From positions 1-38,087 of the forward strand of contig CAIQCB010000021.1 in assembly GCA_903870245.1 (NCBI GenBank): DNA of 38,087 nt, in the 5' to 3' direction. Below the pieces are notes generated by a model, which was not told where the DNA came from, made no database searches, and saw only the letters and a program-made list of their open reading frames with translations. This DNA is from an uncultured Methylocystaceae bacterium. Lineage in GTDB: Bacteria; Pseudomonadota; Alphaproteobacteria; Rhizobiales; Beijerinckiaceae. A program made the position numbers and the translations under genes. Every line of letters begins with the position of its first letter. Position 1 is the first letter of the stretch. Shown piece after piece: positions 1-38,087 of this stretch.

Positions 1-125
1 AGAGCGTTCGCAAAAGCCAGTTCGGCCGCCGAACCGCGCGGACCCATAATAAGATCGATGTGGGCGACCTCGTTGCCTTCGCCAACCAGCGACTCGCCAA
101 CCAGCATCTTGTTAATCAAAGCCAT
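1..125 (-). CDS. fae: Formaldehyde-activating enzyme Fae (N-terminal part, cut by window edge)
   Basis: Fae condenses formaldehyde with tetrahydromethanopterin (H4MPT) to methylene-H4MPT, the entry step of cytoplasmic H4MPT-linked formaldehyde oxidation. Translating the minus strand from the ATG at 125 gives about 41 residues beginning [20 protein letters not shown], then a segment with [10 protein letters not shown] and AFANAL, which I recognise as the Fae N-terminus. The frame stays open to base 1, so the gene continues outside the window. A purine-rich stretch (GAAAGGGAA) lies just upstream of the ATG. It follows mch, an ATP-grasp gene and a CitG-like gene on the same strand, the order known from methylotrophs, which supports the call. 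A 147-bp gap separates it from the previous gene, so it may have its own promoter. Confidence 0.93.
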
Positions 126-272
126 GTGCGTTCCCTTTCAAGAAAAATTTTCAATGCGATCAGGAGATCGCTGTGGATCACCTGACAGCTGTTTACATAC
201 GCGATCTGGCGGAAGGCGCCAAACCCAGATGCCTTGCCGGATAGACCTCTGGCCGCCCCGAACGGCCGGGAC
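126..272 (-). promoter_or_regulatory. Upstream region of fae with three inverted repeats
   Basis: This gap between the CitG-like gene and fae contains a perfect 6-bp inverted repeat with a 4-nt spacer (156-161 / 166-171, GCGATC/GATCGC), a 6-bp stem ATCTGG/CCAGAT (204-209 / 225-230) enclosing the palindrome GGCGCC, and GGCCG/CGGCC (251-255 / 263-267) just after the upstream stop codon. The last could end or attenuate the mch operon transcript, although no T-run follows. The first lies in the likely fae leader. No clear -35/-10 pair was found. A regulatory role is inference. Confidence 0.35.
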
Positions 273-1151
273 TCAACCACTTTTGTCGGCTTTTGCCAAG
301 ATGCTCGCAATTTTATCGGTTAACAGAGTGGTAACAGTAAGATCTGCGCTCGTGCCGGGATTAAGGCTCCTCGTTTTCAGCGCGCGGTCCCAATCGAGGG
401 CTTCGGCAAAAAGACGCGCGCGCCCCGCATTTGATAGTGGCGCAAACCGCCTTTCTGTTTCACGCCGAACCTCTTCAGCGACCTCCGCTCCATGCTTGCG
501 GACGATATGGCTGTCAGGAAACGCTTGCAGAAAGGAAAGATAAATCCGCAGCGTCGCGGTTTCATCCGCCGCGCCGTCAGCGCGGGCGCGGGACAGCGTC
601 GAAGCGCCGGTCTCAAAAATATCAATAAAATCATTAGCATATTGATAAGCGACACGATCCCTGCCCGCCGCCGCTCGCATGGCGTCGAGCAGGGTGGTGC
701 GGGCCGGAGCCGCAACGTCGTGCTCCACGGCCGCGCCGAGTCCGGCGGGTTGCGCCAGACGGATCGCCCGGAAGGCGGCGTCGGCGTCGTCGACGTCCAG
801 GCTGGCCAGCACCCGGCCCGTCTCACTGCGTAAATCAGTCCCGTGTCCGGTCAGCGCAGCCTGGGCGAGCGGCGCGCAAAGCAACAGGATGCCGAGGTTG
901 GTGTTTTGGCCGACAGCCTCCCATGTCGCCTGCATGGCGCCAAAAATGCGCGCCCCGACTCCCAGATCGGGGGCGGCGATATGGGGCGCGGCGACGCGCG
1001 CGCTGAGAATGAAATCATTCGCCGCCATGCCATGACCGTCAGCGTATATGTGAACGTTTCCCGGCTTGGGAGCCTGCAACTCCGCTGCGCAGGCGGCGAT
1101 GAAGGCCCGCGCGACATCGTCGGGCGAGAGATGACCCGAGAGGTTACTCAT
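273..1151 (-). CDS. CitG/MdcB-like protein of the H4MPT cluster (Orf7-type)
   Basis: This protein of 292 residues belongs to the triphosphoribosyl-dephospho-CoA synthase (CitG/MdcB) superfamily. The family signature is near the N-terminus, APKPGNVHIYADGHGMAAND, followed by the conserved serine and alanine of FILSARVAAP. Family members transfer a nucleotide-derived group to dephospho-CoA, but no citrate or malonate lyase gene is nearby. Its place between an ATP-grasp gene and fae matches the genes called orf5 and orf7 in Methylobacterium, so a role in making or modifying the methanopterin or methanofuran cofactor is more likely; this is inference from context. I chose the ATG at 1151, which overlaps the previous stop by 8 bp. 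A TTG at 1166 would add five residues. Confidence 0.8.
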   Translation of the reverse strand: MSNLSGHLSPDDVARAFIAACAAELQAPKPGNVHIYADGHGMAANDFILSARVAAPHIAAPDLGVGARIFGAMQATWEAVGQNTNLGILLLCAPLAQAALTGHGTDLRSETGRVLASLDVDDADAAFRAIRLAQPAGLGAAVEHDVAAPARTTLLDAMRAAAGRDRVAYQYANDFIDIFETGASTLSRARADGAADETATLRIYLSFLQAFPDSHIVRKHGAEVAEEVRRETERRFAPLSNAGRARLFAEALDWDRALKTRSLNPGTSADLTVTTLLTDKIASILAKADKSG

Positions 1152-2073
1152 GCCAGCGTTTATCAAGGTTTTTCAGGCTCTCGGCGGCAAGACGTCCGGC
1201 GATGCAGAACGGCGTGACTTTCTGCAGCCCGAACCAACCGGCCATGCTGTTAACTTCCAGCACCTTCGTCGCCCCCGACGCATCGGCGATGAGGTCGACG
1301 CCAGCGATCGCGGCTCCCATGGCTTCGGCGGCCGCCACCGCCAGTTCCCGCTCCCGGGCGGTCGGTTCGACGGCTGAGGGCCTTGCGCCCTGCCGAACAT
1401 TGGTCACCCAGTGGCTGGAGCGGCGCCGCATGGCCGCAATCACCTCCCCATTGGCGACCAGCACGCGCATATCCTCGAACGGCGGTCTGGCGGGCCCGAC
1501 AAAGCGTTGCAGGTAGAAAACGCCGCGCGCCTCCTCAAGTCCTGGCAAGTCGTCAGGGGTTTCGATCAGACGCAACCCCCAGCCCTGGGCGCCAAACAAT
1601 GGTTTCAGGACCAGCGGTCCGCGCCGACATTCGCGTCGGGCGATGGCGCGCGCCTGAGCGGGCGACTGGGTGGCGAAAGTGTCGGGAGTGGGCAAACCAG
1701 CGCGCCGCAGGAGGAAACTCGCCATTGATTTGTCGGTGCAACATTCGATGGCGCGGGCGTTGTTGATCAGCGGAACCTTGAGCGCCTCAAGCGCATGTAG
1801 CGCTCCGAGCCGCATGGTGATGGCCTCAAGCGAGCCGTCGCCAATCGCGCGCACCACAGCGAGGTCGGGGAGATGGCGAAAACCCGGGATGGCGAGGCCA
1901 TAGGGCCGGGTCGTGTCAATCCTGCATGCGGAGAGCCGCACGGCCAGAGGCCGGGCGCCAAGGGCGCGATAGGCTTTGAGGGTCTCCTCGACATGCCAGT
2001 CGAGCTTGTCGGTGAAGACCGCTATGCGGGGAGGCGCCCGCTCCCCGATTGCGGGGAGAGGGAGCGAGGTCAC
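1144..2073 (-). CDS. ATP-grasp (RimK-like) ligase of the H4MPT cluster (Orf5-type)
   Basis: This 309-residue protein has an ATP-grasp fold of the RimK type. The nucleotide-binding loop is seen in [18 protein letters not shown] and the metal-binding Glu/Asn pair in [15 protein letters not shown] near the C-terminus. RimK-like enzymes join an amino acid, often glutamate, to a carboxylate using ATP. The archaeal relative MptN glutamylates H4MPT, so a role in finishing the C1 carrier is plausible, but the substrate here is inferred. It starts with GTG at 2073, and this GTGA overlaps the mch stop by 4 bp, so the two are translationally coupled. It overlaps the next gene in the same way. Confidence 0.82.
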
Positions 2074-3050
2074 GCGCCGAAAGACTTGTCGAGCAGGGCG
2101 ACGTTGATCTCGCCGCCGCGGAAGGTTTCCCCGGTCTCGACCGCCGTCACCAGCGCTTCCGCCGGCGAGAACAGGCTGCCGTCGATCTGGTAGAAATCGC
2201 CCTTATAGGCTTTGAAGATGTCGGCGAAGGGCCGGCCATAATCGCGAGAGTTGCTGCTCGGCAATTTTTCGGCCAACTCTTTGGCCGCCGCAGCGGGTCC
2301 CTTGACAAAGAGATGGGCGCGGCCGGCGTAAATGATCGCGTCATTGGTTCGGCCCATCGCCTGGACGAAATCGGGATGGGGGGGCGACAGAGGCGCAGTG
2401 GCGACGCCGTCGACAATATGATCGAGCGGGAAATGCAGTTCGTGCGCCTTGTGCAGGGCGACCTCCAGCACACGGCCGACCACCTGCACGCTGCCGGCGA
2501 GGCTTTGCGTCGGCGCATAAATAAAGGCGACGTTTTTTGGATCGACGCCGCTTTTGCCGGCGACTTTCTCGACAACTTCCTTCGGCGGCGGCGATCCGCT
2601 CTCGAGCACGATGGTTACGCGCTCGGCCTTGTCCGTATAGGCCAGCTCTTCGAAAAGCTTTTCGACGCGCGCCTGGGCGCGGCCGGGGCCCGAGCCCAGC
2701 GCGAAGAATTTCTCGTGTTGCAGGCTCCAGCCTGCGTATTGGCTGGCGAGGCAGGCGACGACCGGATCGCTGCTGCCGACAGTGAGCCAGAAAGGCCATT
2801 TTTCAGCGCCCGGGGCGTGGGCGAGCGAGACGCGGCCGAGGCCGCCCATGCAGATTTCTGTGAGCAGCAGTCCGGCGTCGACGCCGCCGGCAGCCTTGGC
2901 CCCGGCGTCGATCAGCAATTCGCCAAGCTCGCCGCGAGAAACGGCGACCCGGTAACGATCCGCTCCGGCGACCAGCCGATCGACGATTTCGCCTGCAAGG
3001 GCGTTGACGCTCGCCGTCACGCGGCCGGCTGTAGTGTGGCTTCCGCTCAC
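2070..3050 (-). CDS. mch: Methenyl-tetrahydromethanopterin cyclohydrolase
   Basis: Mch hydrolyses methenyl-H4MPT to 5-formyl-H4MPT, the step after MtdB and before the Fhc complex releases formate. At 326 residues the length is normal for the family. The characteristic segment [20 protein letters not shown] is intact, as are [14 protein letters not shown] and [13 protein letters not shown]-like sequence further on. The start is GTG at 3050, giving [19 protein letters not shown], preceded by GGGGGAAGAG at suitable spacing. It is the first gene of a minus-strand run (mch, ATP-grasp, CitG-like, then fae). mtdB, its usual upstream neighbour, is not here. Confidence 0.95.
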
Positions 3051-3140
3051 TTGGCTCTTCCCCCATCAGAAGTATATTCGCCGCGCTGGACCGGCGGCGT
3101 CGCGGCGGAACTTAACGGGGTTTGGCCGGAAACGAAAGCG

Positions 3141-3965
3141 TCAGGCTGGCGGCGCGTCGAAGCTGAGCGTCCTGCCGGCCGCAACCGGGGTCTGACCCGC
3201 TGCCAGAGCCTCAGCCAGCCGATCGAGCCGCACCAGCGCAAGCCCCTCGCTGCGGACGCTTGAGCCGGTGACGCCAATCTCGTTTTCTCCGGCCCGAATG
3301 GCCGTACCCGGCGGGGGGGCGACGCCGTCGGCCCGGTAACGGATCACACGCTTGCGGGTCGTGCCGCGATGTTTCATCCGCGACACCACCTCCTGGCCGA
3401 CGTAACAGCCCTTGCCGAAATCGAGCCCGTTCAGGAGGTCCATGTCCGCTTCGTGCGGGAAGGCGTCCCCATAGACAAAATCGACGCCGCCCGCCGGCAG
3501 GCCGAGGCGAATTCGCCGCGCTTCGTAATCGTCTCGGTCGCCGGTCGTGTTTAAGGCGTCGCGCGCGACGATCGCCCGGCCGCCGAAATCGGCGCGCGGA
3601 TCGGCTGCGCTGGCCAGCGCAGCGCTGATGGCCGGGGCGTCCGCGCCCTCGAAGGCGATGACGGCGAGATCGTCGCTGCGATTGGCCAGATCGAGTTTCG
3701 CTCGCAGCCGGTAGAGCGCCAGACGTTTCACGAGATCGTCCGCCAGGACGCGCGGGCAATCGAGAAAATAGCGCTCGGTCGACGGCGCAAAGACGAAAAA
3801 ATCAAACAGGATTTTGCCTTGCGGCGACAGCAGGGCCGCAAAGCGCGTCATCCCCGGCGCGAGGCCTGAAAGATCGTTGGTGACGAGGCCATGCAGAAAT
3901 TTGCCGGCGTCCGGTCCCCGCGCCTCGACAACGCCGCGGTCTTCAAGAAGGAATGTTTTGCTCAT
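3141..3965 (-). CDS. ygfZ: YgfZ/GcvT-like folate-binding protein
   Basis: This protein of about 274 residues is of the YgfZ (IBA57) type, related to the aminomethyltransferase GcvT. It carries the family signature KGCYVGQEVVSR with the conserved Cys. YgfZ proteins bind folate and help maintain or assemble iron-sulfur enzymes, including tRNA-modifying ones. The N-terminus also reads as the family does: GPDAGKFLHGLVTNDL. I chose ATG 3965 (MSKTFLLEDRG) because homologs begin close to this segment; ATGs at 3986 and 3995 would extend it by up to ten residues. It is divergent from dihydroorotase, with a 127-bp gap between. Confidence 0.88.
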   Translation of the reverse strand: MSKTFLLEDRGVVEARGPDAGKFLHGLVTNDLSGLAPGMTRFAALLSPQGKILFDFFVFAPSTERYFLDCPRVLADDLVKRLALYRLRAKLDLANRSDDLAVIAFEGADAPAISAALASAADPRADFGGRAIVARDALNTTGDRDDYEARRIRLGLPAGGVDFVYGDAFPHEADMDLLNGLDFGKGCYVGQEVVSRMKHRGTTRKRVIRYRADGVAPPPGTAIRAGENEIGVTGSSVRSEGLALVRLDRLAEALAAGQTPVAAGRTLSFDAPPA

Positions 3966-4092
3966 AGCTATCTTCGATGGATCCATCGCGACCATTGGGC
4001 GCCGGAAATTAACATTGGCGGCGTGTCTTCATCATCTCTAATTAGGTCGGGGCGGTCTTTCCGCCATCAAGGCTAGCTGCGGGGCGTCGGCC

Positions 4093-5418
4093 ATGTCGCA
4101 AATTTTTGATCTGATCCTTTCCGGCGGCGTGCTGGTCAACCACGATGGCGAAGCGCCCCGCGATGTTGGCGTGCGCGATGGCCGCGTCGCCGAAATCGGC
4201 GATCTCTCCCGCGCGGTCGCCGGCGAGCGGATTGATTGTCGCGGCCTGCATATCCTACCTGGCATGATCGACTCCCAGGTGCATTTTCGCGAGCCCGGCA
4301 TGGCGCATAAGGAGGATCTCGAATCCGGTTCGCGCAGCGCGGTCATGGGCGGGGTCACCGCCGTTTTTGAGATGCCCAACACCAATCCGCTGACCGCGAC
4401 GCCAGAAGCGCTCGCCGACAAGGTCCAGCGCGGCACAGACCGCATGCATTGCGACTTCGCCTTCTGGGTCGGCGGCACCCATGAAAATGCGCGGCATGTC
4501 GGCGAGCTGGAGCGCCTGCCCGGCGCGGCGGGAATCAAGGTGTTCATGGGGTCGTCGACCGGCTCGCTGCTGATCGCCGACGACGAGGGAATTGCTGAAG
4601 TGCTGGCGCATGCGCGCCGTCGCGCGGCGTTTCATAGCGAGGACGAATATCGTCTTGAGGAGCGCAAGCCCCTGCGCGTCGAGGGCGACCCTTCATCGCA
4701 TCCGGTGTGGCGCGACGTCGAGACGGCGTTGCGCTCGACTCAAAGATTGTTACGCATCGCCCGCGAGCATCGCGCCCTCATTCATGTCTTGCATGTCACG
4801 ACGGAAGAAGAGATCGCCCTTCTGGCGCGGAACAAGGACATCGCTACGGTGGAAGTGACGCCGCATCATCTTGCGATGGACGACGCCGACTACAAGCGCA
4901 TCGGCACGCTTGCGCAGATGAATCCGCCGGTGCGCGAGGCCCGTCATCGCGAGGGGCTTTGGCGCGGGCTTCAACAGGGGATCGTCGACGTCCTGGGCTC
5001 GGATCACGCTCCACATACGCTGGAGGAGAAGGCGAAGCCCTATCCGCAAAGCCCTTCGGGCATGACCGGCGTGCAAACCACCGCGCCCTTGCTGCTCGAT
5101 TTCGTCAACGCCGGTCGCCTGACGCTGGCGCGATTCGTCGACCTGACCAGCGCTGGCCCGGCGCGCATCTTCGGAATCGCCGGCAAGGGCCGCGTCGCCG
5201 TCGGCTATGACGCCGACCTCACCGTCGTCGATCTCAAGCGTCGCGAGACGATCACCAACGCCTGGACCGCCTCGCGCGTGGGCTGGACGCCCTACGATGG
5301 CCGCACGGTCACCGGCTGGCCGGTCGGAACCTTCGTGCGCGGCCGCAGGGTGATGTGGGAGGGAGAGTTGGTCACGCCGTCCCAGGGGCAACCCATCCGC
5401 TTTCACGCCGCGCTTTAA
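4093..5418 (+). CDS. pyrC: Dihydroorotase, class I (alphaproteobacterial variant)
   Basis: This 441-residue amidohydrolase closely resembles class I dihydroorotases, which interconvert carbamoyl-aspartate and dihydroorotate in pyrimidine synthesis. Conserved features include VHFREPG (64-70), EMPNTNP, KVFMGSSTG, TPHHL and the catalytic segment LGSDHAPHTLEEK. One metal-binding position differs: the DxHxH motif reads DSQVH, with Gln62 where the first histidine is expected. I recall this Gln in related Hyphomicrobiales proteins, so it is a subfamily trait rather than an error, but it leaves open whether the enzyme is a true dihydroorotase. The start is the ATG at 4093. No strong ribosome site is visible. 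Its stop codon shares the TTAA palindrome with the convergent neighbour. Confidence 0.9.
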   Translation: MSQIFDLILSGGVLVNHDGEAPRDVGVRDGRVAEIGDLSRAVAGERIDCRGLHILPGMIDSQVHFREPGMAHKEDLESGSRSAVMGGVTAVFEMPNTNPLTATPEALADKVQRGTDRMHCDFAFWVGGTHENARHVGELERLPGAAGIKVFMGSSTGSLLIADDEGIAEVLAHARRRAAFHSEDEYRLEERKPLRVEGDPSSHPVWRDVETALRSTQRLLRIAREHRALIHVLHVTTEEEIALLARNKDIATVEVTPHHLAMDDADYKRIGTLAQMNPPVREARHREGLWRGLQQGIVDVLGSDHAPHTLEEKAKPYPQSPSGMTGVQTTAPLLLDFVNAGRLTLARFVDLTSAGPARIFGIAGKGRVAVGYDADLTVVDLKRRETITNAWTASRVGWTPYDGRTVTGWPVGTFVRGRRVMWEGELVTPSQGQPIRFHAAL

Positions 5419-5948
5419 TCCTCGCTCCAGAAATAATGCCACACGCCATCCTCGGCGACGCCGAGCTTCATCGGTCGCGGTTTTCCCTCTGAATTGGCGC
5501 GCGCGAGATCGGCGAAGCGAACGCAGGCCCATTGCGCCGGCGTCGTCGCCTCATGCGCGGACATGTCTTGCGCGGACATGTCATGCTCGGCTTGCGGCTG
5601 ACTCGCGAAAGCGGGCCATTGGTAGAGCGTTACCGGACCGCGCGTGACGATCACGAAGGGCTGGGCCAGCACGGCGCGCAAGATTGCAAGAATTTCGCGG
5701 CCCCTGCCGTCGAAAGAGAGCGCCTTCAAAATCTCGACCGGATCGGTTCCCGCCCGAAAGACGCCGCTTTTTGCGAAGATCGGCCGCACCTCGTTCCAGT
5801 CGATGGGGATGCGCAGCGCCTCAATGTCGTTTTTGTCGAGTGCGGCGATAATTTTCGCGCGAATGGCGGCGACGGGCGCCGGCAGGCGGGCGAGATCCTC
5901 GATCGGCTGCGAGATTTGATCGCCCTGCGGCGTCGGACGGCGCTTCAT
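5415..5948 (-). CDS. Conserved hypothetical protein (Hyphomicrobiales family)
   Basis: I do not know a function for this 177-residue protein. It resembles a family I recall from Hyphomicrobiales, with LARLPAPVAAIRAKIIAA, then sequence containing IDWNEVRP, DPVEIL, DGRGREILAILRAVL, and a C-terminal GVWHYFW. Relatives often have a signal peptide, but none is visible here: the ATG at 5948 gives MKRRPTPQGDQ and no in-frame start exists between it and the upstream stop. A short internal duplication (MSAQDMSAH, encoded by a repeated 11-bp unit near 5557-5583) sits in a low-complexity stretch. It converges on dihydroorotase with a 4-bp overlap of stop codons. Confidence 0.7.
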   Translation of the reverse strand: MKRRPTPQGDQISQPIEDLARLPAPVAAIRAKIIAALDKNDIEALRIPIDWNEVRPIFAKSGVFRAGTDPVEILKALSFDGRGREILAILRAVLAQPFVIVTRGPVTLYQWPAFASQPQAEHDMSAQDMSAHEATTPAQWACVRFADLARANSEGKPRPMKLGVAEDGVWHYFWSED

Positions 5949-6083
5949 GCCGTCCAGTCTAGCCTGTTGCGCCGGCGCCTGTGAAACGGCTTTTGCCTAC
6001 GCCATCTATCTGGTCGGCCCCCGATCCGGCGATCAACTTGGAAACGACGTCCGGATGCGCGATGTTTGGGGTCTGGAGCATCG

Positions 6084-8537
6084 ATGCCCGATTTTCATGA
6101 TCTCTCACGCGCTCTCGTCGCCAGACTGCGCGCCGCCTTGTCCTCTCGCCCAACGCCTTCCGGGCCGGAGAATATAGCCCCCCCGAGGGCGCCGACGTTG
6201 CTGGACCGGCTGTTGTTTCGGTCGAAACAGGCGATTTTTGTCGAGCGTCTGCTGCGGCTGGTCGCCGCATTGGCGACGCTTGCGCTGTTCTTTGTCGCTC
6301 TTTCCTGGCTGGACCTGTGGCGGCCGGCCCCGGTTGAGGCGCGCATGGCCGGCGTCGGTCTCGCCGGCTTTCTGGCGCTGTTCCTCATTGTGCGGGAACT
6401 CGCCCGAGGTTGGCCTTCCCGCGCCAGCGCGCTGCAGCGTCTCGACGCCGCCGCCGCGGCTCCGTTGCGGCCAGCCCGGTCCCTCGACGACACGCTCGCC
6501 GCGCAAAAAGACGATCCCGCCACCCGCGCCTTGTGGGATGTGCATCGTCGGCGACTTGAGGCGACCCTGGCGGAAACTCCGATCGCGTCCCCGCACCCGG
6601 AATTGGCGCGCCGCGACCCCTTCGCCTTGCGCGCGCTGGCGCTCGTCGCCGCCGTTGCTGCGGGCTTTGTCGCTGGCGACGAAAAGGGCGCGCGTCTGGC
6701 GGCGGCCTTCGACTGGCGGGCCGGCGACCGTCTTCTGGGATCGTCCGACCGGATCGACGCCTGGTTCGAGCCCCCCGCCTACACCGGTCGTCCGGCCATC
6801 GTGCTTGGATCGGAGGGTGGGGCAATCGAGGTCCCGCAGGGCGCAATCCTTCGCCTGCGCCCCGGGTCGACGCGCGTCGCCGTCGAAGGCGGGCTCATTC
6901 CGGCGCCGCCGGAAAAATCCGATCCGCCGGCGGAGGGCTCAAAAACCGATGCGTCGCCGGCTCCGGTCTACCGGCTCGCCAGCGCGGCGCGGCTGGCGCT
7001 GCCCGATGGCCGGCGCTTCGAGGTGACGGCGACGCCCGACCTACCGCCGAACGTCGCCCTGGCGGCAAAACCCCGCAACAACGCCCATGGTTCGATGACG
7101 CTCGCCTATGAGGCGAGCGACGATTACGGCGTCGCCAGCCTTGAGGCCGTCTTCGATCAACAACCGGGCGGTCGTCGCGCGCTTTACGCGCCACCGCGTT
7201 TACCCCTGTCGCCGCCGACTGGTCCGGGCGGCGTCGGGACCGGCAAGACGACGCTCGATCTCGCCGAGAACCCTTTTGCCGGCGCGCCCGCGATCTTGCG
7301 CGTCGTTGCGAAGGACGGCGCGGGACAGGAGGGCGCCTCGTCGCCGGCGGCGGTCGTGTTGCCGCAGCGCCGATTTAGAAAGCCTCTGGCGCGCGCGCTG
7401 ATTGAACAGCGCCGTATATTGGCGCTTGATCCAGACAATCGCGCCGTCGTGCGTCTGGCGATCGAGGCGCTGGCGTTGGCCCCGGAGGCTTTCGACACGC
7501 CTTCCGCCGTTTTTCTGGGTTTAAGGGCGGTTCGCTTTGGTCTTGAAGGGCCGCGCACCGACGACGAGTTGCGGGGCGTCGTCGACATGCTCTGGTCGCT
7601 GGCGTTGACGGTCGAAAATGATCGCGCCCCGCAGGCCGAAAACGATTTGCGCGCCGCCGAGCAAGCGCTGCGCGAGGCGATTGCGCGCGGCGAAAGCGAG
7701 GAGGAGATCGCTCGCAAGAGCGAAGAATTACGCGCAGCGCTCGATAACATGCTTGAGCAGATGGGCGCGCGTCCCGATCCCAACCGATCGCCTTCCCGCT
7801 CGGCGTCGGGCGATTCCGACACTCTCACGCCGGAAGACTTGCAGTCGATGCTTGATGAGATCGACAAGGCGATGAAGTCGGGCGATACGGCGCAGGCTCA
7901 GCAATTGCTCGACGAATTGCAGGACATCATGGAGAATTTGCAAACGGCGGAAGGCGGCGCTGCGGGCTCACAACGTCAGCAGGGCGCAAAAGCGCTCAAG
8001 CAGCTCGACGATCTGGCGCGTGAGGAACAGCAACTGCGCGACGAAACCTTTCAGGGCGATAACGGGACAAAGCAGAGGCAACATGCGCTGCGCGACCGTC
8101 TGGAGAGCCAACAAAAGGACATGGAGGGCGCCGATCCAGAGGCGGAGGGCGACTTCGACGCCGCCCGTCGGGCGATGAAGGAGGCCGAGGAGGCGCTGGG
8201 GCCAAAAGGCGAGGGGCGCGAAGCGGCGGTCGAGGCGCAGGGGCGGGCGGTGGAGTCCCTGCGCAAGGGCGCTGATCGGCTCGCTGAGAAAATGCGCGGG
8301 GAGGGCGAGGGAGACGGCGAAGACGGCCGGCCTTCGGGACGTCGGCGGACCGGGAAGGGCCAGGATCCTTTGGGTCGCAGCAGCGGCGGCAAGCAGGCGC
8401 GCGGGAAATACGATCCGCTCGGTCTGCCGCCAGCCCAACGCGCCCATCGCGTGCAGGAGGAACTGCGTCGTCGTTTGGGTCAGCCGGAGCGGCCGCCGGA
8501 AGAACTGGACTATCTGGAGCGCTTGCTTCGGCGATAA
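6084..8537 (+). CDS. DUF4175 / TIGR02302 family membrane protein
   Basis: This protein of 817 residues matches the large alphaproteobacterial family TIGR02302 (DUF4175), whose function is not established. Two hydrophobic segments lie close together near residues 50-95 (LVAALATLALFFVALSWL and VGLAGFLALFLIVREL) and a weaker one near 185-200. A large, probably periplasmic, middle part follows, and then a highly charged, Gln/Glu-rich C-terminus from about residue 500 with predicted helices (ALREAIARGESEEEIARKSE) and Gly/Arg-rich linkers. The ATG at 6084 is preceded by CTGGAG at good spacing; a TTG at 6066 would add six residues. Confidence 0.85.
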   Translation: MPDFHDLSRALVARLRAALSSRPTPSGPENIAPPRAPTLLDRLLFRSKQAIFVERLLRLVAALATLALFFVALSWLDLWRPAPVEARMAGVGLAGFLALFLIVRELARGWPSRASALQRLDAAAAAPLRPARSLDDTLAAQKDDPATRALWDVHRRRLEATLAETPIASPHPELARRDPFALRALALVAAVAAGFVAGDEKGARLAAAFDWRAGDRLLGSSDRIDAWFEPPAYTGRPAIVLGSEGGAIEVPQGAILRLRPGSTRVAVEGGLIPAPPEKSDPPAEGSKTDASPAPVYRLASAARLALPDGRRFEVTATPDLPPNVALAAKPRNNAHGSMTLAYEASDDYGVASLEAVFDQQPGGRRALYAPPRLPLSPPTGPGGVGTGKTTLDLAENPFAGAPAILRVVAKDGAGQEGASSPAAVVLPQRRFRKPLARALIEQRRILALDPDNRAVVRLAIEALALAPEAFDTPSAVFLGLRAVRFGLEGPRTDDELRGVVDMLWSLALTVENDRAPQAENDLRAAEQALREAIARGESEEEIARKSEELRAALDNMLEQMGARPDPNRSPSRSASGDSDTLTPEDLQSMLDEIDKAMKSGDTAQAQQLLDELQDIMENLQTAEGGAAGSQRQQGAKALKQLDDLAREEQQLRDETFQGDNGTKQRQHALRDRLESQQKDMEGADPEAEGDFDAARRAMKEAEEALGPKGEGREAAVEAQGRAVESLRKGADRLAEKMRGEGEGDGEDGRPSGRRRTGKGQDPLGRSSGGKQARGKYDPLGLPPAQRAHRVQEELRRRLGQPERPPEELDYLERLLRR

Positions 8538-8541
8538 TCGG

Positions 8542-8559
8542 GGACGTCCCGGGACGTCC
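8542..8559. repeat. 18-bp perfect palindrome
   Basis: GGACGTCCC followed directly by GGGACGTCC forms a perfect 18-bp palindrome four bases after the stop of the DUF4175 gene. It could form an RNA hairpin that ends the transcript, but no T-run follows. A protein-binding site for the downstream gene is equally possible. The 127-bp gap up to the next gene has nothing else obvious except a good ribosome site (GGGAAGAG) before 8665. Confidence 0.4.
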
Positions 8560-8664
8560 GGCGACAACCGCCTTGCCCCGGTCGGCCTGCTTCACTAAAG
8601 CGGGCGCAGGGGCTGGCGGCGGACGCCGCGACGGGAACAGCACAGGAAGAGCACGGGAAGAGCT

Positions 8665-8865
8665 ATGACGACTTCGTCCAATCTTGTTGTCGGAGTCGCC
8701 GTTGGCGCGGTGTTCCTCGTGCTGGCGATCGGGGTGATCAACATGATCCGGGGCGGGGCCGGGTCGCCCCGGCGCTCGCAAACGCTGATGCGCTGGCGCG
8801 TCGGGTTGCAATTCGTCGCCCTGTTGATTGCGCTGGCGGTGGTTTACGCGCGAGGACGCTGGTAA
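8665..8865 (+). CDS. Twin-transmembrane HIG1-domain-like protein
   Basis: This 66-residue protein has two hydrophobic helices, about residues 7-28 (VVGVAVGAVFLVLAIGVINM) and 45-61 (LQFVALLIALAVVYARG), joined by a short basic loop with R-x-x-x-L-M-R-W-R. This layout fits the bacterial HIG_1_N/twin-transmembrane family of the inner membrane, whose mitochondrial relatives associate with respiratory complexes. The specific role here is unknown. The start ATG has GGGAAGAG upstream. Its TAA stop is directly followed by the ATG of the cobalamin adenosyltransferase, so the two are probably co-translated. Confidence 0.8.
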   Translation: MTTSSNLVVGVAVGAVFLVLAIGVINMIRGGAGSPRRSQTLMRWRVGLQFVALLIALAVVYARGRW

Positions 8866-9450
8866 ATGGTTAAACTCGACAAGATATACACGCGTGGCGG
8901 CGATGGCGGCGAAACGTCGCTTGCAACCGGCGCGCGTCGGCGCAAGGACGACCTGCGCGTCGAGGCTTTCGGCGTGATCGACGAGACGAACGCCGCAATC
9001 GGCGTCGCCCGTCTGTCGATCGAGGCGCGCGACGCCACCCTCGACGCTATGCTGGCCCGCATCCAGAACGAGCTTTTCGATCTTGGCGCCGAGCTCGCCA
9101 CGCCGCCAGACCCCAAAAAACCTCTTGATCCCGCCATGCGTCTGACGATTACGCCATCGCAGGTGGAGCGGCTCGAAAATGACATCGACGGGCTTAATTC
9201 GGACCTGGCGCCGCTGAAGAGTTTCGTCTTGCCGGGCGGGACGCCGGCGGCGGCGCATCTTCATGTGGCGCGCACCGTTTGCCGGCGCGCGGAGCGGGTA
9301 ATGGTGTCCTTGGGCGAGAAAAAGGGCGAGGAGTTGTCGCCGACCGCCTTCGCTTATGTGAACAGACTGTCGGACTTCCTCTTCGTCGCTTCGCGTTATG
9401 TTAATCGTGAACATGGCGACGTGTTGTGGCGACCCGGCGCGACGCGCTGA
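8866..9450 (+). CDS. PduO-type cob(I)alamin adenosyltransferase
   Basis: This 194-residue protein transfers the adenosyl group of ATP to cob(I)alamin, giving adenosylcobalamin for mutases such as methylmalonyl-CoA mutase. The N-terminal ATP-binding signature of the PduO family is present (KIYTRGGDGGETSL), with VEAFGVIDETNAAIGVAR, then FVLPGGTPAAAHLHVART and CRRAER, and the C-terminal NRLSDFLFVASRYVN. Length is normal. In many alphaproteobacteria the gene is preceded by a twin-membrane protein as here. The ATG immediately follows the upstream stop. Confidence 0.93.
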   Translation: MVKLDKIYTRGGDGGETSLATGARRRKDDLRVEAFGVIDETNAAIGVARLSIEARDATLDAMLARIQNELFDLGAELATPPDPKKPLDPAMRLTITPSQVERLENDIDGLNSDLAPLKSFVLPGGTPAAAHLHVARTVCRRAERVMVSLGEKKGEELSPTAFAYVNRLSDFLFVASRYVNREHGDVLWRPGATR

Positions 9451-9457
9451 GAATTTG

Positions 9458-10786
9458 TCAATTCATAGCCGCGCAACGCCCCAGTTCGGCGGAGACCGCC
9501 GCCATTTCCGGTCGCGCGCCGACGTCTGGTTGCGTGCAGGACGCAGCCAATTTACGCAGCCCGGCGAGTCTTTCGTCGGCGCTTTCGTCGGCGTTGCAGC
9601 GATCGAGCAATTCCCCGAGCAACAGGCCGAAAGCGCGCGTTTCGATTCGTCGCCACGCGCCGCCCGTCACGCCGGCCGGCAGACGACTGGCGGCGCCGAA
9701 GTCAGTCAGCGCGCAGTCGCCCTTTTCGCTGTCCCATAGAATGTTGTGGGCGTAGAGATCGCCATGCGACACGCCGCGCTCATGTAGATGCGCTGTCGCG
9801 TCGGCGACGCCGCGCGCCAGCCGCAGCAGCGTCGACAGCGTCATGCGACAATCTGATGCGTAGACGTCGCGGCTGCAGCTTTCTGCGCTCGGTGGACCGG
9901 CGAGCGCCCGCCAGCCACCGGGCAGCAGCGGCGTTAAAAGCGCCTGAGCGCCGGAGGGATGATCGTCAATCCGGCCGTGGGCCCCGATCAGATTGGGGTG
10001 GTCGCCGGCGACCAGACAGGCGGCGATTTCATTGTCAGGCAGACCGTCGCTCGTGATCGCGCCCTTGAAGAGCTTCACCGCGACCGGCAGGGTCCGCCCC
10101 CCGGCGGCGTCGCGCCACAGCGCGCGATGCACCCGGCCCGAGGCCCCTTCGCCCAGAGCGTCGCCGATCTCGATTTCGGACCAGGGGATGCGCCGCGCCT
10201 CGACTGTCTCCATTTCGTCGAACGGATTGCCGCTCCACGAGGCCCAGGCGAGATTTGGCAAGTCGCTCAGCCAGTCGGGAAGCGCGTCAAAGCGATTGGC
10301 GCCGAGACGGATCAGTTCGAGGCGGGCCGCGCCGGCGAGCGTGACTGGCAATGTCTTGAGGCTGTTGCCTGTCAACATCAGTTTTTGCAACAGCGGCCGC
10401 TCGCCCAGCGTCGCGGGCAGGCGCTCAAGGCGATTGTCGGTGAGGATCAGCCAGCGCAGTCGGGGCGGCAGGGACTCAGCGGGAATGACGCGTAGCTGAT
10501 TGCGCCGGAAACCGACCTGTTCGAGCGCCGGGCAATCGCCCAGGGCCGGCGGCAGACGCTCGAAACGATTGCCATAGCAGAACAATGCGCGCAGCTTGTG
10601 AAGGCGTCCGAAATCCGCCGGCAGGTCTTCGAGGTCGCCGTCGCCGACGTCCAGCACCTCAAGCGTGTCGGCAAGGCCGAGAAGATCGCGCGGCAGCTCC
10701 CTCAAGCCGGGCAGACGCAATTCCCTTGCGCCGGCGAGATCGCCGCGCCCCAGCGCCGCCAGCGCGTTGGTCGCCCCGTGACTCAT
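9458..10786 (-). CDS. Leucine-rich-repeat protein kinase
   Basis: This 442-residue cytoplasmic protein joins leucine-rich repeats to a protein kinase. Residues about 20-190 hold roughly seven repeats of the LPxxLGxLxxLxxLxLxxN kind (FGRLHKLRALFCYGNRFERL). The kinase begins near residue 205: glycine loop GEGASGRV (212-219), lysine K238 in VAVKLF, a catalytic loop HGDLYAHNIL (341-350) and DFG (362-364). The HRD arginine is glycine and the usual lysine after DL is tyrosine, as in atypical kinases, yet D343, N348 and D362 are kept, so activity is likely. No signal peptide or membrane helix is visible, so it is not a receptor. The target is unknown. The ATG at 10786 is used. Confidence 0.87.
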   Translation of the reverse strand: MSHGATNALAALGRGDLAGARELRLPGLRELPRDLLGLADTLEVLDVGDGDLEDLPADFGRLHKLRALFCYGNRFERLPPALGDCPALEQVGFRRNQLRVIPAESLPPRLRWLILTDNRLERLPATLGERPLLQKLMLTGNSLKTLPVTLAGAARLELIRLGANRFDALPDWLSDLPNLAWASWSGNPFDEMETVEARRIPWSEIEIGDALGEGASGRVHRALWRDAAGGRTLPVAVKLFKGAITSDGLPDNEIAACLVAGDHPNLIGAHGRIDDHPSGAQALLTPLLPGGWRALAGPPSAESCSRDVYASDCRMTLSTLLRLARGVADATAHLHERGVSHGDLYAHNILWDSEKGDCALTDFGAASRLPAGVTGGAWRRIETRAFGLLLGELLDRCNADESADERLAGLRKLAASCTQPDVGARPEMAAVSAELGRCAAMN

Positions 10787-10872
10787 GGTCGAACTTTCTG
10801 CGCCAAATGCGGATGAGTAAGCATTTCCCGTGCGTAACCGGGAGGCGCTGATCCAGCAAAATGTTTTGTAAA

Positions 10873-10949
<77 letters not shown>

Positions 10950-11052
10950 GCAAACGCGTTGCGGCGTGGCTGCGGGATAGGGCAGCCGTCCTGTGAAGTC
11001 AAGCAATTCCGCCCGCTTCCCTTTCCTGACGGGCTGGGCTAAGCCGCGCGTC

Positions 11053-11355
11053 ATGACCTCCTTTCCTTCGGTGGGCGATACGGCGACAGAGGACGAAATC
11101 CGTCGCAAGCGCATCCGCATCCGCGCCTGGCGGCGCGGCATGCGTGAGCTCGACATTCTGGTCGGCGGCTTTGTCGACGCCCGGCTCGACACGCTCGTTC
11201 CCGCCGAACTCGCCGAACTCGAAAACCTGCTCGATCTGCCTGACGCGGAGCTTCTGGGCTGGCTGGCCGGCGTGACGTCGCCCCCGCCCGGGCGGGACAC
11301 GCCGCTTCTGCGGAAAATCGTCGCCTTTCACACGCACGCCGGACCCATACATTGA
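11053..11355 (+). CDS. sdhE: Succinate dehydrogenase assembly factor SdhE
   Basis: This 100-residue protein matches the SdhE/SDHAF2 family (formerly DUF339), which helps attach FAD covalently to the flavoprotein subunit of succinate dehydrogenase. The key motif is present: RAWRRGMRELDILVGGFVD, including the Arg-Gly-Met and the following Glu. The usual acidic helix follows (LAELENLLDLPDAELLGWL). I chose ATG 11053 (MTSFPSVGD); longer forms from upstream are not needed for the family. The stop overlaps the mfd start by 4 bp. Confidence 0.92.
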   Translation: MTSFPSVGDTATEDEIRRKRIRIRAWRRGMRELDILVGGFVDARLDTLVPAELAELENLLDLPDAELLGWLAGVTSPPPGRDTPLLRKIVAFHTHAGPIH

Positions 11356-14300
11356 GCGCGGCCAGGACAAAATCGCTGGCGTTGCAGCTCGACGCCGTGC
11401 GCCAGCGACTCGAGAAGGGCGAGAAATTGCTCTTCGCACATGCGCCAGAGGGCTTTGACGCCTTCCTGTGCGCCGAAATCGCCCGAGCGCTTGCCGGCAA
11501 GGCCGAGCAGCGGCCGGCGGTCTTCGTGCATGTGGCGCGCGATCCGGCTCGCTCCGCCGGTTTTCGCGAAGCGCTGCGCTTCGCTGCGCCGGAGATCGAT
11601 ATTCTCGATCTGCCCGGATGGGATTGCCAACCCTACGATCGGGTCTCGCCGCACGCCGGCGTCGTCGCCAGACGCATGACGGCGATGTCGCGGCTGGCCA
11701 GGACCGCCTCTTCCGCTGAGCGGCCGCGCGTCGTCACCACAACCGTCGACTGTCTGCTGCAACGCGCGCCGCCACGCAAACTGGTGGCCGCAGAAAGTTT
11801 TTCCGCGGCGCCCGGCAATGTCGTTAAGCTCGACGAGCTGTCGCAGTGGCTGGAGACGAACGGCTTCCTGCGCGCCTCGACAGTTCGCGAAACCGGGGAA
11901 TATGCGCAACGCGGCGGATTGATCGATTTGTTTCCGCCTGGTCTCCCGGCGCCGATCCGACTCGATTTTTTTGGCGATACGCTGGAATCGATCCGCAGTT
12001 TCGATCCAGAGACGCAACGCGCCACCGGCCAGTTGCGCGCTCTCGATCTGACGCCAATGAGCGAATTGCGGCTGACAAGCTACTCCATGCGGCGTTTCCG
12101 TCAGGCCTACGCCGCGCGCTTTGGCGGGCAGACGCGCGGCGATGCGCTCTACGAAGCGGTCAGCGAAGGTCGCCGCTATCATGGCATGGAGCACTGGCTG
12201 CCGTTTTTCTACGAACGGATGGACACGTTGTTTGATTATCTCGGCGATGCGCCGTTGATGCTCGACACGCTGGTTGACGAAGCGGCCAGGGAGCGGCTCA
12301 AACAGATCGCCGATTACTACGAGGCCCGCAAAGAAGCCCACGATCTCGATCCCGCCGCCTCCGGTTACAAACCGCTGGAGCCCGCGGCGCTGTATCTTTC
12401 GGAAAACGAATGGCGCGATGCGCTGGCGCAGCGCGCCAGCGCGCAATTTTCTCCTTTCGCCCCGCCCGAGGACGTCGACGCCATCGATTGCGGCGCGCGA
12501 CCGGGACGTGACTTCGCGGCCGAGCGCAACACGCCCGATGTCAATGTGTTTCAGGCGGCGGCTGATCATGTGACAGGGCTGCGCGCTGATGGTCGCCCCG
12601 TTATCGTCGCTGGCTGGTCGGACGGCTCCTGCGAACGACTTGGTCACGTGCTCGTCGAGCATGGCTTGCGAGACATTGAAACCGTCTCGTCCTTGCCCGA
12701 AGCTTTGGCGAGAGCGCGCACAAAGGGACCCGGCGGCGTGTCGCTCGCCGTGCTCGGCGTCGAACATGGTTTCGAAACGCAAGCCTTTGTCGTGCTGGGC
12801 GAACAGGATATTCTCGGCGATCGTCTTGTGCGCCGTCGCCGTAAGCGCAAGAGCGCCGAAAATCTGCTCGGCGAAGTCGCGGCGCTCACCGCCGGCGATC
12901 TCGTCGTGCATGTGGATCATGGCATCGGCCGTTTTGTCGGGCTGGAGACCATCGCCGCTGTTGGCGCGCCCCATGATTGTCTGGAGCTGCATTACGCCGG
13001 CGGCGACAAACTCTACCTCCCGGTGGAGAATATTGAGCTGCTGACACGCTACGGCGGCGAGGATGCGGAAGCGCAACTTGATCGCCTCGGCGGCGCCGGC
13101 TGGCAGACGCGCAAGTCGCGGATGAAAAATCGTATCCGTGAAATGGCGAAAGGACTCATCGCCATCGCAGCTCAGCGACAATTGCGACAAGCCTCCAAGC
13201 TTGCTCCCCCGGAGGGTCTATACGACGAATTTTGCGCGCGCTTTCCCTACGACGAGACCGAGGACCAACTCGCCGCCATCGACGCCGTGCTCGACGACCT
13301 TGCCTCCGGGCGTCCGATGGATCGGCTTGTTTGCGGCGATGTCGGATTTGGCAAAACCGAGGTCGCCTTGCGCGCCGCATTCTGCGCCGCCATCAATGGC
13401 AGGCAGGTCGCCGTGGTCGCGCCGACAACCTTGCTGGCGCGCCAGCATTACAAGACCTTTTCGGCGCGTTTCGCCGGCTTGCCGGTGAAGATTGGCCGTT
13501 TATCGCGCATGGTTGGCGCGGCGGAAGCGCGCGAAACCAAAAAGGATCTCGCTGACGGCCGCTGCGATATTCTTATCGGCACCCATGCCATTCTTGGCAA
13601 GGGCGTGGCGTTCAAGGACCTCGGTCTTGTCATTATCGACGAGGAACAACATTTCGGCGTTGGCCATAAGGAGCGGTTGAAGGCGTTGCGCGCCGAGGTT
13701 CATGTATTGACGCTCTCGGCGACGCCGATTCCGCGCACCTTGCAGCTGGCGATGACCGGCGTGCGCGAATTGTCGCTGATCGCGACCCCGCCGGTCGACC
13801 GGCTGGCCGTGCGCAGTTTTATCTCTCCCTTCGATCCCTTGATCGTGCGAGAGGCGCTATTGCGCGAGCGCTATCGCGGCGGTCAGGCGTTTTTCGTCTG
13901 TCCGCGAATCGATGATCTGGAGGAGGCCGCCGCTTTCCTGCGCGAAAATTTGCCTGAAGCGAAGTTCGTCGTCGCGCATGGCCAAATGCCGCCTGGCGAA
14001 CTCGAAGATAAAATGTCGGCTTTCTACGACGGCAAGTTCGATATCTTGCTGTCGACCACTATCGTCGAATCCGGGCTTGATATTCCCGCCGCCAACACGC
14101 TGATCGTCTGGCGCGCCGATATGTTCGGCCTGGCGCAATTGTATCAATTGCGCGGACGCGTCGGGCGCTCAAAAACCCGCGCCTATGCGTTGTTCACAAC
14201 GCCGGCCAATCGCCCGGTGACGCCACAGGCGCAGAAACGACTGGAAGTCCTCCAGTCGCTCGATACGCTTGGGGCAGGCTTCCAGCTCGCTAGCCACGAT

Positions 14301-14906
14301 CTTGATCTGCGCGGGGCGGGCAATCTGCTTGGCGAAGAGCAATCAGGCCATATCAAGGAAGTCGGCTACGAACTCTACCAGCAGATGTTGAGCGATGCGA
14401 TCACCATGCTGAAGGCTGGCGTCGAGGAGCCCCAGGAAGAGCTATGGTCGCCGACTATTGCGCTGGGCGCTCCAGTGACGATCCCCGAAGATTACGTCGC
14501 CGATCTTACGTTAAGACTTCAGCTCTATCGTCGTTTGTCGACCCTCGAAACTGATGGCGACATCGAGTCTTTCGCAGCCGAAATGATTGATCGCTTCGGT
14601 CCGCTGCCGGTGGAAGTCGAACAATTGCTGGAAGTCGTCGCGATCAAGGCCATGTGTCGTCGCGCCCATGTCGAGAAGGTCGACGCCGGCCCCAAAGGAG
14701 TCATTGTGTCTTTCCGCGACAATCATTTCGCCGATCCGGCTGGACTCGTGCGCTATGTCGCTGAGCAGGGGACATCCGCGAAAGTGCGGCCAGACATGCG
14801 CGTCGTTTTCATCCGCGAATTCGATTCCATGAAGCAACGTCTCGCGGGCGCCCGGCGGATACTCCGCGCGCTGGTCGGGATCGCCGAAAAGAGCAAGGCG
14901 GCGTGA
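11352..14906 (+). CDS. mfd: Transcription-repair coupling factor Mfd
   Basis: This 1184-residue protein removes RNA polymerase stalled at DNA lesions and recruits UvrA for repair. The UvrB-like N-terminus occupies roughly the first 350 residues. The CarD-like RNA-polymerase interaction domain is near 510-570 (GDLVVHVDHGIGRFVGLETI). The translocase motor has Walker A CGDVGFGKTEVALRAAF, the DEEQ box (IIDEEQHFGVGHKERLK), SATPIPRTLQLAMTG, and motif VI QLRGRVGRSK. The TRCF C-terminal domain follows. It starts with TTG at 11352, sharing TTGA with the sdhE stop. The length is normal. Confidence 0.97.
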   Translation: MSAARTKSLALQLDAVRQRLEKGEKLLFAHAPEGFDAFLCAEIARALAGKAEQRPAVFVHVARDPARSAGFREALRFAAPEIDILDLPGWDCQPYDRVSPHAGVVARRMTAMSRLARTASSAERPRVVTTTVDCLLQRAPPRKLVAAESFSAAPGNVVKLDELSQWLETNGFLRASTVRETGEYAQRGGLIDLFPPGLPAPIRLDFFGDTLESIRSFDPETQRATGQLRALDLTPMSELRLTSYSMRRFRQAYAARFGGQTRGDALYEAVSEGRRYHGMEHWLPFFYERMDTLFDYLGDAPLMLDTLVDEAARERLKQIADYYEARKEAHDLDPAASGYKPLEPAALYLSENEWRDALAQRASAQFSPFAPPEDVDAIDCGARPGRDFAAERNTPDVNVFQAAADHVTGLRADGRPVIVAGWSDGSCERLGHVLVEHGLRDIETVSSLPEALARARTKGPGGVSLAVLGVEHGFETQAFVVLGEQDILGDRLVRRRRKRKSAENLLGEVAALTAGDLVVHVDHGIGRFVGLETIAAVGAPHDCLELHYAGGDKLYLPVENIELLTRYGGEDAEAQLDRLGGAGWQTRKSRMKNRIREMAKGLIAIAAQRQLRQASKLAPPEGLYDEFCARFPYDETEDQLAAIDAVLDDLASGRPMDRLVCGDVGFGKTEVALRAAFCAAINGRQVAVVAPTTLLARQHYKTFSARFAGLPVKIGRLSRMVGAAEARETKKDLADGRCDILIGTHAILGKGVAFKDLGLVIIDEEQHFGVGHKERLKALRAEVHVLTLSATPIPRTLQLAMTGVRELSLIATPPVDRLAVRSFISPFDPLIVREALLRERYRGGQAFFVCPRIDDLEEAAAFLRENLPEAKFVVAHGQMPPGELEDKMSAFYDGKFDILLSTTIVESGLDIPAANTLIVWRADMFGLAQLYQLRGRVGRSKTRAYALFTTPANRPVTPQAQKRLEVLQSLDTLGAGFQLASHDLDLRGAGNLLGEEQSGHIKEVGYELYQQMLSDAITMLKAGVEEPQEELWSPTIALGAPVTIPEDYVADLTLRLQLYRRLSTLETDGDIESFAAEMIDRFGPLPVEVEQLLEVVAIKAMCRRAHVEKVDAGPKGVIVSFRDNHFADPAGLVRYVAEQGTSAKVRPDMRVVFIREFDSMKQRLAGARRILRALVGIAEKSKAA

Positions 14907-15098
14907 TCAGGCGACGACAGCCTCCATCATCGGTATTTTCAGACGAAAGCGCGACGATTCGTCGGCTCGCATATTTTCGTCAATTGTGACACTTTCCCAA
15001 GTGATTGTGCTTTCGTTGGCTCATGCTGACGCGCCCTTTCAGGATCGGAGCCTCGGCTCCCAAATCCTGCATATTCAGCAAACCTGGGGAGGTTATAA
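14907..15098 (+). promoter_or_regulatory. Upstream region of the Spy-like gene with hairpin and inverted repeat
   Basis: This 192-bp gap holds CACTT/AAGTG inverted around TCCC (about 14989-15002), flanked by two similar ATTGTG words, and a hairpin at 15041-15068 (outer AGGAT/ATCCT, inner GGAGCC/GGCTCC with a 2-nt apex) within the likely 5' leader. A strong ribosome site, GGGGAGG, lies at 15087-15092. The repeats could bind a metal-responsive regulator, but no known copper box was recognised; this is inference. Confidence 0.35.
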
Positions 15099-15857
15099 AT
15101 GATGAGGAAACGACAACACTCGCGCGCGTCATGGCTGACGACGAGCGTCATGGCGATATCGCTGGCGGCGGGCGTCACGACAGCGCAGGGGCAGGGCGGC
15201 GCGATGGATCATGGCGCGATGGACCACAGCAAGATGGACCATGGCGCGCATGACGCGTCGCCGACGCAATGGGTCGACCCCGGCAAGGCCCCGCAGGGCG
15301 CAATCGTCGATGGCAAGCCGGTGGATAATGGCGGCATGGATCATTCCGGTCATGCGGGCATGAACGGCGGCGGCATGATGGGCCACGGCGGCATGGCCGG
15401 CATGGATCACGGCAAGGATCACGGCAAGGATCAGTCCGGCGGTCATGGCGGCATGATGCAGAAGATGATTTGCGGTTTCGCCGACAAGTTGGATGGACGA
15501 CTCGCTTTCCTGAAGGCAGAACTGAAACTCACCGATGCGCAGGCCGCCGTTTGGTCGACGTTCGAAACGGCCTGGAAGGCGGCGGGACAGGCGGCGCTCG
15601 CCAAATGCGACGCTATGAACGCGCATATGGATATGGACCATGGCGATATGGGCGTAATCGGCAAGCTTTCGATGATGGAGACCCACATGGTCGATCATCT
15701 CGACGTCGTGCGCGCGCAGAAATCAGCGCTGGAGCCGTTGTTCAAGGCGCTGACCGACGAGCAGAAGAAGACTGCTAACGAAACGCTTTCCGGCGTCATG
15801 AAAGTCGGCATGCAAATGGGCGGCGGAATGGGCGGCGGCGGTCGTCATCGTCATTAG
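15099..15857 (+). CDS. Met/His-rich periplasmic Spy/CpxP-like protein (likely copper-binding)
   Basis: This 252-residue exported protein has an N-terminal signal peptide (about residues 1-30, with WLTTSVMAISLAAGVTTAQG). A low-complexity stretch of MDHG/MDHS repeats and HGGMxG follows, a pattern common in copper-binding periplasmic proteins. The C-terminal half carries two LTxxQ motifs (LTDAQAAVW and LTDEQKKTA) of the Spy/CpxP helical family, and the end is GGGMGGGGRHRH. It probably buffers or binds Cu(I) in the periplasm. It converges on a multicopper oxidase with a similar Met/Gly-rich stretch, which supports copper. Exact function is not shown. ATG 15099 or 15102 are both possible. Confidence 0.8.
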   Translation: MMRKRQHSRASWLTTSVMAISLAAGVTTAQGQGGAMDHGAMDHSKMDHGAHDASPTQWVDPGKAPQGAIVDGKPVDNGGMDHSGHAGMNGGGMMGHGGMAGMDHGKDHGKDQSGGHGGMMQKMICGFADKLDGRLAFLKAELKLTDAQAAVWSTFETAWKAAGQAALAKCDAMNAHMDMDHGDMGVIGKLSMMETHMVDHLDVVRAQKSALEPLFKALTDEQKKTANETLSGVMKVGMQMGGGMGGGGRHRH

Positions 15858-15948
15858 AGCAGTTTCACCGAAGCCGAAACCGTTTCGGTGAAAGAAAGCG
15901 CAACAAACACCACATCTCCTGTCTGACTCAATCAGACACAGAATGCTT
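15856..15948. repeat. Double-hairpin intergenic repeat element, copy A
   Basis: This element starts at the stop codon of the Spy-like gene. A 10-bp stem (TTTCACCGAA / TTCGGTGAAA, 15863-15872 and 15884-15893) is followed by an A-rich linker (GCGCAACAAACACCA) and a second hairpin GTCTGA/TCAGAC at about 15921-15936. The order and linker match copy B at 31658-31759. It resembles the common intergenic palindromic repeats of Hyphomicrobiales. Confidence 0.6.
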
Positions 15949-15980
15949 AAAACTCGAAAAAGTCGACGAGCCGCCAGTAA

Positions 15981-16013
15981 AAAACCCCCGTAGCGATTTG
16001 TTGCGGGGGTTTT
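15981..16013. terminator. Bidirectional intrinsic terminator
   Basis: A perfect 10-bp stem (AAAACCCCCG 15981-15990, CGGGGGTTTT 16004-16013) with a 13-nt loop lies between the convergent Spy-like and multicopper oxidase genes. T-runs follow on both strands: CCTTTTTT on the plus strand, and six T's on the minus strand. It should stop transcription from both sides. Confidence 0.9.
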
Positions 16014-16036
16014 CCTTTTTTCAACTCTCGTGACGA

Positions 16037-17668
16037 TCACTCGACCGAGAATTCGCGCATCATGCCCATATCCTCGTGTTCGAGGTTGTGACAGTGATAC
16101 ATGAAACGACCTTTGAAATCGCCGAAGGGTTTGGCGATCCTTACCCTCTCGCCCGGCGCCACCAGCACTGTGTCCTTCCAGCCGCTATCGACAATGCCGT
16201 CGCTCCAGGTTGCGCGCGAACCGGTGTCGCCGTCGAATACGCGCTCCAGGATCTGGAATTGCTGTCCATGCAGATGGATCGGATGCGCCATGGACATCAT
16301 GCCCATCATGCCCATGCCCGGTCCCATCATGCCGCCGCCCATTCCCATGCCCCTCATTCCCATTCCACCGCCCATTCCACCGCCCATTCCACCGCCCATT
16401 CCACCGCCGTGGTCATGGAAAATCTCGATCAGTTGAACGCTATCCACCGGTACGCGCTCGTTAGGCTGAAGAGCGCCGTGGCCATATTCATCGCCATTGA
16501 GCGACATTCTCATATGACTCATGTTGATGGCGATGGGTCTGGGATTGTCGGGATTGGCGAGATCTTCGCGTCGATAACGTCGGATGGGCGTCAGGCGCTC
16601 AGGGAGTTTCGGGCTATCGCTCATGGCGCGCGTCACCGAGACACTGAAAACCTGAAACGCCTCCACCGCGTCGTCCTCACCGGACATGCCCATCGCCATT
16701 GATGGGACAAGGCCCGAGAAACTCTGGCTTCGCATTGTCATTTGCGCACCGACGGCGCGACCGCTGAAATCAACCCATAAATCGAGACGCTCGGACGGCG
16801 CGAGCATCACGTATCCACGCGTCTCCGGTTTTTCGAGCAGGCCGCCATCGGTTCCGATCACGGTCAGGGGCGAACCGTCATCCCAGGCGAGTTTATAGAT
16901 GCGGGCGTTGGACGCATTCAGTAATCTCAGGCGGTAGGCGCGGCTCGCCACCTCAAGCCTGTAGTTGGGACGACCGTTCACCAGAACGACATCCCCATAA
17001 AAACCGAACATATCCCGGTGCATGCCGCCGCCATAAACCAGCTGATTGTCCTGATCGAAACTGCGATCCTGAATCACAAGCGGAATTTCGAACTCGCCGC
17101 TGGGGAGGCCTATCGAACGCTCCTCTTCGTCCTCGATCATGATGAGCCCGGCCAAACCGCGGTAAACCTGCGTCGCTGTCGCCTCATGGGTGTGCGGATG
17201 ATAAAAATTCATGCCGGCGCGGTTGCGTAGTTCGAACTCGTAAACATAGCTGGCGCCGGGCGGGATGACGGCGGAGGGATGGCCATCGGCCGCCATCGGC
17301 ACATGCAGCCCATGCCAATGCGCGATCGTATGCTCCGGCAAATCGTTTTTAAGGCGGATGCGGATTTTCTGACCCTTCACGAGCCGCAGCGTCGGGCCGA
17401 GATAGGCGCCGGGCACAGGGGTCAGGGTGTTTTGCGGGCCCTTGACCAGTTCGCCGGCATAACGCCAGACCCTGGTGGGAGCGCCTTTCATGATTGATAC
17501 GACGTCGCGTTGACAGATCAGGTTGATTTCCACGTCAGCGGGGAAATCGGGCGATGCGACAGCCCCGGTCTTCGCGTTCGCGCCGGGTTGTTCGCCAAGG
17601 GCGAGCGCTGGCGCAAGCGCGACCGCGCCGGTCGAAAGCATAAATCCGCGCCGGGTGAGGATTTGCAA
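16037..17668 (-). CDS. Multicopper oxidase (CueO/CopA-like), Tat-exported, Met-rich
   Basis: This 543-residue protein is a three-domain multicopper oxidase, probably oxidising Cu(I) or small phenols in the periplasm. All copper-ligand motifs are visible: HWHG (117-120), HPHTH (157-161), HPIHLHG (462-468) and HCHNLEHEDMGM (525-536) with axial Met536. A twin-arginine signal, LTRRGFMLS, is at the N-terminus and supports the TTG start at 17668, which has AGGGAG upstream; the first ATG would cut the signal. A Met/Gly-rich insertion lies at about 417-460, just before the last cluster, like the Met-rich part of CueO that feeds Cu(I). It shares a terminator with the Spy-like gene. Confidence 0.9.
   Translation of the reverse strand: MQILTRRGFMLSTGAVALAPALALGEQPGANAKTGAVASPDFPADVEINLICQRDVVSIMKGAPTRVWRYAGELVKGPQNTLTPVPGAYLGPTLRLVKGQKIRIRLKNDLPEHTIAHWHGLHVPMAADGHPSAVIPPGASYVYEFELRNRAGMNFYHPHTHEATATQVYRGLAGLIMIEDEEERSIGLPSGEFEIPLVIQDRSFDQDNQLVYGGGMHRDMFGFYGDVVLVNGRPNYRLEVASRAYRLRLLNASNARIYKLAWDDGSPLTVIGTDGGLLEKPETRGYVMLAPSERLDLWVDFSGRAVGAQMTMRSQSFSGLVPSMAMGMSGEDDAVEAFQVFSVSVTRAMSDSPKLPERLTPIRRYRREDLANPDNPRPIAINMSHMRMSLNGDEYGHGALQPNERVPVDSVQLIEIFHDHGGGMGGGMGGGMGGGMGMRGMGMGGGMMGPGMGMMGMMSMAHPIHLHGQQFQILERVFDGDTGSRATWSDGIVDSGWKDTVLVAPGERVRIAKPFGDFKGRFMYHCHNLEHEDMGMMREFSVE
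16359..16406. repeat. Four tandem 12-bp repeats inside the multicopper oxidase gene
   Basis: CCCATTCCACCG is repeated four times without change on the plus strand, encoding the Gly-Gly-Gly-Met units of the oxidase's Met-rich insertion. Exact DNA identity suggests recent slippage or expansion, so copy number may vary between strains. Confidence 0.85.
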
Positions 17669-18020
17669 GGTCTGCGTCTCCCTCTCTTCCGCGTCCTGAT
17701 GCGGAAAAATTTTCTATCTGCTTCAATATATGCCCGTCTGATGATCCTCAGGCTGCGGCAAATGGCGTCATGATTGAGGCGGAAACTTTTTGCACACCCG
17801 CGACATTAATCATCTTTTCCAAATTAAAATAATATTTTACGCCGAAAATGGCGTTGTCCCGGCAATGACGCGCGCCCAAATTCGAGCGCTTTCGCCATGT
17901 TAGAACAGGCTCCTGGAGAGTGCGAATGGGCCGGGGCGGCTCTTTTCGTCCGGCTTCGTCGGGTGGAAATTGGCGTGCCATCTCGTCCCATGTCCGCATG
18001 TTGGCGGCGATTTCGTTCGA
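17669..18020. promoter_or_regulatory. Divergent gap between multicopper oxidase and tonB-like gene
   Basis: This 352-bp region separates two divergent genes and is markedly AT-rich at about 17700-17850, for example ATTAAAATAATATTTTA, unlike its GC-rich surroundings. Promoters for both genes are expected here, but I could not identify -35/-10 boxes or a Fur or copper box with confidence. No convincing small gene was found. Confidence 0.4.
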
Positions 18021-19040
18021 ATGACGGAAAAGGTTGAACAAAAGAGCTTCGGCGCGAGTTTGGCCGCCGTCGCCGTGGATCGGCTTTTTGTGCCGCGCCG
18101 CGATGGCGGGCTCATGCCGCGTCGGCGTTTTCTTGTTTTTCTGTTGATCTGCCTGCTGCTGCATTTTTCACTGCTGGCTTTTCTGTTGTGGAGCGATTGG
18201 CAGGCCGCCAAAAACGCGCCGCCGCTTGTCGAGGAAATTCCTGTCGAAGTGATCAGCGAGCCGCCGCCTCCGCCGCCGCCGCCGCCGCCCGAGCCTGCCA
18301 AACCGGAGCCGGAACAACAGCAAAAGCCCCCGCCGCCCCCGCCGCCGCCCCGAATCGAGGAGGATCCGGCCTTCGACGCCCCCAAGGCGGCGAGCGAAAC
18401 CGACTCAAAAACTGAAGCCGAAAAGCCGGAGGAGCAAAAGAAAGCGCCGCGCGAGGACAAGCCGACCGATAAGGTCGCGCCCAAGGACGACAAGCCGCAG
18501 GGCCTGAAAGACGCGAAAGATGACTCGGGCGACGCAAAGCCGGCCGAGGCGGCGGTTGAGAAAAAGACCGACGACAAACCGGACGCCGAGATCATCGAGC
18601 GGGCGCAGGAAACGCCCAAACAGCCGGACAAGCCGAACGCTCCGGAAGCTCAAAAGGCGAAGAAGGGCGAGGCCATGTCGATCGCCGATCAGATTGCGGC
18701 GATGACTCCTCTACCGGACTTCAAATTGCGCGCGCCGCCGAAGAAGTCCCCGGTTGGCGGCGGTCAGGCGAAGACCACCTATCTGACCATTCTTTACGGT
18801 CTGATCATGCCGCATATGCGTATTCCGCCCAGTGCGCGCGGCGTCGGCGGGACAGAGAAAGGCGTCATCGCCTTTTATATCGATGAGGCCGGCAACCTCA
18901 CGCATCAGGCGGTCTACCGCTCCAGCGGATTGCCGGAGCTTGATGCCGCGGCTCTCTCCGCCGTCCGCCGCGCAGCGCCCTTCCCGCCGCCGCCCGCCGG
19001 ACTGCCGCATTCGATGCTGTTCAGTTACGCGACAAAGTAA
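18021..19040 (+). CDS. TonB-family energy transducer
   Basis: This protein of about 339 residues has the layout of TonB: a short cytoplasmic start, one membrane helix at about 37-57 (FLVFLLICLLLHFSLLAFLL), a Pro-rich part with two runs of eight to ten prolines, a long Lys/Asp/Glu-rich spacer, and a C-terminal TonB domain (last 90 residues) with AFYIDEAGNLTHQAVYRSSG and LDAAALSAVRRAAPFP. TonB links the proton gradient to outer-membrane receptors for iron or other metal complexes. No exbB or exbD is beside it. I chose ATG 18021; an ATG at 18114 just before the helix is also possible. Its neighbour oxidase suggests a metal link, but that is inference. Confidence 0.83.
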   Translation: MTEKVEQKSFGASLAAVAVDRLFVPRRDGGLMPRRRFLVFLLICLLLHFSLLAFLLWSDWQAAKNAPPLVEEIPVEVISEPPPPPPPPPPEPAKPEPEQQQKPPPPPPPPRIEEDPAFDAPKAASETDSKTEAEKPEEQKKAPREDKPTDKVAPKDDKPQGLKDAKDDSGDAKPAEAAVEKKTDDKPDAEIIERAQETPKQPDKPNAPEAQKAKKGEAMSIADQIAAMTPLPDFKLRAPPKKSPVGGGQAKTTYLTILYGLIMPHMRIPPSARGVGGTEKGVIAFYIDEAGNLTHQAVYRSSGLPELDAAALSAVRRAAPFPPPPAGLPHSMLFSYATK

Positions 19041-19838
19041 TCAGACAAGCGCTATCGCCGAAACCAGCCGTCCATAATCCGACTCGTTTCGATGCACGCT
19101 GCGGCGATAGCTGAAACAGCGCTCCTCATCGGCGTAGGTGTCGACTCCAAGGTTTTCAAAAGAAGCCACGCCGACAGCAGCGACCCGCATGGCGATGAAC
19201 CCCGGCAAATTGAACATGGCGTGATCAGCGCGCGTCGACGGGATAAAAAAACTGTTGAAGTCCGGATCGGACTCGACAAAGCGTGCGACGAACTCCGGGC
19301 CGACTTCATAGCTTGCCGCGCCAATCGCAGGGCCCAACGCCACATGAGTGCGCGCGCGTTTTGCGCCCAGCGTTTCCATGGCGGCGACCGTCGCCTCGAT
19401 CATGCCGGTGAGCGCCCCCTTCCAGCCAGAGTGGCAGGCTCCGATCACCTCCGCTTCGGCATCGGCGAACAGCAACATGCCGCAATCGGCGCCGGTGACC
19501 CCGAGCGCCAGATTTTTTTCGCGTGTGACGAGTCCATCGCAACGCGGTCGCCCGTCCGTTCCCCAGGGTTTATTGACAATCAGCGCATCGGCGGAATGGA
19601 TTTGAAAGGGCACCAGCAGTCTTTCGCGCGCAACGCCGAGGCCCGCAGCCATTCTTGCGCGATTTTCGGCGACATTTTCCGGCGCGTCGCTTGAGCCGAC
19701 GCCTCCGTTTAGAGAGTCATATACGCCCTGCGATACGCCGCCCTTGCGCGTGAAAAAGGCATGACTCACGCCGGGTAAAGCAAGATTTGCAGCGGTCAGA
19801 ACAGGAGTGTCGGACAAGAGATTTTCCCCGGCTTGCAC
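19041..19838 (-). CDS. pgeF: Peptidoglycan editing factor PgeF / YfiH (laccase-domain family)
   Basis: This protein of about 265 residues is of the YfiH/PgeF family, which prevents or corrects incorporation of wrong amino acids such as L-Ser into peptidoglycan precursors. The metal-binding motifs are visible: TGADCGMLLFADAEA, ACHSGWKGALTGMIEATV and ALGPAIGAASYEVGPEF. I placed the start at the GTG at 19838, one base after the midA stop; a longer frame exists upstream but would lie inside midA. It ends an operon with lgt and midA, giving two genes of envelope biogenesis. Confidence 0.88.
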   Translation of the reverse strand: MQAGENLLSDTPVLTAANLALPGVSHAFFTRKGGVSQGVYDSLNGGVGSSDAPENVAENRARMAAGLGVARERLLVPFQIHSADALIVNKPWGTDGRPRCDGLVTREKNLALGVTGADCGMLLFADAEAEVIGACHSGWKGALTGMIEATVAAMETLGAKRARTHVALGPAIGAASYEVGPEFVARFVESDPDFNSFFIPSTRADHAMFNLPGFIAMRVAAVGVASFENLGVDTYADEERCFSYRRSVHRNESDYGRLVSAIALV

Positions 19839-19839
19839 A

Positions 19840-20919
19840 TCAGAAAAAGCCCGGCAAATCTGGCATGCCGGGATGCGCCACCGCCATAACCTTGAACAGA
19901 GCGCCCATATGGCGCTGAGGGTCGCTCGCCCCGATAAGGCGATCAAGCGACGCAATGACGTCCTGCGTCTGTTCCGGCGTCGCATTTCGCGAGAGCGTTT
20001 CCGCCCGTCGCTCAATGCCAAGTTGCAGCAGGAATTGCGCCTGCGTTACGGGTCCCATGACTTTTGCGCCCTGCGCAAGCGCTGCGCGCGCGAGCGCGGC
20101 GAAATCGACATGAGCCGTCAAATCGGCCTCTCCCGGCGAGTCGAGCGGATCGACGTAGTTGTGTCGCGAGACGGCCTGAAGACTGTCGCCCAGGGAGGTT
20201 TGGGTATAGCCGTAATCGATCAGCAACATAACGCCGCCTTCCGCGACAAGTCGCTGAGCGATGTCGCTCATCAGTCTTTGGCCAGCCGGACAAACTTCGA
20301 TGATTGATCCTTCGCGCGCCGGAGCGGTGAGCGCGGGCTCTATGTTCTCGCTGAGACCGAACGCCAGTGATCCGGTCTGATCGAGACCGATCAATCTCTG
20401 ACGCCAACCCGCCAGCGTCTTGACATAGTGGCGCACTGGCAGGGCGTCGAAGAATTCATTTGCTACGATGAAAGCCGGACCAGATGGCGTGGTGGCGAAG
20501 CTTTCGAACCATGAAATTTTCCCGGCGGCGTCGGCGAGCGTTTGGCGCTGGATATCGCGCAGACGCGGACTCATCTCCACGAGACAGGGATGCGCAGAGT
20601 CGAGGAAGTCCGGGGCGATGCGCGCCACGCGCAGCATGTCGGACATCAGCGTTCCGCGTCCGGGCCCCAGTTCGATCAAATGGGCAGGCGCTGGTCCGCC
20701 CGCCGCCCTCCACGCCTCTGCAAGCCAGACCCCAATCAATTCGCCAAACATCTGGCTGATTTCCGGCGCAGTGACGAAATCGCCCGAGACGCCGAAAGGC
20801 TCGCGCGTCATGTAATAACCGTGCTGCGGATGCCCGAGGCAAAGACCCATGAAGTGTTCGAGGGTGATCGGCCCTTCATGGGCGATGTTCGTCGAAATTT
20901 CCCGTTTAAGCGCATTCAT
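19840..20919 (-). CDS. MidA/NDUFAF7-type SAM-dependent methyltransferase
   Basis: This 359-residue protein belongs to the Methyltransf_28 family (mitochondrial NDUFAF7/MidA), whose mitochondrial member dimethylates an arginine of complex I. The N-terminus has GPITLEHFMGLCLGHPQHGY, and then sequence including GDFVTAPEISQMFGELIG. The SAM site is LIELGPGRGTLMSDML, and VANEFFDALPVRHYV follows. The substrate in bacteria is not established. ATG 20919 overlaps the lgt stop (ATGA), and pgeF follows two bases after, so the three genes are translationally coupled. Confidence 0.9.
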   Translation of the reverse strand: MNALKREISTNIAHEGPITLEHFMGLCLGHPQHGYYMTREPFGVSGDFVTAPEISQMFGELIGVWLAEAWRAAGGPAPAHLIELGPGRGTLMSDMLRVARIAPDFLDSAHPCLVEMSPRLRDIQRQTLADAAGKISWFESFATTPSGPAFIVANEFFDALPVRHYVKTLAGWRQRLIGLDQTGSLAFGLSENIEPALTAPAREGSIIEVCPAGQRLMSDIAQRLVAEGGVMLLIDYGYTQTSLGDSLQAVSRHNYVDPLDSPGEADLTAHVDFAALARAALAQGAKVMGPVTQAQFLLQLGIERRAETLSRNATPEQTQDVIASLDRLIGASDPQRHMGALFKVMAVAHPGMPDLPGFF

Positions 20920-21740
20920 GCGGTGAAGCTCCTGGGTCGAACCGCGCGCAGGATAAGGCCGCCGCCAATCAGCACGAGCGGCGTCGATAGCGCCATGCCC
21001 ATCGTCAGGCCGCGCGAGAGGGCCTCCTGAACAGGATCGGGTTCACGAAAGAATTCGCAGAAAATTCGCGCAATACCATAGCCAACGCCGAACAATCCGG
21101 TGACCAGGCCGGGACGTTTGAGGGCGCCGTTGCGGGCCGCCAACCATAATAGCAGACCCAGCGCAACGCCCTCCAGGCCAGCTTCATAGAGTTGGCTGGG
21201 ATGGCGCGGCGCGGCGCCGGCTCCGGGAAAGACCATAGCCCATGGCGCATTACTTTCTCGGCCCCACATCTCCGGCTTGATGAAATTGGCGACACGCCCA
21301 AAAAAAAGTCCGACCGGCGTCACGGCGGCGCAGATGTCGCTGACGGTGAGAAAAGGCTCGCCGGTTTTTCTTGCGTAAAGCGCCATGCCGACCAGGCCGC
21401 CGACCAGGCCGCCGTGGAAAGCCATGCCGCCTTTCCAGGTCGCAAGAATTTCAAGTGGATGCGCCAGGTAGAAAGCGGGATCGTAAATCAGCACATGGCC
21501 AAGCCTGCCGCCGATGATAATGCCGAAAGCGACATTGGCGAGCAGGTCGTCAACGCCGTCGCGGCCAGGACGCGGGGCGCCGGGCGTCCAGAGGGCATCG
21601 TCCGAGACCAAAGCCCGCATGCCAAACCAGGCGACAATGAAGCCGCCGATGTAGGCCAGAGCATACCAGCGCAGCGGCAAGGGTCCCAGGTGGACGGCGA
21701 CAGGATCGATCGCCGGAAAGGGCAGAACAAGAAACGGCAT
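20916..21740 (-). CDS. lgt: Prolipoprotein diacylglyceryl transferase
   Basis: This 274-residue inner-membrane enzyme adds a diacylglyceryl group from phosphatidylglycerol to the cysteine of prolipoproteins, the first step of lipoprotein maturation. Family motifs are present: LRWYALAYIGGF, MAFHGGLVGGLVG with the essential His, GRVANFIKPEMWGR and RHPSQLYEAGLEG. About seven hydrophobic segments fit the family topology. It leads a minus-strand operon with midA and pgeF and overlaps midA by 4 bp. Confidence 0.96.
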   Translation of the reverse strand: MPFLVLPFPAIDPVAVHLGPLPLRWYALAYIGGFIVAWFGMRALVSDDALWTPGAPRPGRDGVDDLLANVAFGIIIGGRLGHVLIYDPAFYLAHPLEILATWKGGMAFHGGLVGGLVGMALYARKTGEPFLTVSDICAAVTPVGLFFGRVANFIKPEMWGRESNAPWAMVFPGAGAAPRHPSQLYEAGLEGVALGLLLWLAARNGALKRPGLVTGLFGVGYGIARIFCEFFREPDPVQEALSRGLTMGMALSTPLVLIGGGLILRAVRPRSFTA

Positions 21741-21839
21741 GAATCCATGAGCTTGAGCGGACGGACGGATGTCGCGCCCGACTTCTTTTAATCCCGACCC
21801 TCGCCGGTGTCATGCCTTTCCGGTTTGCAACGGGCGATT

Positions 21840-24047
21840 TCAGGCCGCCCGACTGCTTGCGCCAAAGCGATTGTACAAACTCTCGCCATTCGCCGCCATC
21901 TCCCGCAAGAGCTGGGGCGGAGTAAATCGTGAGCCATATTTTCCGGCCAGACGGTCGCAGAGCGCGACAAAGGCCGCACATCCCATGCCGTCGATGTAGG
22001 AAATGGCTCCCCCGGTGAAGGGCGCGAAACCAAACCCCAGGACCGAGCCAATATCGGCCTCTCGGGGATCGGTGACGACGCCTTCGGCGATGGTGCGCGC
22101 CGCCTCCACCGCCTGAACGACAAGCAGCCTTTGTTTCAGTTCGGCGACATCAAGGCTCTCGGGGTCGAGGCGTGTCTTCGCCAGCGCGGAAAGTCCCGGC
22201 CAGAGGGCTTTTTTGCCGCCGGTCGGGTAATCATAGAAGCCCTTGCTGTTCTTTCGACCGAAGCGACCCTGATCTTCGACCATGAATTGCAACACACGCT
22301 CCTGCGCCGGGTCGATCGCCTCCGGACCGAGATCTTGCCGGGTCGCCGTCAGGATGCGCCAGCCCAGATCAAGCGCCACTTCGTCGTTGAGCGACAATGG
22401 GCCAACCGGCATTCCCGCCATGCGCGCCACATTTTCGATCATCGCCGGCGGCACGCCCTCGGTCAGCATGATGTGACCCTCGCGGATGAAATTCAGCACG
22501 CAGCGATTGGCGAAGAAGCCACGCGTATCGTTGACGACGATCGGCGTCTTTTTGATCAGACGCACGAAATCAAGCGCTGTCGCCAGCGCGCGATCTCCCG
22601 TCTTTTTGCCAAGGATCACTTCGACCAGCAGCATTTTCTCGACTGGCGAGAAAAAATGAACGCCAATAAAATTTTCCGGCGCCAGCGTCGTTTCGGCCAG
22701 TGAAGTGATCGGCAGAGTCGAAGTGTTTGAGGCGAAAATCACATCGGGACCAACAACCGCTTGCGCGCGTCTGGTGGCCTCGGCCTTGACGGCGCGATCC
22801 TCGAAGACAGCCTCGATAACGAGGTCGCATCCCTCGAGCGCGGCGTAATTTTCCGTCGCTTTGACGCGCGCCAGCAACGCATCCTTTTCGTCAGCGCTCG
22901 CGCGGCCCTTCGCTACCGATCCCGTGATCAATGCGTCTATAGTCGCCTTGCCCTTGTCGGCGCTGGGTTGATCCTTGTCGAGCAGGATTACCTCAAGACC
23001 ATTCAGCGCGCTGACATAGGCGACGCCGGCGCCCATGAAACCTGCGCCAATGACGCCGATTTTTTTCAGATGGCTCGGCGCAATCGAGGCCGGCCGTCGC
23101 GCGCCCTTTTCGAGTTCCGTCTTCGACAGGAACAGCGTGCGGATCATCGCCGCCGCCTCCTTCGAGCGAAGGATATGCGCGAACCATCGAGACTCAACGG
23201 TCAACGCTTGGTCCATCGGGAGTTGCAGACCCTCGTAGACAGCGTGAAGGATCGCCTTCGCCGCCGGATAATTATCGTAGGTCTCGCGACGGTATATCGC
23301 GTTCGCGGCCGACCAGATCATCATGCCTGTTGGCGAGAACACCTTGCCGGTGGGGTTTTTGAACTCCCTGGCGTCCCATGGCGCCAGCGCCTTGCCGCCA
23401 TCGATCAGCCACTTGCGGGCGCGTTCGATGATCTCGCCACGCGGCGCAAGTTCATGCGCCAACCCGGCCCCCAGCGCCGCTTTCGGCTTCGCCTGGTCGC
23501 CACGAAACAGGAATTGCAGGGCGTCGCCGGTTTGCATCAGACGCGCGACGCGCTGTGTGCCGCCGGCGCCGGGAAACAGCCCTACCTTGATTTCCGGAAG
23601 ACCGACTTTGGTTTTGTCATCGTCGGCCATCACGCGATAATGACACGCCAGCGCCAATTCGAAGGCCCCCCCGAGGCAAACGCCATGGATGGCTGCAGCG
23701 AAGGGTTTGCCGCAGGTTTCGAGCTTGCGATAGATTTGCGAGAGACGTCGGGAGGTGTCGAAGAACAGTTTCTTCGCCGCTTCCTCGCCCTGGGCTTTTT
23801 GCGTTCGGGCATATTCCGCCGCTCCTTGCTGAAGCATGGAGAGATCGGCTCCGCCGGAAAAGGCGTTTTTACCAGAGCAAATCACGCATCCCTTTATCGC
23901 CGGATCGGCGCCGACCGCGTCGACGACCTGTTCGAGTTCATCCATGACCTGTGGAGTGATGACGTTCATGGAGCGCTCGGGCATATCCCAGGTGAGCAGC
24001 GCGACGCCATTGGCGTCGGTCTCGAATCGGAAATTCACGAGGTTCAT
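21840..24047 (-). CDS. fadJ: Bifunctional enoyl-CoA hydratase / 3-hydroxyacyl-CoA dehydrogenase
   Basis: This protein of about 735 residues is the two-domain alpha subunit of fatty acid beta-oxidation. The N-terminal crotonase part (first 300 residues) has [14 protein letters not shown] and [20 protein letters not shown]. The NAD-binding part begins near 330 with [20 protein letters not shown] and has [19 protein letters not shown], then two C-terminal helical domains ([15 protein letters not shown]). It hydrates enoyl-CoA and oxidises hydroxyacyl-CoA. I chose ATG 24047 ([10 protein letters not shown]), with GGGAG upstream; ATG 24065 would add six residues. It is the last gene of the operon. 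Confidence 0.93.
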
Positions 24048-24089
24048 CTTCTTGCTCCCGGCCATATTCCTGGCTTGCGGTTTGATGTC

Positions 24090-25298
24090 TTATACCCGTT
24101 CGATGATCGTCGCGGTGCCCATGCCGGCGCCGATGCAGAGGGTGACAAGCGCAGTTCCCTTGCCGCTGCGCTCCAGTTCGTCGACCGCCGCGCCAAGAAG
24201 CATCGCGCCAGAGGCCCCAAGCGGATGCCCCAGCGCGATGGCGCCGCCATTGACGTTGACTTTGTCCGGATCAAGTTCGAAGGCCTGCAGATAGCGCAGC
24301 ACCACGGCGGCGAAGGCTTCGTTCACCTCGAACAGATCGATGTCCGCAAGGGTCATGCCTGACCGGGCCAGAACCTTGCGGGTCACGTCGATGGGCCCGG
24401 TGAGCATCATCGCCGGTTCGGAGCCGATATTGGCGTAGGCCCGGAGTCGGGCGCGTGGTTTCAGCCCCAGTCTTTCGCCCGCCTGTTTTGAGCCGAGCAG
24501 CACTGCCGCCGCACCATCGACAATGCCGGAAGAATTGCCGGCGTGATGAACGTAATCGAGCTTTTCGATTTCCGGATAGGCCTGGATCGCTACAGCGTCG
24601 AACCCGCCCTGCTCGGCGTAGAAGCCGAAGGAGGGTTTGAGACTCGCCAACGCCGCCATGTCAGTGCCAGGACGCAGATGCTCGTCGCGATCAAGCAGGA
24701 TGAGTCCATTGACGTCCGTCACCGGCACGATCGATTTCGCGAAACGCCCTGCCGCCCAGGCGGCGCCGGCGCGTTGCTGGGAACGCACCGCATAGGCGTC
24801 CACATCGTTGCGCGAGAAACCGTATTTTGTCGCGATCAGATCGGCGGAAACCCCCTGTGGCATGAAATAGGACGGAATGGCGATCGTGGGATCGACCGGC
24901 CAGGCGCTGCCCGAAGCGCCGATGCCGACCCTGCTCATGCTCTCGACGCCGCCGCCGATCGTCAAATCGTGCTGTCCCGACATGATTTCGCTGGCGGCGA
25001 AATTCACCGCATCGAGTCCAGACGCGCAGAAGCGGTTGATTTGCACGCCTGGCACACGGAAGGAATATTCGGCGGCGATCGCCGCAGCGCGGGCGATGTC
25101 GCCGCCCGCTTCGCCTACCGGATCGACGCAGCCGAGGATGACGTCGTCGACCTCGGGTCCGTCGAGCCCATTGCGTAGCTTGATCGCCTTCAGGGCCGTC
25201 ACGGCGAGCGCCAGGGAGGACGCCTCATGCAATGCCCCGTCCGGTTTGCCGCGCCCGCGCGGCGTCCGCACAGCATCGTAAATAAAGGCCTCGGGCAT
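24090..25298 (-). CDS. fadA: Acetyl-CoA C-acyltransferase (thiolase)
   Basis: This 402-residue thiolase cleaves 3-ketoacyl-CoA to acetyl-CoA and a shortened acyl-CoA. The catalytic residues are visible: Cys in [18 protein letters not shown], His in [15 protein letters not shown], and Cys in [15 protein letters not shown] at the C-terminus. The start ATG 25298 gives [20 protein letters not shown], the usual thiolase N-terminus. It lies between acyl-CoA dehydrogenase and the hydratase/dehydrogenase on the same strand with gaps of 42 to 57 bp, consistent with one operon and a beta-oxidation complex. Confidence 0.95.
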
Positions 25299-25355
25299 GT
25301 GGGGCTCCCTGACGTATCGGCGGCGAGGGCGTTCCCTGGCCGATTCGGCAAACTT

Positions 25356-27149
25356 CTAGAACATCTCCGCAGGAAGCGACATCATCGTGTCGGCGCCGGC
25401 GGAAAGCCTTGCAAGGCGGAAAGCCGTTTCCGGGAGGAGCCGCTCCATGAAGAAGCGTCCGGCGGTCAGCCTTGCGTCCATGGCCGAGGACGTTTCGGGC
25501 GCGCAAATTTTAGCGTTGAGCGCGGCGCGAGCAATCTTTACCCACATCACGCCAAGCGCGACACGACCTAAAAGATGCATGTAATCATATGAGGCGGCGC
25601 CGGCGTTGTCAGGTCTGGCCAACGCATTCTGCATCAGCCACATTGTCGCCTTGTGCAAATCAGCCAGCGCCGCCTGCATTGGCGCGACAAAAGGCTTCAT
25701 GGCTTCATTGGAGGCGTTGGTCGTCAGCAGCTCGCCGGCTTCCTTGAGATAGGCCATGATGGCGCGCCCGCCATCGCGCGGCAGCTTGCGGCCAACGAGA
25801 TCCAGCGCCTGGATGCCGTTTGCGCCCTCGTAAATCATCGCAATGCGCGCATCGCGCACAAATTGCTCCATGCCCCATTCGCGGATGTAGCCATGTCCGC
25901 CGAGAACCTGTTGCGCCTTGACCGTGTTCTCGAAGCCGATATCGGTCAAGACGCCCTTCAGCACAGGCGTCATCAGCCCGAGCCGGTCCTCCGCCGCCTG
26001 TCGGGCGGCGGGGTCCGGCGAACGATGCGCAATATCGCTATCGAGCGCGGCTCCGAGCGCCAGACCGCGCGCAGCATGGTTGAAGGCGCGTATCTCCAGC
26101 AACATGCGGCGTATATCTGGATGGACGATTATCGGGTCGGCCTTGCCGTCCGGATTTTTGGGGCCGGTTAACGCCCGCCCCTGTTGACGCTCCAGCGCAT
26201 AGGTCCGCGCATTCTGATAGGCGATTTCCGATTGCGCCAAACCCTGAACGGCGACGCCGAGCCGCGCTTCGTTCATCATCACGAACATTGCGTTCAGGCC
26301 GCGGTTGGCCTCGCCAATAAGGAAGCCCTGTGCGCCGTCGTAATTCATCACGCAGGTGGCGTTGCCGTGGATGCCCATCTTCTCCTCGATCGCCCCGCAG
26401 GAGACGTTATTGCGCGCTCCCAGAGAACCATCGGAATTGACGATAATTTTCGGCACGATGAAAAGCGAAATGCCCTTCACCCCCGCCGGCGCCCCTTCGA
26501 TCCGCGCCAGCACCAGGTGGATGATGTTATCCGAAAGGTCATGCTCCCCGGCGGAGATGAAAATCTTTTGGCCGGTCAGGGAGTAGGAGCCGTCAGGACG
26601 GGGGGCGGCTCTGGTGGTCAGCAGACCAAGATCCGTGCCGCATTGCGGCTCGGTCAGATTCATCGTGCCTGTCCATCGGCCTTCAGCCATTTTTGGCGCG
26701 AAGCGTTTCTTTTGGTCTTCCGACCCATGTCGCAACAAGGCGGCGAGGGCGCCCTGAGTCAGGCCCGGATACATGGCGAAAGCCATGTTCGCCGAAGAAG
26801 CAAATTCGCTCATCGGCATGGAGAGAACATAGGGCAATCCCTGTCCGCCAAAGGCTGGCGGAACCGGCAGGCCGATCCACCCACCCAGCGCATAGGCTTC
26901 AAAGGCCTCACGAAACCCGGGCGGCGTCGTCACGCTTGAGTCTGGATGGCGGGCGCAGCCAGCGCGGTCCCCCGAGGCGTTGAGCGGCGCGAGGACCTCC
27001 TCGCAGAATTTGCCGGCCTCGCTGATGATTTGCGATGCAACGTCAAGGGGAGCTTCCGAAAAACCCGGCAGCGTAGCGCAGGATTCGTAATCCAGAACGT
27101 CATTGAGCAGAAAAAGCGTGTCTTCAACGGGGGCTTTGTATCCGGGCAT
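25356..27149 (-). CDS. Acyl-CoA dehydrogenase (large FadE/DmdC-like form)
   Basis: This protein of 597 residues is a flavin-dependent acyl-CoA dehydrogenase of the longer subgroup (FadE-like, related to 3-methylmercaptopropionyl-CoA dehydrogenase DmdC) with an extra C-terminal helical domain. Motifs include MNLTEPQCGTDLGLLTTRA, the FAD-binding QKIFISAGEHDL, EARLGVAVQGLAQSE and IYEGANGIQALDLVGRKL, which holds the likely catalytic Glu. It makes trans-2-enoyl-CoA for the next gene products. The ATG at 27149 (MPGYKAPVED) has GGAG at good spacing. It begins the minus-strand beta-oxidation operon. The chain-length preference cannot be read from sequence. Confidence 0.9.
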   Translation of the reverse strand: MPGYKAPVEDTLFLLNDVLDYESCATLPGFSEAPLDVASQIISEAGKFCEEVLAPLNASGDRAGCARHPDSSVTTPPGFREAFEAYALGGWIGLPVPPAFGGQGLPYVLSMPMSEFASSANMAFAMYPGLTQGALAALLRHGSEDQKKRFAPKMAEGRWTGTMNLTEPQCGTDLGLLTTRAAPRPDGSYSLTGQKIFISAGEHDLSDNIIHLVLARIEGAPAGVKGISLFIVPKIIVNSDGSLGARNNVSCGAIEEKMGIHGNATCVMNYDGAQGFLIGEANRGLNAMFVMMNEARLGVAVQGLAQSEIAYQNARTYALERQQGRALTGPKNPDGKADPIIVHPDIRRMLLEIRAFNHAARGLALGAALDSDIAHRSPDPAARQAAEDRLGLMTPVLKGVLTDIGFENTVKAQQVLGGHGYIREWGMEQFVRDARIAMIYEGANGIQALDLVGRKLPRDGGRAIMAYLKEAGELLTTNASNEAMKPFVAPMQAALADLHKATMWLMQNALARPDNAGAASYDYMHLLGRVALGVMWVKIARAALNAKICAPETSSAMDARLTAGRFFMERLLPETAFRLARLSAGADTMMSLPAEMF

Positions 27150-27431
27150 CAACCATCTCCATCGCCGACGTTGTCGTTGTCATTAGAGTTACTTAGGGAG
27201 CGTCAGGGCATCTACAATAGTGATCCGCGACAGCAGGGGCTGGTGTTGGCGCGACACGCAACGTGACGTGAAGCATTTGCGCAGGACGTTTGTCGCCTAA
27301 ACGAAAGATGCGACCGCTGACTGAAACTTAACCTCTTTTTTACCCTGTTTGAAGAAAACTTGTCGTCAGGGGCGCTCCTGGCGTTCGCTTCGTCCATCCG
27401 TCTTTAACCTTCGGCAACCTTCGCGCCCTCC

Positions 27432-30278
27432 ATGAGTAAGGCTCTTTCGCGCAATTCTTCCGGCCCCGACGACGCAACCCGCGCCGCCCTGCGCCAGACC
27501 GCGCCGCGCGAGGACGCAACTCCGGGACGCTGGATCGACGAGGTGATGCGTCCTCGTGGACAGCAACAGGCCAGGGAACAGACCAATCACAGGGTATGGA
27601 AAGATCAATCCGAACTTGCCAACTCGCTGGCGTTGGAGCCGGGACCGCGAGTGGCTGAGATTGCAAGGCGTCTTCAACAGCGTCATGACGCTGTGACTCA
27701 TGACGTTTTGACGCAATCGTTGGCGGCTGCGGGACGGCGTCTTGACGATGTCAGGGCGCGAAGTCAGGCTCAGCAGGGCATTGAGGATATAGCGGCCCTG
27801 CGCCGGGAACTCCTCGAACTGCAGCGGATAACCGAGACCGCAAGCGCCAAGCGATCACATACGTTCCGGGAAGAGATCGATGAACTGCTCGATCTTCTCG
27901 ACGATCACATCAAGGCGCAAAGAAACACCGGCGTTTCCGAAACGCTCCTCGCCCCGGCGACAGAGATCTCCGAACAGCTCAGACTCGCCGTCGCCAACCT
28001 CGATCGCGATGCGGACATCGGGGATATTCGCGCTGATATCGACGCGATTGGGCGGCGACTCGAGGCGTTGTGCGGACCGAATTCGAGTTCTACGATCGCG
28101 CTCGCCGATCTGTCACGTCAGTTTGGCGCGCTTCGACAGCAGCTGTTGCGATTTACAACAGAGTCTCCTGAGATAGCCAGATTTGAAGCCGGGCTTTTGG
28201 AGCTCGCGCGTCATGTCTGCATGCTGGCGGAGTCAGGGGCTCTGGCGCAAAGTCGATATGCGCGGGATCTTGAGGCCCTCTCCCGGTCGATCGCCGAACT
28301 TGTCGCGGCGGAGACGGATCGCGGACTTGCGGTTATTGGACGCCAGATGTCGGCGGTGGTCGCCGATTTCGGCGGAGCCCTTGATCGCGCCGGACAAAAA
28401 AATCTTGTCGAAATGGACGCCCGGCTGCGTCACTTGGGAGACTCGCTATCTCAATCACTGTCGCAACATCTCGAAGCGAGTCTCTCGCGTCACGCCGCCG
28501 ATACGGCAAAGTTGCAGAGCCTGACAGAGGTTCTGGCGCAAAAAATTGACTTAGCGCTGATCGATAAAGGCCCGGAGAGCGAGATCGAGGCGCTGGGAAG
28601 ACGCATGATGCGTCTTGAGGAGAATGTTCAGGAGCCGCATGTCGCCGATCTGCTAGGCCGTCTCGACGCGATGCAGGCCGCATTGTCCAAATCTGTAGAG
28701 TCTGGCGAGAATAAACGTCAGGCCGAATTGGCTCAGCAAATCGAGAAACTGGCCGTGCGGATCGACCAGGCGCTAGAGGCTCAGGACTCCGACGCCTCTC
28801 TCAGCGGTCTCGAGACGCAAATCGGGAAGCTTGCCGCGCGCCTTGACGCCGTTCATGACGAAACGCTCAAGATGGCCGAGACCATCGCCAGACAGGCCGG
28901 AGAGGCGGCCGCGCAGGCGACGCTGGAAAAAGGCGGCGCGGCCACGCAGGCGGTAGAACAGAATGAGACCCGTGAAACCTTGCGGGCGGTCCAGGAATGG
29001 CTCGGGCGCATTGGCGAGCGTTTCACCACGGTTGAAGGGGTGGTTCGGCAATTACAAGAATCGCAAAACCGCTCGCCGACGAGCGAGGTTAAAACGCCGG
29101 ATGTCGCAGATTTCATGGCCCAGATTGGCAGGGCCTCAGTTCCGACCTCGGCTGTCGACGCGCTCGCGATTCCCATGGCCGGCGAGGCGATTGCCGTTGA
29201 CGCTCGTGCGACGCAGGCGGGTTTCATCGCCGCAGCTCGCCGCGCCGCCCGCGGACGTTGGACGCAAGACGCGCAGGCGACCTTCAACGAAGCGGAGTCG
29301 CGCAGCGATGGGAGATTTTTGACAGCTGTTGCCGCGCAGCGGCGACCGGCGCTGATTGCGCTCGCGGCCGTCATGTTGTTGGCCGGAGCCTTTCAGTTAA
29401 CGCAAAGCGTCTCTTTCGATGATCCTCGCCAGATGACGGCGGCGCGAGACGAGACGCCCAAGATGCCGCAACAGCCGGTTGAAACCGCCGCTAAGGCAAA
29501 ACCCACATCGTCAAAACAGGCGTCGAGCGTCGATCCGGCGCCTGTCGGCGCGATCGTCAACCCGGGTCGTCCCGGTATCGTTGCCTCAATGAATTCCGCC
29601 ATGGCGCTGGCGACGCTCGCCGCCAATGGCGACGCGGCGGCGCAATTCGAACTCGCCAGCCGTTACGCCGATGGACGGGATATCGCGCGCGACTCCAAAC
29701 TGGCTGTTCTCTGGTTCGAAAAAGCCGCGAAGCAGGGCCTTGCGCCCGCGCAATATCGTTTGGGCACGCTTTACGAAAAGGGTCTTGGCGTTGAGCGGAA
29801 TGAAACCGCCGCCATGGACTGGTATCGTCGCGCAGCTGACGCCGGAAATACTCGCGCTATGCATAATCTGGCCGTGATGCTGGCGGAGGGCGGCGAGGGC
29901 AAGCCGGATTACGCCGCCGCCGCCGATTGGTTCCGCAAGGCGGCGGACCTTGGCTTGCGTGACAGTCAATACAATCTGGCGATCCTTTACGCACGCGGAC
30001 TGGGGGTCGAGACCAGTCTCGTTGAGTCTTACCTCTGGTTTTCCGCCGCCGCCGCGCAGGGCGACGCCGACGCCGGCAAAAAACGCGATGAGGTCGCAGC
30101 GCGACTGGGCGCCCGCGATCTCGAAACCGCCAGGGCCCTTTTTACAGGGTTTCATGCTAAAACGCCTGTTCCGGCGGCAAATGACGTCGTAACGCCGCCC
30201 GGCGGCTGGCGCACGCCGGCGCCAACGCCCACCAGGGCGACAAACAAACCTAAAGTAAGCTGGTTTCAGTCGTTCTGA
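27432..30278 (+). CDS. PodJ-like coiled-coil membrane protein with SEL1 repeats
   Basis: This 948-residue protein has three parts. Residues 1-630 are cytoplasmic, rich in charged, heptad-like helices (RRELLELQRITETASAK; IEKLAVRIDQALEAQ). One membrane helix lies near 639-658 (RRPALIALAAVMLLAGAFQL). The outside part has about four SEL1 repeats at 725-900, such as AQYRLGTLYEKGLGVERNET. The layout matches the PodJ polar localization factor of Caulobacter and relatives, which organises a cell pole, but the peptidoglycan-binding end of PodJ is missing, and identity is based on architecture. The role may be polar growth or division. Its stop overlaps the convergent o-spanin-like gene by 13 bp. Confidence 0.65.
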   Translation: MSKALSRNSSGPDDATRAALRQTAPREDATPGRWIDEVMRPRGQQQAREQTNHRVWKDQSELANSLALEPGPRVAEIARRLQQRHDAVTHDVLTQSLAAAGRRLDDVRARSQAQQGIEDIAALRRELLELQRITETASAKRSHTFREEIDELLDLLDDHIKAQRNTGVSETLLAPATEISEQLRLAVANLDRDADIGDIRADIDAIGRRLEALCGPNSSSTIALADLSRQFGALRQQLLRFTTESPEIARFEAGLLELARHVCMLAESGALAQSRYARDLEALSRSIAELVAAETDRGLAVIGRQMSAVVADFGGALDRAGQKNLVEMDARLRHLGDSLSQSLSQHLEASLSRHAADTAKLQSLTEVLAQKIDLALIDKGPESEIEALGRRMMRLEENVQEPHVADLLGRLDAMQAALSKSVESGENKRQAELAQQIEKLAVRIDQALEAQDSDASLSGLETQIGKLAARLDAVHDETLKMAETIARQAGEAAAQATLEKGGAATQAVEQNETRETLRAVQEWLGRIGERFTTVEGVVRQLQESQNRSPTSEVKTPDVADFMAQIGRASVPTSAVDALAIPMAGEAIAVDARATQAGFIAAARRAARGRWTQDAQATFNEAESRSDGRFLTAVAAQRRPALIALAAVMLLAGAFQLTQSVSFDDPRQMTAARDETPKMPQQPVETAAKAKPTSSKQASSVDPAPVGAIVNPGRPGIVASMNSAMALATLAANGDAAAQFELASRYADGRDIARDSKLAVLWFEKAAKQGLAPAQYRLGTLYEKGLGVERNETAAMDWYRRAADAGNTRAMHNLAVMLAEGGEGKPDYAAAADWFRKAADLGLRDSQYNLAILYARGLGVETSLVESYLWFSAAAAQGDADAGKKRDEVAARLGARDLETARALFTGFHAKTPVPAANDVVTPPGGWRTPAPTPTRATNKPKVSWFQSF

Positions 30279-30472
30279 ATGATGTCCGGCCTCGAATTAT
30301 CGCAAAGCGATTTCCAGATCCGGTTGTGACGATCCGCCTGCTCTCTGGTTTTGCGCGTGTCGCGTGCGCTCCAGTAAATCGGCGTGGCGATCAGACAGAA
30401 GGTATCCGCCGGCGGCGGGGTGGGCGTGGCGCAACTGTAGAAGAACAGAAAGCCGATACAGCTTGTGTTCAT
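30266..30472 (-). CDS. Putative o-spanin (Rz1-like) of a phage lysis cassette
   Basis: This 68-residue protein has a hydrophobic N-terminus ending in a cysteine followed by prolines (SCIGFLFFYSCATPTPPPAD), the general look of a proline-rich Rz1-type outer-membrane lipoprotein, though the residue at -3 of the lipobox is Phe, not Leu. The rest contains TFCLIATPIYWSARDT and HNRIWKSLC, a segment I recall from phage lysis clusters. ATG 30472 overlaps the previous stop as ATGA. It would link outer to inner membrane and complete lysis. Position supports it more than sequence does. Confidence 0.6.
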   Translation of the reverse strand: MNTSCIGFLFFYSCATPTPPPADTFCLIATPIYWSARDTRKTREQADRHNRIWKSLCDNSRPDIIQND

Positions 30473-30714
30473 GCGTCGTCCTTGCGTTCAAAAGAACCAT
30501 CGAAGGCGGAGTCGTCGAGGTGGCGGCGATGAATCGCCGCCACCTCCTTCTCAATGATTTTAACCCGCGTGAGGATTTCGCCCTGGCGCGTCAGAGCCTC
30601 CTCCCTTGCGCGCTGTTCGCCAAGGGCGATCAGGCGATTGTCCCTCAGACAGGACGCAAGATTATCGAAGAGCCTGGCCAGTCGAACGAGCGCTTCAAAA
30701 AGAGCGGCGAGCAA
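30469..30714 (-). CDS. Small helical protein in the i-spanin position
   Basis: This 81-residue product has a hydrophobic, Leu/Ala-rich start (LAALFEALVRLARLFDNLA) and then a charged helix (GEQRAREEALTRQGEILTRV, then KIIEKEVAAIHRR). The start appears to be the TTG at 30714, 12 bp after the holin stop. Its place between holin and the Rz1-like gene fits an inner-membrane spanin, but the hydrophobic segment is short and contains charges, so a membrane anchor is doubtful. Function is inference from position. Confidence 0.5.
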   Translation of the reverse strand: MLAALFEALVRLARLFDNLASCLRDNRLIALGEQRAREEALTRQGEILTRVKIIEKEVAAIHRRHLDDSAFDGSFERKDDA

Positions 30715-30726
30715 GACGCGGCCTGC

Positions 30727-30951
30727 TCAGGTCAGTCGCGTCGAGGCGCGCAAACGCCCCCACAGGCCTATGCATTCGCCAGCAACGGCGGCGGCGGCGG
30801 CGACAAGCTCGGCGCCATGTTCGGCGGCGATGGCGGCCGCAGCCTGATTTTCCGGCGTGATGACATAGCCAAAAAAACCGCCAATTGTTGCGACGATGGC
30901 GAAGATGTTGCCCCACACGCTGACGGATTTCCACCAGGGTTTTCTATCCAT
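30727..30951 (-). CDS. Putative holin
   Basis: This 74-residue protein begins MDRKPWWKSVSVWGNIFAIV and has two hydrophobic segments: one near residues 10-28 (SVWGNIFAIVATIGGFFGYV) and an Ala-rich one near 38-60, ending in a basic tail (WGRLRASTRLT). The KxWW start, the GFFGY turn and the ITPE segment look like phage holins, which form the inner-membrane holes that let endolysin out. The start has AAGGAG at good spacing and overlaps the endolysin stop by 8 bp. A longer upstream frame is ignored because of this site. Confidence 0.7.
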   Translation of the reverse strand: MDRKPWWKSVSVWGNIFAIVATIGGFFGYVITPENQAAAAIAAEHGAELVAAAAAVAGECIGLWGRLRASTRLT

Positions 30952-31519
30952 TCGATTTCTCCTTTTCCTTCTGCGATGAAACTTTCGAATTGGCGGGTGT
31001 TTGTTGCGCCTGCAGCAGCGCGTCACGAAAAGCGTGGGCGAAAAGCGCAATCAGGCGCGCCCGATCCAGTCCGTTGACGATGCGTCGGGCGCCGATGTAA
31101 TTGACCGCGCCATCGGCGATGTAGTCGGATAGCTTGCGTCGGGTGAAAAGCCCGCGCGTCATGCCCTCGAAGGCCGCATGCAGCGCCAACGGCCATGACA
31201 TCAGATCGCCGGGTTTGGTCGCGCCGAATTTTCGGGCGTTTTCCTCCCATGTTACCTGCACGAGACCTTCGCCGACCCAGGGGTAGTATTTTTTGGTTCT
31301 CAGGTAGCGTTCGCCTCCGGCTTCGCGCACCGGGACCATGCGATGGCCCGTTTCCCACTTGATGGTCGCCAGCACATAAGCGAATTGATCGTCGCTCATG
31401 GTCGGATGATGACTGTCGCGGTAATCGAGGATGCGTCGCAGACCATCGACTTGTTGAACCGTCAGGCGCCCGCCAAACAGGGCGTGACGGATGCGCTCGA
31501 AGAAATAGCTTCTGTTCAT
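30944..31519 (-). CDS. Phage-type endolysin (GH19/lysozyme-like)
   Basis: This 191-residue protein resembles phage endolysins of the chitinase-like lysozyme fold. A likely catalytic glutamate is E56 in LATIKWETGHRMVPVREAGG. The segment YYPWVGEGLVQVTWEENARK corresponds to the conserved glycine-rich region that includes the G-x-x-Q motif of this fold, and NGLDRARLIALFAHAF follows. There is no signal peptide, so release needs the holin encoded next. GAAAGGAGCG lies upstream of ATG 31519. It leads a four-gene cassette. The exact glycosidase family assignment is uncertain. Confidence 0.75.
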   Translation of the reverse strand: MNRSYFFERIRHALFGGRLTVQQVDGLRRILDYRDSHHPTMSDDQFAYVLATIKWETGHRMVPVREAGGERYLRTKKYYPWVGEGLVQVTWEENARKFGATKPGDLMSWPLALHAAFEGMTRGLFTRRKLSDYIADGAVNYIGARRIVNGLDRARLIALFAHAFRDALLQAQQTPANSKVSSQKEKEKSNG

Positions 31520-31657
31520 GGCGTGAGAACGCTCCTTTCCGAGCGCAGTCGTGATTTGAGATTTTGGAAGCGGCGAGGGTTTTTCGGGGCGCTCAAAACG
31601 CGAAAAGATCGCCGTCGCGAATCAGCGCCAACGTCAGTTGTTGGAGACGATGGCGTC

Positions 31658-31759
31658 AGAGCGCTTTCCGCCGAAGCAGGAACCGGTTTGGCGGGACAAA
31701 GCGCGACAAAACAAAAGACCAGAGCGGCTGTCTGTTTTAATCAGACCGGGAATCGCCCT
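31658..31759. repeat. Double-hairpin intergenic repeat element, copy B
   Basis: The first hairpin pairs GCGCTTT with AAAGCGC and CCGCC with GGCGG. The A-rich linker (GCGACAAAACAAAAGA) follows, then a second hairpin with GTCTG/CAGAC around TTTTAAT. The order, linker and second stem match copy A, while the first stem differs, so the two copies are diverged members of one family. Confidence 0.6.
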
Positions 31760-31974
31760 AGTGATCCGCCGGGAGAGGGACTACGCAACCGCAAGCAAAT
31801 GTCTTCGTGAGGAAAACATGCTCCCACGGCTATGATTAAGAAATTTGGAATATATACCTATTACGCCAATGAGCGATCCGCTGTCAAGAATAAATTCCGT
31901 AATCGACGCAATTTTTGATGTACGCGATTTTTGGAGGAAAGGCCCCGTGATCGCCGCATAGCAAAAGGAATCAG

Positions 31975-32011
31975 CGCGCGCCCTTGTTCCCATGCATAGG
32001 GAGCGCGCGGG
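31975..32011 (-). terminator. Hairpin after the small secreted protein gene
   Basis: On the minus strand, GCGCGC-T-CCC pairs with GGGCGCGC around a 15-nt loop that itself contains CCC/GGG pairing. It begins 14 bases after the stop of the gene ending at 32025. Only a short T-run (CCTTTTG) follows, so termination is plausible but not certain. Confidence 0.45.
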
Positions 32012-32024
32012 AAAGGCGCTATCG

Positions 32025-32333
32025 TTAGTAGGGTTGGAATTGATCCATCACGCTGCCCCATTCGGAGTAGCGCGTCGGGTCCTGCTCGGCGAAATCCTCT
32101 TGCTCGAGGAAATAACGATCATTGTCATGCGCATTCGGACGCATGTCCCGCGACGCGCCGTCATCAAGATAATCCCTGTTGGAGGTGAGATTTCCGGGTA
32201 AAGGAATTTGAACGTCGCCGCCGCCAAGGCTGACCTGACCGTTGCCGCGTCTTGATTTGGCGAAGGCGATGTCATTGATCCCGTAAGCAAGCAGGCAGGC
32301 GAGAGCGGCTGAGAAGGTCACGAATGCGCGCAT
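32025..32333 (-). CDS. Small secreted hypothetical protein
   Basis: I do not recognise this 102-residue protein. It has an N-terminal signal peptide (FVTFSAALACLLAYG with cleavage likely after IAFA), then a mature part of about 78 residues rich in Asp, Asn and Arg (LEQEDFAEQDPTRYSEW) and ending VMDQFQPY. It has no cysteine in the mature part. It is divergent from the poly-His gene, with a 186-bp shared control region. The start ATG 32333 is clear. Confidence 0.68.
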   Translation of the reverse strand: MRAFVTFSAALACLLAYGINDIAFAKSRRGNGQVSLGGGDVQIPLPGNLTSNRDYLDDGASRDMRPNAHDNDRYFLEQEDFAEQDPTRYSEWGSVMDQFQPY

Positions 32334-32373
32334 GGGGTCTCCGACAAAAATAATTCACATGTGTTGGCTCAAG

Positions 32374-32389
32374 CTACCGGAAGCGGTAG
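32374..32389. promoter_or_regulatory. 16-bp inverted repeat in the divergent control region
   Basis: CTACCG and CGGTAG are perfectly inverted around GAAG, 41 bases upstream of the secreted-protein start (32333) and about 130 bases before the poly-His gene. It could be an operator serving both genes, or an RNA hairpin in the leader of the minus-strand gene. No known binding site was recognised. Confidence 0.45.
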
Positions 32390-32519
32390 TGTTTCGAAAG
32401 CGCTAAAAACGGCGCCAACATGAAAAGATCGGAGGCCTACTTGGTCCTTTTCCCATCATAATTCAACACTATCTATTATATTGCGCCTACCCGGGCGTTC
32501 TCATGAAGGAGACATGATC

Positions 32520-32687
32520 ATGAAAAAACTTCTGGCCGCCCTCATTCTGGGCCTCGGCGTCGCCAGCGCGCCCGTCGCCGCTTCGGCGCATACGACCGGC
32601 AAGCCGCATTCCCACAGCGCCGGCGCCTGCCATCATCACCACCATCATCACCATCACCATCACCACCATCACCACCATCATCACTGA
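32520..32687 (+). CDS. Secreted peptide with an 18-histidine C-terminal tail
   Basis: This 55-residue peptide has a signal peptide (KKLLAALILGLGVASAPVAA, cleavage likely after ASA) and a mature part of about 33 residues: HTTGKPHSHSAGAC and then 18 consecutive histidines to the stop. AAGGAG at 32506-32511 places the start at ATG 32520 rather than 32514. Histidine codons alternate CAT and CAC, so the tail is not a pure triplet repeat. Such tails bind Ni, Co, Cu or Zn, so periplasmic metal storage or delivery is likely, but no partner gene is near. The single cysteine before the tail could also bind metal. A terminator-like hairpin follows. Confidence 0.72.
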   Translation: MKKLLAALILGLGVASAPVAASAHTTGKPHSHSAGACHHHHHHHHHHHHHHHHHH

Positions 32688-32703
32688 CGCTGCGCGGGAC
32701 GCC

Positions 32704-32727
32704 GCGGACGGCCAGTGCGCCGTCCGC
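32704..32727 (+). terminator. Hairpin after the poly-His gene
   Basis: A perfect 9-bp GC-rich stem (GCGGACGGC / GCCGTCCGC) with a 6-nt loop lies 17 bases after the poly-His stop. The T-rich stretch (TTATTTCTTTCTG) begins about 13 bases later, not directly after the stem. It also faces the convergent dehydrogenase gene and may work on both strands. Confidence 0.6.
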
Positions 32728-32757
32728 TTCGTCCTAATGGTTATTTCTTTCTGTATG

Positions 32758-33657
32758 TCAGTCCTTTTTATCTCGCGCCGCGCGCAACCTGTCGAAGCCC
32801 AGCCAGCGCGCCACTAACCAGTCGCTCAATCGCGTCGGCAGCAGCGGCGGCAACACATAATCCGTAAGCAAGTTCTTCACCACGGCGATGCGCGCAGGCG
32901 GCTTCGGCGCGCAGAGCGCAAATTTCACCGCTTCGGCGACGCGCGAGGCGGGCGGCGCCGATCGCCCGTGTTCCACAGCCCATGCCTGTACGCGACGCCC
33001 GGCTGCTTCGTAGATCGTGCCGTCGAAGGGAGAGAGATCGTGGCTGTTCAGCTTGTCCCAGATGGGCGTGGCGATCATGCCGGGTTCGACCACGACGACA
33101 TCGACGCCATAGACGATCAATTCGCGTCGCAACGAGTCGGAGAGGCCTTCGAGACCGAATTTCGAAGCGTTGTAGGCGCCCATGAAGGGTTTGGCGAAAC
33201 GCCCCGCCACCGAACTCATGTTGACGATGCGCCCCGGCGCACCCTTGCGTCGGTCATTTCCGGCGCCCAACAGGGGCGCGAAGGCTTGCGTGACTTTTAA
33301 CTGACCGGTCAGATTAATGGCGATCTGGCGGCGAAAATCCTCCATGGGCAAATGAAGCAGGGGGCCTGGAAAGGCGACGCCAGCGTTATTGACGAGACCC
33401 GCCAGGGTTTCGCCGTTCAGTCGCCCACCGACCTCCTGCGCGGCGGCGTCGATCGCCGCATCGTCGAGGATGTCGAAGCGCAGCGCCGCGAAACGATCGC
33501 CAAAGCTCTGGCTGAGACGGCTGGCGTCCTCTTCGCCCCGTACCGATCCGAAAACGAAAAAGCCTGCGTCGATCAGCGTCTCGACGCAGGCAAGCCCAAT
33601 GCCGGTGGAAGCGCCAGTGACGACGACGACTTTTTTGTCGCTTGTCGTCGCGTTCAT
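32758..33657 (-). CDS. Short-chain dehydrogenase/reductase
   Basis: This 299-residue classical SDR has the nucleotide-binding TGASTGIGLACVETL at about residues 14-28, NNAGVAFPG, and the catalytic set: Ser in NMSSVAG and Tyr-x-x-x-Lys in GAYNASKFGLEGLS. The C-terminus includes a hydrophobic LLTDYVLPPLLPTRL. It reduces or oxidises an alcohol or ketone with NAD(P), but the substrate cannot be read. I chose ATG 33657 because it overlaps the thiE-amidase stop as ATGA. It is the last gene of the thiamine operon transcript, although a thiamine role is not implied. Confidence 0.88.
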   Translation of the reverse strand: MNATTSDKKVVVVTGASTGIGLACVETLIDAGFFVFGSVRGEEDASRLSQSFGDRFAALRFDILDDAAIDAAAQEVGGRLNGETLAGLVNNAGVAFPGPLLHLPMEDFRRQIAINLTGQLKVTQAFAPLLGAGNDRRKGAPGRIVNMSSVAGRFAKPFMGAYNASKFGLEGLSDSLRRELIVYGVDVVVVEPGMIATPIWDKLNSHDLSPFDGTIYEAAGRRVQAWAVEHGRSAPPASRVAEAVKFALCAPKPPARIAVVKNLLTDYVLPPLLPTRLSDWLVARWLGFDRLRAARDKKD

Positions 33658-35015
33658 GCCTGCGCCTCCAGTAGTCGGATCAAGATTTCGCAGGTCGAGT
33701 CGTCGGCGAGGCCGTCGACGCGCGCGGGACGAAAATGTCGCTGAAACGCCGTGATCGTTGCCGCCGTGTCCTCGTCGTAGACCCCGCTCGCCTCGATTTT
33801 GTAGCCGAAGCTGGCCAGACGCCCCTGCAACTGCGCGATGTCCGCGCCCTGGTCCCCCGGCGCCCATCGTGCGCCAGCTTGCGGCGCCGGCGCCGGTATG
33901 AACCGTCCGACGCCGTGTCGCGCCAGCGCCTCCCAGGGGAAGAATTCACCAGGATCGATTTTGCGGCGCGGGGCGATGTCGGAATGCGCCAGCACCCGCT
34001 CGGGCGGGATCGCATGCCGCGCGCAAATACCGCGCGACAAATCGATGACGGCGGCGATCTGCGCCGGCCCGAAGGGTCGCGGATCGTTATGGCCGGGATG
34101 CGCGACCTCGATACCCACAGAGCTTGAGTTGATGTCGGTTTCTCCCGCCCAATAGCTGGCCCCGGCGTGCCACGCGCGCCGCGCCTCGGGGACAAGCTGA
34201 AGGATGACGCCCTCCTCATCGACGAGATAATGCGCCGAGACCTGCGCAATGGGCGAGCACAGCAATTCCAGCGCGCTCTCAGCCGTCGGCATGCCGGTGT
34301 AATGCAGGATGAGCGAGGTGACGGCGCGCGTGCGCAGGCCATGATTGGGCGAGGGAAAAACCTGCGCCATGGCGTGATCGGCCTGGAATGTCCCGCAGAG
34401 CTCCGGCGTGTCGCGCCAGGGCGCCGTCGCCGATGTCCATTCTGCGGCGCGCGCTTCGGGATCGGCATGGCGTAGCACATCAGTGACGACGCAGGCGCTG
34501 TCGGCCCCGGCGGCGAGCGCCAGACAGGCCCGCGCCGGAGTCAGGCCGCCGATGGCGACAAGCGGCGTTTCGCCAATGCGTTTCTTCCATTGCGTCACGC
34601 GCGCCAGCCCCTGCGGCGCGAATGTCATAGCCTTGAGCAAGGTCGGCCAAACCGGGCCAATCGCGACATAATCCGGCTCCAGCGCGAGGGCGCGCTCCAG
34701 TTCTTCCTCGGTGTGGGTCGAGACTCCAATGCGCAACCCATGCCGACGGATGGCGGTTATGTCGGCGACGTCAAGATCTTGCTGTCCGAGATGAACGAAA
34801 TCGCAGCCCAGATCGATAGCGTCGCGCCAGTAATCGTTGACGATAAGCTGAGCGCCAGCGGAGCGACAGAAATCGCGCGCGCGCGCGATTTCGTCGCGCG
34901 TTACGTCGTCAGGGCGGTCCTTGAGGCGCAATTGCACGAGCCGCACGCCCTGCGGCAGCAGGCGCGGCAACCAGTCAGCAGTGTCGACGATGAGGTAGAA
35001 CGGATCGAGATGCAT
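33654..35015 (-). CDS. thiE: Fusion: thiamine-phosphate synthase ThiE + N-acetylmuramoyl-L-alanine amidase
   Basis: This 453-residue frame joins two unrelated enzymes. Residues 1-200 are ThiE, joining HMP-PP and thiazole phosphate: QLIVNDYWRDAIDLG, DFVHLGQQDLD, LRIGVSTHT, YVAIGPVWPTLLKAM and LVAIGGLTP are present. Residues 225-370 are an Amidase_2 domain of AmiD/AmpD type with LILHYTG (H238), GIEV (E303), and AHSDIAPRRKIDPGE (H344, K352, D354). A peptidoglycan-binding domain ends it (386-450; GDQGADIAQLQGRLASFGY). No stop or signal peptide separates the parts, so the amidase should be cytoplasmic unless it starts internally; an in-frame ATG at 34370 (M216) could give a separate 238-residue amidase. 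Start ATG 35015, 56 bp after thiG. Confidence 0.87.
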   Translation of the reverse strand: MHLDPFYLIVDTADWLPRLLPQGVRLVQLRLKDRPDDVTRDEIARARDFCRSAGAQLIVNDYWRDAIDLGCDFVHLGQQDLDVADITAIRRHGLRIGVSTHTEEELERALALEPDYVAIGPVWPTLLKAMTFAPQGLARVTQWKKRIGETPLVAIGGLTPARACLALAAGADSACVVTDVLRHADPEARAAEWTSATAPWRDTPELCGTFQADHAMAQVFPSPNHGLRTRAVTSLILHYTGMPTAESALELLCSPIAQVSAHYLVDEEGVILQLVPEARRAWHAGASYWAGETDINSSSVGIEVAHPGHNDPRPFGPAQIAAVIDLSRGICARHAIPPERVLAHSDIAPRRKIDPGEFFPWEALARHGVGRFIPAPAPQAGARWAPGDQGADIAQLQGRLASFGYKIEASGVYDEDTAATITAFQRHFRPARVDGLADDSTCEILIRLLEAQA

Positions 35016-35071
35016 GATGCAGGCGTTGTCGCCGATTTCCCTTAAGGACAGGTATGCGTCGGCGCAAAAGT

Positions 35072-35857
35072 TCAGGCGTTCTGGTCGAAGGGCCGGTCGA
35101 TCGTCGGCGTTGATGGCTCGGCCATATCGCGCGGGGTCATCGGTTGCGCCCGCCAGCCGGCGCGGCCCGCTTCGACCGCCAGCCGGAAGGCGCGGGCCAT
35201 GCCGACGGGATCGCCGGCGCGCGCCACGGCCGTGTTGAGCAGCACGGCGTCATAGCCCAGCTCCATGACCGCCGTTGCATGGGAGGGCGCGCCCAGCCCG
35301 GCGTCAACGACCAGCGGCGTGTCGGGAAAATGCGCGCGCAGGGCGCGCAGCGCGAAGGCGTTGTTGACGCCGCGTCCCGAGCCGATCGGCGCCGCCCAGG
35401 GCATCAACACCCTGCATCCTGCATCCAGCAGGCGTTCGGCGACCACCAGATCGTCGGTGGTGTAGGGGAAGACGCAAAACCCCTCTGAGACAAGCGCACG
35501 CGCCGCATCAACCAGCCCGAACACATCGGGCTGAAGCGTATCTTCTTCGCCGATCACCTCGAGTTTGATCCAGTCTGTGGCGAACACCTCGCGGGCCATT
35601 TGCGCCGTAGCGACGGCTTCCTTCGCCGTTCGGCAACCGGCGGTGTTGGGTAGCGCCTTCACGCCAAGATCGCGGATCAACGCCCAGAAACTTTCGCCAG
35701 AGCGACCGCCGCCGGCCTCGCGGCGCAATGAGACCGTGACAATCTCGCATCCCGATGCGCGAACGGCCTCGCCGAGAACAGCTGGCGAGGGATAACGCGC
35801 CGTGCCGAGCAACAGTCGCGAACCAAGATTCGCGTCGTAGAGCGTCAGCGGGTCCAT
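35072..35857 (-). CDS. thiG: Thiazole synthase ThiG
   Basis: ThiG forms the thiazole phosphate ring of thiamine from deoxyxylulose phosphate, dehydroglycine and ThiS thiocarboxylate. At 261 residues it is normal length. Motifs include [13 protein letters not shown], the Schiff-base Lys in [46 protein letters not shown] and [18 protein letters not shown], and then [12 protein letters not shown]. The ATG 35857 abuts the thiS stop, so the two are co-translated, as their products work together. Confidence 0.96.
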
Positions 35858-36055
35858 TTATCCTCCCTGACGCGGCGTGACGATTTCGACGGCGTCGTCG
35901 TCTTTCAACCGCATCGTCTCGCGGTCCCGGTCCCGTACGAATTCCTGGTTGATCGCCGTGCCGACCTTGCGGTCGCCATAGCCCAGTTCCTCAAGAAGCG
36001 TCGCGAGCGTCGTCGCTTGCACCTCAAGCGAACGCCCGTTCACCAGAATGCGCAT
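35858..36055 (-). CDS. thiS: Sulfur carrier protein ThiS
   Basis: ThiS is a 65-residue ubiquitin-like protein that carries sulfur as a C-terminal thiocarboxylate to ThiG. It begins RILVNGRSLEVQATTLATLL, has VGTAINQEFV, and ends in the essential Gly-Gly (VTPRQGG). Its start lies 32 bp inside the end of thiO, so the genes overlap. The overlap is probably real because the thiS start reads as a typical one. Confidence 0.95.
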   Translation of the reverse strand: MRILVNGRSLEVQATTLATLLEELGYGDRKVGTAINQEFVRDRDRETMRLKDDDAVEIVTPRQGG

Positions 36056-37037
36056 TTGTCAGCTCCGGAAAATCGACGCCGTCGCACACGATCCGCGCGG
36101 CGCGCGCCGCCAGCGCCGGCGCGAGCAGGAAGCCATGCCGATACAGGCCGTTGATAAATAGAGTTCTCCCGCGCAGCGTCAGCCGCGGCAAGTTATCGAC
36201 GAAGGCGGGCCGCACATCCGAGCCGGTTTCGACGATTTCCGCCTCGCCGAAGGCGGGATGCAGGGTAAAGGCGGAATTCACCAGTTCCACGATCGAGCGC
36301 GCCGTCACGCGGGCCCGCTCCTCATTTTCAATCATCGTGGCGCCGATCATGAACAGCCCATCGCCGCGAGGCACAATATACGCCGGCCGACGCGGGTGCA
36401 GCAGGCGCACCGGGCGCGACAGGCGGATGTCGTCGCTGCGCAGCAACAGCATTTCGCCCTTTACTCCGCGCAAGCCCGGCAGAGCGCCGCGCGCCGAAAA
36501 ACCCCGGCAATCGATTGTCCAGTCGGGCGCGGGCGGCAGCGCGTCGGCGTTGACGCCGAATCGTCTAGCGACATTCGGCAGACTGGCGAGGCGCGCATCG
36601 AGCGCCGAAAGCGCCTGGCGCGGATCGAGATGTGCTTCTGCGGGAAAATACAGGGCGCGCGGAAATCGTCCGGCAAGGTCGGGCTCCAGCGCCGCGATAC
36701 CGTCGGCGTCGAGGCGACAGAAATTTTTGGTGCGACGGGCGAAATCGGTCAGTTCGGCGGTTTCGCGCGCTGGCGCCACGACCAGGCTACCGGCGATCGT
36801 GGCGACGGCGAGTTCACGGCTCCAGAAATCCAGCGCCTCGCCGCCGAGACAGGCGACCAGGGGCTCGGCGTTCTCCAGTTCGCACCAGGGCGCGATCATG
36901 CCGCCTGCGTAGCGCGAGCAGCCCGCGCCGACCGCCGCAGCCGTCTCGACAAGTTCGACCTCGACGCCGGCGCGCGCCAGCGCCCATGCGGCGCAAAGGC
37001 CTGCGACCCCGGCGCCGATGACCCGGGCGCGGATCAT
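36024..37037 (-). CDS. thiO: Glycine oxidase ThiO (FAD-dependent)
   Basis: ThiO oxidises glycine to dehydroglycine for thiazole formation. The 337-residue protein has the FAD-binding N-terminus VIGAGVAGLCAAWALARAG with GxGxxG and a Glu at the end of the second strand, plus GAGCSRYAGGMIAPWCELEN, typical of ThiO, and a C-terminal INGLYRHGFLLAPALAARAA. ATG 37037 is the first in the operon behind a TPP riboswitch. No strong ribosome site is visible, which fits regulation at translation. Its end overlaps thiS. Confidence 0.9.
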   Translation of the reverse strand: MIRARVIGAGVAGLCAAWALARAGVEVELVETAAAVGAGCSRYAGGMIAPWCELENAEPLVACLGGEALDFWSRELAVATIAGSLVVAPARETAELTDFARRTKNFCRLDADGIAALEPDLAGRFPRALYFPAEAHLDPRQALSALDARLASLPNVARRFGVNADALPPAPDWTIDCRGFSARGALPGLRGVKGEMLLLRSDDIRLSRPVRLLHPRRPAYIVPRGDGLFMIGATMIENEERARVTARSIVELVNSAFTLHPAFGEAEIVETGSDVRPAFVDNLPRLTLRGRTLFINGLYRHGFLLAPALAARAARIVCDGVDFPELTNAHSGERAFA

Positions 37038-37083
37038 GTTCGCGCCGCCCGCGCGAATCTGAACGACAAATATTGACGCACCA

Positions 37084-37205
37084 TCCCTCCGCCAGTCGTG
37101 AGCTGGATCAGGTTCAAAGGGTCGCTGCGCCGCGCCAGATGCGCCCGGCAGCCTCTCAGCCCCTCGTTGCGCGGGTCCATGCCGCGCCAGCGGGGCTCCC
37201 CCGGC
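37084..37205 (-). promoter_or_regulatory. TPP riboswitch (THI element)
   Basis: On the minus strand the leader of thiO shows the conserved thiamine pyrophosphate riboswitch parts in order: GGGGCTGAGAGG with the CTGAGA loop, CCCTTTGAACCTGATC, and GGCGGAGGGATGG. AGCCCC upstream pairs with GGGGCT, and an extra hairpin (GCGCGG / CCGCGC) occupies the variable P3 arm. It should turn down thiOSGE when thiamine pyrophosphate is plentiful. The 5' boundary is approximate. Confidence 0.93.
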
Positions 37206-37351
37206 TGCCTGCAGGGTCGCGCAAAAGGGCGAGTCTCGTCAAGCGGCGGGCGCCGACCTTGCCGGCGGCGTCGCAGGACACCAGTTTTGACTAGTGGCGC
37301 AATCCCCGGCAAAGGCCGGCGAGATGCGCGTTTGTCTAGGGAGAAAACCTT

Positions 37352-37936
37352 ATGTTCGCCAGCAAAACGGCGGCGCGCGGCCGCGCCCTTCTCGCTGCGG
37401 TCGCCATCGCTGGGGGCCTCAGCCAGTTTCTGACGCCGGCGCAGGCTGCGCCACTCGGAGAATATTTTCCGGTGCCTAACGGCTTCAACCTCAACGGAAT
37501 CGCCAGGGACGCCTTGTTGAGCGTCGAGGCGACATGGCTGCAGGACGGGCTCGATAACCTCGCCAAGGCGAAAAAGGAGACCGAAGCGGCGCTCGAGAAG
37601 GCCAAGGGCGGGGCCCAGGACCAGGCGGCGGCGCTTGAAGACAAGCTCAAGAAAATCGACAAACTGAGCGAGGACGCCAAACAAGAGCTTGCGCTTGCTA
37701 AAAACACCGACTCGGATCGCGCCGTTCAGGGGCCTCGCAAGGACAAATTGCTAGCGAACCTCAATCAATGGATCAACGAACTCAATCATCTTGCGACCGA
37801 GCAGATGAAAATCGCGATTATGAAAGACGGCAACGAAGCGCTGGCGGCGCAAAACCGCAACTATCAGCTCTCTGAACAGGCCGATAATCTCGAAAAGGCA
37901 AAGCGCGATCCCAGCATCGAGAACTGGGGCAAATAG
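37352..37936 (+). CDS. Secreted coiled-coil hypothetical protein
   Basis: I do not recognise this 194-residue protein. It has a signal peptide (ALLAAVAIAGGLSQFLTPA, cleavage after AQA) and a mature part that starts APLGEYFPVPNGFNLNGIAR. The middle is a long heptad-like helix rich in Ala, Lys and Glu (NLAKAKKETEAALEKAKG; LKKIDKLSEDAKQELAL). There are no cysteines and no known motif. AGGGAG is well placed before the ATG. It is divergent from the thiamine operon. Periplasmic and possibly structural; function unknown. Confidence 0.72.
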   Translation: MFASKTAARGRALLAAVAIAGGLSQFLTPAQAAPLGEYFPVPNGFNLNGIARDALLSVEATWLQDGLDNLAKAKKETEAALEKAKGGAQDQAAALEDKLKKIDKLSEDAKQELALAKNTDSDRAVQGPRKDKLLANLNQWINELNHLATEQMKIAIMKDGNEALAAQNRNYQLSEQADNLEKAKRDPSIENWGK

Positions 37937-37939
37937 CAC

Positions 37940-38087
37940 TCAGGGAAACTCCGTTCGCGGCGCGACAGGTTTTAGCAGATCGGCCCCGATCCGCTCCAAC
38001 CTGAGCGCCGCGTTCTGAAGATCGGCTGTCGCACGCGTCTGAAAGGCCTCCGAGGCGGCGCGGATCGCTGCAAGATCGGCTTTTAGC
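37940..38087 (-). CDS. C-terminal end of an unidentified protein (cut by window edge)
   Basis: An open frame enters from the right edge and ends at a TGA at 37940-37942, giving 48 residues. The visible part is helical and charged (LKADLAAIRAASEAFQTR, then ATADLQNAALRLERIGADLL) and ends KPVAPRTEFP. There is too little to assign a family. It converges on the secreted coiled-coil gene with only 3 bp between the two. Confidence 0.5.
   Translation of the reverse strand, partial: LKADLAAIRAASEAFQTRATADLQNAALRLERIGADLLKPVAPRTEFP

Follow-up and report, generated by a model that had tools for sequence, protein, structure and literature searches.

A thiamine phosphate synthase fused to a peptidoglycan amidase in most Methylocystis genomes

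AmiR of Caulobacter (CCNA_02650), a homolog of AmpD, is a proven recycling amidase in which an Amidase_2 domain is followed by a PG_binding_1 domain (PMC13046382). The gene investigated here shares both domains and their order, whereas AmiR has no ThiE in front; the likeness is one of domain layout. Its N-terminal half corresponds to standalone ThiE (NF000734, PF02581; B. subtilis 2TPS/1G67), to which the fusion adds a C-terminal amidase. The gene lies in a window of 38,087 nucleotides, the whole stretch of DNA that was analysed. A search of the titles and abstract openings of open-licence papers found none describing a ThiE-amidase fusion. The fusion is real, a new combination of known parts, and has long been kept. 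Numbers prefixed G and L denote our genomes and loci, respectively.

The fused frame and its neighbourhood

The original prediction described a single uninterrupted frame of 453 residues in which ThiE is followed by an amidase and a peptidoglycan-binding tail with their key residues, a description which holds throughout. The frame is open on the minus strand, the plus strand of the same interval containing stops (Table 1), and all three Pfam domains score above the curated cut-offs: TMP-TENI at residues 12-179 (E 1.2e-45), Amidase_2 at residues 229-357 (E 2.5e-35) and PG_binding_1 at residues 389-445 (E 2.2e-12). The N-terminal half matches the NCBIfam equivalog for thiamine phosphate synthase, NF000734, over its full length (1-201/201; 303.7 bits, cut-off 252), scores 145.2 versus 145.1 bits with TIGR00693 (NCBIfam) and, as modelled, is predicted to adopt the ThiE fold. 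The canonical AmpD equivalog PRK11789 (NCBIfam) scores 102.4 bits on the amidase half, under its cut-off of 143, and this half was therefore filed as AmiR-like and not as canonical AmpD. Residues H238, E303, H344, K352 and D354, which we take to be the zinc ligands and catalytic residues of the amidase half, are unvarying in the alignment of all 33 fused genes. Both halves are under purifying selection, synonymous divergence among the fused genes being high and non-synonymous divergence low. Five models predicted for the fusion range from 71.4 to 87.8, with low confidence at residues 285-291 and 346-356, the latter including K352 and D354. We know of no link between thiamine synthesis and cell-wall recycling pathways, which would suit a protein in which one half is catalytically dead and just stabilises or regulates the other; this is nevertheless highly improbable in view of the invariant amidase residues, the equivalog score of ThiE and the selection acting on both halves.

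The setting was correctly predicted as a thiOSGE operon, ThiG and ThiS being recognised by Pfam and a DAO domain occupying the ThiO position, all on the same strand. The start codon of the SDR gene overlaps the stop codon of the fusion (ATGA), and an SDR gene lies directly behind the fusion in 33/33 fused loci, in L016 as pieces in different frames. Scans of positions 33400-37400 yielded one promoter-like site (0.4 in shuffles) and two terminator-like sites (3.9 in shuffles), counts which give nothing to build on. Elsewhere in the window, positions 32520-32687 (+) encode a small protein that has an export signal by eye, ends in 18 consecutive histidines and may bind metal, and positions 30944-31519 (-) hold a 191-aa ORF that resembles a GH19-type endolysin by eye, with no Pfam match at E 0.001.

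Table 1. Coordinates of the fused gene, its parts and associated features (window positions unless a locus is named)
Feature	Position	Strand	Basis
Fused gene, ThiE + linker + Amidase_2 + PG_binding_1, 453 aa	33654..35015	minus	open frame, Pfam, NCBIfam, same fusion in 33/39 genus genomes
ThiE part, residues 1-201 (thiamine phosphate synthase)	34413..35015	minus	NF000734 1-201/201; C-terminus vs standalone ThiE
Linker, residues 202-209	34389..34412	minus	alignment; one subclade 3 codons shorter
Amidase part, residues 210-370 (H238, E303, H344, K352, D354)	33906..34388	minus	Amidase_2 + conservation
PG_binding_1 domain, residues 389-445	33681..33851	minus	Pfam
In-frame ATG (M216), internal start of the original prediction	34368..34370	minus	in 1/33 fused genes, window genome alone
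SDR-family dehydrogenase	32758..33657	minus	adh_short; behind the amidase in most of the unfused genomes inspected as well
thiG	35072..35857	minus	PF05690
thiS	35858..36055	minus	PF02597
thiO-like FAD oxidoreductase (DAO)	36024..37037	minus	PF01266
TPP riboswitch aptamer (RF00059), below gathering score	37067..37212	minus	49.2 bits vs gathering 54.3
Second single-domain Amidase_2 gene	L043 4742-5389; L201 6917-7528	minus (L043); plus (L201)	neighbouring genes tail-like (by eye) or DUF2793

Distribution and descent

The fusion is present without a stop and at nearly full length in 33 of the 39 Methylocystis genomes, the window genome included, the other 32 copies being 65-83% identical to that of the window. 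The halves are apart in four genomes (G001, G004, G015 and G017, the ThiE gene of G017 being broken by contig ends), adjacent but in different frames in G021, and neither half was found in G034, an assembly of about 490 contigs. A scan of named species genomes returned 507 loci with relatives; among the best 80 of these 507 are 22 full fusions (L091-L112), titled as Methylocystis, Methylocystaceae, Hyphomicrobiales or Alphaproteobacteria bacterium, along with the split L113, while in the remaining 57 either thiE or the amidase was matched and never both. These counts overlap with those of the 39 genomes and are hence not independent. In the family sample, 5/6 genus members are fused and, among the other genera, 142/143 genomes matched with one half only at best (3.7e-95), as read from the complete table of best matches. 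In the order sample both genus members (2/2) are fused, and among 395 other genomes the best match is again to one half only (2.8e-87), 20 genomes having no match at all. The fusion is thus lineage-specific, one of the two readings originally proposed, and conserved among relatives, and the alternative of a lost stop or indel is excluded by the intact frame in 33/39 genomes. Indeed, an assembly or sequencing error is barely conceivable: nothing was found in its favour, the same frame recurs in both isolates and MAGs among the named records, and the low non-synonymous relative to synonymous divergence speaks against it.

Separate genes in relatives, named in the original prediction as evidence against a fusion, occur only outside the fused clade, in four genomes, and once inside it, in G021. 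The thi genes lie at a different place from the amidase in five Methylosinus (g42) genomes and likewise in the four unfused Methylocystis; an SDR gene stands behind the amidase in six of these nine unfused genomes and was not found beside it in the other three (G001, G017, G140). These four Methylocystis genomes seem to preserve the ancestral arrangement.

The 33 fused rows cluster with G021 both in the thiE+thiG tree (support 94/55) and when four genes are joined (97/88), and parsimony on the joined-gene trees requires two changes of state, which are one gain of the fusion and one later split (G021, with its 37 missing linker bases). In the amidase-only tree, two 17-row groups sit on an open fork and the fused subclades are not joined. 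At another place in the genome, rpoB (30 genomes asked, 28 matched, 27 used) gives a clade of 20, comprising 18 fused genomes, G021 and G034, with support of 99/99 for protein and 100/100 for DNA; the outgroup is not one clade in the protein tree, and in the DNA tree the base composition of G000 and G037 is unusual. Combined, the joined-gene and rpoB groupings make a single origin followed by vertical descent the best reading, as far as the trees show.

Junction, internal starts and regulation

Standalone ThiE proteins of relatives comprise 197-212 residues and end at most about 20 residues past the conserved EW..AT, four of them after 3-5 more residues, whereas the fusion continues past this motif as PWR and the linker. 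The amidases of the four unfused Methylocystis start M- or V-S/T-F, a start from which that of the Methylosinus amidases differs, and the F at residue 3 aligns with F210, which is unvarying in 33/33 fused genes. In one subclade the shortened linker remains in frame. An ATG at reference positions 197-215 is found in none of the 33 fused genes, the old ATG start of the amidase being gone, and an ATG anywhere within reference positions 190-238 is found in 6/33, at five different positions. In G021 (L033, about 7030-7050), the linker is short of 37 bases compared with seven close relatives, which places the halves in different frames. This may reflect a true split or a MAG artefact; in the former case the fusion has come apart again in G021.

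The original prediction also proposed that free amidase could be made from the ATG at 34370, which is not supported since the window genome is the only one of 33 to carry it. More generally, the polypeptide might be cut in the linker, or the amidase also be made separately by internal initiation, and possible GTG starts are found at reference position 236 in 24/33 fused genes and at position 219 in several. GTG 236 is however a valine codon two residues before H238, within modelled strand 234-239, so initiation at this codon would truncate the amidase domain. With the few, scattered ATG codons and with the linker blocks modelled at pLDDT 88 and 94, we regard cutting or internal initiation as improbable; a free amidase from an internal start was rejected on the grounds that the ATG is not conserved and that the GTG lies too deep in the domain to convince. 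A single uncut product is the preferred prediction.

The TPP riboswitch match upstream of thiO in the window misses the Rfam gathering score, yet its E value of 6.4e-08 and its place before thiO favour a true riboswitch. At a lax threshold a match is present in 5/5 fused relatives, all below gathering. At gathering, a riboswitch is listed in 4 of 11 sources, namely the split L113 (54.4 bits) and the unfused L037, L075 and L076, and none is found in L035 or the fused L106. The layout would fit control of the amidase by thiamine through the riboswitch. The fusion may even have been selected for such regulation, TPP setting the amount of recycling amidase and tying wall recycling to the cofactor, a reading which the riboswitch matches and the status of the fusion as sole PF01510 match in 18/33 fused genomes support. 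It is nonetheless unlikely. The riboswitch is below gathering in all six fused genomes with a match, and it scores better in sources that carry the amidase at another place (L037, L075, L076), which makes it older than the fusion. Furthermore, in at least two relatives another gene stands between thiG and the fusion, a phage tail sheath gene on the opposite strand in G016 (L092 4817-5929, -) and a PhyH dioxygenase gene in G020 (L102 4936-5961, +), so thiamine control cannot count as general.

Further PF01510 matches are present in the other 15/33 fused genomes. Pfam detects Amidase_2 only in the second copies of G000, beside ORFs resembling tail sheath and tail fibre by eye, and of G013, beside DUF2793. 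The second copies of the other 14 fused genomes and G021 are relatives of the G000 copy (56-62% identity), Pfam having been run among them on that of G013 alone, and third copies occur in G026, G029 and G021. The possibility that a second AmiR-type amidase renders the fusion redundant was considered and rejected, as the extra copies of G000 and G013 lack a domain beyond Amidase_2. In 33/33 fused genomes no strong ThiE copy exists besides the fused one. A second, weaker TMP-TENI gene is present in 31/33, that of the window genome matching a thiamine phosphate synthase model below cut-off, and the fused ThiE may therefore not be the sole thiamine phosphate synthase.

Proposed function and comparison with known systems

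We consider it very probable that this is a true, vertically inherited fusion giving one cytosolic bifunctional protein whose halves, in all likelihood, function separately. It would have begun, in an ancestor of most Methylocystis, with an amidase-SDR pair placed immediately after thiE, the last gene of the thiOSGE operon, and loss of the thiE stop and the amidase start would have left a linker of about 5-8 residues. The product would now be a single cytosolic polypeptide of some 49 kDa, with the N-terminal half presumably joining HMP-PP and thiazole phosphate to thiamine phosphate and the C-terminal half, of the AmpD/AmiR kind, presumably stripping stem peptides off imported muropeptides. 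Each half probably acts on its own, loss of the separate start having locked the arrangement in. A selected, riboswitch-governed bifunctional enzyme with packed, interacting halves, coupling wall recycling to B1 status in methanotrophs, is distinctly unlikely.

Other components of recycling were detected in the genomes investigated: AnmK in 11/11 and GH3 in 11/11 (a GH3 match, which does not imply NagZ identity), with AmpG over cut-off in 2/11 and broken by a stop in G023. Rhizobiales are reported to use YejBEF instead of AmpG (PMC9790009). The two standalone orthologs of the amidase that were run through Pfam both carry Amidase_2 and PG_binding_1. No evident signal peptide was seen by eye in standalone amidases at 28 loci, including the split G021 copy, true starts being uncertain where the frame is open upstream and L156 having no usable start in its stretch. 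This led us to drop the idea that the fusion changed the compartment of the amidase, which had been raised by AmpDh2 and AmiD being the nearest solved structures.

The locus clearly exemplifies a stable fusion of enzymes from pathways without a known link, and allows a neutral accident, made permanent when the second start was lost, to be tested against regulatory value. In annotation, naming the gene after one half conceals the other.

Among solved structures, AmiD (E. coli) and AmpDh2 (P. aeruginosa) are closest to the amidase half by sequence, AmpDh2 being near also in predicted fold. Both are envelope enzymes; the fusion differs in having ThiE in front and no export signal. THI6 (3NL2 group), PRK09517 and PRK08999 likewise combine a ThiE domain with another enzyme. 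THI6 and PRK09517, however, join thiamine enzymes and PRK08999 is named a Nudix hydrolase, whereas the partner of ThiE in Methylocystis is a cell-wall amidase.
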